Source: an uncultured Erysipelotrichaceae bacterium
GTDB lineage: Bacteria > Bacillota_I > Bacilli_A > RF39 > UBA660
NCBI GenBank assembly: GCA_948442015.1
Contig: CAOJRP010000010.1
Location: forward strand, 1 to 50,436
Reading direction: 5' to 3'
Length of the DNA stretch: 50,436 nucleotides
Each line of letters begins with the position of its first letter. The stretch's first letter is position 1. The position numbers were made by a program, and so were the translations under genes. The notes below the pieces were generated by a model. The model saw only the letters and a list, made by a program, of their open reading frames with translations. It did not search any database and was not told the DNA's origin. This document shows positions 1-50,436 of the stretch, piece by piece.

Positions 1-70
1 TCAAAATTTGTAGAATATTTCTTATCTAGTTTTTATTATAAGAGTCTTTCTTTTAAATTTTTGTATAATA

Positions 71-91
71 AAAGATGCTCATAGAACATCT
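71..91 (-). terminator. Intrinsic terminator of the retron operon
   Basis: On the minus strand an 8-bp stem with one G-U pair (AGATGTTC / GAGCATCT, loop TAT) is followed by TTTTATT. The stem contains the stop codon of the reverse transcriptase gene, so transcription is predicted to stop right at the end of that reading frame. This bounds the retron operon at its 3' end. Confidence 0.7.
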
Positions 92-1329
92 GCTTTAATT
101 TTATTTTTGTTTATTAATCTTTGATAGCAATTATTTATTTTTTGATTATCTTTTAAATTTTTTATATTATTTTTCTGATAAATTAAATTTTTTTGTTTTT
201 TATTTATACCTTTTGGAAAATACTCATCATATTCTTTTATAAATAATCTATAACGATCATGTACTTTACCCTCCACCATTTTAATATGTTGATAATTTCC
301 ATAAAATTTTAAATATAAATTATATATTTTAAAATAATCACTAATATTACTAATATTTTCTATTTCTTTTTTCAAGTATTTATATTGAGTATGGATTTCT
401 AAATGTTTTTCATTAGCAACCCTAGTTCTATTTCCATTTACATAAACTCCTGTTATTTTTTTTACACTTTCCTTTTTATAACTATGAACTTTTTGTCTTT
501 TTATTAACATATCATTTCCTTTAATAATACCAAATAATCTGTCAATAAAAAATTGTGGTATTTCTTTTTGACTACTAAAGACTACATCATCTACATATAT
601 TGACATATCAATATTATTTTCTTTTGCTAAATAATATAGAAAATTAAATAAACTATAATTTACAAGGTATGCTAACGTAGAACTTTGAGATAATCCTTGT
701 CCTAAACGATATGAGGTATCGTCTGCTTTACAAGTAGATAAAACCGAATAAAACATTGCTATATCTGAAGATAAATGAAATTTACTTTTAAAAAACAAAT
801 ATAACTTATACTTAGTAACAGATGGATAGAAATCTTTTAAATCAATTGCAAAAACATACCTTTCTCCAATATGAACTTGTGCATTAGTATGATATGATCG
901 TTGTTTAACAGCAGAATGCAAATATGGAATAACACTTTTTTGTTTAATGCCCCTTACTTTTTTGTCAAGTAAAATATTCATTAAAATTTTATTAAATTTT
1001 TTCTGAGATTTTTTTAGCCATTCTGTATTTATAGTAGATATTTTTCTATATTTTGTACTATCTTCTCCATAAGGAATCTCATTTAATCTTTTAGTTATAT
1101 CTTTTTCAATACAAAGAAATTTTTGATATTTTTCTTCTTTAGTTTGACTATCTTCTGCCCACGATTTCATAATATAAAAAGTATCATAAAAATTATCTAT
1201 GTTTTTATCTAAATGCTTAATATTTATATTATATGGAATATCTAACATTTCCTTAATAATAGTTGGCTTTGTTACCCCATATAATCTTGATTCATGTATT
1301 TTTTGTTCTATTAGTTTATCCAAATTCAT
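79..1329 (-). CDS. Retron-type reverse transcriptase
   Basis: A 416-residue reverse transcriptase expected to copy part of the upstream structured RNA into multicopy single-stranded DNA. Motifs in order: NAQVH (149-153), the retron NAxxH signature; the first catalytic aspartate in DLKDF (163-167); GQGLSQSS (210-217); the active-site YVDD (245-248); and ITG-VYVN (292-298), matching the retron (V/I)TG motif. The C-terminal ~90 residues are Lys/Asn-rich and suit binding of the RNA. The ATG follows AGAGGTG at good spacing and overlaps the end of the small membrane-protein gene by 14 bp, so the two are translationally coupled. Presence of both retron motifs argues against a group II intron or DGR enzyme. 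The exact retron type is not certain. Confidence 0.93.
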   Translation of the reverse strand: MNLDKLIEQKIHESRLYGVTKPTIIKEMLDIPYNINIKHLDKNIDNFYDTFYIMKSWAEDSQTKEEKYQKFLCIEKDITKRLNEIPYGEDSTKYRKISTINTEWLKKSQKKFNKILMNILLDKKVRGIKQKSVIPYLHSAVKQRSYHTNAQVHIGERYVFAIDLKDFYPSVTKYKLYLFFKSKFHLSSDIAMFYSVLSTCKADDTSYRLGQGLSQSSTLAYLVNYSLFNFLYYLAKENNIDMSIYVDDVVFSSQKEIPQFFIDRLFGIIKGNDMLIKRQKVHSYKKESVKKITGVYVNGNRTRVANEKHLEIHTQYKYLKKEIENISNISDYFKIYNLYLKFYGNYQHIKMVEGKVHDRYRLFIKEYDEYFPKGINKKQKNLIYQKNNIKNLKDNQKINNCYQRLINKNKIKADVL

Positions 1330-1564
1330 AGTTCACCTCTTTAAAAACAAAAATTCTATTATTACACAAATAATAGAATGACCTGTTCAAAATTAATCTA
1401 ACAATCTCAACAACGAAATTCAAAAAAACTTCATTAGTTAGTAATATTACTAATGATGGAAAAATAAGAACCAAAAGAAAATCCTTTTTAGAAAAATTAA
1501 TTTCAAAATCTCTTTTACTTTTTTTCTTACTTTTCTCAGATGAGTATTTAATTTTACCATCCAT
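1316..1564 (-). CDS. Small membrane protein, candidate retron effector
   Basis: An 82-residue protein between the structured RNA and the reverse transcriptase. It has a strongly basic N-terminus (Lys/Ser-rich, residues 4-18), a hydrophobic segment at about 29-43, a second amphipathic or hydrophobic segment at about 46-60, and a short aromatic tail. A strong ribosome site (GGAGGTG) sits 7 bases before the ATG. The position inside the retron unit and the 14-bp overlap with the enzyme gene suggest it is the accessory effector. Some described retrons (Ec48 and other type IV systems) use a two-transmembrane effector; similarity to them is by layout only, and I do not recognise a named family in the sequence. 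Confidence 0.75.
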   Translation of the reverse strand: MDGKIKYSSEKSKKKSKRDFEINFSKKDFLLVLIFPSLVILLTNEVFLNFVVEIVRLILNRSFYYLCNNRIFVFKEVNYEFG

Positions 1565-1594
1565 TTTTCTTCACCTCCAATAATAATTATTACT

Positions 1595-1817
1595 AGAGGC
1601 CTCATTGACTAAATTGATTGTCAATAGAACAGGCCATCTAGCTATACCATAGTAATATGGTATAGCTACTTATTAGGTATTACATCAATATGATTAGCAA
1701 TTTTTAGTAGCAATTCTTACTGATGCTCCCTAATTAAGAGACGACCACAAATAATATAGCCAAAAGATTGCGAATACTCTAAAAGAGTATCGAGTAAATC
1801 AATGAGCTTCGTTGTAT
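1595..1817 (-). ncRNA. Candidate retron msr-msd RNA
   Basis: The untranslated leader between the promoter and the membrane-protein gene folds heavily. Reading the minus strand: an a1 segment CTCATTGA (1806-1799) pairs perfectly with a2 TCAATGAG (1608-1601), extended inward by a G-U and an A-U pair; inside lie a hairpin at 1771-1793, a short hairpin around 1731-1745, a long imperfect stem closed by CATCA/TGATG (about 1682-1725), a perfect 13-bp stem with a four-base loop (1639-1668), and a stem GGCCT/AGGCC with inner ATTGAC/GTCAAT (1596-1635). Terminal complementary segments around several hairpins are the msr-msd layout. The priming guanosine and the msr/msd boundary cannot be fixed by eye. 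Confidence 0.7.
1639..1668 (-). repeat. Perfect 13-bp hairpin, candidate msd stem
   Basis: TAGCTATACCATA and its exact reverse complement are separated by four bases. It is the most stable hairpin of the leader and the best candidate for the part copied into msDNA. No T-run follows it on the minus strand, so it is not a terminator. Confidence 0.7.
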
Positions 1818-1822
1818 TTATA

Positions 1823-1851
1823 ATTATATACTTTTTTGGACACAAAATCAA
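1823..1851 (-). promoter_or_regulatory. Sigma-A-like promoter of the retron
   Basis: TTGATT (1851-1846) and TATAAT (1828-1823) are separated by exactly 17 bases on the minus strand. The predicted start near 1815-1817 lies about ten bases before the a1 segment, so the RNA would begin just outside the a1/a2 stem, as expected for a retron transcript. Confidence 0.75.
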
Positions 1852-1877
1852 TATTTTTTACCAATTTTTTCCATAAT

Positions 1878-1901
1878 AAAAGTACTTACTTGAAGTACCT
1901 T
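1878..1901 (-). terminator. Possible terminator upstream of the retron promoter
   Basis: A 9-bp stem with one G-U pair (AAGGTACTT / AAGTACTTT, loop CAAGT) is followed by TTTTATT on the minus strand. It would end transcription coming from the SNF2 gene side and insulate the retron promoter. The T-run is short. Confidence 0.45.
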
Positions 1902-1914
1902 ATTTTGTATTTAC

Positions 1915-1989
1915 TTACGTTATAGCCATTCCTCTTTTTTGGGCTAAAACTATTCCACCATGTCCAGCATCTACAACCACTTTTGTCAT
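1915..1989 (-). pseudogene. Amidase_3-like N-terminal remnant
   Basis: A 24-codon reading frame begins with an ATG preceded by a good ribosome site (GAGGTGATAAAC) and encodes MTKVVVDAGHGG, the start of an N-acetylmuramoyl-L-alanine amidase (Amidase_3) domain, where the histidine binds zinc. After GG the similarity stops and the frame ends at TAA. The rest of an amidase is not visible between here and the left edge. It may be a gene remnant whose body was lost when the retron arrived. It lies 60 bp after the SNF2 gene. The match rests on about ten residues, so chance or a true small peptide remains possible. Confidence 0.4.
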
Positions 1990-2049
1990 GTTTATCACCT
2001 CAATATAATCTATGATAAACATCCTATTTAGACACTATACTTTTATAAA

Positions 2050-5000
2050 TTACTCTTCTGTATATGCTAACAAATCTTTAATATCTTTTTCCGTCAATGA
2101 AGATAAAGCCTCACTATTATGCCCTTCAATCAAATTATCTCTTAAAACTTTCTTCTTTTCTTGCAGTTCAATGATACGCTCTTCAATAGTCCCTTTCGTC
2201 ACAAGTTTCAACACAGTAACTTTCTTTGTCTGACCAATACGATGTGCTCTATCTGTAGCTTGGTCCTCAACAGATGGATTCCACCAAATATCCAAATGAA
2301 TTACTGTATCAGCACCAACTAAATTAAGACCTGTTCCCCCAGCTTTTAAAGTTATCAAGAAACAACTAGTATCATCCTCATTGAACTTATCTACCAATCT
2401 AACTCTTTCCTTATTCTTAACATCCCCATCAATCATATAAGAAGAAATACCTTCTTTTTCAAACTCTTTTTGAACATTTTTTAATACTCTCTTAAAACTG
2501 CTAAAAATCAACATCTTATGCCCATTTTCAATACTATCCTTAACAATATTTATTAACTCTTCAATCTTCGCTCTTTCCCCATCATAATTTTCATACATAA
2601 CACTAGGGTCAATACATATTTGTCGTAATTTTGTTAAAAGTTGTAACAACTTGATTCTTGATTTCAAGAAACCTTCGGTAGCAATAATCTCATCCATTTC
2701 TCGTTTAGTATCTTCTAATTCTTTCATATACAAAAGCTTTTGTTTCTTAGGCAATTCAATATAAATCTTGTTCTCAATCTTATCAGGTAAAGACTCTGCT
2801 ACTTCACTTTTCTTTCTTCTTAAAATAAAAGGCTTAATTTGCAAACTCAAAGTTTTTAACACTTCCAAATCTTCCTCTGCTACATCATGAACATTATACT
2901 TCTCTTTAAACTTAGCTAAAGAATTTAAGTACCCTGGCATAATAAAATCAAAAATGCTCCATAATTCCGTAATATTATTCTCAACAGGAGTACCTGTTAA
3001 AGCAACTTTACACTTACTCTTAATCTTCTTAATCTCCCTAGTCATTCCTGCTTGGTAATTTTTAATTGTCTGAGCTTCATCAATAACACATAACTCAAAA
3101 TCCATATTTTCATATTCGTCATTATCATTACGAATTAACCCATAAGTAGTAATAAAAATATTATATTTATCTTTATTATTTAAAACTTCCAATCTTTTAG
3201 CTTTATTCTCAGCGACAACTACATATTTTAAATCACTACCAAACTTTTCAAATTCCTTTTGCCAGTTATAAATCAGTGATGTCGGAGCCACAATCAAAAT
3301 CTTCGCGTCTTTATTTTCTTCTAAAATTTGCTTAATAAAGGAAATTGTTTGAACACTCTTACCAAGCCCCATTTCATCGGCTAAAATGCCCCCTAAATCA
3401 CACTTATAGATTGTTGTTAGCCACCTAACTCCTTCTTTTTGATAATCTCTTAATACTTTACTATCATTTTTATCGAAAGAAACTTCCAAATCTTTATACT
3501 TTGCAAAATTCTTAATAAAGTCATCAAACAAATTATTAGTCTTAATATCCTTATAGCGATTATTTTTCAAACTATCTATATACAATGCTCGATATTTAGG
3601 TATTTCAGCACTACCATTTTCGATATCCACACCACTGATTTCCAAATCTTGCATTAAAGCATTTAAATTAGATAATTCTTCATTCTCATTTAAAGAAACC
3701 ACATTATTATTCTTAAGCTTATAATACTTTTTCTTAGCTTTTAGAGCTTTAAACAACCCGTTTAATTCATTTGAGTCTAAACCTTCAACATCAAACTTAT
3801 AAGACAATATCCCATCTTCTCCAATAGAAAAGTTATTATTAGTTTTCATCTTCTTAAAAATATTAATACTATCTATTTTCTTACTAGTAAATACTTCATA
3901 TTTTTCCGCTAAAACTGACAAATTCTCATCTAAAAAACTATAAATTCCCTCTTCATCAGCTAAAACTAGTTCCTTATTCTCTTCCCTAAAACCAAAGCCA
4001 AGCATTTCACTATAAACTTCGTCTTCAGTGTCCTTATCTCTTAAAAAATCAGATTTCTCAGAATATCCTACTTCTTTGCCACTATAATCAAATTTCACTT
4101 GACATTTCAACTTACTATATAAAATATCAAAATACAACTTCGTATTTACTTCTTTAGGCAAATCGATATCTGTAATTGCTTCATCTATTTCAATATTGCC
4201 CTTCATTTTTCGAAACAAGCCTTCACCAAACTTATTAATTGTCTCTTTTTTAAATTCTAAACTACTAATTCTTTGCTGTTCTAGTACTTTTAAATAATTA
4301 CTTTCAAACTCATTTAAAATATACAAATTATGCTTATAAACAACATATTTTTTACTTTCTAATAAAACATGGTAATTAGTAAAATCTTCAATAGTTACTT
4401 TAAAATTATCATTTGTTTCTTCTAATTTATACTTTGTTGGCATTCCATCTAGTACAGCATTTATTTCACCTAAACCAGCTATTTTAAAAGTTCTATTTTT
4501 TAGTAAAGATAGTATTGACTCAAAGTCTCTAACATTCATATCTAAGGGACTCATATAATAATTATCTTGAGTAGCACCATTTAAAATAAAATCAAATATT
4601 TCTTTATCTTCTTTATCAAAATAATGCTTGTTTGGGTCATAAGTAAAATTTTTCCCAAATTCAAAAGCTCTATTTCTTCGATAAGCTCTCATAAAATTAT
4701 AAAATTTATTATCATTAAGAGTATATAACTTTTTAACTCCAAGAAACAACTTTAAAGAAATACTATTATTATGAAATTCAAATTCAAAATCCAAATTAAG
4801 TTTCTCTTTTATTTCCTTTTTATCATTATTAACAAATAAATTTAAAACATTCAAAGAAGCTTCTAAAGGATTAACATACTCTTTAGAAAATATTTCGTCA
4901 GAATAAAAATACAATACAGTAGCAATATGGGGACAAGCTTGACTTCTTCTAAACCTCTCACAGTTACATCTAATGCTATGTAATGCCCCACCATTATTTT

Positions 5001-5175
5001 TTATTTCTGTTTTATAAACTTTATTAAGATATTTATCTTTTACTTCAAAATTATGCAAATATTTTTCTTCACATATTTCGGAAGATACATATTTTATATT
5101 TCTATATGGATATGTTACTCCTTCATAATAGTTATTATATCCAACTACTTGATTTATTAATTGGTCTAGTCTCAT
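2050..5175 (-). CDS. SWIM-SNF2 family helicase
   Basis: About 1041 residues. The N-terminus carries a SWIM zinc finger (CNC followed by ACPH, about residues 70-83), then a long family-specific region, then a SNF2 ATPase core: Walker A DEMGLGKS, the DEAQ box in VIDEAQTIKN, and the helicase C-terminal part with SSFKR, TLKAGGTGLNL and the closing motif DRAHRIGQ. Such enzymes translocate on double-stranded DNA and remodel protein-DNA complexes; the bacterial substrate is not well established. I start at the ATG at 5175 because AGGGGTGG lies just upstream; an in-frame start 11 codons earlier lacks a ribosome site. Length and motifs look intact. Confidence 0.93.
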   Translation of the reverse strand: MRLDQLINQVVGYNNYYEGVTYPYRNIKYVSSEICEEKYLHNFEVKDKYLNKVYKTEIKNNGGALHSIRCNCERFRRSQACPHIATVLYFYSDEIFSKEYVNPLEASLNVLNLFVNNDKKEIKEKLNLDFEFEFHNNSISLKLFLGVKKLYTLNDNKFYNFMRAYRRNRAFEFGKNFTYDPNKHYFDKEDKEIFDFILNGATQDNYYMSPLDMNVRDFESILSLLKNRTFKIAGLGEINAVLDGMPTKYKLEETNDNFKVTIEDFTNYHVLLESKKYVVYKHNLYILNEFESNYLKVLEQQRISSLEFKKETINKFGEGLFRKMKGNIEIDEAITDIDLPKEVNTKLYFDILYSKLKCQVKFDYSGKEVGYSEKSDFLRDKDTEDEVYSEMLGFGFREENKELVLADEEGIYSFLDENLSVLAEKYEVFTSKKIDSINIFKKMKTNNNFSIGEDGILSYKFDVEGLDSNELNGLFKALKAKKKYYKLKNNNVVSLNENEELSNLNALMQDLEISGVDIENGSAEIPKYRALYIDSLKNNRYKDIKTNNLFDDFIKNFAKYKDLEVSFDKNDSKVLRDYQKEGVRWLTTIYKCDLGGILADEMGLGKSVQTISFIKQILEENKDAKILIVAPTSLIYNWQKEFEKFGSDLKYVVVAENKAKRLEVLNNKDKYNIFITTYGLIRNDNDEYENMDFELCVIDEAQTIKNYQAGMTREIKKIKSKCKVALTGTPVENNITELWSIFDFIMPGYLNSLAKFKEKYNVHDVAEEDLEVLKTLSLQIKPFILRRKKSEVAESLPDKIENKIYIELPKKQKLLYMKELEDTKREMDEIIATEGFLKSRIKLLQLLTKLRQICIDPSVMYENYDGERAKIEELINIVKDSIENGHKMLIFSSFKRVLKNVQKEFEKEGISSYMIDGDVKNKERVRLVDKFNEDDTSCFLITLKAGGTGLNLVGADTVIHLDIWWNPSVEDQATDRAHRIGQTKKVTVLKLVTKGTIEERIIELQEKKKVLRDNLIEGHNSEALSSLTEKDIKDLLAYTEE

Positions 5176-5227
5176 AAATGCCACCCCTGTCGAGTAACAT
5201 TTTACCATATATTCCCAACTATGTCAT

Positions 5228-6301
5228 TTAATTTAAAGCATTTTTAATACAATATCCTAAATTATATTCAATTAAGTCGATAAACAATTTTTTAGCATCA
5301 TTATTCATTCCTTTAACACTTTTTATAACACCTATAATTTTCTTCAAATTTACTATATCATATAAATCTTCAATATCAGCATCATATAAAGCATTAAATA
5401 GAGTATCAGTTAAATATCTTCTCTCTTCATCGGTATAATTATTTATCCATTCGTTCATACTTTTAGCAATATTCTTACTAAATCTACTTAAAGGAGCAAT
5501 CTCTAACTCTTTATCATTTATACACCATGTACATAAAGCATGTGATAAAACATCTTTTCTTGTCGACTTAACAACAATGGGGTCACACTTTTTATTTAAT
5601 AAAACTCCCACAACACTATAATTAGGCATTATACAAACAAGTTTCTTTCCTATTTTTGCAAACTCTTCCGAATTAAGTTCTTTTTCTCTAAACCCAGGTC
5701 CATCGTTACAATAAATTTTCTTTATTCTAAAATAATCAATAGATTTAGCATACATTCCGGCAACCATGGCAAGATTTCCGCCTTTAGAATGACCACCAAT
5801 ATAAACTGTATGGTCTAAAATTGACAAACACTTAGAAATATATTCCATAGCACTCTTCTGACACCTAACAGGAAACTCATAAGAAAGAGCAAAATCTTCT
5901 TTCCAGCCACTTAATAAATGGTCAGTCCCCTCAAAAGTAACATATGTAAATTTCCCCTTAACTTTTATACACATTGCTGAAAACTGACTTTCTCTATCTC
6001 CCTTATAAACATAATTATATAACAAATTATTTTTATAACGGGGCTTATCTTTAATCGCCATCAATAATTTATAAGAATCACGAAATGCAATACCGAACTT
6101 GGCATATTCCTTATAAGAATAGGTTCTAAAAAATAAGTTAGCAGCATCTTGTAAGTTAATCGTATCTCTTCCCTCACTTACAATATCTTTAAAATCGATA
6201 TAAGCAAGTTCCGAATAAACTAGATTATCTATATCATTAAATTTTTCAATTGTATAACTTCGATTACCATATTTTTCGATATAACTAAAAATTGTGCCCA
6301 T
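5228..6301 (-). CDS. DUF2974 / Mbeg1-like alpha/beta hydrolase
   Basis: A 357-residue protein of the Mbeg1-like (DUF2974) family of lipase-fold hydrolases. The nucleophile elbow is GGHSKGG (Ser preceded by Gly-His), followed by NLAMVAGMYA; an upstream FEGTD matches the usual FRGTD strand of lipase-like proteins, and conserved NDGPGF follows the nucleophile. No signal peptide is seen, so it is probably cytoplasmic. The substrate is unknown. It follows htrA on the same strand after a clear terminator, and lies just upstream of the helicase gene. GAGATGA upstream of the ATG supports the start. Confidence 0.85.
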   Translation of the reverse strand: MGTIFSYIEKYGNRSYTIEKFNDIDNLVYSELAYIDFKDIVSEGRDTINLQDAANLFFRTYSYKEYAKFGIAFRDSYKLLMAIKDKPRYKNNLLYNYVYKGDRESQFSAMCIKVKGKFTYVTFEGTDHLLSGWKEDFALSYEFPVRCQKSAMEYISKCLSILDHTVYIGGHSKGGNLAMVAGMYAKSIDYFRIKKIYCNDGPGFREKELNSEEFAKIGKKLVCIMPNYSVVGVLLNKKCDPIVVKSTRKDVLSHALCTWCINDKELEIAPLSRFSKNIAKSMNEWINNYTDEERRYLTDTLFNALYDADIEDLYDIVNLKKIIGVIKSVKGMNNDAKKLFIDLIEYNLGYCIKNALN

Positions 6302-6345
6302 AAAAAATCATCTCTTTAATTAATTATATAACAAAATTTAAAAAA

Positions 6346-6369
6346 CTAACTCTTTTTCTTATGAGTTAG
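6346..6369 (-). terminator. Terminator after htrA
   Basis: CTAACTC and GAGTTAG form a 7-bp stem with a ten-base A/G-rich loop on the minus strand, followed by TTTTTT. The htrA stop codon overlaps its 5' side. Confidence 0.75.
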
Positions 6370-7471
6370 CTCCTAATTTGACAGTTACTTCTTGTTCCTT
6401 TTTATTTCTTATTAACTTCATTTTAACTTCATCTCCAACCTCATGCTTATATAACTCACTTCTAAAAGATGAAATTGATGTGATTTTTTTGTCTTCTATC
6501 TCAGTAACAACATCTCCCGCTTTAATTCCTGCTTTGGCAGCTGGAGAATCATCTACCACGGAATTAATAAATACACCATAATCAGCTTTAATATCCACAT
6601 CACTATAGTATTTAGCTGCCTCAAGTTCCATCATATTAATTCCAATATAAGGTCTTTTTATCTCTTCTCCTTTTTCTAGTTTTTCGGCAATATTTAAAGC
6701 ATCTTCTATAGGAATTGCAAAACCAATCCCCTCTACACCAGTTGCAGCAACTTTACTAGAAGTTATTCCAATTACTTCACCATTACTATTACATAAAGGA
6801 CCGCCACTATTTCCACTATTTATTGCAACATCAGTTTGGATTACATTCATTGCTACAGTATCATTATTTAACATTGAATTAGATAGACTAACAGTTATAG
6901 TACGATCTTTTCCAGACAATATTCCTCTTGTTACAGTCCAACCATACTCTTCACTGACAGGAGAACCTACAGCAAATGCTGTGTCCCCAACTCGTGTAGA
7001 TTCACTACTTCCAAGAGTTGCAATAACACTAATATCTTTGGAAGAAACTTCTAATATTGCAACATCACTATACTTGTCGCCACCGACTAAGGTAGCATCT
7101 AATATTTCGCCTTTAGTTAAAGTAACAGTAAACTTGTTACCTCCATTTATTACATGATAATTAGTTAAAATATAAGCTTTTTCTCCTTCTACTTTATAAA
7201 CAAAACCAGTTCCTGAGCTATAAGCTTTTTCATTTTTATAACTAAGAACAGTCACAACAGCATCATAAACTTTTTCAACAGCATCAGCAATCCCCGTATC
7301 TGTTACTGTAACCTCTTTTTCTGTTTTCGTAATATTTGTTATCTCTTCTACTGAATTAGGGTGGTCTTTAAAATATTTAATCGTCAGCCCTACTCCTAAG
7401 CACAAAGTTAAAACTCCGACAATTACTATAATTAAAGCTTCCACAAAATAATTTTTCTTTTTAGTTTCCAT
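6359..7471 (-). CDS. htrA: HtrA/DegP-like membrane-anchored serine protease
   Basis: About 370 residues. One N-terminal membrane segment (about residues 8-28) anchors a trypsin-like domain outside the cell, followed by a C-terminal PDZ domain. The catalytic triad is visible: His in LTNYHVI, Asp in YSDVAIL, Ser in NSGNSGGPL. HtrA proteins degrade or refold damaged exported proteins, and the PDZ domain binds substrate C-termini. The ATG at 7471 is chosen over an upstream TTG because it gives the standard short basic N-terminus; a GAGG lies about ten bases upstream. The start overlaps the end of the Abi_2 gene by 11 bp, so both are probably on one transcript. Confidence 0.93.
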   Translation of the reverse strand: METKKKNYFVEALIIVIVGVLTLCLGVGLTIKYFKDHPNSVEEITNITKTEKEVTVTDTGIADAVEKVYDAVVTVLSYKNEKAYSSGTGFVYKVEGEKAYILTNYHVINGGNKFTVTLTKGEILDATLVGGDKYSDVAILEVSSKDISVIATLGSSESTRVGDTAFAVGSPVSEEYGWTVTRGILSGKDRTITVSLSNSMLNNDTVAMNVIQTDVAINSGNSGGPLCNSNGEVIGITSSKVAATGVEGIGFAIPIEDALNIAEKLEKGEEIKRPYIGINMMELEAAKYYSDVDIKADYGVFINSVVDDSPAAKAGIKAGDVVTEIEDKKITSISSFRSELYKHEVGDEVKMKLIRNKKEQEVTVKLGANS

Positions 7472-8402
7472 ACATATCAATCCTCGCTATATCTTCAAAA
7501 TTTCTTGGAAAACCTGATGCATCTAATACTTTATTAATACTAATAGAATGCAGTTTTCCTTCAAGTATATTAACTTCATAAGCAAATTCATTAATTAAAA
7601 GAGTAAAATCGTCTTCTCTTAACATAAACTTCAAAATGATAATAAGTGCAAATAAATCTTCCTTACCATATATATATTCTCCATCTTGTTTAGGAATATT
7701 TAAAAGTTCATGATATTTTGTATTTTCGATAATCTTATGAGTTTTATGTTCATAGATTATATCTTCATGAGCACATAAATTCCTAAAGTTTGCTAAAATC
7801 GGTAAATATACTAATAACTGTTCAACACTTACGCCATAAATTTCTGCTATTTCTTTTTGGTCATCAGGTTTCAATATCGTAAATAACTCACTAACAATTC
7901 CAAATGATAGGACTTTAACAAGTATCCACAAAGGTACATACCCATAATTATTCATGTAATGTTCTGTCGCTGTATGTTGCACCCCATTAACTCTTATCTG
8001 TCTTTTCATTTTTTTCAGTAAATCATTCACTTGCTTAACTTTATCTTGACTACGATTAAAATTAGCTGGATTTAAATAATTTTTTTCTTTAATTCCGTAT
8101 TTTTTTGATAACACATAAGAGAAAATACTTTTAGCATTATTTTCTATTATAAGCAAATTTTTAAAAATTATATTTCTTATTTGCCTATCGAAATTAAAAA
8201 GTCCATACAACTCACGAAAGTTAGTACCTGGTATAAACATTCTATCTTTAAAAGATTTTAAAAACAAATGACGATATCCACTTATGAAGAAATAGTTTTC
8301 TCGTAGCAAAATATCTTTAGCATAATCAATATCATCAATTACTAAGCCTTTACTTTTTAAGATAGAAATCTGCTCGTCTAAAGTCTTGAATGTCTTTACC
8401 AT
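7461..8402 (-). CDS. Abi_2 (AbiD/AbiF-like) HEPN protein
   Basis: A 313-residue protein of the Abi_2 family. The N-terminal pattern (LDEQISILKSKGL, then ENYFFISGYRH) and LFNFDRQIRNII are typical, and the C-terminal half carries RNLCAHE, the R-x4-H motif of HEPN ribonucleases. Family members include lactococcal abortive-infection proteins that block phage growth. The ATG at 8402 has AGGTG six bases upstream. It sits between cwlD and htrA and overlaps htrA, which is an unusual setting for a defence gene. An abiF-type RNA, described near some such genes, has no room downstream. Activity is inferred from the family. Confidence 0.87.
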   Translation of the reverse strand: MVKTFKTLDEQISILKSKGLVIDDIDYAKDILLRENYFFISGYRHLFLKSFKDRMFIPGTNFRELYGLFNFDRQIRNIIFKNLLIIENNAKSIFSYVLSKKYGIKEKNYLNPANFNRSQDKVKQVNDLLKKMKRQIRVNGVQHTATEHYMNNYGYVPLWILVKVLSFGIVSELFTILKPDDQKEIAEIYGVSVEQLLVYLPILANFRNLCAHEDIIYEHKTHKIIENTKYHELLNIPKQDGEYIYGKEDLFALIIILKFMLREDDFTLLINEFAYEVNILEGKLHSISINKVLDASGFPRNFEDIARIDMYGN

Positions 8403-8499
8403 AGCTATCACCTATTATAGAATTATAACACATGAGCTAGATAAATGATATGGTTTTTATGTGATTTATTAGTTATAAATTTGTGAAAAATAAGTGAAA

Positions 8500-9147
8500 T
8501 TAATAATAATTAATAATTCCTTTTACTATTGTTTTAGCAATATCTTCTTGATACTTTTCCGTTTTTAACTTTTCCCTTTCCGAAACATTTGATAAAAAGC
8601 CACACTCTATTAACACCCCTGGAATACTTAATTGGCGATACATATAGTATGTGTTACTCATCTTTTTTACTTCTCGATTTGATTTTAATTCTTTATTAAA
8701 AGAATCTTGGATACTTGATGCTAAATCATACGAATCATCTAAATAAAAAACTTGGCCACCACTATATTTGGAATTATCTAAATAATTAATATGGATAGAA
8801 ACATAAAAATCAGCTTTACTTTCATTAATATATTTAATCCGATTATCAAAATCCGATTTTTTCCTTCTTTTAGCATTGGGAGAGGCAAGGTCATAATCTT
8901 CATCTCTTGTCATATAAACAGTAACTCCCTCTTTAGCTAGTTCTTCTTTTAATTTCAAAGCTATGCCTAAATTGATGTCCTTCTCGTAAGTTTCACGGTA
9001 TATAGTTCCAACATCAAGACCACCATGTCCAACATCAATTACGACTCTTTTTCCGCTTAATTTATAATCACTTACTTTAGCATAAACTAGTACAGTTGTA
9101 AGTAATAGTAAACACACAACATATAAAACGTAATATATCTTTTTCAT
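8500..9147 (-). CDS. cwlD: CwlD-like N-acetylmuramoyl-L-alanine amidase
   Basis: A 215-residue exported amidase. A signal or anchor helix (about residues 4-23) precedes an Amidase_3 domain with VVIDVGHGG (zinc His), a Glu in REIYEKD-like context (RETYEKD), SIHIN (second zinc His) and IECGFLSN with the catalytic Glu. CwlD starts formation of muramic-delta-lactam in spore cortex, needed for germination. In Bacillus subtilis cwlD lies shortly downstream of rpsI; here rpsI is 7 kb away, so the intervening genes appear inserted. Size is close to the Bacillus protein. Confidence 0.88.
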   Translation of the reverse strand: MKKIYYVLYVVCLLLLTTVLVYAKVSDYKLSGKRVVIDVGHGGLDVGTIYRETYEKDINLGIALKLKEELAKEGVTVYMTRDEDYDLASPNAKRRKKSDFDNRIKYINESKADFYVSIHINYLDNSKYSGGQVFYLDDSYDLASSIQDSFNKELKSNREVKKMSNTYYMYRQLSIPGVLIECGFLSNVSEREKLKTEKYQEDIAKTIVKGIINYY

Positions 9148-9234
9148 AGTAAACCCCTAATAAAATATATACATTTTAAGATAATTATATTTATTAAAAA
9201 ATACTATAAACATTTTTCTTTGTTGTTAATTTTT

Positions 9235-9459
9235 TTAATATTTTAAGTGATTAGTATAAATTTTTCCTCTTGCAAAGTCATTTTCAGTAATCACTTGATT
9301 TTCTATATATCTACTAATTATAGGTAAGTTCATATTTAATTCTTCTACCATTCTTGTCTTTTTATTTATAATTATAGGCGGTATAAAACAAACATTATAT
9401 CCTCTTTCTAAATATTCTCTAAAATCATCTTTTGCAGTTAATAAACTTGTAATTATTGT
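9235..9459 (-). pseudogene. Probable out-of-frame tail of the upstream gene
   Basis: A stop-free minus-strand frame of about 74 codons runs from 9459 to a TAA at 9235 without any plausible start near its beginning; the first in-frame ATG is near the middle. It encodes protein-like sequence (for example YLERGYNVCFIPPIII and LNMNLPIISRYIENQ). It starts exactly where the preceding gene ends, in another frame. The simplest reading is that a small insertion or deletion near 9455-9465 cut one longer gene into the 9453-10388 part and this tail. A separate small gene or programmed frameshifting is less likely. Confidence 0.55.
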
Positions 9460-10388
9460 TTATAAGGAAAAGTAGCAATTTTACTAACACCACAACATCT
9501 TACTAAAACATCAAGATATTTATTATTAGTTATTTCAATAACTTTTCTAAGACTATCTTTTGGCGAATCTGTATATAATTCTAATCTTTCAAAAAAATTA
9601 AACAAATCAGTCCGTAGTTCTATCATACCTAATGAAATCATTATTATTTTATGGTCATATATTCTATAATTGAAATGATAATAATTAATGTAATGCAACA
9701 ATACATCTAAAATATCAGCTTTAATATATCCACTTTTTAAAATTATCAAAATATCGCTAAGTTCTGGATAAGGATTAATTTTATCCGTAGATATTTTATT
9801 TTGAGGAATATAAGGTTCTGATTTAGTTAAAAACCAATTCATTTTTTCTTTATAATAATCATTATAACATCCTGCTTCATGGGCAGTAGCTTGCATATTA
9901 TATAAATAACCTCTTGATGTTAATAGCCAACTATTTGGTAAATATTTTGTTTTTAATGAACCTTCAATACTTCCAATGTCAATTAAAGCAGAATTATATA
10001 ATTGCATCATAGAAATAAAATTGCTTTTTTCAAATAAAGTGGAATCAATCATAAATAAAAGTTCTAAAACATTTCCCCAATATTGAATACTATTTCTTAT
10101 TTCTAATAAAGTTAATTCTTCGTTTAAATTACTATTAATACTTAAATACTTCGTTTTATACTTTTCTACTAAATATTTTTGATATTCTTTGTTATAAATA
10201 TCATTATAGTATTCATTTATTAAGAATTTAGCAAATAAATCCTTTATTTTTGGTATAAACATAATTAAATCTTGATACTTTTCATAAAACCATTTAGGTA
10301 ATTTAGATTTATCTAAGGTGTGGTTAATATATCTCTCGTTACTAATGGGAAGAAAAAAATCACTTTCAATTTCCGAATAAAATTTCAT
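9453..10388 (-). CDS. Unrecognised protein, probably truncated by frameshift
   Basis: A 311-residue Tyr/Ile/Asn-rich, apparently soluble protein that I do not recognise. It has no signal peptide or clear membrane segment; the C-terminal part (KVIEITNNKYLDVLVRCCGVSKIATFP) continues plausibly into the out-of-frame tail just downstream. The ATG at 10388 follows AGGAAGTG, and a promoter lies at 10423-10452. It stands alone between cwlD and the plus-strand island. If the tail belongs to it, the intact protein would be about 385 residues. No function is proposed. Confidence 0.6.
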   Translation of the reverse strand: MKFYSEIESDFFLPISNERYINHTLDKSKLPKWFYEKYQDLIMFIPKIKDLFAKFLINEYYNDIYNKEYQKYLVEKYKTKYLSINSNLNEELTLLEIRNSIQYWGNVLELLFMIDSTLFEKSNFISMMQLYNSALIDIGSIEGSLKTKYLPNSWLLTSRGYLYNMQATAHEAGCYNDYYKEKMNWFLTKSEPYIPQNKISTDKINPYPELSDILIILKSGYIKADILDVLLHYINYYHFNYRIYDHKIIMISLGMIELRTDLFNFFERLELYTDSPKDSLRKVIEITNNKYLDVLVRCCGVSKIATFPYKQ

Positions 10389-10422
10389 TTTTTCACTTCC
10401 TAACAAACAAAATATAGTTAAT

Positions 10423-10452
10423 ATTGTATATTTGCCATATATACTTAGTCAA
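10423..10452 (-). promoter_or_regulatory. Sigma-A-like promoter for the unrecognised gene
   Basis: TTGACT (10452-10447) and TACAAT (10428-10423) are separated by 18 bases on the minus strand, about 35 bases before the start codon. Confidence 0.65.
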
Positions 10453-10470
10453 GTAATTTATTGTGAGAAT

Positions 10471-10635
10471 CTATTTATATTTAATAAAATCAATAATTTT
10501 CTTATTTATTTTTCCCTTTTCTTTATCTATCCGTTTTTGAGATAGTTTAATAACAATAAAAGAAATTAGTCCATGAGGATAGTATTCAAATTTATTTAAC
10601 TTATTTCTTATTTTTTTAAATACTTCAAATACCAT
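10471..10635 (-). CDS. Small basic hypothetical protein
   Basis: A possible 54-residue protein rich in Lys and Ile (MVFEVFKKIRNKL at the start, with a short hydrophobic patch LISFIVIKL at about 29-37). The ATG at 10635 has GGTGG five bases upstream; another in-frame ATG six codons earlier lacks a ribosome site. It is divergent from the first Xre gene, with the shared spacer holding a candidate operator half-site. No family is recognised, and it could be spurious in such AT-rich DNA. Confidence 0.35.
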   Translation of the reverse strand: MVFEVFKKIRNKLNKFEYYPHGLISFIVIKLSQKRIDKEKGKINKKIIDFIKYK

Positions 10636-10665
10636 CCAAACCACCAATAACATTATAACACATTT

Positions 10666-10684
10666 TATGAAGCAGTACTTAACA
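10666..10684 (+). promoter_or_regulatory. Candidate Xre operator, first copy
   Basis: The half-site CTTAACA (10678-10684) is identical to that before the second Xre gene, while its left partner TATGAAG matches the perfect one at only five of seven positions. The same stretch of about 45 bases, down to the ribosome site, is nearly repeated before both genes. Confidence 0.4.
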
Positions 10685-10731
10685 GATAATTTTTTTGTTT
10701 TGTTCTATATTAATTATAGGTGATAAGAAGT

Positions 10732-10980
10732 ATGACTACATTTAGAAGAGATTTTGATTTTATAGAAAATTTAAATATAGTAATATCTAAAAATGTACGT
10801 AAATATCGTAAATTAGATGGAATTACTCAAGAACAATTAGCTATTGATATTGGAGTTTCTGTTGATTATTTAAGAAGATTTGAAACACAGGAAGGAAAAG
10901 AAGGAATGTCTATTAAAACTTTATATAGAATTTCTGTAGTTCTAAATACTCCCATAAATAAATTTTTAGAAAATAATTAA
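10732..10980 (+). CDS. Xre-family HTH regulator, copy 1
   Basis: An 82-residue protein that is almost entirely a helix-turn-helix_3 domain: NVRKYRKLDGITQEQLAIDIGVS, then DYLRRFETQEG and a C-terminal LYRISVVLNTPINKFL. Such short cI/Xre proteins usually repress their own and neighbouring promoters. The ATG at 10732 is eight bases after AGGTGA and matches the start of its tandem paralogue at 11117; upstream residues are not conserved between the two. It is one of only three plus-strand genes in the window and runs against the direction of replication. A terminator follows, so it forms its own unit. Confidence 0.88.
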   Translation: MTTFRRDFDFIENLNIVISKNVRKYRKLDGITQEQLAIDIGVSVDYLRRFETQEGKEGMSIKTLYRISVVLNTPINKFLENN

Positions 10981-10987
10981 TCACTAG

Positions 10988-11020
10988 GATTTAAAGCTTT
11001 TCATTTAAATCTTTTATTTT
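10988..11020 (+). terminator. Terminator after the first Xre gene
   Basis: GATTTAAA and TTTAAATC form a perfect 8-bp stem with an eight-base loop, followed by TTTTATTTTT. It separates the two tandem regulator genes. Confidence 0.8.
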
Positions 11021-11051
11021 TATATTACTTAATAAATAGTCATAATTTGAT

Positions 11052-11070
11052 TGTTAAGCAATACTTAACA
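11052..11070 (+). promoter_or_regulatory. Candidate Xre operator, second copy
   Basis: TGTTAAG-CAATA-CTTAACA is a perfect 7-bp inverted repeat with a five-base spacer, the usual size for a dimeric Xre operator. It lies about 45 bases before the start of the second Xre gene, at the same distance as the partly decayed copy before the first gene. Confidence 0.55.
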
Positions 11071-11116
11071 GATGATTTTTATGTTTTAGTCTATATTAAT
11101 TATAGGTGAAAAGTTT

Positions 11117-11371
11117 ATGACTACATTTAAAAGAGAGTTCTATTTTGTAGAGAATTTAAATATAATAATATCTAAAAATGTTCGCAAATATCGAAAACTA
11201 GTTGGAATTACTCAAGAACAATTAGCTATCGATATAGGTATTTCTGCTGATTATATAAGAAGATTTGAAACACAAGGTGGTAGAGAAGGTATATCTTTAA
11301 AAACTTTATATAAAATTTCAGTTGTTTTAGATACTCCTATAGGTAAATTTTTTGAGGATACTGAAGAATAA
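11117..11371 (+). CDS. Xre-family HTH regulator, copy 2
   Basis: An 84-residue tandem paralogue of the regulator at 10732. The two share most positions, including VRKYRKL-GITQEQLAIDIG and TLY-ISVVL-TPI-KF; differences are mainly in the recognition-helix area (VSVDYLRRFETQEG versus ISADYIRRFETQGG) and the acidic tail (FEDTEE). The ATG follows AGGTGA by seven bases. The duplication includes the upstream control region, so both may bind related operators. It precedes the DUF3800 gene on the same strand, though a hairpin with a T-rich tail lies between them. Confidence 0.88.
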   Translation: MTTFKREFYFVENLNIIISKNVRKYRKLVGITQEQLAIDIGISADYIRRFETQGGREGISLKTLYKISVVLDTPIGKFFEDTEE

Positions 11372-11468
11372 TTTATAGTAATAAAAATATTTAGCATCCT
11401 TTTTAATTCTTGTAAGAACAGACAAACAGAAGTTTTAAGCTTTTGTCAATGTTATCTTTTCCTTTTTC

Positions 11469-11500
11469 TCACTAAGTTCGACAATTTAGTGATATTTTGT
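11469..11500 (+). terminator. Probable terminator after the second Xre gene
   Basis: TCACTAA and TTAGTGA form a 7-bp stem with a ten-base loop, followed by TATTTTGTT. Between here and the DUF3800 gene there is also a 12-bp self-complementary sequence at 11580-11591 followed by five T, which could be a second stop or an attenuator. Confidence 0.5.
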
Positions 11501-11624
11501 TATTATATAGTTTAAGAAAATTTTTATATAAAATTTTTCGACAATAAAATTATGTTCATCTTTTAGAACTAATTCAAGTATGCTATAGCATTTTTAAAAA
11601 ATTTATAGAAAGAAGTGAGAAACA

Positions 11625-12359
11625 ATAAAAAATGAAATATTTATTCTTATGGATGACTCAGGTAAATTAAATAGTAATGAAAATTCCTGTATTTTTGGTG
11701 GATTATTTTTTTACTCTTCAGAAGAATATTTAAATTTTATAAATAAATATAAAAGTATAATTAATGATTTAAAATGTAAATATTGCAATCAAAATATTGA
11801 AAAATGTGATAAAAATTGTATAGAAATAAAAGCAACTACAAAATTAAAACAAGCAGATAGAAGAAGAATATTTAACCTAGTAAAAAAGCAAAACAATTAT
11901 GGAGTATTTATTAACAATACTAAACTTTATAATAGAATTTTAGAAGATAAATCTTCCAGAGGTAGATATTGTGACTATGCTCAAAAATTAATTGTTAAAC
12001 AAATTGTATTATACTCTATTAAAAATAAATTCATAAACCCTTCTAATGATTTAACAATACGCATAAAATCAGATGATGCTAAAACTAAAAGTAATGGGTA
12101 CTATAGTTTAAAAAATAGTATATATGAAGAATTAGTAAATGGAATTATAAATTTTGACTATTCTATAATACATAAACCTATTTTAAATGGGAACTTAAAA
12201 GTTACTTTAAAAATGTATAATTCAAAATTTCATTATGGTATTCAAAGTGCTGATATAATGTCTAATTATCTACATAGAGAATTTGAGCAATATTTAACTA
12301 ATAACAAAGATATTTCCGCTACTACAAACTTTATTGAAGTTAAATTATTTTTGCCATAA
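11625..12359 (+). CDS. DUF3800 protein with unusual start
   Basis: A DUF3800 protein, with the family signatures DDSG at the N-terminus, EIKATTK, KSDDAKT and the C-terminal QSADIMSNYL carrying a conserved Asp. The acidic pattern suggests an RNase H-like metal-binding core; no function is firmly known, but members occur with phage-defence genes and retrons. A CxxC-like pair (CKYC, CDKNC) at about residues 50-65 is an insertion. The first in-frame ATG (11649) falls on the Met immediately before DDSG and would remove the usual first strand. The frame extends upstream through KNEIFIL to an ATA at 11625 that has GAAGTGAG at ideal spacing, so the start may be ATA, perhaps a mutated ATG. Confidence 0.8.
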   Translation: MKNEIFILMDDSGKLNSNENSCIFGGLFFYSSEEYLNFINKYKSIINDLKCKYCNQNIEKCDKNCIEIKATTKLKQADRRRIFNLVKKQNNYGVFINNTKLYNRILEDKSSRGRYCDYAQKLIVKQIVLYSIKNKFINPSNDLTIRIKSDDAKTKSNGYYSLKNSIYEELVNGIINFDYSIIHKPILNGNLKVTLKMYNSKFHYGIQSADIMSNYLHREFEQYLTNNKDISATTNFIEVKLFLP

Positions 12360-12362
12360 GAA

Positions 12363-12497
12363 AAAGGAATCAAAGTTCCTCATTCCTAACCGAGATGGTG
12401 CTAAGCACTAAATTATAAATCATACATCGGTTATAGACCTGACAAAGCAATAACGCTTTCGGTACAAGTAATATAACATAATGTTGTATTACTTGTC
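12363..12497 (+). ncRNA. Candidate DUF3800-associated structured RNA
   Basis: Right after the DUF3800 stop codon the sequence changes composition and folds into consecutive stems: AGGAAT/ATTCCT (12365-12387); an outer CCGA/TCGG stem (12390-12430) enclosing GTGC-TAA-GCAC; AAAGC/GCTTT (12444-12459); and a 15-bp hairpin with one G-U pair and a three-base loop (12464-12496). No T-run follows, so the last hairpin is not a plain terminator. Computational surveys have described several RNA motifs found next to DUF3800 genes; this may be one of them or a relative. The strand is assumed from the neighbouring gene. Confidence 0.5.
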
Positions 12498-12505
12498 AAT
12501 TATAG

Positions 12506-12696
12506 TATATGATTTCTATGGCAATCGCATAAAAAATAGTATTGATAATCTAACCTCAATAAAATAAGGGATTAGTCAAAAATATTTATATTACAAACTT
12601 CATGTAACAAAAATTTACTAAATTGATTTTTTTAAGTATTTATGGGACTTTTTTACTTTGTGTCAAATTTTTATGCGATTGCCTTATATGATTTCT
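12506..12696. mobile_element. MITE-like element with flanking direct repeats
   Basis: A 167-bp non-coding element (12518-12684) is bounded by 16-bp perfect terminal inverted repeats GGCAATCGCATAAAAA (12520-12535) and its complement (12668-12683). The 12-bp sequence TATATGATTTCT lies directly outside both ends (12506-12517 and 12685-12696), as a target-site duplication would. It has no coding capacity, so it would need a transposase from elsewhere. I cannot assign an insertion-sequence family. Perfect repeats suggest recent insertion. Confidence 0.75.
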
Positions 12697-12781
12697 TAAT
12701 AGAGAAAATACAAAAACTTTCACTTGCTAGAATAAGCAAATAATTTTAACTGTATATATTCCCTAAAATTATTATATTACA

Positions 12782-12801
12782 AAACTTTCCTTAAAAAGTT
12801 T
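12782..12801 (-). terminator. Weak terminator after the YkgJ-family gene
   Basis: AAACTTT and AAAGTTT form a 7-bp stem with a six-base loop about ten bases after the stop codon on the minus strand; the following T-run is poor. The rest of 12697-12781 shows nothing I can assign. Confidence 0.4.
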
Positions 12802-12811
12802 ATATTTTAAA

Positions 12812-13687
12812 TCAAAATAAGTCTTCAATTTTACAAATTATCTTGTAATTTTCTTTTTTAGTTAACTTATTTGAACAATATGGGTCTGTCCATTCTCTTA
12901 AATAAGGAAGTAACAATCTTAAAAACCATTTTGTATTATAGGATACTATTTTTAAATTATCTAAACTAATATTTTTAATAGCACAATTATCCGATAAATA
13001 ATAAACTAAATAATAGTTTCCATCTTTTTCTAATTTAATATCATAAGGGAATATTCGACAATCAATTGGTCTTATATTATAAATACTACATTTACAATCT
13101 TTATAAAAATAGCAAGAATTACTCTTATCTTGTCTTTTCATTTGATATAAACTTTTAAATGAATTATCTTTATACATTTTTGAAAAATCAATACAATTGG
13201 CAAAGTCATTTATTTCTAAATTAATTGATTTTGCAATTTCTTTCGCTTCATTAGGAAGTATCATTGGCGAATCAACTTCTAAATTGGAACAACAAGTAGC
13301 TTTAGCATTAACACATTTCTGACATAAATTAAAAGTTCCTAAATCATTCTCTGTATTACGAAATAAGGCATAAGGACTTTGAATTACATCATCATTATTT
13401 TTATCTGTCGAAATATAGGTGGTTACTCCATATAAAAAATTCTCGTTGATAATTTTAAGACTTATTGTCCCACTTTCGATATCACAATTATCCAAATATT
13501 CATAAGTACCGTTTATAACTTTATTACTAATTACTCCATTAAATTTATACTTACACATTTCACCTTCAAAATTTAAAGTAATATCTGCTGATATTTTATT
13601 ATCTTTTTGATTAAATATAACTTCTTCATTATAAATTTTATTATTCTGTATAAAAGAAGAAATCCATTTCCCCGATAAATCTACCAT
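12812..13687 (-). CDS. YkgJ-family cysteine-cluster protein
   Basis: A 291-residue protein with the YkgJ-type Cys cluster: CQKCVNAKATCC at about residues 125-136, then a single Cys in NCIDF, SCYFYKDCKCSIYNIRPIDCRIFPYD, and NCAI. These cysteines probably bind zinc or an iron-sulphur cluster. The first ~120 residues form a separate beta-rich domain (DLSGKWISSF, repeated short strands) unlike the cysteine part, so this looks like a fusion. The ATG at 13687 has GGAGG five bases upstream. It follows the HD-domain gene closely and shares its strand. Function unknown. Confidence 0.75.
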   Translation of the reverse strand: MVDLSGKWISSFIQNNKIYNEEVIFNQKDNKISADITLNFEGEMCKYKFNGVISNKVINGTYEYLDNCDIESGTISLKIINENFLYGVTTYISTDKNNDDVIQSPYALFRNTENDLGTFNLCQKCVNAKATCCSNLEVDSPMILPNEAKEIAKSINLEINDFANCIDFSKMYKDNSFKSLYQMKRQDKSNSCYFYKDCKCSIYNIRPIDCRIFPYDIKLEKDGNYYLVYYLSDNCAIKNISLDNLKIVSYNTKWFLRLLLPYLREWTDPYCSNKLTKKENYKIICKIEDLF

Positions 13688-13727
13688 AATTACCTCCATT
13701 TTATTTTTGTTGCTATATCTATAAATA

Positions 13728-14516
13728 TTAATTCTTTTCTACTTGCTCATTAATGTACTCATTCATAATATTTCTAATATCTTCCATACGTTGTTTTGTT
13801 TCTTCATCCTTATATTTAATTCTATCTATAAGAACATTTACATAGTTTTTTTCTTTTATAATATCATAAGATTCTTTAAAATTTAAATCAAATATAAATG
13901 CTAAGACACATACCCAATAATCAAGAAGAGTTACTCTATCATGAATATCGACACATTTATTATTTTTTATAGTTTCATATACTTTATCAGAAATTTTAGA
14001 ATTTTCCATATCAGCAATTGATTTTACTTTACCAGGAAATATCGCCTCTATTTTCTCTTCTTTTTTCACTCTAAAATTATCTATTTTATCAGCATCTCTA
14101 ATAATTTTAGCATGTAATAAAAACTTATCATTTAAACCATCTTGAATATTTAATCTACTATGATTATCAATAGCAATTTTTATTAATTCATCATAACTAT
14201 TATCGTCAATAAAATATCTAATTAAATTATCTTCAAATAACATTTTACAGCCATAAGAAGCATGGTCAAACTTCACACTATCAAACTGACTTAAAAAATT
14301 TAACTCTTCAAATCGACCAATATCGTGTAAAAGTGCTATTAATTCGGCAAGTTCTATATCTTCTTCCGATAAATTTAAGTTTTTTGCGATTATTTTAGCA
14401 TTTTCTACTACTTTATAAGTATGAACTACCTTTAACTTAAATCCTAAAGAATCTTGATTATTATACTTTTCTAAAAAATTTTTAAATCCAACTCTTGCTT
14501 TTTGAATATCAATCAT
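13728..14516 (-). CDS. HD-domain phosphohydrolase
   Basis: A 262-residue HD-domain protein. The metal-binding motif is LLHDIGRFEE near residues 68-77, with an upstream His (HTYKVVENAKII), a downstream DNHSRL and the final Asp in IIRDADKIDN. This is the usual H...HD...D layout of hydrolases acting on nucleotides or phosphate esters. The substrate cannot be read from the sequence. GAGGT precedes the ATG at good spacing. It lies between the queuosine-salvage gene and the YkgJ-family gene and may be co-transcribed with them. Confidence 0.85.
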   Translation of the reverse strand: MIDIQKARVGFKNFLEKYNNQDSLGFKLKVVHTYKVVENAKIIAKNLNLSEEDIELAELIALLHDIGRFEELNFLSQFDSVKFDHASYGCKMLFEDNLIRYFIDDNSYDELIKIAIDNHSRLNIQDGLNDKFLLHAKIIRDADKIDNFRVKKEEKIEAIFPGKVKSIADMENSKISDKVYETIKNNKCVDIHDRVTLLDYWVCVLAFIFDLNFKESYDIIKEKNYVNVLIDRIKYKDEETKQRMEDIRNIMNEYINEQVEKN

Positions 14517-14558
14517 TATTTTACCTCACTATCTTTTATATTATATTGAATTTACATT

Positions 14559-15488
14559 CTAATAATGATTTGTCAATGTTCTATGATATGGCTTATTCAT
14601 ATTTGACTTATCTTGTCCAAGTAACCAAATAAAGTCGTTTATAGCCATTTTCTGATATCTCTTTCCCAATTTTTCATAGATATAATCTATTATTTCTAAG
14701 TCATTTGCTCTAATTTCTATTTCTTCTTCACTATTTTCTAATAATTCTATTTGATTATCTACCTTTTCCATTAATTCATCATTAAATTCTAGCATTCCAT
14801 AACATCTCATTACTTGAGGAATTTTATAATCAGCACACCCTATTAAATGAGAATAATCTACTTTCTTTTTTCCAACTGACTCCATTACATGCAATATGTC
14901 AGATGTTAGTAATTGATCTCTTTTATAGAAATATATTTCTCTACCTTTATATTTTGATTTATCTTCAAAATATTTAAAATTGTTAATTATAAATTCTAAT
15001 AATTGTATATCTTTATCAAAATCTTTAATTAATTCATAAAAAGATTTATTTTGTTGTTCAATAAATTGATTCATTTGGACAAGATTATTATATCTATCTT
15101 CCAATAATGGAATTTCAACATTTCCTTCTAAAAATTTTTTAAAATCTTTAAAACTCATATTAAAAGTTTTACCTTCCTTAAATCTATTAATTATTAAATA
15201 CATTATCGCATAAGAACTATCTAACTTTCCTAAAGACGTTTCAATTTCCCATTTTGGATTACCCCAAAAGCAGTAATCTCCTATAGAATGATAGATTAAC
15301 AAAAAATTAATAATAGATTCTAAATTCATATCAAAAATATCAAATGGATTAGATTCTAACCAATAACTTATCTTTGACTCTTCAATTTTCTTAATCATTT
15401 CATCAACTTTTTCATAATTAATTTTTACATATTGCGAATTTTCACAAGCATATTTATAACTTGTATTTAGTTTTTCAATTAATGTCAT
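14559..15488 (-). CDS. Queuosine salvage protein (DUF2419/Qng1 family)
   Basis: About 310 residues of the DUF2419 family, which in eukaryotes and some bacteria releases queuine from queuosine nucleotides so that the base can be reused in tRNA. Recognised signatures are FWGNPKW after an IGDYC segment, the C-terminal LIGCADYKIPQVMRCYGML and the final PYHRTLTNHY, matching the family's PHHRTRTxYY end. I place the start at ATG 15488, five bases after GAGTG; in-frame ATGs at 15500 and 15524 are possible, the latter overlapping the nucleotidyltransferase gene. No queuine biosynthesis genes are seen here, so salvage from outside sources would make sense. Confidence 0.85.
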   Translation of the reverse strand: MTLIEKLNTSYKYACENSQYVKINYEKVDEMIKKIEESKISYWLESNPFDIFDMNLESIINFLLIYHSIGDYCFWGNPKWEIETSLGKLDSSYAIMYLIINRFKEGKTFNMSFKDFKKFLEGNVEIPLLEDRYNNLVQMNQFIEQQNKSFYELIKDFDKDIQLLEFIINNFKYFEDKSKYKGREIYFYKRDQLLTSDILHVMESVGKKKVDYSHLIGCADYKIPQVMRCYGMLEFNDELMEKVDNQIELLENSEEEIEIRANDLEIIDYIYEKLGKRYQKMAINDFIWLLGQDKSNMNKPYHRTLTNHY

Positions 15489-15513
15489 ATTTTCACTCAT
15501 TTCGTTTATATAT

Positions 15514-16104
15514 TTACCATTCAATAATATTTAAATTATCAAATCTTTTTTTCCAACTTTCTACTTTCTTATCATAGAGTTCTTTAGAATTATCTTGATG
15601 TTTAATTGGTCTGATAGTTTTGTTAAATATATCACTTAATCCATAAGGGGCATAGACTTTAATTGAATTATTAACTTTAGTTATTCCAACAGAATGAACT
15701 GTTGCTATCCACTTATCAATTGCATCTTCCGAATTTTTATACTGTTTTATTTTCTTATTTTCATTTTCTTTTTTCCATAAATGCATTCTTGCTTCATTAT
15801 GAACATCAAATTCATAATTTAAACTTATTTCTTTAAAATGATTTATAATTTTTTCTTCGAGTTCTTTTTCATCTTCTTTTGTAAGATTATTACAATCATA
15901 ATATATAATATCTATATCTTTAATTCCATAATTTAATTCTTTTTTATCATAATAATTCCATATAGTTTGAAATATTGAACCTGCTGCAATATAAAAATTA
16001 GGCAAATTTAATTCTACCAAATAATCTAAAATTAACATTAAATCTTTATTTTGTCTAATTATTGATAAAAATAACTCATTTTGTTCATCTATACTTTTAT
16101 ACAT
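15514..16104 (-). CDS. Nucleotidyltransferase family protein (NTP_transf_6-like)
   Basis: A 196-residue protein resembling the NTP_transf_6 (DUF925) family: AAGSIFQTIWNYY with the GS of the nucleotidyltransferase fold, then IKDIDIIYYD with the metal-binding acidic pair, EFDVHNEARMHLW, and a late IRVYAPYGL-like stretch (IKVYAPYGLSDIFN). The family's target is not established. AGAAGGT precedes the ATG. It is the first gene of a probable operon with the queuosine-salvage and HD genes, served by an extended -10 promoter at 16131-16136. Confidence 0.8.
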   Translation of the reverse strand: MYKSIDEQNELFLSIIRQNKDLMLILDYLVELNLPNFYIAAGSIFQTIWNYYDKKELNYGIKDIDIIYYDCNNLTKEDEKELEEKIINHFKEISLNYEFDVHNEARMHLWKKENENKKIKQYKNSEDAIDKWIATVHSVGITKVNNSIKVYAPYGLSDIFNKTIRPIKHQDNSKELYDKKVESWKKRFDNLNIIEW

Positions 16105-16130
16105 TTCATAACCTTCTTAATACTAATTAA

Positions 16131-16139
16131 ATTATATCA
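16131..16139 (-). promoter_or_regulatory. Extended -10 promoter of the nucleotidyltransferase operon
   Basis: TGATATAAT on the minus strand is a TG-extended -10 element about 27 bases before the start codon. No good -35 box is seen, as is common with extended -10 promoters. Confidence 0.5.
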
Positions 16140-16167
16140 CATATTTTTTAAAACATGAGCACTTAAA

Positions 16168-16188
16168 AAAGTCCGCATAACGGACTTT
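16168..16188 (-). terminator. Terminator of the rplM-rpsI operon
   Basis: AAAGTCCG and CGGACTTT form a perfect 8-bp stem with a five-base loop on the minus strand, followed by TTTT, about 20 bases after the rpsI stop codon. Confidence 0.88.
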
Positions 16189-16209
16189 CCAAAATTTTCG
16201 AATACTGTC

Positions 16210-16629
16210 TTAACGTTTACTGAATTGTGGAGCACGACGAGCTTTTCTAAGACCAGGTTTCTTTCTTTCTTTAACCCTAGGGTCACGAGTAACAAAACCA
16301 GCAGTCTTTAATACTTTTCTATAAGCATCTTCTCTACCTTGGTCAGCATCAGCATCAAATAATAATAAGGCTCTAGTAATACCTAATCTAATAGCTCCTG
16401 TTTGACCAGAGAAGCCACCACCTTTAACAGTAACATCAATATCAAAATTACTTTCATTATTAGTTGCTACTAAAGGTTGTTTCAAATCCATAACTAATGT
16501 TGCATATGGCATATATTCATTAACATCTACACCATTTACTGTAATTTTTCCACTACCACTAGTTAATCTTACTTGAGCACTTGAACGTTTTCTTCTTCCT
16601 GTTGCTGTCCATACTTGTTTATTAGCCAT
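16210..16629 (-). CDS. rpsI: 30S ribosomal protein S9
   Basis: A 139-residue small-subunit protein; a few residues longer than most S9 proteins at the N-terminus. The family hallmarks are [14 protein letters not shown] at the start, [20 protein letters not shown] in the middle, and the basic tail ending QFSKR whose last residues reach the P-site tRNA. AAGGAGG lies before the ATG. It follows rplM by 14 bp and ends at a strong terminator, so the two form the usual L13-S9 operon. Confidence 0.98.
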
Positions 16630-16643
16630 AATTTAAGTCCTCC

Positions 16644-17075
16644 TTAATTAACTTTCATTTCTTCTGGTTTTTGAGCTTGATGTTTGTGTTCGCTCCCTGC
16701 ATAGACAAATAACTTTGTATACATTTGTCTACCTAATCTTCCTTTAGGTAACATTCCTTTAACAGCTCTTTCAACCATTTCTTCTGGATACTTTTCAATC
16801 ATTTCTCCAGCAGTTCTTTCTCTTAAACCACCAGCATATCTACTATGGTCATAGTAATACTTATCTGATAATTTATTACCTGTTAATTTAACTTTTTCTG
16901 CATTAATAACGATAACGTAATCGCCACAATCAATATGCGGAGTATATGTTGGTTTATGTTTTCCTCTTAAAACTGTAGCTACTTTTGTAGCAAGCCTTCC
17001 TAAACTAACTCCTTCAGCATCAATTACGTACCATTTACGTTCAACAGTTTCTTTCTTTTCCATAAATGTATTCAT
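16644..17075 (-). CDS. rplM: 50S ribosomal protein L13
   Basis: A 143-residue large-subunit protein that acts early in 50S assembly. Typical features are [16 protein letters not shown], the ABC of [30 protein letters not shown] and [23 protein letters not shown] precedes the ATG. Its transcript begins at a canonical promoter and carries an L13-type leader, so it is probably autoregulated together with rpsI. Confidence 0.98.
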
Positions 17076-17079
17076 AATA

Positions 17080-17150
17080 ATTTCCTTTCTTTATGTCCAC
17101 ACTTCAAACTTTCCCAGGGTTTTTGTGTTTCCATAAATAAAATGTACCAG
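17080..17150 (-). ncRNA. Ribosomal protein L13 leader
   Basis: The rplM untranslated region contains ACAC...GTGT flanking a CCC-T-GGG core and the sequence GGGAAAGTTTGA, which resembles the L13 leader motif of Firmicutes. The leader is expected to be the site where L13 represses its own operon. Boundaries are approximate. Confidence 0.6.
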
Positions 17151-17155
17151 TTAAA

Positions 17156-17183
17156 ATTATAGCAAAATTAAGCAAAAAGTCAA
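17156..17183 (-). promoter_or_regulatory. Promoter of the rplM-rpsI operon
   Basis: TTGACT (17183-17178) and TATAAT (17161-17156) are 16 bases apart on the minus strand, in the gap between the lipoprotein gene and rplM. Confidence 0.8.
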
Positions 17184-17201
17184 TAACTTTAGTAAATTTT
17201 T

Positions 17202-17756
17202 CTAATAAGTCAATTCTAATTCTTTATTGTCTCTATTTTCCCTTACTTTTTCATTATAGAAAACAATTAATTCATCTATTGGATACTCTTCTTCAAGCCA
17301 GCCAGATTGAAAAACATAATTGAATAGATTTTCTTCTTCTACTATTTCTAAACTCTCTCCTCTTTCTAAAGTTGGTTCTGTAGTAATATCAAGTGTGTCC
17401 CAATGATATTTTATTAAAGCAATTCTTGACTCAAAGTCAATATAATATAAATCCGAGTAAGAAGGTGCATACATAGGGTCTGTTTTATTTAGATAAACTC
17501 CCATAAGTTTAGGTTCATATGTTATATCACCTTGTTTTAAAGTAACTATTTTTATAGCACCTTTTTCTAGGTTGTCATAAGATATTGTACCATTATAAGT
17601 TATCTCATCATCGAAAGAAGAAAAATAAATTGCATCTGTTTCCGTCTGATAGCCTAAATACATTACAGATTTATTTTCTTCACCACATCCTGTTAAGCAC
17701 AATAGTGCAGATAATCCCATAACTGCTCTTAAATTATTTCTTTTATACTTTTCCAT
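17202..17756 (-). CDS. Putative lipoprotein
   Basis: A 184-residue protein with a basic start, a short hydrophobic stretch (AVMGLSALL) and the lipobox LTGC at about residues 21-24, so it is probably a membrane-anchored lipoprotein on the outer face. The rest is acidic and rich in Tyr, Asp and Glu. No family is recognised. AGGAAGAG lies six bases before the ATG at 17756, favouring it over an in-frame ATG seven codons upstream. It sits between truA and rplM, where most Firmicutes have no gene. Confidence 0.75.
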   Translation of the reverse strand: MEKYKRNNLRAVMGLSALLCLTGCGEENKSVMYLGYQTETDAIYFSSFDDEITYNGTISYDNLEKGAIKIVTLKQGDITYEPKLMGVYLNKTDPMYAPSYSDLYYIDFESRIALIKYHWDTLDITTEPTLERGESLEIVEEENLFNYVFQSGWLEEEYPIDELIVFYNEKVRENRDNKELELTY

Positions 17757-17813
17757 ACTTCTCTTCCTTTGCTGCATTGCTATTATAGCACTTCTATTCT
17801 AAATAACAAAGAA

Positions 17814-18533
17814 CTAATATTCTATATCTTCCAAATAAAGTCCACAGGCCGGTGCTGTAAATAAAGACATGTTTTCTTCTCCTTTAAGCATCTCTTTGAC
17901 CTTATCAAGTGTTTCTTTTCCTCTTCCCACTTCAATCATCGCACCCACTAAATTTCTTACCATATAGCGATAAAAACTCTTACCTATAAAACTTATTTCT
18001 AAAATATTTTTCTTCTTTTTAAATTTGATATCATAAATAATTGCTGTATAATCTACTCTTTCCCCTGAAACAAAATTTCGAAAATCATGAACTCCTAAAA
18101 ATAATTTCCCACATTTCTTCATTTTGGAAATATCTAACTTATACGGACACCAAAATGCATAATCTGCTATAATAGGATTATATTCGCCTAAATTAATTTT
18201 ATATACATATTTTTTCTTTTTTACGTTAAATCTCGCATGAAAATCATCTTCTACAACTTTACAATCTTTAACATATACATAATCACTCAGAAGAGAGTTT
18301 ATTGCATTTTTAAGTCTTTCACTTGGAATATCAATACTCAAATCAAATGAAACCTTTTGACCACTAGCATGAACTCCTCTATCGGTTCTTCCTGCTCCTT
18401 TGACTTCAATAGGACTTTTATTAATTTTAGATAAGGCATTTTCTAATTCCTTTTGGACTGAGGAACCTTTATTTAACCTTTGAAAACCTAGAAATTTGCT
18501 ACCATCATAAGATATTGTTATTAAATATTTCAT
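17814..18533 (-). CDS. truA: tRNA pseudouridine(38-40) synthase TruA
   Basis: A 239-residue pseudouridine synthase that modifies uridines 38-40 in the tRNA anticodon arm. The catalytic Asp lies in GAGRTDRGVHA, with conserved YDGSKFLGFQ at the N-terminus and GKSFYRYMVRNLVGAMIEVGRG in the C-terminal half. Length is normal. It follows the ECF-type ATPase genes by eight bases; the ecfT gene that usually stands between them is absent. Confidence 0.97.
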   Translation of the reverse strand: MKYLITISYDGSKFLGFQRLNKGSSVQKELENALSKINKSPIEVKGAGRTDRGVHASGQKVSFDLSIDIPSERLKNAINSLLSDYVYVKDCKVVEDDFHARFNVKKKKYVYKINLGEYNPIIADYAFWCPYKLDISKMKKCGKLFLGVHDFRNFVSGERVDYTAIIYDIKFKKKKNILEISFIGKSFYRYMVRNLVGAMIEVGRGKETLDKVKEMLKGEENMSLFTAPACGLYLEDIEY

Positions 18534-18541
18534 CTAACACC

Positions 18542-19330
18542 TTAAACATCACGATAAATTCCTTTAATTAATTCTTTTAAATCTGTATATTCTTCAATTT
18601 GATGCCCTTTCTTATTAACATATTTGATAAACTCAATAATTTTTGGTTTGTCACAATAATTATACAACTTTTCATTATAAAAATCCTTTTTAGTTCCCTT
18701 TAAAGCTACTTCTCCCTTGTTAATAACTAGATAATTATCAACAAGTATAGTTAAAAAATCAATATCATCACTAATTACAATAATAGTTTTTTTATATCTT
18801 TCTTTTAACTTAATTAATAATTTTTTTAAGTCTTTCTTATCTTTATAATTCATTCCAAACTCAATATTATCCAATATTATTAATGATGGATTAGTTATTA
18901 ATCCACAAGCTAAGCTTAATTTACTTTTTTCGATAGATGATAAACTGTTAGGATTTCTTTCTAAAATAGTTGGGGATAAATTAACTAATTTTAAAGCATC
19001 AAGATATTTTTTATCTTTTTCTTTAGTTAAAGGATTGATATATAATTCTAATTCATCTTGCACACCATTAGTTAAAAATTTCTTTTCAGTATAGTTATTA
19101 ACAAGACCTATTTTTATTTTAATATCATTTATAGTGTTACTATTGCTATCTTTATTAAATTCCTCTTTATCAAATAAAATACTACCATTAGCAGGTTTTT
19201 GATGAAGTAATAATAAATCTAGAAGAACTTGTTTATCATCACAAATTAAAGCTAATATTTCTCCTTTCAAGACCTTAAATGAAATATTATTTAAAGTGTC
19301 TATTGATACATCGTTAAATTCTATTTCCAT
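18542..19330 (-). CDS. Degenerate ECF-type ATPase (EcfA2 position)
   Basis: A 262-residue ABC ATPase relative in the position of ecfA2. The fold is recognisable (ISFKVLKGEILALI, KIGLVNN, LSSIEKSKLSLACGLI, LIILDNIEFG, IIVISDDIDFL), but the Walker A loop reads ICDDKQVLLD and lacks the GxxGxGKS needed to bind nucleotide; the signature LSGGQ is LSSIE, and the catalytic Glu after Walker B is Asn. The protein probably cannot hydrolyse ATP on its own. Its start overlaps the end of the partner gene by ten bases, so expression is coupled. Confidence 0.8.
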   Translation of the reverse strand: MEIEFNDVSIDTLNNISFKVLKGEILALICDDKQVLLDLLLLHQKPANGSILFDKEEFNKDSNSNTINDIKIKIGLVNNYTEKKFLTNGVQDELELYINPLTKEKDKKYLDALKLVNLSPTILERNPNSLSSIEKSKLSLACGLITNPSLIILDNIEFGMNYKDKKDLKKLLIKLKERYKKTIIVISDDIDFLTILVDNYLVINKGEVALKGTKKDFYNEKLYNYCDKPKIIEFIKYVNKKGHQIEEYTDLKELIKGIYRDV

Positions 19331-20019
19331 ATATTTTTCACCATCGCTTCCTTATTTAAGTAAATATCATCTAATAATCCATAAAGTCCAAGTTGAATAG
19401 ATAAATCCACATAAAAAGGTAAATTAAATCCTAATCTTCTTATTAATTTTTCTTCTTTAAAAACAGATAAAGTAGGTCCTTCAATAGCTATTTCACCTCT
19501 ATATAATACTATTAAATAATCTGTATATAAAGTATCCTCTTCATTACTAACAATATTTATTAAAGTAATCTTCTTATCTTTTAAATATTTTATTAATTTC
19601 TTTTTAAAACTACTATCTAAATAATTAAAGATATTATCTAGTATTAATACTTCTCTTTTCAAGGATAAAGCATTCATAATAGCAATTACCATCTTATCTT
19701 TTTTACTTAATTTCTTATTCTTTAAGTCTTCAACATCAAAATATATTAGTAAACTAGATATTTCTAATTCATCTATATTATTTACTATTACTTCTTCATT
19801 AACTAAAGTAACTTTATCGTTTGATAACTCATTATTTACTAATACTTCTCCCTCATATGGAATAATACCTGCAATAATTTTAGCTAGAGTTGACTTCCCA
19901 CTGCCACAAGACCCCATAATGGAATAAGTATTATAACTACTTAAAGATAGATTAAAATTTTTAAAAATAGTTTGATTATCATAATTAAAAAATATATTAT
20001 TTAAAATAATACTATTCAT
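19321..20019 (-). CDS. Divergent ECF-type ATPase (EcfA1 position)
   Basis: A 232-residue ABC ATPase in the position of ecfA1. Walker A is intact (GSCGSGKST, about residues 36-44), but the signature is degenerate (LSKKDK in place of LSGGQ-) and Walker B ends LILDN with Asn instead of the catalytic Glu. The last part (RRLGFNLPFYVDLSIQLGL) resembles the substrate-module-binding end of EcfA proteins. With its equally degenerate partner and no ecfT nearby, it may form an ATP-binding but slowly hydrolysing pair, or be decaying. The ATG at 20019 follows AAGGTGG. Confidence 0.82.
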   Translation of the reverse strand: MNSIILNNIFFNYDNQTIFKNFNLSLSSYNTYSIMGSCGSGKSTLAKIIAGIIPYEGEVLVNNELSNDKVTLVNEEVIVNNIDELEISSLLIYFDVEDLKNKKLSKKDKMVIAIMNALSLKREVLILDNIFNYLDSSFKKKLIKYLKDKKITLINIVSNEEDTLYTDYLIVLYRGEIAIEGPTLSVFKEEKLIRRLGFNLPFYVDLSIQLGLYGLLDDIYLNKEAMVKNIWK

Positions 20020-20079
20020 AGAAACCACCTTAAGTAAGTATTATAAACATATTTCATAAAAAAAGAAAGAATTTTCTTT

Positions 20080-20616
20080 TTAACTTCCCACCTTATAAAC
20101 GTACTTCTCTATTTCCACAGCCTTATTTTCTTCTAAACTCTTTTTAACATCTAATATTCTTTGATTATAACTTCCTCTAAATTTCACTTCAAAACACTTT
20201 TTCTCAAGCTCAAATTTCCCATCAACTAAAACATCAATCTCACTTAAAACATCTTTGATTACTTTATTTCTCCTAGCCATACTTAATAATTCTTCAAAAG
20301 TAAAACCTGTATAACACCAAACATCCATACCTAATTTATGGGTATATTTAGCTAATTCAAGTAAAGCTTCTGGTTGATAAAGAGGGTCGCCACCCGAAAA
20401 AGTAATTCCCTTTTGAAACTCTAAATTATCTATCTGTTTTTTTACTTCTTCTACTTCCACTAACTTTCCAGCTTTAAAATCATGAGATTCAGGATTATGA
20501 CATCCCTTACAATTATGAGCACATCCTTGAAACCAAATTACCGTTCTAATGCCTTCCCCATCAACAATACTATCTTGTTGTAAAGGGGCCGCTAATCTTA
20601 CATATAATTTATCCAT
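20080..20616 (-). CDS. nrdG: Anaerobic ribonucleotide reductase activase
   Basis: A 178-residue radical-SAM activase that makes the glycyl radical on NrdD under anaerobic conditions. The 4Fe-4S motif CAHNCKGC (C-x3-C-x2-C) follows VDGEGIRTVIWFQG, and TFSGGDPLYQPE is the SAM-binding GGE-like motif. GGTGG five bases before the ATG at 20616 decides the start. The partner nrdD is not in the window; usually the two genes are adjacent. A weak hairpin with a T-run follows the gene. Confidence 0.93.
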   Translation of the reverse strand: MDKLYVRLAAPLQQDSIVDGEGIRTVIWFQGCAHNCKGCHNPESHDFKAGKLVEVEEVKKQIDNLEFQKGITFSGGDPLYQPEALLELAKYTHKLGMDVWCYTGFTFEELLSMARRNKVIKDVLSEIDVLVDGKFELEKKCFEVKFRGSYNQRILDVKKSLEENKAVEIEKYVYKVGS

Positions 20617-20642
20617 ATAAACCACCACATACTTATTATACT

Positions 20643-20668
20643 AAAAAAAAGAAGATTATTCATCTTTC
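20643..20668 (-). terminator. Terminator after divIC
   Basis: AAGAT and ATCTT form a short stem over the divIC stop codon, followed on the minus strand by C and eight T. Confidence 0.6.
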
Positions 20669-20988
20669 TCTTTATCAAGTCCAGGTATTCTAAGAATTAA
20701 TTCTCCCTGTTTAGAATATAAATACTTTTCTCTTGCATATCTAGCTATGTAATCTGGGTCTTCTAATTTTGTAACTTCTGATTGTAAAGAAGCTTCCTCC
20801 TCTAATAAATTATCTAACTCAGCACTTAATAATTCTGTTTCTTTTTTATTTTTATAGATTTGTGTCCAAGTTGGAAACATCGTTCCTATAAGTAAAGAGA
20901 ATAAACCTATAATAGCAAATCCTAACATAAATAAACGCTTACGACTAGATGTATAAGCTCCACGTTTTTTCTTGTTACTTTTAGTCAT
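20656..20988 (-). CDS. divIC: DivIC/FtsB-like cell-division protein
   Basis: A 110-residue septum-formation-initiator protein. A basic cytoplasmic start (KSNKKKRGAYTSSRKR) is followed by one membrane helix (about residues 20-40) and a coiled coil (ETELLSAELDNLLEEEASLQSEV) outside, then DPDYIARYAREKYLYSKQGE, the conserved FtsB/DivIC end. It forms part of the divisome with FtsL and DivIB. The ATG at 20988 has GGGGTG six bases upstream. The neighbours yabP and yabQ match the Bacillus order. Confidence 0.92.
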   Translation of the reverse strand: MTKSNKKKRGAYTSSRKRLFMLGFAIIGLFSLLIGTMFPTWTQIYKNKKETELLSAELDNLLEEEASLQSEVTKLEDPDYIARYAREKYLYSKQGELILRIPGLDKEKDE

Positions 20989-21045
20989 TCTCTTCACCCC
21001 ATTTTCTATTAAAATTATATCACTTTTGGAAGAGGTAAAATAGAA

Positions 21046-21333
21046 TTATTTCTTAAACTTGACACTTATTAGTTTTTCTTTACACTTAAAATAAAATTCA
21101 AAGCCTAAAATAAAAACTAAATAAAAATATATATGAATTATTCCATTATTTATATAATACAAAATTGTAATATAAAGAATAGATAATACTATACAAAGTA
21201 AAATAATATTAATTAATTTTAATATAGGAAAAGTTTTTTTAAGAAGTGCTATATTTATGGTAACTAAAAAATTAAATAAAAAGCCATATATAAAGGAAAA
21301 TAACAAAGAAGTTAATTGAACATTAGAAGTCAT
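21046..21333 (-). CDS. yabQ: Spore cortex protein YabQ
   Basis: A 95-residue protein made of several membrane helices (about residues 8-28, 36-58, 64-80) with a basic tail. Size, topology and position between yabP and divIC identify it as YabQ, an outer-forespore-membrane protein required for cortex formation. Its start overlaps the yabP stop by four bases (ATGA), so translation is coupled. Sequence similarity within this family is low; context carries much of the call. Confidence 0.8.
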   Translation of the reverse strand: MTSNVQLTSLLFSFIYGFLFNFLVTINIALLKKTFPILKLINIILLCIVLSILYITILYYINNGIIHIYFYLVFILGFEFYFKCKEKLISVKFKK

Positions 21334-21617
21334 TTGAACAACTTACTTATAATACTTTCTTTGCCACTTTCGCGACTTTCAGTATAAGCTATACTATTAA
21401 CTTTTCCTTTAATTGAGACATTTCCATCATGAGTATCTAACTTAACTAATTCAAGTCCTTCACCCTTAAGTAGCAAAATTCCTAAATTAGTATCCATTAA
21501 AAACTCTTCATTATCAAAGCTAGTAATTTTTTTAATTCCTGTCATATAAATTTGACTACGGTCTGAAATCTTTATGTCATGTGTACTAGTAACAATACTG
21601 TCTATAATTTTTTCCAT
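21330..21617 (-). CDS. yabP: Sporulation protein YabP
   Basis: A 95-residue YabP-family protein: HDIKISDRSQIYMTGIKKITSFDNEEF followed by LLLKGEGLELVKLDTHDGNVSIKGKV are characteristic. YabP works with YabQ in building the spore cortex. GGAGAG lies before the ATG. Two genes downstream (yabQ, divIC) follow in the Bacillus order. Confidence 0.92.
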   Translation of the reverse strand: MEKIIDSIVTSTHDIKISDRSQIYMTGIKKITSFDNEEFLMDTNLGILLLKGEGLELVKLDTHDGNVSIKGKVNSIAYTESRESGKESIISKLFK

Positions 21618-21643
21618 ATATTCTCTCCTTATTAGAATATATG

Positions 21644-21669
21644 AAAAAAGACTCTTAATTATGAGTCTT
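21644..21669 (-). terminator. Terminator after spoVG
   Basis: AAGACTC and GAGTCTT form a 7-bp stem with an eight-base loop on the minus strand, followed by TTTT. The spoVG stop codon touches the stem. Confidence 0.82.
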
Positions 21670-21952
21670 ATTCTTCTTCAGTATTTGTTTGTGCTTCAGG
21701 AGCATTTTCAAATGCTTCTAAAATAGCATCTTGTAATGTCCCACGAACTTCAGGATTAATTGGATGTGCTATATCTCTATAACTACCTGTAGCAGTTTTT
21801 CTGCTAGGCATAGCAATGAATAAACCGTTGTCTCCTTCAATGATTCTAATGTCATGTACTGCAAATGAGTCATCTAATACTACTGATGCAATACCTTTCA
21901 TTCTTGAACCTTCTTTTTCAATCTTGTGTACATTTACTGATGTAACTTTCAT
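21668..21952 (-). CDS. spoVG: Regulator SpoVG
   Basis: A 94-residue SpoVG protein, a small RNA/DNA-binding regulator that affects septation and sporulation in Bacillus and virulence in other Firmicutes. Conserved stretches are MKVTSVNVHKI, GIASVVLDDSFAVHDIRII and GLFIAMPSRKT, followed by DIAHPINPEVR. The acidic tail is variable. GGAGTG precedes the ATG. It has its own promoter and terminator, so it is monocistronic. Confidence 0.97.
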   Translation of the reverse strand: MKVTSVNVHKIEKEGSRMKGIASVVLDDSFAVHDIRIIEGDNGLFIAMPSRKTATGSYRDIAHPINPEVRGTLQDAILEAFENAPEAQTNTEEE

Positions 21953-21988
21953 AATAACACTCCTTCTAAGTTATAACAACCTAATTAC

Positions 21989-22017
21989 ATTTTAAGACAA
22001 TTTAGAAAGTTATGCAA
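21989..22017 (-). promoter_or_regulatory. Promoter of spoVG
   Basis: TTGCAT (22017-22012) and TAAAAT (21994-21989) are 17 bases apart on the minus strand, just downstream of the veg stop codon. The Bacillus gene uses sigma-H; this spacing and sequence look more like sigma-A. Confidence 0.6.
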
Positions 22018-22023
22018 CTATTT

Positions 22024-22233
22024 TTATAAGTATTCTATTTTTATGTCACCAATTAAGACATCAGAATACGAAAAACTTTTACTAATGTCCCTTGATGAAA
22101 CTGTAAAAATATTTGGGTATACTTCTTTTATATTACCCACTACTACTTCTCTTCGATTACGCATACCATAAACTGTAATTCTTACTTTTTTGCCAATATT
22201 TCTTTCTAATTCTTTTTTTATATCACTTACCAA
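22024..22233 (-). CDS. veg: Veg family protein
   Basis: A 69-residue Veg (DUF1021) protein. The pattern SDIKKELERNIGKKV, then RNRREVVVGNIKEVYPNIFTVS, is typical of this small beta-barrel family, which influences biofilm matrix genes in Bacillus. The start is TTG at 22233, preceded by GGGGG nine bases upstream; no ATG is available at the right place. It begins 14 bases after yabG, as in Bacillus, and is probably co-transcribed with it. Confidence 0.88.
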   Translation of the reverse strand: MVSDIKKELERNIGKKVRITVYGMRNRREVVVGNIKEVYPNIFTVSSRDISKSFSYSDVLIGDIKIEYL

Positions 22234-22247
22234 AAATTTCTTCCCCC

Positions 22248-23024
22248 TTATCTTGGATATCCAACAAACATTAGTCCATTACAAACAAGTCCACCAACAC
22301 CATTTTTACCATATTTTGTTTTCTCAAGTAAATCTAATAAATCAATTTCTTTATTTCTTTCCGTTAAAGCTAGTGTTGTCGCAATTATAGCAGGGTCTAG
22401 AGCATGAATATTAACCCTTTTAGGGCTTGATGCGAAATTAGCTCCTGCTTTTATTAATTCTTCATAATTACTTTGACAAGCTCCAGCTATAATAACTAAC
22501 TTATCATGACTTTTTTCGTACATTCTAGCTTTCTTAACTGCTTCAATAAAGTTAGAAGAATTTTTATAGCTTTTACTATCATTAATATTTCCTTTGTTTC
22601 TATAATAAGCATCATGACCAGTAATAATTGTAATATCTGGATTATATTGTTTTAAAAGTGAGGTAATCTCTGCACTTATTTTATCTTCTTTAATATTTTT
22701 CCCTACAGCAAAGACATTAGCTTTTTTATAAAACTCCATACATCTTTCTAAGTATTCGGAATCCCCATCTATATGAAGGATTTTCGCGGGCAAATAAAAA
22801 AATTCGCTTCTATCCATACCCAGTTCATCAATTACTGATTCTGCAAACTCATCATCATTACGTAGTTCTTCTACTAAGACTAAATCTTCTATAGGACTAT
22901 CAGCATAAAGTCTTACATTTTTTCCTTTTAAATATATAACATCTTCTTCAATATTAATAATTGTAAAAATAATATCATTGTCATGACTTTTTCGGCTAAC
23001 AAAATCCCCTATTTTAAAATTCAT
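22248..23024 (-). CDS. yabG: Sporulation protease YabG
   Basis: A 258-residue YabG peptidase. The SH3-like start (FKIGDFVSRKSH), LPAKILHIDGDSEYL, ITGHDAYY and IIAGACQSNYEELIKAGANFASSPKRVNIHALDP are family signatures; the conserved His and Cys in the last two are the likely catalytic residues. YabG trims spore-coat and cortex proteins during sporulation. Position between ksgA and veg matches Bacillus, though here the lipoprotein cluster lies between ksgA and yabG. Confidence 0.94.
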   Translation of the reverse strand: MNFKIGDFVSRKSHDNDIIFTIINIEEDVIYLKGKNVRLYADSPIEDLVLVEELRNDDEFAESVIDELGMDRSEFFYLPAKILHIDGDSEYLERCMEFYKKANVFAVGKNIKEDKISAEITSLLKQYNPDITIITGHDAYYRNKGNINDSKSYKNSSNFIEAVKKARMYEKSHDKLVIIAGACQSNYEELIKAGANFASSPKRVNIHALDPAIIATTLALTERNKEIDLLDLLEKTKYGKNGVGGLVCNGLMFVGYPR

Positions 23025-23043
23025 TATATCACCATTAAATAAT

Positions 23044-23070
23044 ATGAAAAAAAGGAATTTTTTATTCCTT
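23044..23070 (-). terminator. Terminator after the envelope lipoprotein cluster
   Basis: AAGGAAT and ATTCCTT form a perfect 7-bp stem with a five-base loop on the minus strand, followed by seven T. Confidence 0.85.
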
Positions 23071-23105
23071 AAGAAATTTTATTAGTTTTAAATAACAATT
23101 TTTAA

Positions 23106-23663
23106 TTATTTTTCTAATTCACATATTAAATTATCAAAAGAACATTTTATTATAATTGTTCTATATGAATAAGAGCAGTCTGCTAAAAAATAAATAAATT
23201 CAGGTGTAACATCTTTAATTCCATAAATAGATGTATCTTGAGAAATTTTGGACATATCAAAGTTTAATTCTTTTGTTTTAATGTTTTCCTTATCTAACTC
23301 TAATTCTAAATAGTTCTCATCATCTATCGCATAAAATTTGTTCAAACTATTTTTAAAGTCTTGATAAAAATAGAAAATTGAATTATTACCATCAAACTCT
23401 TTTAAAAGGATATATTCATCTTCATTTATTTGATAAAATAAGCCATATAAATTTCTTTCGCTATCTTCTTTTGTAATATTAGCAACTACGTACATATTTT
23501 GATTTTTATCATTTTTAAAAATATATCTTATAGAATCATCATTCTCATTAATTTCTTTTTTACTATAATGGGGAAAAGTATTATATTGATTTTCTTCATC
23601 TATTTGCTTTCCACAACTACATATTATTAAACATATAAATAATACAACTATAATTTTTTTCAT
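23106..23663 (-). CDS. Putative lipoprotein, intact copy
   Basis: A 185-residue lipoprotein: MKKIIVVLFICLIICSCGK has a classical signal with lipobox ICSC. The mature part is acidic with many Tyr and Phe and ends in ECEL-like IIIKCSFDNLICELEK, with paired cysteines. I do not recognise a family. A decayed paralogue lies at 25692-26182; the two share the signal, MYVVANIT/IYVVADIT, a Phe-rich linker, VTPEF(I/V)Y and KCSFD at the C-terminus. It is the last gene of a cluster with two membrane-protein genes. Confidence 0.78.
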   Translation of the reverse strand: MKKIIVVLFICLIICSCGKQIDEENQYNTFPHYSKKEINENDDSIRYIFKNDKNQNMYVVANITKEDSERNLYGLFYQINEDEYILLKEFDGNNSIFYFYQDFKNSLNKFYAIDDENYLELELDKENIKTKELNFDMSKISQDTSIYGIKDVTPEFIYFLADCSYSYRTIIIKCSFDNLICELEK

Positions 23664-23682
23664 TTTAAACACCTACTTATCA

Positions 23683-24096
23683 TTACTTTAAATAGCCTTC
23701 TTCTTCATAATTCTTACATTTCAAATATATTTTATAACTTATTTCACAATTATCATAACCTTTTGGGTCATAAGGTGTTTGATATATTTCTACAAAAGCA
23801 TCACAATAAGACTCATTGTCTACATCCAATAATTCATTCATTTTAATAGCTCCCCATTGATTTAAGTAATCTGAATGATAAGATGATCTACTAACTGATT
23901 TCTCATCAATTTCATCTTCTATTGTGCAAAAAGGATAAACAGCCCCTAAGTTCCACTCAACAGCTTTTTTAACATTTTCTCTTATCTCAGCATATCTTTC
24001 TTGTCTTTTATTATCTCTATTAAATTTATATATTAATATTACTCCTATTAAACAGAAAACCAATATCAAAAATATCATTCTTTTTTTATTTTTCAT
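23683..24096 (-). CDS. Membrane-anchored hypothetical protein
   Basis: A 137-residue protein with one N-terminal membrane helix (about residues 6-23) and a mostly acidic extracellular part containing three cysteines (FCTIEDE, YCDAF, CEISY, KCKNY). No family is recognised. It is separated by ten bases from the lipoprotein gene downstream and 15 from the RDD-like gene upstream, so the three are likely one operon. Confidence 0.7.
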   Translation of the reverse strand: MKNKKRMIFLILVFCLIGVILIYKFNRDNKRQERYAEIRENVKKAVEWNLGAVYPFCTIEDEIDEKSVSRSSYHSDYLNQWGAIKMNELLDVDNESYCDAFVEIYQTPYDPKGYDNCEISYKIYLKCKNYEEEGYLK

Positions 24097-24111
24097 AATA
24101 ACACCTTTCCT

Positions 24112-25443
24112 CTACCAATAATAACTATAAAATACTATTTCGTTAGTCGTTTCATTTATTAGGATATATTCTTCACTTCCATGATTACAATAACCCGAAT
24201 CATCACAATTAGATTTTAATAAATATAAATCAAAATATTCAGTTATTTCAAACAAATCTTGATAGATATTTTCATAAGGATCACTAGCATCTTTATGGAA
24301 TCTAACTGTCTTATCTTTATATTCTTCCTTATAATCATTAATAAAATCATCATCTATTTTTAAATAAAGGATAGATTCAGAACCAGATTGTAAAAAAGCA
24401 TATGAGTGAAAAAACTTAGCTTCTTCATAATTTTTTGGTATTTTTTCTGGGAAAAATTCACTACACTGTGTATATTGCCATAATTCAGTATCAGGACTCA
24501 TAGAAGTAGTAAAACCAATAACAAAAATACTCACAAATATATAAAAACAATAAGGTATAAATACTATTATAGGAAATATTATATTAGCAAGTAATCTACC
24601 TTTTTTATATTTAGAAATTGTATAAGCATAATCAATAAAGCAAATTATTGGCATTGAAAGTAATAAAGAAATAACTATTTTAAATAATAAACGCTCTTTT
24701 AAAAACAAAATAATAACTATAACAATTATATGAAGTGAAACACTTATCATTGGAATAGGAGCTTTCTTAAAAAGTGTTCTTAATACTTTTATTTTCTTTA
24801 AAATTTCCTTTTTGATATTTTTCTTACTCTTGATTTTATTAGCAATCCTTTGACCAAGTGTCTTTTTACCTTGCATTGAATTAACTAAAATACTCCAAAT
24901 TATAGCTATACATATACTAAGTACAAGTTTATAACCTAATGTAGTCCATTTTATATAATAACTAATAAGAACTGATAAAACTAAAAATATCATAATTAAT
25001 ATAATATCAATTATAAATCCCAAAGTAGTATTTTTATTTTTTGAATAGTCTTTTACAATTATTTCTTCATTTAATTTTATTTCTTTTACTTCTGTATTGC
25101 ACTCTTCATCACTAATAGTTTTATTATCTTTTAAAACATAAATAAGATTAACAGGAAATGCTAGTATAGTAAAATAGGTTCTCTTTCTTAATATATCTTT
25201 ATCAGTAACTCTTTTATCATCTTTATATATTCCTAGTTTCATTATCTTTTTCCCAATACTAACATACCCAAATAAGCAATCTTTTCTTGGAACTAGATAA
25301 AACATAAATATTAGTTCTAAGGACATAGAAATAATATCTAACATATCATTTTTAATATCAACCACTTCAAAAGCTACTATAATTGATATTATAATCAGCC
25401 AATCAATTAAACCTGCTAATAATCTTTTTAATTTTACTTTCAT
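24112..25443 (-). CDS. RDD-like multi-pass membrane protein
   Basis: A 443-residue membrane protein. The first 130 residues resemble an RDD domain (RLLAGLIDWLIII, then GYVSIGKKIMKLGI), and a second RDD-like unit follows (ILVNSMQGKKTLGQRIANKI at about 185-205). Further helices at about 235-255, 258-275 and 290-312 precede an extracellular C-terminal domain of about 120 residues with CDDSGYC. The arrangement suggests duplication of RDD units fused to an exported domain. Its role is unknown. It starts one base after the stop of the short RDD-like gene upstream. Confidence 0.65.
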   Translation of the reverse strand: MKVKLKRLLAGLIDWLIIISIIVAFEVVDIKNDMLDIISMSLELIFMFYLVPRKDCLFGYVSIGKKIMKLGIYKDDKRVTDKDILRKRTYFTILAFPVNLIYVLKDNKTISDEECNTEVKEIKLNEEIIVKDYSKNKNTTLGFIIDIILIMIFLVLSVLISYYIKWTTLGYKLVLSICIAIIWSILVNSMQGKKTLGQRIANKIKSKKNIKKEILKKIKVLRTLFKKAPIPMISVSLHIIVIVIILFLKERLLFKIVISLLLSMPIICFIDYAYTISKYKKGRLLANIIFPIIVFIPYCFYIFVSIFVIGFTTSMSPDTELWQYTQCSEFFPEKIPKNYEEAKFFHSYAFLQSGSESILYLKIDDDFINDYKEEYKDKTVRFHKDASDPYENIYQDLFEITEYFDLYLLKSNCDDSGYCNHGSEEYILINETTNEIVFYSYYW

Positions 25444-25695
25444 TTACTTACTCCTATTTCTTTTACTATTAATTTTATCTGCAATCACATATCCAATTGT
25501 TCTTTTTCCTAATAAAGCCATTATAAGTTGAGACCAAGTAATTGGTATTGAAACAATTATAATAAAAGCATAAAAATTTCTAGACCAATGAAACCATTCA
25601 TATGTATAATGAATGAATAAATACATAAAAATTATTCCTCCAAATACGAGTATTATATTAATAGTACTTCCACTTACTTCTTTTTTCTTTTTCAT
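25444..25695 (-). CDS. Short RDD-like membrane protein
   Basis: An 83-residue protein with two membrane helices (about residues 12-30 and 38-60) and a basic C-terminus. ALLGKRTIGYVIADKINSKR strongly resembles the repeated GKKTLGQRIANKI unit of the following gene. It may be a broken-off or partly duplicated RDD half. Its ATG overlaps the stop of the decayed lipoprotein gene (ATGA), evidence that the lipoprotein was once expressed in the same operon. Confidence 0.6.
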   Translation of the reverse strand: MKKKKEVSGSTINIILVFGGIIFMYLFIHYTYEWFHWSRNFYAFIIIVSIPITWSQLIMALLGKRTIGYVIADKINSKRNRSK

Positions 25696-26182
25696 ACTTC
25701 CTCACATACTGAGCTATCAAAAGAGCACTTTACTAATATATTTTTGTGCAAATCTTCAAGTCTTATTTCTAAATAAACAAATTCAGGTGTAACTTTATCT
25801 ATTGTATGAAATGTGAAATAAACAGACTATAATCGGCCTCATTTTTAATCATTTCTTTAATTTTGGATGTATCAAATTCTAACGTTTTATAGCTTACTGT
25901 TTATTTCTTTGCTAGAAACTCTATTAAAACATTATTTCTTAAGAAATAAATTTTATTTTCATTATTTTTTGTATCTTGAAAAAAATAAGTGTTTGAAGGT
26001 GTTATATCTGCAACAACATAAATATCGTTTTTATTATACTCATCACTAGCAAAATTATAAGATATATGTTTATTAAAATTTTCTAACTTATAATGATCAA
26101 AATATTTATATTTATCCTCTTCCTTTTTACCACAACTACAAAACATTAAACAGATAAATAATGCAATTATAATTTTTTTCAA
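25692..26182 (-). pseudogene. Decayed lipoprotein paralogue
   Basis: A second copy of the lipoprotein at 23106. Its 5' part (start TTG at 26182, signal with lipobox FCSC, then IYVVADITPSNTYFFQDTKN) ends early at 25901. The next ~100 bases continue the homology in another frame (SYKTLEFDTSKI, matching the intact ELNFDMSKI) up to a stop, and a third frame gives IDKVTPEFVY and KCSFDSSVCEE to a TGA at 25692. At least two frameshifts and an internal deletion have broken it. The ATG of the intact copy appears here as TTG. Confidence 0.82.
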
Positions 26183-26290
26183 ATCTACCACTTCCAATAT
26201 TGATATTTTAATTTTATTATAATTTAAAAATTTATCAAATAACTTTTTTAGTTAGTCCATTTTTTTAATAAATATAAGGGTTTATAAAAA

Positions 26291-26312
26291 AACTAACTTT
26301 TTTGGTTAGTCG
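26291..26312 (-). terminator. Terminator after the HTH membrane-protein gene
   Basis: CTAAC and GTTAG form a short stem with an A-rich loop on the minus strand, followed by seven T. The stop codon is inside the stem. Confidence 0.65.
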
Positions 26313-27130
26313 TATAAAATCTTATTATTACTAAATTCTTTTTCTGAACTTAGTTTAAAAGCTATATCTTTAAACTCATTATTTATATCAACGTAATTTA
26401 TTTCAACACTTAAATTTTCCAAATCTCTTTCTTGTAAAATATAATCATCTATAGAACTAGACATATCAATTTCTATTTTATCCAAAAATTCATTTATTCT
26501 GTAAACTTCTTGCTCATCAGAGTAATCAAGATTTCCTGTGTCGTAAAGTATCTTATCTTCTGAAACAATTTTTAAATTAACTGCCTTAACTTTCAATTCT
26601 TTTATTGTTCCTGTGTACTTATCATTGTATCTCATTTTATTTATAGAAATAATCTTTTTATCTGGATTAAAAATAATTCTTCCACTTAAATCCAAATTTT
26701 CGGAATCGCTATATATATTATAAATTTTTATTTGATTATAATTATTAACACAATACAAAAATAATAGAATAACTATAATACTTATAAGAATTACAAATAT
26801 TATAAATGAAATTTTTAATACTTTGTTTTTAGCTTTTTTTTCGCAATAATTAAAACCATCAATAATTGCTTGTTCTGATTTTCTGTCAACTTTTTTCAAA
26901 ATTTTATTATTACTTTCATTTATTCTTTCTCCAAGTAGCAATTCTTTAATTTCAATATCTAAAATTTCACATAATTTTATCATTATTGAATTATTGGGCA
27001 TACTAATACCTCGTTCCCATTTAGAAACAGTCTGAGATGAGGCATTAACCATTTGTCCTAGTTGTTCTTGTGTTAAATTTTTTTCATTTCTTAATTCAGC
27101 AATAAATTTTCCTATTTTTTCTAAATCCAT
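26306..27130 (-). CDS. Xre-family HTH protein with membrane anchor
   Basis: A 274-residue protein with an N-terminal helix-turn-helix_3 domain (FIAELRNEKNLTQEQLGQMVNASSQTVSKWERG, about residues 8-42), one membrane helix (about 104-128) and an exported C-terminal domain of about 145 residues. Such one-piece proteins can link an envelope signal to transcription directly. It lies between the lipoprotein cluster and the CAP-domain gene, so it could regulate either; no operator is visible. The start is normal for the family. The C-terminal domain is not recognised. Confidence 0.82.
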   Translation of the reverse strand: MDLEKIGKFIAELRNEKNLTQEQLGQMVNASSQTVSKWERGISMPNNSIMIKLCEILDIEIKELLLGERINESNNKILKKVDRKSEQAIIDGFNYCEKKAKNKVLKISFIIFVILISIIVILLFLYCVNNYNQIKIYNIYSDSENLDLSGRIIFNPDKKIISINKMRYNDKYTGTIKELKVKAVNLKIVSEDKILYDTGNLDYSDEQEVYRINEFLDKIEIDMSSSIDDYILQERDLENLSVEINYVDINNEFKDIAFKLSSEKEFSNNKILYD

Positions 27131-27162
27131 ATAACTTTTTCCTTTTAATCTTTAAATCTTTC

Positions 27163-28416
27163 TTAATTTCCAAACATCTGAACATAGTAAGTCATGTCAC
27201 CTAATTTATAATAACCAACACCTAACTTTGTAAAATTAGTACTAATCATATTCGCATAATGCCCAGGAGAATTTCTCCATCCCTCTGTAACTTTTTGTGG
27301 TTTATAATAAGAATAATTATATCCATAAGCAATATTTTCTCCTAAAGCATAATAACTATTTATTCCAAGCTCTTTTAATACGGTAAAACAATCACTACCA
27401 TTTGGTCTCGTATGAGAAAATTTATCAGCATAAGCCATTTCAATTGCTCTAATAGTAGCTGCTAAACTAAGGTTATTGTCTAAAGTTAATGGTGTAGCAC
27501 CAACTTCAGTACGATAATTATTAGTATACATTAATACTTCATTATAAATATTTGCATTAGTTCCTAATAAAGAAGAAGCTTCTCCTTTCATGCTATTTGT
27601 ATCGCCGTTAAAACTTTTATAATCATACTCATATTTACTGCGACCATTAGAATAAGTGGTTTTAGTTACTTTTGTTCCATATACAAAACTTTCTTCAACT
27701 TTTGGAGGTTCTTCTTGAGGTGTTTCTGGAGATTCTTTTTGTGTTTCAATAATTGGTTTTTGATTAGTTTGATTATTTTTATTGGAATCAGTCTTATTAT
27801 TTGTATTTTTATTAGTAATTGTATTCTTTTTAGGTTCCTCTTTCTTTTGAATAATTAGTTTTGTACTTTGTTCTTCACTATTTCCACTACTATCTTTCGC
27901 TACAATAACAATGTCATAAGTTCCTTCTTTAACTTGATTTGCCATTTCTTCTTCTTTAAAAGATAAAACACATTCTTCACTACTATTATCAGTACAGCTT
28001 TCAACAAAGTCTTTTATTTCATAAGTATCTTTTTCATTTATTGTAAGTTCTTTTAATTTTAACTCAGGTTTAATTTCATCTTTTATTTCTAAAGTACATA
28101 CTTCTTCTCCATCAATAAATACTTTATATGTACCTATTTTTATGTCTGTTAATTCTACTTCTTCATCATTCTCATTTTTATAAGTTAATTCCCCTGTTAT
28201 TTTTCCTGTAATTATATAATCTTCAATACTTGGTAAATCATCTTCTAAACTAATTGTTAGTTTATCTTTATACTCTATTTTTGAACTATTTTGTTCTTCT
28301 TTATTATCGTCTATTTTTTTATTATTTCTAGTAACTCCAAAAGCCAGTCCTACTCCTAATAAAATTATTACTATAGAAATAGCAATTAACCCAATAATTT
28401 TTTTCTTTTTACTCAT
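27163..28416 (-). CDS. CAP/SCP-domain surface protein
   Basis: A 417-residue exported protein. A membrane anchor (about residues 5-25) leads to two beta-sandwich modules resembling DUF5011-type Ig-like repeats (about 50-115 and 118-190), a Lys/Asn/Thr/Pro-rich linker (about 190-240), and a C-terminal CAP domain with FSHTRPNGSDCFTV, ALGENIAYGY, GWRNSPGHYANMI and a final GVGYY...YYVQMFG. The conserved His and Glu of the CAP cavity are present. This layout resembles spore or cell-surface CAP proteins; the ligand is unknown. Confidence 0.87.
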   Translation of the reverse strand: MSKKKKIIGLIAISIVIILLGVGLAFGVTRNNKKIDDNKEEQNSSKIEYKDKLTISLEDDLPSIEDYIITGKITGELTYKNENDEEVELTDIKIGTYKVFIDGEEVCTLEIKDEIKPELKLKELTINEKDTYEIKDFVESCTDNSSEECVLSFKEEEMANQVKEGTYDIVIVAKDSSGNSEEQSTKLIIQKKEEPKKNTITNKNTNNKTDSNKNNQTNQKPIIETQKESPETPQEEPPKVEESFVYGTKVTKTTYSNGRSKYEYDYKSFNGDTNSMKGEASSLLGTNANIYNEVLMYTNNYRTEVGATPLTLDNNLSLAATIRAIEMAYADKFSHTRPNGSDCFTVLKELGINSYYALGENIAYGYNYSYYKPQKVTEGWRNSPGHYANMISTNFTKLGVGYYKLGDMTYYVQMFGN

Positions 28417-28462
28417 AATTCTTCACCTTTTACCTTTACTAAATTATATTACAAAGAAACAA

Positions 28463-28488
28463 AGAGAACAACTTATTTATTGTTCTCT
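28463..28488 (-). terminator. Terminator after ksgA
   Basis: AGAGAACAA and TTGTTCTCT form a perfect 9-bp stem with an eight-base loop on the minus strand, followed by TTGTTTC. The ksgA stop codon lies in the loop side of the stem. Confidence 0.75.
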
Positions 28489-29264
28489 AAAAGATTTGCT
28501 AAATCGATAAAGAAATCAAGTGCGAATTCTTCGGCCCTATTTTGAAAAGTATAGCCATATTTAGTTAAGGCTTTTCCTACAATATTCAAATCATAATTTT
28601 TCAAATTATTTCGAATATTTTTTCTTTTCATAGCAAAACTATCTTTTACTATCTTTTTAAATCTTTCTTCATTTAAAGCTTTATTAATTCTTTCTATTTT
28701 CTTCATCTTAATAACGGCACTATCTACTTTTGGTATTGGTTCAAATACTTCTTTTTTGACTGTAAATAAATATTCTATATCATAATCATAGTTTAAAATT
28801 ACTGTTAAAGCGCCATATTCTTTATTTTTTGGCTTAGCAGACAGTCTTTCTGCTACTTCTTTTTGCACTAAAAAGACCATATCTTTAACATTTAAATTGC
28901 TATTTGTTATTTTTTCAATTATTGGTGTAGTTATGTAATAAGGTATATTAGCTATAAAGTGGATATTATCATAAGTATTGTTTTCTATTTCATCTAAATT
29001 AGCTTGTAAAAAATCTTGATAAATTATCTTGCAATTTTCGCTTTCTAAAAGACTCAAATACTTCGTTAATCTTTCATCAACTTCATAACAAATTAGTTTT
29101 CCTTTTTTTTCTTTTAAATACTTTGTTAAAGCACCTTCTCCAGGACCAATTTCAATAATCAAATCATTATCATTTGTTTCAATAGAATTAGCAATTCTTT
29201 GTAAAACTTGCTCATCTTTTAAAAAATTCTGTCCTAAACTTTTTTTATGTACAAACTTCTCCAT
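28473..29264 (-). CDS. ksgA: 16S rRNA dimethyladenosine transferase KsgA/RsmA
   Basis: A 263-residue methyltransferase that dimethylates two adjacent adenines near the 3' end of 16S rRNA. Signatures are KKSLGQNFLKD, the SAM-binding EIGPGEGALT, and the catalytic NIPYYITTP. AGGTG six bases before ATG 29264 decides the start. In Bacillus, rnmV (RNase M5) stands between the 3D-domain gene and ksgA; here it is missing, and the 3D-domain gene ends 26 bases upstream. Confidence 0.97.
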   Translation of the reverse strand: MEKFVHKKSLGQNFLKDEQVLQRIANSIETNDNDLIIEIGPGEGALTKYLKEKKGKLICYEVDERLTKYLSLLESENCKIIYQDFLQANLDEIENNTYDNIHFIANIPYYITTPIIEKITNSNLNVKDMVFLVQKEVAERLSAKPKNKEYGALTVILNYDYDIEYLFTVKKEVFEPIPKVDSAVIKMKKIERINKALNEERFKKIVKDSFAMKRKNIRNNLKNYDLNIVGKALTKYGYTFQNRAEEFALDFFIDLANLLENNK

Positions 29265-29289
29265 ATCCATCACCTAAAAAAATGAGAAA

Positions 29290-29835
29290 TTATCTTTCCC
29301 ATCCAAATCTTAAGACATCATAAGATATACTACTTCGACCAACAGATACTAATGCGTCATGTTCCGATGGCATTAATAGGTCTAAATCTTTTCCTAAAAC
29401 ACCACGGTCTAAAACGATAGCTAATTGTTCATCTTCTTTGACTCTATTAGAGTTAAGTCTTACAATTGTACCACATGCTAAGTTTTTCGAAGATGCTACA
29501 ATTCTCACTTTTCCATATAAAGAGTCCATATAACTAACATTACCATGTAATACATCTAGAGATGGCATACAAGAAAGGTGACCACTACATAATGGACAAT
29601 CAGCTCCATATCCTGTTAAATCGCCAATAAATGTATCTTTAGCACTGTATAAATCATTATAAATATCTTCTTGAACTTTTTTAGACATAGCAGTTAAATC
29701 TAAGGTTTTATTCAAATTCTCATTTTCTTGTTTAATTTCTTTCACATTAGACTTAGTTTGAACAAACATAACAAACAATACTAAAACTGTCATTTTAATG
29801 AAGTAATTTACATATTTAGTAAAGTTATTTTTCAT
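29290..29835 (-). CDS. 3D-domain cell-wall protein (YabE-like)
   Basis: A 181-residue exported protein with an N-terminal membrane segment (about residues 8-26) and a C-terminal 3D domain: DLTGYGADC, ACGTIVRLNS, and IVLDRGVLGKDLDLLM with the conserved aspartates. The fold resembles a lytic transglycosylase catalytic domain. It stands between tatD and ksgA, where Bacillus has yabE, but lacks the DUF348 and G5 repeats of YabE, leaving only the anchor and the 3D domain. Confidence 0.85.
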   Translation of the reverse strand: MKNNFTKYVNYFIKMTVLVLFVMFVQTKSNVKEIKQENENLNKTLDLTAMSKKVQEDIYNDLYSAKDTFIGDLTGYGADCPLCSGHLSCMPSLDVLHGNVSYMDSLYGKVRIVASSKNLACGTIVRLNSNRVKEDEQLAIVLDRGVLGKDLDLLMPSEHDALVSVGRSSISYDVLRFGWER

Positions 29836-29880
29836 AGTTTCACCTCTAAATATCTACAATTAATTCTATCATACTGGTAC

Positions 29881-30630
29881 TTATTTGTCAAAAATACGAG
29901 CTATATTTTCATTCGTAACTTCACTCAAATAGGAAATACTTACTCCATATAAAGAGGCTAGAAATTCTGCTATGACTAAAATATTAGCTGGTTCATTTTT
30001 CTTTCCTCGATATGGAACTGGTGCTAAATATGGACTGTCGGTTTCTAATACTATATTATGCAAAGGGACTTTCTTATATACCTCTTTTATATTTGCATTT
30101 TTAAAAGTTATAACTCCATTTAACCCTAGTAAAAAACCCATTTTAATGTAAATACATGCTGTTTCAAAACTTCCACTAAACGAATGAATTACACCTTTTA
30201 CTTTATATTTTTTTAACGTATCAATAGTATCTTTAGTTGCTTCTCTACTATGAACTATAACGGGTTTATTATATTTTTCAGCTAACTTTAATTGCCTTTC
30301 AAATAATTCTATTTGTTTTTCTTTATTTTCTTTGGTGTAATGATAATCAAGTCCTATTTCTCCAATAGCAACAATTTTTTTATTAGTTAAATTCTTTTCA
30401 ATAAAAGATAAATCTTCTTTAGTATAGTTGTCAACATATTCTGGATGAATACCAATTGCTCCATACATAAGATTATACTTATCAACAAGTTCTAGTACTT
30501 CTTTGCTAGAGGAAATATTATCAGCATTATTGATATATCTATTTACTTTATTTTCTAAAGCTTTATTTAAAGTAGCGTCTATATCGTCAAAGTACTCTTT
30601 AAAAATATGACAATGGGTATCAGTAAACAT
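29881..30630 (-). CDS. tatD: TatD-family metal-dependent DNase
   Basis: A 249-residue TIM-barrel hydrolase. Metal ligands are visible in FTDTHCHI (HxH), AIGEIGLDYHY (Glu), VIVHSREA (His), VIHSFSG (His) and LETDSPYLAP (Asp). TatD enzymes act as 3'-5' exonucleases in DNA repair or degradation. The ATG overlaps the metG stop by one base, as expected for the metG-tatD operon. Confidence 0.94.
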   Translation of the reverse strand: MFTDTHCHIFKEYFDDIDATLNKALENKVNRYINNADNISSSKEVLELVDKYNLMYGAIGIHPEYVDNYTKEDLSFIEKNLTNKKIVAIGEIGLDYHYTKENKEKQIELFERQLKLAEKYNKPVIVHSREATKDTIDTLKKYKVKGVIHSFSGSFETACIYIKMGFLLGLNGVITFKNANIKEVYKKVPLHNIVLETDSPYLAPVPYRGKKNEPANILVIAEFLASLYGVSISYLSEVTNENIARIFDK

Positions 30631-32165
30631 TAATTATTCTCAATCCTTGCAAATAAGTGTTCTGGTTCATTAGTTGTATTTCCACTCTCTAGTCCACCAA
30701 AAGTTTTAACTGATTCATAGTCTCTTACATTAGTATTTAAGTTATCTAATATTTTTTTACTTGTACTAGGTAAGAAAGAACTTAAGTGAATTGCACATAT
30801 TCTAATGCTTTCTAACAAATTATAAAGTACTGTTCCTAGTCTATCTTTACCACTTTCATCTTTAGCTAAAACCCATGGAGTAGTATCATCAATATATTTA
30901 TTACATTTACGGAGAACATCAATTATTTCTTCTAAGGCTTCTCCTACTTTTAACTCATCCATCTTCTTATCTATCTTAGAATCTAAAGATAAAACTTCTT
31001 TAATTAATTCCTCGTCTACTTCTTCTTTCGTAGTAGAAGCTTGAATTATACAATCAAAATACTTTTTATTCATACTTATAGTTCGATTAACTAGATTTCC
31101 TAATATATTAACTAAATCACTATTAATCCTTGAGATAAGCAAATCTTCTGTAAATATCCCATCTTGGGCGAAAGGAATTTCGTGTAAAAAATAATATCTT
31201 ACAGCATCGACTCCATATTTATTAACTAAATCATCAGCATAAACAACATTACCAGCACTTTTACTCATCTTACCATCACTCATAATTAGCCAAGGATGAC
31301 CAAAAACTTGCTTAGGTAAAGGTAGTTCTAAACTAAACAAGAAACAAGGCCAGTAGATTGTGTGAAATCTAATAATGTCTTTGCCTATTAAATGTAAATC
31401 AGCTGGCCACTTATAAGTAAATTCTTCACTGCTATTATCCACATCATACCCAATATTAGTTATGTAGTTCGTTAAAGCATCTAACCAAACATAGACAATG
31501 TGTCCTTCATCAAAAGTAACAGGTATTCCCCATTTAAAAGACGTTCTAGAAACACATAAATCTTGTAAACCTGGTTTTATAAAATTATTAACCATTTCAT
31601 TTTTTCTTGATTCTGGTTGGATAAATTCTGGGTGAGTTTCAATATAATCCATTAATTTATCTTGATATTTTGATAATTTAAAGAAATAAGCCTCTTCACA
31701 TTTTTCTTCTACAACTCGCCCACAATCCGGGCATTTTCCATCGATAAGTTGCGACTCTGTCCAAAAAGATTCACAAGGAGTACAATATAATCCTTTATAC
31801 TCTCCTTTATAAATATATCCCTTATCATACATTTTCTTAAAGATATTTTGGACTACTCTTTCATGATTTTTATCTGTTGTTCTAACAAACTTATCGTAAC
31901 TAGTATCCATAATATCCCAAATGCTCTTTATTTCATTAGCTACATTATCTACATATTCTTGAGGGTTAACTCCTGCTTCTTTTGCTTTTAACTCTATTTT
32001 TTCCCCATGTTCATCTGTTCCAGTCTGAAAATAAACATCATAGCCCTTTAATCTTTTGTACCTTGCAATAGCATCAGCTAAAACTATTTCATAAGTATTA
32101 CCAATATGAGGTTTACTTGATGTATAAGCTATTGCTGTTGTTATATAATATTTTTCTTTATTCAT
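30630..32165 (-). CDS. metG: Methionyl-tRNA synthetase
   Basis: A 511-residue class I synthetase charging tRNA-Met. The HIGN form of the HIGH motif lies in SSKPHIGNTYE, and KMSKS in SDGKMSKSAGNV. A zinc-knuckle pair is seen (CTPCESFW, CPDCGRVV). The C-terminal OB-fold tRNA-binding domain found in the Bacillus enzyme is absent, so this is the short form. Its ATG overlaps the stop of the dUTPase gene (ATGA), placing it second in a T-box-controlled unit. Confidence 0.97.
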   Translation of the reverse strand: MNKEKYYITTAIAYTSSKPHIGNTYEIVLADAIARYKRLKGYDVYFQTGTDEHGEKIELKAKEAGVNPQEYVDNVANEIKSIWDIMDTSYDKFVRTTDKNHERVVQNIFKKMYDKGYIYKGEYKGLYCTPCESFWTESQLIDGKCPDCGRVVEEKCEEAYFFKLSKYQDKLMDYIETHPEFIQPESRKNEMVNNFIKPGLQDLCVSRTSFKWGIPVTFDEGHIVYVWLDALTNYITNIGYDVDNSSEEFTYKWPADLHLIGKDIIRFHTIYWPCFLFSLELPLPKQVFGHPWLIMSDGKMSKSAGNVVYADDLVNKYGVDAVRYYFLHEIPFAQDGIFTEDLLISRINSDLVNILGNLVNRTISMNKKYFDCIIQASTTKEEVDEELIKEVLSLDSKIDKKMDELKVGEALEEIIDVLRKCNKYIDDTTPWVLAKDESGKDRLGTVLYNLLESIRICAIHLSSFLPSTSKKILDNLNTNVRDYESVKTFGGLESGNTTNEPEHLFARIENN

Positions 32166-32653
32166 TTTTCATTCTCCTTATCATTTGTACTACCGATTCC
32201 ACCCGTTCTAACTACATTTATCTCTTCTTCATCTTCGACAGTTAAAAATGTTGTAAATATTCCTTGAGCAATTCTATCTCCTACTTTAACAACAAAGTCT
32301 TTAGCTCCATGATTTTGTAGCATTAGAAAGGCATGTCCTTCGTTAGTTTCATTATTATAATAATCACTTTCAAAAATACCTATTTGATTACACATTCGAA
32401 CATTCCATTTAATCCCCATGCTAGAACGAACAACAAGCATTAACATTTCTCCTTCGTTCATAGCTATTTTTACTCCTGTAGGAATTTTTATAGTTTCCCC
32501 TGGTTTAAGAATAAAATCAATTGGACTTCGAAAGTCATAACCTGCACTATATTTAGTTTCTCTTCTTGGAAGTTCATGATCTTCATAAACTTCTTTACTA
32601 TCTCCAATATCTTTTTGCCATTGTTCCCAGCTAATTTTTTCAAACTTTCTCAT
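32162..32653 (-). CDS. dut: dUTP diphosphatase family protein
   Basis: A 163-residue trimeric-type dUTPase. Five motifs are visible: AGYDFRSP (1), VRSSMGI (2), IGIFESDYYN with the catalytic Asp (3), GDRIAQGIF (4) and RTGGIGSTN (5). The start is ATG 32653, after AGAGGTG; the frame stays open further upstream, but that part is T-box sequence. It precedes metG with a four-base overlap, so a nucleotide-pool enzyme is under methionyl-tRNA control, which is uncommon. Motif 3 carries an insertion (YNNETNEG), so substrate preference may differ. Confidence 0.88.
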   Translation of the reverse strand: MRKFEKISWEQWQKDIGDSKEVYEDHELPRRETKYSAGYDFRSPIDFILKPGETIKIPTGVKIAMNEGEMLMLVVRSSMGIKWNVRMCNQIGIFESDYYNNETNEGHAFLMLQNHGAKDFVVKVGDRIAQGIFTTFLTVEDEEEINVVRTGGIGSTNDKENEK

Positions 32654-32654
32654 T

Positions 32655-32877
32655 TTGACACCTCTTTCAAAATAAAAAAAGTCATAATATAAGGACGAGT
32701 TAATCCCGCGGTACCACCTTATTTTATGACTTAACATACACTTTAATTCTTAACGTGAATTATTCGTTTTGACTCCAGAACCATCTTCTATATCAAATTT
32801 TACTTTTTTACACCAAACAAAAGCTCTCTATCAAAATTTTAATATATACTCTTTCTTTCATTGCCAATTACAAAATT
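32655..32877 (-). promoter_or_regulatory. T-box leader of the dut-metG operon
   Basis: The minus strand carries the conserved T-box AAGGTGGTACCGCGG (about 32707-32721). A terminator stem AAGTCATAA...TTATGACTT encloses it, followed by seven T, and the alternative antiterminator would use the T-box itself. Uncharged tRNA should switch expression on. The downstream metG predicts a methionine AUG specifier; an ATG in AGATGGTTCT (about 32781-32790) is a candidate, but the specifier loop cannot be fixed by eye. Confidence 0.92.
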
Positions 32878-32906
32878 ATCTTAACATAAAAAGATGTAAC
32901 TAGCAA
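32878..32906 (-). promoter_or_regulatory. Promoter of the T-box operon
   Basis: TTGCTA (32906-32901) and TAAGAT (32883-32878) are 17 bases apart on the minus strand, just before the T-box leader. Confidence 0.65.
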
Positions 32907-32956
32907 GAAATTTTAGTCTAAAAAAGACTTACTAACAAAGTAAATCTCATTTTATT

Positions 32957-33604
32957 TTATAAAGTGTTTTTTAATCCTACAACATCTTTATTAATATAAC
33001 CATATTCTTCTAAAAAAGATATTGTTTCTTCTTCATTTAATAGCGTTGTTTTACTAATTATGGTACCGCTTACTATTCCGCCATATGGAGCACAATAAAT
33101 TGTTAATTTTTTGCCTGTTCCATCTATTAATTCTTCCTTAATAGCTTGATATTTTTCTTCTATTTCAACTTTATATGCCATTTCATCAATAAATACATAA
33201 TCATCTAAAGAATAGTTTCCTTCTATATCATTAAAATCTTCATTAAGACTATTAGTACTTTTTAACCAATCATATATTTCTTTAACAGATTTATCTGACT
33301 GTGAACTTTCATTAACAATAATAACAGCTCTTCTATAAATTGGATTATTAGACAAATCAATAGAAGTCACTTTTGCTTTATATTCTAATAAATTAACATA
33401 ATTTATAGCCAAATCTTTGCTATAAACTTCTTCTGTAGATAACTCAATTATATCTTCTTGCACTTCTTGTTCATCATTTATTTCTTCTTCAATAACATCA
33501 CTTTTTGAATTGTCTGCTAAAGTTTTTTCACTAGCACATCCTCCTAAAGTATTTATCGCTATTAATCCTGCTAACAAAGTTGTTAACATCTCTCTTTTTT
33601 TCAT
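32957..33604 (-). CDS. Putative lipoprotein
   Basis: A 215-residue lipoprotein: a signal with lipobox LGGC (about residues 20-23) followed by an acidic linker rich in Glu and Asp (about 30-60) and a domain of about 150 residues. No family is recognised. GAGGGGG precedes the ATG, and a near-consensus promoter is at 33632-33660. It lies between spoVT and the T-box operon as a single-gene unit. Confidence 0.75.
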   Translation of the reverse strand: MKKREMLTTLLAGLIAINTLGGCASEKTLADNSKSDVIEEEINDEQEVQEDIIELSTEEVYSKDLAINYVNLLEYKAKVTSIDLSNNPIYRRAVIIVNESSQSDKSVKEIYDWLKSTNSLNEDFNDIEGNYSLDDYVFIDEMAYKVEIEEKYQAIKEELIDGTGKKLTIYCAPYGGIVSGTIISKTTLLNEEETISFLEEYGYINKDVVGLKNTL

Positions 33605-33631
33605 AACAAATTCCCCCTCTTTGTTGATAGT

Positions 33632-33660
33632 ATTATACTATATTATTGGAGAAACGTCAA
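33632..33660 (-). promoter_or_regulatory. Promoter of the lipoprotein gene
   Basis: TTGACG (33660-33655) and TATAAT (33637-33632) are 17 bases apart on the minus strand, the best sigma-A match in this part of the window. Confidence 0.8.
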
Positions 33661-33672
33661 ACGGATGTACAC

Positions 33673-34200
33673 TTAGCAAGAAATATCAATTGTTTTGGCT
33701 ATATATTTACTAATAAACTTGATAACATTTTGTAAAGATGGTTCTATAATATCTTTCGAATAAATTATTATCGAACCAATAGAAGAAATAGAAGTAATAA
33801 TCGGATAAATATAGAAATAACCCTCTAAAGATGTATCCCCAAAAGTATATTTTTTCTTTTCTGCTGTAAAACTATATTCTCTTTCTCCAATTATTTTTCT
33901 TATACTTTCATCTAAAATTGTACTAGTAAACACTAAATTAGATAAAATTATATTATCTCTATCTGTAAATATTATATCTAGTGGATATATTTCAATAAAA
34001 GATTCATATATTTTTTTAATATTCCCAAGTTCTATCGTTGTTTCCGAATATTTTACTAACTCTATTCTATCACCTTGGGCAGCTATTTTTAAAACATCAC
34101 CATTATGAATTTTCAAATTTTTTCGTATATCTTTCGGAATAACAATTCTTCCTAATTCATCAATCTTTTTAACAACACCATTTTCCAAAATATCACCCAT
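33673..34200 (-). CDS. spoVT: Stage V sporulation regulator SpoVT
   Basis: A 175-residue protein with an N-terminal AbrB-type DNA-binding swapped hairpin (VVKKIDELGRIVIPKDIRKNLKI) and a C-terminal GAF-like domain (about residues 60-170). SpoVT regulates late forespore genes. It lies just downstream of mfd as in Bacillus. Length and domain order match the family. Confidence 0.95.
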   Translation of the reverse strand: MGDILENGVVKKIDELGRIVIPKDIRKNLKIHNGDVLKIAAQGDRIELVKYSETTIELGNIKKIYESFIEIYPLDIIFTDRDNIILSNLVFTSTILDESIRKIIGEREYSFTAEKKKYTFGDTSLEGYFYIYPIITSISSIGSIIIYSKDIIEPSLQNVIKFISKYIAKTIDISC

Positions 34201-34239
34201 TCTAAATAATAGTATTGGTAATATTTTTTAAAATATACT

Positions 34240-37200
34240 TTAATTATTCTCTTTTACTTGCTCTATTATTTCTTCTAATAAAGGAATGATATAAAACAAG
34301 AAATGTTTTTCTAGATTTTTAATATTTAATGAAATACTTAGGCGATTAGCAAAAGTCTTAAAGGCAAATCTAGAACAAATATCATAAGACTTCAAAAACA
34401 ATTTATCTCCCTTAATTTTTGAAGTTACTTCATTATCTAATTCAATAGTTATATTATAAGATGTTTGAACAACTTTCATAATATTAAGTTGTTTAGCTAA
34501 CTTCTCAAACCACTCCTCATACATATATATTTCAAGTTCTTTGGACACTTTACCAAATCTATCCTCTAACTCTTCTTTAACACTTACAAGTTTATTATAA
34601 GAATCAATTTCGTTAATTTTTTGATGAATTTCTATTTTTAAAGCCTCTTCACTAACATATTCAGAAGAAATATGAGTATCAACATCGATTAAAGAAGTAT
34701 TACTTACATCTTCCTCTTCTACCTCTTCGCCATTAAGTTTCTTTATCTCATCTTCAATCATTTTCATATAAAGTTCTATACCCACAGAATCAACAAATCC
34801 TGCTTGTTCGCTTCCTAAAATATCACCTGCCCCACGAATAGATAAATCTCGCATAGCTATCCTATAACCACTACCAAGCTCCGTAAAATCTTTAATCGCT
34901 TGTAACCTTTTAATAGCGACATCAGATAAAACCTTTTCTTTATTATACATTAAGTAGGCATACCCAATCCGATTACTTCTTCCAACTCTTCCTCTTAACT
35001 GGTATAACTGACTAAGTCCAAATCTATCTGCATCAATAACAATTAAAGTATTAGCATTTGGTATATCAATACCTGTTTCAATAATCGTTGTACAAATTAA
35101 AATATCATATTCATAATCAATAAATGCTTGCATAACATTTTCTAGTTCTGTTTTATTCATCTTTCCATGAGCATAGGTAATTCTAGCCTCAGGGACTAAC
35201 AAACTTATTTTATTCACAACATCTAAAATCGTTTCCACTTTATTATAAAGAATAAAAACTTGCCCACTTCTTGATAATTCTTTATAAATAGCATCTTTAA
35301 TAAGTAAATCTTGTTCTTCAATTACATAAGTTTGCACAGGATAGCGATTAACTGGTGGTGTGTCGATAATCGATAAATCTCTTAAACCACTTAAAGCCAT
35401 TTTTAAAGTACGAGGAATTGGAGTAGCAGACAAAGTAAGTACATTAACATCTTTCTTATATTTCTTAATTTTTTCTTTATGAGTAACCCCAAAACGTTGT
35501 TCTTCATCGACCACTAAAAGTCCTAAATTTTTAAATTTAATATCATCGCTTAAAAGACGATGAGTTCCAAAAACAATATCGATAAAACCACTATCTAGTC
35601 CTTTTATAATTCTTTCTACTTCCTTTTTAGGAGTAAATCTATTTAAAAGAGCAATTTCAACAGGAAAATCTGCAAATCTTACTTTAGCATTCTCATATTG
35701 CTGCTTTGATAAAATAGTCGTTGGACACAAATAAAATACTTGTTTTCCATTATAAACAGCTTTAAACATTCCCCGAAATGCCACTTCTGTTTTCCCAAAT
35801 CCAACATCTCCACATAAAAGTCTATCCATCGGAGTAGAATCCTCTAAATCTCTATTAATATCCGCAATTGCTTTTAATTGGTCAGTAGTTTCTTCATAAG
35901 GAAATCCTACTTCAAATAAATTTTCTTCTTCTTTTTTAGAATAAGGTTCAACTTTAATTTTCTTTCTTTCAGCATATAATTTAATTAATTCTTCCGAAAT
36001 ATCTTTTATTTTCTTTGTTAATTGTCTCTTAGTTTTAGCCCATGCAGTACTATTTAGTTTATTAATTCTTGGTTTTAAACCATCTTTCCCTGTATACTTA
36101 AAAATAGTACTAATCTTTTCGACAGGAATATAAATTTTATCATTTCCATCATAATTTATTTGCAAGTAATCTTTTTGAATACCATTTTTAGTTAACGTAA
36201 TAAGACCATTATAAATTCCTATTCCATGAAGAGTATGAACAACATACTCTCCTAGCTCTAATTGCTCAAAATTTTTAAGTTTCTTGCCTATTTTTAAATT
36301 ATTTTTATAATTAATAACTGTCCTTTTAACTTTAGAAATATCATTTTCCGAAATAATCACATATTCATCAAAAATAAAACCATTTTTGATTTTCTTTTTA
36401 ATAATATTAACTCCTTTAATAACAATGTTTTCTTCTTGACAAATATTAGTATTATCAAATAAGCTACTAATAGTTCTTATTTGACTATCTAATGATAAAT
36501 AAAAAATTATTGTTTTCTTCCCTTTATATAAATTAACAAACTTTTTTAAAGATTCAAAGTCATCATTAAAATTATCAATTAAATTACTTTGATAAATGGT
36601 AGTCTTTCTTGTACCCTTATTTGAAATAGTATTTAAATACATGACATTATGTTCTTTTAATTCCTCTAAATCATACATGAATTTTTGGTCTTTATCTATT
36701 TCATTAGCTATTTTGTAATTAAAGATTTCTTCTTGTAAAGATTTATAAGAACTTTCTAATTGCTCATTATTTATTTTAAAAATATATGGTTCATCTAAAT
36801 AATTAATTAAAGAATTATTAGTTTCAGATAATATCTCAACGTATGGTTTTAAAACTACTTCTTTTATTGCTTTTAAAGATTTTTGACTTCCCTCATCAAA
36901 TTGCCTTATAGAATCTAACTCTTCACCAAAAAATTCTAATCTTGTCGGATGGTCATCATCTAATAAAAAGATATCGATTATGTATCCTCTTACGGCATAT
37001 TCTCCAGTCGTAGTTACAATGGTTGTTTTTGTATAGCCATATTTTTCAATAATAGCTAAAATTTCATCATAAGTCATTTTGTTTTTAAGTGAGATTTTAA
37101 AGTTTTTAATTTCAGATGAGTTAGGTAAGTATTTTAAGTAACCCATTAAATTTGTAACTACTATTGACTTAGGATTATTGCGGACATTTTCTAATGTTTC

Positions 37201-37464
37201 CAATCTCTTATTTTTTAAATCAGGAGAGATAGCTACTGCTACACTAGTTAAAAAATCATCCATTGGAAAAAGATAAGTATTTTCTTCTAGTAATTTAATT
37301 GAGTCATATATCATATTAGCTTCGTATAAACTATTAGTTACAACAATAATATTTTTATCGTTTTTTTGAAATATTTCTGTAATGCAAAAAGAGTTTAACT
37401 CACTTGTTAAACCAACAATCTCATAATCATTTTTAAAATCAAAATATTTCTTTAAGACTCCCAT
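34240..37464 (-). CDS. mfd: Transcription-repair coupling factor Mfd
   Basis: A 1074-residue translocase that removes stalled RNA polymerase and recruits UvrA. In order: an N-terminal UvrB-like region (with GYLKYLPN, GEYAVRGYIIDIF), an RNA-polymerase-interaction domain (GEYVVHTLHGIGIYNGL), a RecG-like motor with LLCGDVGFGKTEVAFR (Walker A), VVDEEQRFGV (DEEQ box) and LRGRVGRSNRIGYAYLMY, and a C-terminal TRCF domain. All helicase motifs are present. The fin gene that lies next to it in Bacillus is absent. Confidence 0.98.
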   Translation of the reverse strand: MGVLKKYFDFKNDYEIVGLTSELNSFCITEIFQKNDKNIIVVTNSLYEANMIYDSIKLLEENTYLFPMDDFLTSVAVAISPDLKNKRLETLENVRNNPKSIVVTNLMGYLKYLPNSSEIKNFKISLKNKMTYDEILAIIEKYGYTKTTIVTTTGEYAVRGYIIDIFLLDDDHPTRLEFFGEELDSIRQFDEGSQKSLKAIKEVVLKPYVEILSETNNSLINYLDEPYIFKINNEQLESSYKSLQEEIFNYKIANEIDKDQKFMYDLEELKEHNVMYLNTISNKGTRKTTIYQSNLIDNFNDDFESLKKFVNLYKGKKTIIFYLSLDSQIRTISSLFDNTNICQEENIVIKGVNIIKKKIKNGFIFDEYVIISENDISKVKRTVINYKNNLKIGKKLKNFEQLELGEYVVHTLHGIGIYNGLITLTKNGIQKDYLQINYDGNDKIYIPVEKISTIFKYTGKDGLKPRINKLNSTAWAKTKRQLTKKIKDISEELIKLYAERKKIKVEPYSKKEEENLFEVGFPYEETTDQLKAIADINRDLEDSTPMDRLLCGDVGFGKTEVAFRGMFKAVYNGKQVFYLCPTTILSKQQYENAKVRFADFPVEIALLNRFTPKKEVERIIKGLDSGFIDIVFGTHRLLSDDIKFKNLGLLVVDEEQRFGVTHKEKIKKYKKDVNVLTLSATPIPRTLKMALSGLRDLSIIDTPPVNRYPVQTYVIEEQDLLIKDAIYKELSRSGQVFILYNKVETILDVVNKISLLVPEARITYAHGKMNKTELENVMQAFIDYEYDILICTTIIETGIDIPNANTLIVIDADRFGLSQLYQLRGRVGRSNRIGYAYLMYNKEKVLSDVAIKRLQAIKDFTELGSGYRIAMRDLSIRGAGDILGSEQAGFVDSVGIELYMKMIEDEIKKLNGEEVEEEDVSNTSLIDVDTHISSEYVSEEALKIEIHQKINEIDSYNKLVSVKEELEDRFGKVSKELEIYMYEEWFEKLAKQLNIMKVVQTSYNITIELDNEVTSKIKGDKLFLKSYDICSRFAFKTFANRLSISLNIKNLEKHFLFYIIPLLEEIIEQVKENN

Positions 37465-37472
37465 TATATCAC

Positions 37473-38024
37473 TTAATTTCCATTGTAATCATTCATTGTT
37501 TTTTCAATACCATTTGTAATAAAAGAGTTAATTATATCATTATATAATTCTTTATTATCGAAAATGAATTGTTGTTCTTGTTTACTAAAATCACCTAAAA
37601 CATAATCTTTAGTCAAATTATTTTTATTTTTGGAAATACCAAATTTAAAGCGACTGAATAAATCTGTATTTAAACTATTGATAATCGATTTTATCCCATT
37701 ATGTCCACCTGAGCTAGATGATTTCTTTAATCTTATTTTCCCAAATTCCAAATCTAAATCATCATGAATAACTAAAATATCTTCTCTCTTTATCTTGAAA
37801 TAGTTTACACATTCTAAGACAGAATCACCAGATAAATTCATAAATGTTTGCGGTTTTAAAAAGATTACTTTCTCATCATTAATAATACACTCATGATAAA
37901 GTCCTAAAAACTTTTTCTTCCAAAGAACATCAGGTAAATAATTATCTAATATTATAAAACCAATATTATGTCTTGTTAAGTTATATTCTTTGCCTGGATT
38001 CCCAAGTCCTACTATAAGTTTCAT
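37473..38024 (-). CDS. pth: Peptidyl-tRNA hydrolase
   Basis: A 183-residue hydrolase that recycles peptidyl-tRNA. The catalytic His is in LTRHNIGF, with GLGNPGKEY at the N-terminus, KPQTFMNLSG, and the conserved HDDLDLEFGKIRLK and GGHNGIKSI. It lies eight bases before mfd, as in Bacillus. Confidence 0.97.
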   Translation of the reverse strand: MKLIVGLGNPGKEYNLTRHNIGFIILDNYLPDVLWKKKFLGLYHECIINDEKVIFLKPQTFMNLSGDSVLECVNYFKIKREDILVIHDDLDLEFGKIRLKKSSSSGGHNGIKSIINSLNTDLFSRFKFGISKNKNNLTKDYVLGDFSKQEQQFIFDNKELYNDIINSFITNGIEKTMNDYNGN

Positions 38025-38027
38025 TAT

Positions 38028-38741
38028 TTAGTTCCTTTCAAAAATATTTTTATAACTTTTATATTGTAAAATGTTTAGTGGTGGCGATATTTTCATTCCA
38101 ATTGCTCCATTTTTCACAGCTTTTATTAAAACCATTATAGATTCTTTTGCAAAACTTGTATAGATAAACTGCATTTTTTTGACAGCAAAATTGTATTTAT
38201 TAAAAAGATTCATTATCTCTTGTAGTCGCTCTGGTCGATGAACTAAATATAACGTGCCTTTATTTTTTAAAATATATTTACTAGAAATCATTAAATCTTC
38301 TAAAGACATTTCAATTTCATGCCTTGCTATTGCTTTTTCTTGCTCTTGATTAATTATGGAATTTTCACTACATTTAAAATAAGGAGGATTACAAGTCACA
38401 ATATCAACACTTTCGGGCAATATATATTCAAAAGTATCCTTTAAATTAGCATTAACTATTTTTATTTGCTTATGCAACTTATTTTCTCTTACGGAAGAAG
38501 AAGCTAAATCATAAATGCTTTTTTGTATTTCAAAACCATATATTTTAGCTTTAGTTTTAGTCGATAAAATAAGTGGAATCGGAGCATTACCTGTACATAA
38601 ATCAACAATTAACTTTGTTGTAGTTTTAATTTCGACAAATTCTGCTAAAAGAATGGAATCTAGAGAAAATTTAAATCCTTCATCATATTGAAATATTTTT
38701 AAACCTTCATAATCAAACAAATCATTTAATACTTTATTCAC
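38028..38741 (-). CDS. trmN6: tRNA1(Val) A37 N6-methyltransferase-like protein
   Basis: A 237-residue SAM-dependent methyltransferase of the YabB/TrmN6 family, predicted to methylate adenine 37 of a tRNA. LIVDLCTGNAPIPL is the SAM-binding loop, CNPPYFK the catalytic NPPY motif, and the C-terminal AIGMKISPPL is family-typical. Its start overlaps ricT by eight bases. Here it is followed directly by pth, without the GIY-YIG and RsmI genes of the Bacillus order. Confidence 0.9.
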   Translation of the reverse strand: MNKVLNDLFDYEGLKIFQYDEGFKFSLDSILLAEFVEIKTTTKLIVDLCTGNAPIPLILSTKTKAKIYGFEIQKSIYDLASSSVRENKLHKQIKIVNANLKDTFEYILPESVDIVTCNPPYFKCSENSIINQEQEKAIARHEIEMSLEDLMISSKYILKNKGTLYLVHRPERLQEIMNLFNKYNFAVKKMQFIYTSFAKESIMVLIKAVKNGAIGMKISPPLNILQYKSYKNIFERN

Positions 38742-39516
38742 TATCTTTCAACTCGATTTCTTTGATATCATTATCGATTTCAACTTTATATTTACGATTT
38801 AAAATATCTACTGAAACTACTTTTCCTGTTCCATATTCTGTTTTAATCGTACTTCCCACAAAAGGAAGCTTTTCTTGACATCTTAAATATTCATCATTTT
38901 CATAAGATAAACAACATAAAAGTCTGCCACAAACACCATTTATTTTGTTAGGATTAAGAGCAATATTTTGATTTTTCGCCATTGTCATTGTCACGGAATC
39001 AATATGATTTAAAAAGCTAGAACAACATAATTCTTTCCCACATATACCGATTCCCGATACTTGTCTTGCTTTATCTCGTGCTCCAATTTGCCTTAATTCT
39101 ATTCTTGTATGATAAATATTAGCTAATTTTTTAGCTAATTCCCTAAAATCAACTCGTTCATCAGCATAAAAATTGATTAGTAATTGTTTTTTATCAAAAG
39201 TAAATGAGGCATCAATAACAGTCATTTCCAAAGCTAATTCTTTAACTAACTGTTTACATTTATTAAATGCTTCATGAGCTTTCTTTTTATTATCTAAAAA
39301 TTTTTGTTCATCTTCTTCAGTTGCTTTTCGCAAAATATCTTTTATATCATTTAGATTTATCTCACTACTATTTTTAAATTCAACTATTTTTCCATATTGT
39401 TCCCCTTTTTCAGTCACAACAATAACGTAATCTTTTAAGTTTACTTCTAAATCGTTTTTAGAAAAATAATATATTTTACCATCATTTTTAAAAGTAATTC
39501 CACAAATATCATTCAT
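38734..39516 (-). CDS. ricT: PSP1-domain protein RicT (YaaT)
   Basis: A 260-residue PSP1 protein. The cysteine pairs GICGKELCCSSFL and GVCGRLLCCLSYE (about residues 155-210) are the iron-sulphur-binding motifs used in the RicT-RicA-RicF complex, which affects sporulation, competence and RNase Y-dependent RNA processing. It overlaps holB by eight bases and trmN6 by eight, forming a tight operon. Confidence 0.93.
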   Translation of the reverse strand: MNDICGITFKNDGKIYYFSKNDLEVNLKDYVIVVTEKGEQYGKIVEFKNSSEINLNDIKDILRKATEEDEQKFLDNKKKAHEAFNKCKQLVKELALEMTVIDASFTFDKKQLLINFYADERVDFRELAKKLANIYHTRIELRQIGARDKARQVSGIGICGKELCCSSFLNHIDSVTMTMAKNQNIALNPNKINGVCGRLLCCLSYENDEYLRCQEKLPFVGSTIKTEYGTGKVVSVDILNRKYKVEIDNDIKEIELKDSE

Positions 39517-40342
39517 AATAATTCCTCAATTCCCTAGAAAATAACATTAGACATAATTCAATATTTACATTTGCTTCAATGTCTATAATTGCTTGTTTAA
39601 TTAACTCCATAATTTTAATATTATTTTCTATATTAAACTCATTAACTAAAATATTTTGACACTTATTATATAACTTTAATTCAAATAATTGAAGTAAATA
39701 TTTTAACATCTTAGCATAGTCTTTTCTTTCAAAGTTTGTTTCTAAAAAAACTTCATTATAAATAAAAGCTATATTATTTTTTTCTTTAATATATAGTAAA
39801 TATTTTGTTATTATTTGCTCTAAATCTTCACTATTATTAACTACACTTTCATATAATACATTAAAAATTTCACATCTACTACGAATAGTTGGAAGAACTT
39901 TTTCTAGGTTTTCTGTTAAATAAAATCCTAAAATCCCTTCTTCTGGTTCTTCAAGAAATTTTAATAAAGTAGTAGCACTTTTAAAATTTAATGTTTCACA
40001 ATAGTTAATGATGTATATATTATAATCTAAATAGATAGGTTTTGCCAAAAACTTTTCTTTTAAATCAAATATTTGTTGTCTATCAATAGTCATTTTAAGC
40101 GGATAGATATCACAAATACTTGGAATTAAGTTATTTTCTAATTGATAACAAAGATTACATTCCGCATTACATTTTTCTTGATAAGTATGAGGACAAGCAA
40201 TTTTCTTAATTAACATATTCAAGTCTTGTCGAGCTTTTTCAATATTATTCGTATTAATTAATATTGCATGAGGCATTCTTTTATTTTGAAATTTATTATA
40301 TATATTATTAAATTTTTCATTTTCAAACACTGCAATCACCAC
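39509..40342 (-). CDS. holB: DNA polymerase III delta-prime subunit
   Basis: A 277-residue clamp-loader subunit. The core shows KMRMPHAILIN-like QNKRMPHAILI, FKSATTLLKFLEEPEEG and IRSRCEIF with the SRC motif; the zinc-module cysteines appear as CPHTYQEKCNAECNLC. The Walker A is degenerate, as expected for delta-prime. The start is uncertain: two in-frame GTG codons (40342 and 40330) are possible and no ATG fits. It precedes ricT in the usual order. Confidence 0.9.
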   Translation of the reverse strand: MVIAVFENEKFNNIYNKFQNKRMPHAILINTNNIEKARQDLNMLIKKIACPHTYQEKCNAECNLCYQLENNLIPSICDIYPLKMTIDRQQIFDLKEKFLAKPIYLDYNIYIINYCETLNFKSATTLLKFLEEPEEGILGFYLTENLEKVLPTIRSRCEIFNVLYESVVNNSEDLEQIITKYLLYIKEKNNIAFIYNEVFLETNFERKDYAKMLKYLLQLFELKLYNKCQNILVNEFNIENNIKIMELIKQAIIDIEANVNIELCLMLFSRELRNYYE

Positions 40343-40364
40343 TACTTAAATTATAACAGATATT

Positions 40365-40547
40365 TTAAATTATGAAATAAATAACTAATAAAGAAATTAA
40401 TCCTGGTAGTCCTAAAAGAGACAAAATCCCTACAGAGGCATAATTTATAGGAATTACAACTGAAGATGTATAAATTATAAGGTTAACACAATATAAGATT
40501 ATTATTGATAAAACTATTCTTCTTACAATACTATAAACTTTTTTCAT
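40365..40547 (-). CDS. bofA: BofA-like inhibitor of pro-sigma-K processing
   Basis: A 60-residue membrane protein with two helices (about residues 8-30 and 36-60). The sequence VIPINYASVGILSLLGLPGLISLL matches the conserved C-terminal part of BofA, and the position next to recR is that of bofA in Bacillus. BofA holds the SpoIVFB protease inactive until engulfment is complete. The ATG at 40547 follows AGGTGAA. A longer in-frame start exists but lacks a ribosome site. Confidence 0.85.
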   Translation of the reverse strand: MKKVYSIVRRIVLSIIILYCVNLIIYTSSVVIPINYASVGILSLLGLPGLISLLVIYFII

Positions 40548-40569
40548 ACGTTCACCTAAAAACATATAT

Positions 40570-40608
40570 GAAAAAAAGAAAAATAATATTACTCAGAAAT
40601 TATTTTTC
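40570..40608 (-). terminator. Terminator after recR
   Basis: AGAAAAATAAT and ATTATTTTTCT form an 11-bp stem with an eleven-base loop on the minus strand, followed by TTTTTT. It overlaps the recR stop codon. Confidence 0.75.
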
Positions 40609-41191
40609 TATCTTCTAAAGCTCTATCAAGAGTTATTTCATCTAAATAATCGATTTCAGCATTCATTGGGATTCCATAAGACAATCTTGATATCTCAACT
40701 TTTTTCTTCTCAAAAATTTTTTTTATGTATAAAGTAGTTGTTTGCCCTTCCAAGCTAGACTTTAAAGCAATTATTATTTCGGGATTTTCTAACTTTTCAA
40801 CTCTTTCCACTAAACCTTTTATATTAATATTTTCTGGTCCAATATCATCAAGAGGAGAAATTAATCCTCCTAAGATATGATAAACCCCATTAAAGTGTCC
40901 TACATTTTCGAAAGCAAACAAACTTTTTTTATCTTCTAAAACACAAATTAAATTCTTATTTCTTGTCGATGATGAACAAATTGGGCAAATATCTTCTTCG
41001 GATAAATTACCACAAATTGTACATTCTTTTAATTTAGTTTTTACTTCTTTAATAGAAGTAGCAAAATCCTCAATTTCTTCTAAAGGCATATTTAAAAGAT
41101 GAAGAGCAAGTCGCTCTGCACTCTTGCCACCAATCCCGGGAAATTTTTCAAAGTAATTTTTAGCTTTATTTAAACTAGTAGGATAAACCAT
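40589..41191 (-). CDS. recR: Recombination protein RecR
   Basis: A 200-residue recombination mediator acting with RecO and RecF. It has the helix-hairpin-helix (FEKFPGIGGKSAERLALHLL), a zinc module (CTICGNLSEEDICPIC), a Toprim domain (ICVLEDKKSLFAFE) and a C-terminal SYGIPMNAEIDYLD. Its start overlaps the yaaK stop by one base, in the dnaX-yaaK-recR operon. Confidence 0.97.
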   Translation of the reverse strand: MVYPTSLNKAKNYFEKFPGIGGKSAERLALHLLNMPLEEIEDFATSIKEVKTKLKECTICGNLSEEDICPICSSSTRNKNLICVLEDKKSLFAFENVGHFNGVYHILGGLISPLDDIGPENINIKGLVERVEKLENPEIIIALKSSLEGQTTTLYIKKIFEKKKVEISRLSYGIPMNAEIDYLDEITLDRALEDRKIISE

Positions 41192-41490
41192 TATATCAAC
41201 CCATTAAGTTGACTACCATAAGCCCCTAATTTTTTAGATACTTCATCATCTACTTGTTTTAAAGCATCATTTACTGCTATTTTTATCATATCTTCTAAAA
41301 CTTCAATATCATCTTGTTCTAAAGAAGTATCTTTGTTTATTTTTATAGAAACCATTTCTTTTTTACCATTAAAAACTACTTCTACTAACTCTGATTTTCC
41401 TGTAAATAATTGTTTATTTATTTCTTCCTTTTTTGTCATTAAGTCTTTTTGCATTTTTTGAGCTTGAGCCATTAAAGCTTGCATATTCAT
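41191..41490 (-). CDS. yaaK: YbaB/EbfC nucleoid-associated protein
   Basis: A 99-residue DNA-binding protein of the YbaB/EbfC family: QALMAQAQKMQKDLM at the start, then VEVVFNGKKEMVSIKIN. Members bind DNA as a tweezer-like dimer. AGAGGAA precedes the ATG. It lies between dnaX and recR as in most bacteria. Confidence 0.96.
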   Translation of the reverse strand: MNMQALMAQAQKMQKDLMTKKEEINKQLFTGKSELVEVVFNGKKEMVSIKINKDTSLEQDDIEVLEDMIKIAVNDALKQVDDEVSKKLGAYGSQLNGLI

Positions 41491-41506
41491 ATATTATTCC
41501 TCTTTC

Positions 41507-43150
41507 CTATTCATAAGTGATTACATCTTCACTAAATATTTCATTAGCTAGTTTTTCCACTTCTGTTTGTTCTACTTTTGGCACATCTGATATTTCATCT
41601 ATGTACTCATATATAATACCATTTTTTTTGTTATTTTTAAATAGTTCCGTTTGTTCATTCCATTTTTCTTCTGATAGACAAACAAATTTATATTCTTTAT
41701 TCATAAATTCTAAAAATATATCTTCAATAGTAGCTAATTCTTTATTTATCAACATTGCTGTAGAATTATTTTTTACTTTAATTACGGCATATTTTGGGGA
41801 AGCTAAAACTATTTCTGAGTCAATAGTTAAAGAATATATGTTTTTAAAATTTTCTTGCATATATTCTATTGTTTCAAGCCAATCTTTTGCTATTTCTATT
41901 TTATAATCTTTTGTGGCTTCAACAAAGCAATTATTTACTCTTATATTTTCTACATTATCAATAAATTCTTCATTTATATCTTCTGTTTCTTCTAATATCT
42001 CTTTATTTTCTTTTATTTCAGGTATTTCTTCTATTTTTTCTTCCGATTTTATTTCCCGGGAAATAATTTTTTCACTTTCTAAAGAATTATTTTTTATTTC
42101 CCGGGAAATATTTTGTTCTTTTTTAATATTAGTATTAGTTAAATATTTTAAAATTGTCATTTCAATTAATATATAAGGATTAACATTAATGTTTGCTACA
42201 GTTAAACAATTATTTAAATCAAAAATTAAATTATATATTTTATTAAATTGCTCTAAATCATAATTATTTTTTAATTCTATTGCAACATTTTCTAATTTTT
42301 TGATAAATTTTTCTACAAATATGCTATAGCTTGTTCCACTGTCATTAAATTCATTTAGTAAATTTAATACACCTTGAATGTTGTCATTATTAAAATTTTC
42401 ATATAACTCATCTATTTTTTTAGTCGAAACTATTCCAAAGTTTTTATAGATATCTTCTATATCTATAGCTTTGTTTTCACCAGATAGTTGGTCTAAGACA
42501 CTTAAGGCATCTCTTAATCCACCATTAGATATTATTGCTATTTCTTTTAATGCCTCATCACTTGCATTAATTTGTTCTTGTTCACAAACATATTTTAATC
42601 TTTCAAATATCTTCTCTGTTGTTATTGGCTTAAAATCTAATCTTTGACATCTTGATAGTATTGTTATGGGAACATTTTGAATGTCAGTCGTAGCTAAAAT
42701 AAATACAACGTGTCCAGGTGGTTCTTCTAATGTTAAGAGTAAAGCATTATAAGCTTGCTTAGATAGCATATGAACTTCATCAATTATATATACTTTATAT
42801 TTTGAATAAGTTGGTGTTACTTTAACATTATTAATAATTTCTCTTATTTCATCAACACCGTTATTGGAAGCAGCATCAATTTCAATTATATCGGGATTTT
42901 CATTAGTATTAAGACAATTAACACATTTTCCACAAGGTTCACCATTATTTGAATCTAGGCAATTAATTGCTTTGGCAAATATTTTGGCTGTACTAGTTTT
43001 TCCCGTTCCTCTTGGACCTGTAAAAATATAAGCATGCGAAATTTTATTATTTTTAATAGAATTTTTTAATATTTCTACTGTATATTCTTGCCCATAAATA
43101 CTTTCAAAATTACTTGGTCGATATTTTCTATATAAAACTTTATACTCCAT
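41507..43150 (-). CDS. dnaX: DNA polymerase III gamma/tau subunit
   Basis: A 547-residue clamp-loader ATPase. GPRGTGKTSTAK (Walker A), zinc cysteines CGKCVNC, VYIIDEVHMLS (Walker B), LLTLEEPPGHVVFILATT and SRCQRLDF are all present, followed by a collar and an acidic tau tail. The linker between them has the repeated peptide ISREIK (about residues 350-372), which is exactly where two perfect ATTTCCCGGGAAAT sites lie in the DNA, so the linker sequence appears shaped by protein-binding sites. A TG-extended -10 promoter is just upstream. Confidence 0.97.
   Translation of the reverse strand: MEYKVLYRKYRPSNFESIYGQEYTVEILKNSIKNNKISHAYIFTGPRGTGKTSTAKIFAKAINCLDSNNGEPCGKCVNCLNTNENPDIIEIDAASNNGVDEIREIINNVKVTPTYSKYKVYIIDEVHMLSKQAYNALLLTLEEPPGHVVFILATTDIQNVPITILSRCQRLDFKPITTEKIFERLKYVCEQEQINASDEALKEIAIISNGGLRDALSVLDQLSGENKAIDIEDIYKNFGIVSTKKIDELYENFNNDNIQGVLNLLNEFNDSGTSYSIFVEKFIKKLENVAIELKNNYDLEQFNKIYNLIFDLNNCLTVANINVNPYILIEMTILKYLTNTNIKKEQNISREIKNNSLESEKIISREIKSEEKIEEIPEIKENKEILEETEDINEEFIDNVENIRVNNCFVEATKDYKIEIAKDWLETIEYMQENFKNIYSLTIDSEIVLASPKYAVIKVKNNSTAMLINKELATIEDIFLEFMNKEYKFVCLSEEKWNEQTELFKNNKKNGIIYEYIDEISDVPKVEQTEVEKLANEIFSEDVITYE
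42051..42064. promoter_or_regulatory. Noc-binding site inside dnaX (1)
   Basis: ATTTCCCGGGAAAT, a perfect 14-bp match to the Bacillus Noc-binding consensus, lies in the dnaX linker region. It is a GC-rich island within extremely AT-rich DNA. Confidence 0.85.
42096..42109. promoter_or_regulatory. Noc-binding site inside dnaX (2)
   Basis: A second perfect ATTTCCCGGGAAAT, 45 bp from the first (same reading-frame phase), again encoding SREI. Pairs of close sites would favour Noc spreading from a nucleation point. Confidence 0.85.
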
Positions 43151-43165
43151 AAAAAAAGCTCCATT

Positions 43166-43176
43166 TCTTATATAAT
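43166..43176 (-). promoter_or_regulatory. Extended -10 promoter of dnaX
   Basis: TGATATAAT lies on the minus strand about 20 bases before the dnaX start. No clear -35 box is seen. Confidence 0.5.
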
Positions 43177-43199
43177 TATATCATAAATAAGGGCATTTT

Positions 43200-43610
43200 C
43201 TATCTTTTATCTACAAAAAATCTTTGTAATATGAATTTATATTCTTCTTCATATTTTTTATTTTTAATTTTTTCTATATTGTTTAAAATAATGGTATTTT
43301 TAGGATTATTTAATAGATAATATACTTTTTTTATTCTAGCTTCCTTTATTATTTGTTGGCACAATTCACAGGGGCATAAACTAACTATCATTGTACAAGA
43401 ATCTAAACGCCAATCTTTTATTTTTTTTTCAGCTTTCAAAATAGCATTTACTTCTGCATGTCCTAAAACATTATATTTGTTTTGTCTATTATTTATTTTT
43501 TTACTAATTATTTTTCCGTTTTTATCTAAAATTATGCAAGCAACAGGTACTTCTTGTTTTTTTTCTGCTTTTTTTATTAATTTAATTAGTATTTCTAAAT
43601 ATTTTTCCAT
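43200..43610 (-). CDS. tadA: tRNA adenosine(34) deaminase
   Basis: A 136-residue deaminase that makes inosine at the wobble position of tRNA-Arg. The zinc motif is GHAEVNAILKAE (HAE) and CPCELCQQ (PCxxC), with VACIILD before it. Size is slightly short. It lies between the SRP RNA and dnaX, as in Bacillus, which supports TadA over other cytidine/adenosine deaminases. Confidence 0.9.
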   Translation of the reverse strand: MEKYLEILIKLIKKAEKKQEVPVACIILDKNGKIISKKINNRQNKYNVLGHAEVNAILKAEKKIKDWRLDSCTMIVSLCPCELCQQIIKEARIKKVYYLLNNPKNTIILNNIEKIKNKKYEEEYKFILQRFFVDKR

Positions 43611-43626
43611 ATAATTTTACTCCTAA

Positions 43627-43724
43627 AAAAAGTGCACACAAACAGAGACTATTAAAGCTGCTACCTTCCGGTTCTGACTTGGTTCTAGTATATTTGTTGC
43701 ACGATTAAAATATTAGCACTTTTT
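43627..43724 (-). ncRNA. ffs: Signal recognition particle RNA, small type
   Basis: The minus strand has the SRP apical domain GTCAGAACCGGAAGGTAGCAGC with its GGAA tetraloop, inside a long imperfect hairpin closed by AGTGC/GCACT ends and followed by seven T. The RNA is about 90-95 nucleotides, the 4.5S-like form without an Alu domain, unlike the 6S-like scRNA of Bacillus subtilis. It binds Ffh for co-translational membrane targeting. A TATTAT -10 box lies directly upstream; parS overlaps the expected -35 region. Confidence 0.93.
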
Positions 43725-43747
43725 TTCATAATAAGCAAATCGTTTAA

Positions 43748-43763
43748 TGTTTCACGTGAAACA
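43748..43763. promoter_or_regulatory. parS site (1)
   Basis: TGTTTCACGTGAAACA is a perfect 16-bp palindrome and an exact match to the Bacillus parS consensus, the loading site of ParB/Spo0J. It lies directly upstream of the SRP RNA promoter. Confidence 0.95.
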
Positions 43764-43768
43764 TCTAT

Positions 43769-43792
43769 AAATTATTTCCCGGGAAATAATTT
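43769..43792. promoter_or_regulatory. Noc-binding site, intergenic
   Basis: ATTTCCCGGGAAAT (43774-43787) is the centre of a perfect 24-bp palindrome. Only five bases separate the palindrome from the parS site next to it. Confidence 0.88.
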
Positions 43793-43801
43793 AAAAATCC
43801 A

Positions 43802-44230
43802 TTAATGTAATGTATAATTATTGTCGTTTTCTTCTATATTTAAAAGTAAAACAGCATCTACTATCGCATATTCAGGATATAATCCTATTCTATCATGATA
43901 AAATGTGTGACTTGCACCCCAATGAGAATCAGCATTTGGATTTGATTTTATCATATTAATTCTATGTTCCAAATCTTGATTCTTATTAAATGCACATTGA
44001 TAAATTTCACTAATCACGTTTTTAATTTGTCCATCATTATTGGTAAATTTTTTTGTATCAAATACAATTTTTCTAATAGTTGGTGTATTATATCCTTGTT
44101 CTTCAACAGTAATTTTATCTTTCCATACAGAAATATGATAATAATTGTATCTATCTAACATAAAATTTTCTAATATATTTGCTATATCAATTTCATGTTC
44201 ATAATCTAACTCAATATTTATCTGTTCCAT
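43802..44230 (-). CDS. Hypothetical protein between parS sites
   Basis: A 142-residue acidic, apparently soluble protein that I do not recognise. It has no membrane segment or signal. The C-terminal half contains ADSHWGASHTFYHDRIGLYPEYAIVDAVLLLN, rich in His and Tyr. The AAGGGAG ribosome site before the ATG is good. It lies between gyrA and the SRP RNA, flanked on each side by a parS site, and shares no obvious operon. Confidence 0.7.
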   Translation of the reverse strand: MEQINIELDYEHEIDIANILENFMLDRYNYYHISVWKDKITVEEQGYNTPTIRKIVFDTKKFTNNDGQIKNVISEIYQCAFNKNQDLEHRINMIKSNPNADSHWGASHTFYHDRIGLYPEYAIVDAVLLLNIEENDNNYTLH

Positions 44231-44296
44231 AAAAACTCCCTTCTTGTTATTAATATAGCATAATTTATTATAAAAGTAATACTTTAGAAATATAAA

Positions 44297-44322
44297 AACA
44301 ATGTTTCACGTGAAACATTGTT
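44297..44322. promoter_or_regulatory. parS site (2), also a likely gyrA terminator
   Basis: A second TGTTTCACGTGAAACA (44302-44317) is the centre of a perfect 26-bp palindrome extended by AACAA/TTGTT. On the minus strand it lies just after the gyrA stop codon and is followed by TTTTTAT, so it could also end gyrA transcription. Confidence 0.92.
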
Positions 44323-44327
44323 AATAA

Positions 44328-46811
44328 CTATTCTTGATTACTAGAATTATTCTTTTCGACAACTATATTAGAATTTTCTTCTGTTGGTTCTTCATTATTG
44401 TCTTCATCGTTTTTATCAACTAAACTAATAGTCGAAACTTTTTGATTTTCTTTTAAATGAATTAATCTAACACCTTGCGTAATTCTACCTAAAGTTGATA
44501 TTTGTTCTAAAGGCATTCTTATTACCATTCCTGAATCAGTGATAATAATAACATCTTGATTTTCATTTACAACTTTAAATGATGCAATTGTACCATTTTT
44601 TTCTGTTAAATTAAGAGCTTTAACACCTTTACTACCTCTCTTAGTTTGTCTAAATTCCCGAACATTTGTTTTTTTGCCATAACCTTTTTCTGTTACAATG
44701 ATTATAGTATCTTCATCAGTAGCAATTTCAGCTCCAATACAAATACTATTTCCAAGCTCAATTCCTTTAACTCCGCTTGCTGTACGACCTAAATTTCTTG
44801 TATCATTTTCATTAAACTTAACCATACGTCCTAAACTAGAACCTAACAATACAGAATCATTTCCTGTCGTTTTAATAACTGTAATAAGTTCATCGTTTTC
44901 TTTTAAAGTTATGGCTATTTTACCATTATTTCTAATATTTTCAAATTCTTCTAAGGCCGTTTTCTTTATCAAACCATTTTTAGTAACGAACATCAAATTC
45001 TTTGTATTTTCTTCTTTAGAAATACCAATTATAGATTTTACCATCTCATCTTTTTCAATTTGTAATAAATTAATTATTGGTAATCCTTTTGCTGCTTTAC
45101 CATATTCTGGAATTTCATATCCTTTTAAGCGATATACCTTACCCTTATTTGTAAAGAATAAAATATAGTCATGAGTCGATAGATTAATCATATGTTCCAC
45201 ATAATCTTCTTCATTTGTCGACATACCTTTAACTCCAACTCCACCACGGTTTTGAGCTTTAACAACAGAAGAAGTAAATCTCTTAATATATCCATTATGA
45301 GTTAAAGCAACCATAATATTTTCTTCTGGAATTAAGGACTCATCTTCAATATATTCAATAGCTGTCATATCGATTGTTGTCTTTCTTTCATCACCAAATC
45401 TATTCTTAATTTCAAGCATTTCTTCCTTGATAATATTATAAACTTTTTCATCACTAGCTAATATTGACCTTAATTCATCAATTTCCTTTAATAACTCAGC
45501 AAGTTCTGCCTCTATCTTATCTCTTTCTAAGCCCGTTAATCTTCTTAATCTCATATCAAGAATAGCTTGAGATTGAATATCATCTAGCCCAAATCTTTCC
45601 ATTAAGCCTGTTTTTGCTTCTTGGTCACTCTTAGAAGCTCTAATTAATTTAACAACTTCATCGATATTATCTAAAGCAATTTTTAAACCTTCTAAAATAT
45701 GAGCTCTATCTTCGGCTTTTTGTAAATTAAATCTTGTTCTACGAATAATAATTTCTCTTTGGTAGTCCACATATTTAGAAATAATATCTTTGAGACCTAA
45801 AGTTTTAGGAGTACCTTGGTCTAACATTAAGAAAATAATACCAAAATTTACCTGGAAATCTGTATGTTTATAAAGTTTATTTAATATAACTTGTGGATTT
45901 GCATCTTTCTTTAAAGTAATAGTAATCTTAATACCATTTTTCAAATCTGTATGATAATCAGAAATACCATCTAAAACTTTATTATGAACAAGTTCAGCCA
46001 CTTTATTTTTAAGTTCAAAAGTGTTAACTCCATAAGGGACTTCTTCAACTATAATATAATGACGACCATTTTTTTCTTCAATAGTTGCTTTACTTCTAAT
46101 AGTAATTGAACCTCGACCTGTTTCATAAGCCTTTCTTATGCCAGAATTACCAAGAATTATACCTCCTGTTGGAAAATCTGGTCCCTTAATAATTCCCATT
46201 AATTCTTCTAAAGTAATATCTCGATTATCAATATAAGCAACACAACCATCAATAACTTCTGATAAATTATGAGGAGGAATATTAGTTGCCATACCTACAG
46301 CAATTCCCATTGTTCCATTAACTAAAATATTTGGATATCTTGAAGGCAAGATTGCTGGTTCTTTTTCACTTTCATCAAAGTTTGGCACCATATCCACAGT
46401 ATCTTTATTAATATCACGAAGTAACTCTAAAGATATTTTAGATAATCTTGCTTCGGTATAACGAGAAGCAGCTGCACCATCACCTTCAATATTCCCAAAG
46501 TTTCCATGCCCATCGACTAACATATAACGATAACTAAATTCTTGAGCCATTCGAACCATTGCTTCATAAATACTTGAATCCCCATGTGGATGGTATTTCC
46601 CCATTACATCTCCGACAATTCTCGCACTCTTCTTGTGTGGCTTGTCAGGAGTATAACCAGATTCATACATTGAATACATAATTCTACGATGAACTGGTTT
46701 TAAACCATCTCTTAAATCAGGTAATGCACGAGCAACGATTACACTCATTGAATAATCAATAAAAGATTTTCTTACTTCCGTTACTATATTATTTTGTTCT
46801 ACTCTATCCAT
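44328..46811 (-). CDS. gyrA: DNA gyrase subunit A
   Basis: An 827-residue type II topoisomerase subunit that cuts and rejoins DNA. The active Tyr is in [38 protein letters not shown] marks the winged-helix start, and the C-terminal beta-pinwheel has the repeated blades, with the GyrA-box-like [10 protein letters not shown]. In the quinolone-determining region the sequence reads [12 protein letters not shown], with Ser at the usual first position. It follows gyrB by 14 bases. Confidence 0.98.
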
Positions 46812-46825
46812 ATTTTTATACCTCC

Positions 46826-49830
<3,005 letters not shown>

Positions 49831-49862
49831 TTTTTAGCCTCTTCTAAGTTCATATAGTAAAA

Positions 49863-49894
49863 ATATAGGTATATTAATACTCCTATACCTATAT
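49863..49894 (-). terminator. Terminator between the comK-like gene and recF
   Basis: ATATAGGTAT and ATACCTATAT form a 10-bp stem with a twelve-base loop on the minus strand, followed by five T. It should end comK transcripts. A TG-extended -10 (TGATATAAT, 49905-49897) precedes it, so some recF transcripts may begin just before the hairpin. Confidence 0.7.
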
Positions 49895-49935
49895 TGATTA
49901 TATCACAAATATGACATTTATTTAAGCTTTTTTTA

Positions 49936-50373
49936 TTAATTTCGATTAATTAAGACAGATTCTAAACGACAAGCACGCATTAATTGATTATTAATTGTTG
50001 CAAAAGAACAGTTTATAACAATTTCTTCGTAATTTTTAAAAATAATTTTTGTTTTATTTTCATACTTCTCAACATTTTTAATATTTCTTAATGATAACCA
50101 AACACATCGATTTAATCTTGGTGAAGATGTTGGAAAAAAAATTATTCTTTTACTTTCTTCGATAATAACTGGCAATTTATGGGTCATCCCCGTAAGTCTT
50201 GTCGTTCCAATTCTTCTACCTTCATAAGTACTACCAAAATATTCACAACTATTATAAATTATCTCATTAGCTTCATTATTAATAAATATTTGCTTATTTG
50301 CTTCATAAACCATTGTCCCCTTATCATATGGTACTAATGCTAATGTATCTTCACTAATTTCATAGTTTTGCAT
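49936..50373 (-). CDS. comK: Short ComK-like competence regulator
   Basis: A 145-residue ComK-family protein. The core CEYFGSTYEGRRIGTTRLTG, THKLPVIIEE and FFPTSSPRLNRCVWLSL matches the Bacillus CRFFGSSYAGRKAGT, SHKPPI and FPT motifs that form its DNA-binding fold. ComK switches on DNA-uptake genes. The protein is about 45 residues shorter than the Bacillus one and lacks the C-terminal stretch through which MecA-ClpCP degrades ComK. A strong ribosome site (AGGAGGGGG) precedes the ATG. It is the gene nearest the origin side of the window. Confidence 0.88.
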   Translation of the reverse strand: MQNYEISEDTLALVPYDKGTMVYEANKQIFINNEANEIIYNSCEYFGSTYEGRRIGTTRLTGMTHKLPVIIEESKRIIFFPTSSPRLNRCVWLSLRNIKNVEKYENKTKIIFKNYEEIVINCSFATINNQLMRACRLESVLINRN

Positions 50374-50392
50374 ATTATCCCCCTCCTATAAT

Positions 50393-50425
50393 AAAATCAA
50401 GTATTTTCTACAAAAAATTGATTTT
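50393..50425. promoter_or_regulatory. Dyad and AT-box upstream of comK-like gene
   Basis: AAAATCAA and TTGATTTT form an 8-bp inverted repeat with a 17-base centre, 20 bases before the comK-like start. The sequence also fits one AAAA-N5-TTTT box, the half of a ComK operator; a second is only partial. Autoregulation is possible, but such boxes are frequent in AT-rich DNA. Confidence 0.35.
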
Positions 50426-50436
50426 ATTTTTATATT

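Follow-up and report, generated by a model that had tools for sequence, protein, structure and literature searches.

A minus-strand RNA gene homologous to DUF3800-I and a predicted RNase H-fold protein as a candidate RNA-controlled cassette

Does the DNA directly behind a DUF3800 gene of an uncultured Erysipelotrichaceae bacterium encode a structured RNA, from which strand is it made, and what might it do for the neighbouring protein? An earlier note had read positions 12363-12497 of the window (the whole stretch of 50,436 nucleotides analysed here) as a plus-strand RNA of four consecutive stems, which together with two Xre genes could form an RNA-protein system of the defence or toxin-antitoxin type.

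Strand, fold and family of the RNA gene

Our analysis indicates, with very little room for doubt, that the minus strand from 12463 to 12357 is an RNA gene of its own, backed by covariation and homologous to the Rfam DUF3800-I RNA. The earlier note had correctly recognised a structured RNA associated with DUF3800, and had placed it on the wrong strand and within the wrong bounds. The gene is about 105 nt long and lies directly behind the DUF3800 gene, convergent to it (Table 1). Its minus-strand components are a promoter (12499-12470), the structured RNA (12463-12382) and a terminator-like hairpin with a T-run (12381-12357); from the sequence, the 5' end is predicted at ACCG (12463) and the 3' end in the T-run at the DUF3800 stop codon.

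Table 1. Coordinates of the RNA gene, its parts, the DUF3800 gene and the neighbouring scar
Feature	Position	Strand	Basis or remark
Structured ncRNA gene, DUF3800-I-like	12357..12463	-	R1 model, RF02969 match, covariation
-35 box TTGACA of the RNA promoter	12494..12499	-	Kept in homologues
-10 box TATATT, preceded by TG	12470..12475	-	Inside palindrome 12464-12497
P1, 5' hairpin ACCG...C(A)GGU closing GAAAGC/GCUUU	12437..12463	-	Both-side changes at 4/8 pairs
P2 (12433-12427 with 12393-12387), closes the three-way junction	12387..12433	-	Both-side changes at 7/7 pairs
Junction core: P2b (12423-12421/12397-12395), P2c (12420-12418/12414-12412) and P3	12395..12423	-	Covariation; layout as Rfam consensus
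P3, GUGC/GCAC	12408-12405/12401-12398	-	Covariation; layout as Rfam consensus
Terminator-like hairpin and T-run, abutting the DUF3800 stop codon	12357..12381	-	Position conserved, sequence variable in homologues
DUF3800 gene, RNase HII-like fold, four-cysteine insertion	11631..12359	+	Pfam, AF2 model, fold match
Scar: promoter and 5' half of another, compact DUF3800-type RNA gene	11390..11459	-	Alignment to L125

The RNA consists of the 5' hairpin P1 followed by a three-way junction (P2/P2b, P2c and P3), and it is covariation, not folding energy, that establishes the gene. On the plus strand, the stretch 12363-12497 folds strongly (-38.2 kcal/mol, z = -6.2, 0 of 200 shuffles as good), a score that comes largely from a near-perfect palindrome (12464-12497) outside the RNA proper; on the minus strand the same stretch gives z = -3.0, and the RNA alone (12357-12463) folds modestly better than shuffles (z = -1.6). 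In the alignment of the R1 model, whose 23 RNAs all come from outside the clade of the window, 96.0% of the pairs are standard and 15 of 27 changed on both sides, with 30-38% pairing when slid. The full alignment of 46 distinct homologues gave 96.6% pairing and both-side changes at 22 of 27 pairs (244 cells, 0 of 500 shuffles); since this alignment was fitted to the model, the R1 test is the cleaner one. Each of the 25 pairs that the window RNA contains is standard, and A5 pair 38/92, in P2, is C-G in the window and U-A in 13 clade relatives, a compensatory difference. The compensatory changes that had been named as a check on the earlier reading are thus abundant.

The RNA promoter of the window (TTGACA-18-TATATT) is of the sigma-A type with 11 of 12 consensus matches, and a promoter of this type stands at the same position in 44 homologues (mean 10.5 of 12 matches versus 7.5 in shuffles); in 41 of these 44 the -10 box lies exactly 5 nt ahead of the conserved TACCG. 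The four stems can now be assigned. The two middle ones stand, as P1 and P2/P3 of the minus strand. The first (12365-12381) is not an RNA stem of the plus strand but the minus-strand terminator-like hairpin, the A-run after the stop codon being its T-run; it is too poor in G-C pairs to reach the threshold of a simple terminator scan. The last, described as a 15-bp hairpin, indeed has no T-run on the plus strand, because it is not a terminator: the palindrome is the sigma-A promoter of the RNA. A plus-strand RNA was rejected in view of the minus-strand promoter of the homologues and of the Rfam and R1 matches. That the plus-strand hairpins are the 3' end of the DUF3800 mRNA (terminator or UTR), as first read, is barely credible despite their strong fold, as the last of them is a promoter palindrome lacking a T-run, both models match the minus strand only, and the order of gene and RNA differs between loci.

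In many homologues, L042, L047, L064 and the window among them, inverted repeats of variable sequence surround the RNA promoter, and dyads scoring at least 10 occur in 7 of 30 loci versus 3% in the cross-locus control, a subset and not a universal trait. Operator-like dyads are not claimed as a general feature of the RNA promoter, because they are enriched in that subset alone. Could they be the operator of some regulator? A MITE-like element with 19-bp terminal inverted repeats (12517-12686) is inserted about 18 bp upstream of the promoter and has five more copies in the same genome, four of them near-identical.

R1 matched the window over its full length on the minus strand (70.4 bits, E 6e-12). 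The Rfam search proposed earlier was answered in part: in cmscan, RF02969 (DUF3800-I) also matched full length and on the minus strand, at 34.6 bits, below the gathering cut-off of 44.2, and relatives pass that cut-off with 47-74 bits, while the copy of a Streptococcus satellite phage reaches 98 bits. An RF02969 search of the organism's own genome returned no match, as expected because the window copy is sub-threshold. We class the window RNA as a divergent variant, homologous to DUF3800-I but short of membership by threshold. Like its relatives it shares with RF02969 the helix order P1, P2/P2b, P2c, P3 and terminator and the location next to a DUF3800 gene (in the window, 11649-12359), and the relatives also share the UUAAG-P3 core; it differs in its score, in a P3 shortened to 4 bp and in the convergent arrangement. 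The DUF3800-I RNA reportedly comes from the set of Weinberg et al. 2017, with no function assigned, and our literature search on its function found nothing. Two further structured RNAs of the window, a T-box leader (32688-32870, minus strand) and a small SRP RNA (43616-43713, minus strand), are ordinary.

The DUF3800 protein and its pairing with the RNA

The protein matches Pfam PF12686 (E 2e-4), and its AF2 model (pLDDT 90.8) found RNase HII 1eke as the best solved match (E 1.3e-4, probability 1.00, TM about 0.5, about 12% identity); a PDB sequence search gave nothing credible. D8, G11, E65, K67, D148, S198 and D208 are invariant in 53 of 53 diverse homologues. From the model and these residues we infer an RNase H-fold nuclease with a predicted acidic active site of D8, E65, D148 and D208. 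The likeness to RNase HII lies in the predicted fold and in a D-[DE]-[SA]-G motif on strand 1, which we take to resemble that of RNase HII; low identity, the modest TM score, an added four-cysteine segment and an RNA partner set the two apart. In the window the start codon is ATA where close relatives have ATG, a single-base difference in a MAG and possibly an error. The first in-frame ATG is at 11649, and a start there would drop the first strand; this allele may thus be poorly translated beside an intact RNA.

DUF3800 homologues were collected from relatives, genome contigs (42 loci) and viral contigs (3 loci). Alignment A1 proved too divergent a basis for scanning contigs. With R1, every one of the 45 protein-first loci yielded a single RNA, convergent downstream of the gene in 44. 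The 386 genomes searched from the same family contain 29 RNAs and, at E below 1e-50, 23 close DUF3800 genes. Every one of the 23 has an adjacent RNA, and six of the 29 RNAs (L070, L081, L087, L089, L092 and L093) lack a close DUF3800 gene. All six retain promoter, fold and terminator, and L087 still carries a C-terminal remnant of the DUF3800 gene. At L063, L064 and L067 the DUF3800 gene is truncated or frameshifted beside an intact RNA (the frameshift calls come from MAGs). These data show that the pairing is near-obligate and that retention is asymmetric; the solo RNAs might also reflect a separate function of the RNA, or a recent loss of DUF3800. Two of the solo RNAs, L089 and L093, from different genera, adjoin spore coat genes resembling cotJB/cotJC, each from a different side, and at L053 an IS91-like transposase (1421-3220) is inserted between DUF3800 and its RNA.

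Among named phages and plasmids, an RNA is present beside DUF3800 in 7 of 8, downstream or upstream of the gene, and none was detectable beside the DUF3800 gene of L131 (Mycoplasma). Where a distant DUF3800 has no cysteine segment, the RNA that follows it directly on the same strand is a compact form without P1; several compact RNAs are weak model matches whose reading was guided by the conserved core sequence. A link between the four-cysteine insertion and P1 was considered and rejected: the proteins of L066 and G283/G437 have no cysteines, yet the model covers their RNAs from end to end, P1 included. Co-directional downstream RNAs occur at L021, L066, L126, L128, L130 and L132 as well as beside distant DUF3800s, and co-directional upstream RNAs at L127 and L129.

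Because convergent, co-directional downstream and co-directional upstream positions all occur, and the RNA has its own promoter and no fixed 5' UTR position, the RNA is not a UTR or riboswitch of the DUF3800 gene; and because the order varies while proximity is constant, it appears to act in trans. At most loci the two genes converge and their 3' ends abut, which would suit an RNA that regulates the DUF3800 mRNA in cis or as antisense, by base pairing or convergent transcription. We consider such regulation very improbable, as upstream and co-directional arrangements exist and duplexes between the RNA and the mRNA 5' region are no better within a locus than across loci (permutation 0.083), leaving no signal of antisense pairing to the RNA's own DUF3800 mRNA. 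It is also improbable, if less so, that DUF3800 matures or degrades an RNA with an independent regulatory role: the nuclease fold and the persistence of solo RNAs would fit, but promoter and terminator already fix both RNA ends, and an RNA beside every close DUF3800 gene is a tighter linkage than a general processing enzyme needs.

Neighbouring genes and mobile context

The cassette is ordered repressor-DUF3800-RNA-integrase in several elements, or lysin-DUF3800-RNA, after the endolysin. The interval between repressor and integrase and the position behind the endolysin are usual places of phage cargo. We infer that phages, satellites and chromosomes probably carry the DUF3800-RNA cassette as exchangeable cargo. 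Neighbouring genes are diverse, and enrichment in defence islands is weak. In the congener G001, whose flanks are about 90% identical to the window, a different DUF3800 with a compact RNA occupies the same site, and the window keeps there a 70-bp scar whose counterpart RNA gene is intact in G001; cassettes therefore seem to have been exchanged at one site.

The two Xre genes proposed as parts of the system did not hold up as such. They represent a small gene tandemly duplicated with its upstream region (10665-11371; 250 nt at 84% and 63 nt at 87%). Both copies are conserved in G001 beside another DUF3800, and no close copies stand beside other DUF3800s; judged by this comparison, the pair is conserved flank and not a component. 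The window also encodes, on the minus strand, an Abi_2/AbiD-type gene (7461-8411; Pfam PF07751 E 1e-40, PADLOC AbiD E 2.5e-57) that is kept in G001; an Rfam search found no AbiF-type RNA.

Possible function and meaning

An RNA-protein system of the defence or toxin-antitoxin type is, we believe, the best reading, as first proposed. In an evenly balanced judgement, the trans-acting RNA may form a ribonucleoprotein with the nuclease, most likely restraining it, in a toxin-antitoxin or phage-defence cassette. DUF3800 would bind the conserved three-way junction in trans, and the near-consensus promoter would supply RNA in excess. That excess would keep the nuclease inactive, as in an RNA-antitoxin/protein-toxin or abortive-infection cassette, and the nuclease would be set free if the RNA were lost or a phage supplied the trigger. 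The RNA is suggested as the antidote because solo RNAs persist and DUF3800 breaks beside intact RNA.

The main rival holds that the RNA is an activating cofactor or scaffold and that the DUF3800 effector nuclease works solely as a ribonucleoprotein in phage defence. Obligate pairing with flexible order would agree with this, RNase H-fold nucleases often act in ribonucleoproteins, and DUF3800 has been tied to Cas12a2 loci and non-coding RNAs (PMC10910872). Under activation one would less expect solo RNAs that keep promoter, fold and terminator intact, or a DUF3800 gene decaying beside an intact RNA, and neither RNA end has a variable guide-like segment. We regard activation as rather unlikely, the asymmetry leaning against it.

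Restraint of the nuclease by its RNA can be compared with known systems. In type III toxin-antitoxin systems (ToxIN, CptIN, TenpIN, AbiQ) a nuclease is joined to an RNA partner made in excess, as proposed here; the DUF3800-RNA pair differs in having no tandem RNA repeats, no ToxN fold and an RNA that is not necessarily upstream. Type III RNAs are tandem repeats upstream of the toxin, whereas the window RNA is single, non-repeated and convergent downstream. CRISPR/OMEGA guide RNAs combine a scaffold with a variable guide; the present RNA is conserved to its promoter- and terminator-defined ends. The nearest tested parallel is AbiF_Cd/RCd22 of a C. difficile prophage, in which a sigma-A-promoted RNA of about 100-130 nt represses a toxic protein and co-purifies with it (PMC12373285). 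It also has an RNA with sigma-A promoter and terminator beside the protein gene, but its protein is of the Abi_2 type, related to Cas13 ancestors, and its RNA lies upstream with two repeated motifs, whereas here the protein has a predicted RNase H fold and the RNA a single three-way junction. The TPR-DUF3800 linked to Cas12a2 has an RNase H-like domain and is RNA-linked (PMC10910872); the present DUF3800 comes without CRISPR, Cas12 or TPR.

Somewhat more tentatively, DUF3800 and its DUF3800-I-type RNA may constitute an undescribed RNA-controlled immunity or toxin-antitoxin module, in which a single three-way-junction RNA would restrain an RNase HII-like nuclease or work together with it. Such a module would have no relationship to ToxIN or AbiF; temperate phages and satellites would spread it, and swaps would take place at fixed sites in the chromosome. 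DUF3800-associated RNAs have been known as Rfam families without known function; here the strand, promoter and ends of an approximately 105-nt gene are defined, a candidate active site of the predicted nuclease is named, and the genetic asymmetry predicts which partner would be the antidote. Cargo positions in temperate phages add to this case, and an orphan RNA family thereby becomes the subject of a directly testable toxin-antitoxin or phage-defence hypothesis.
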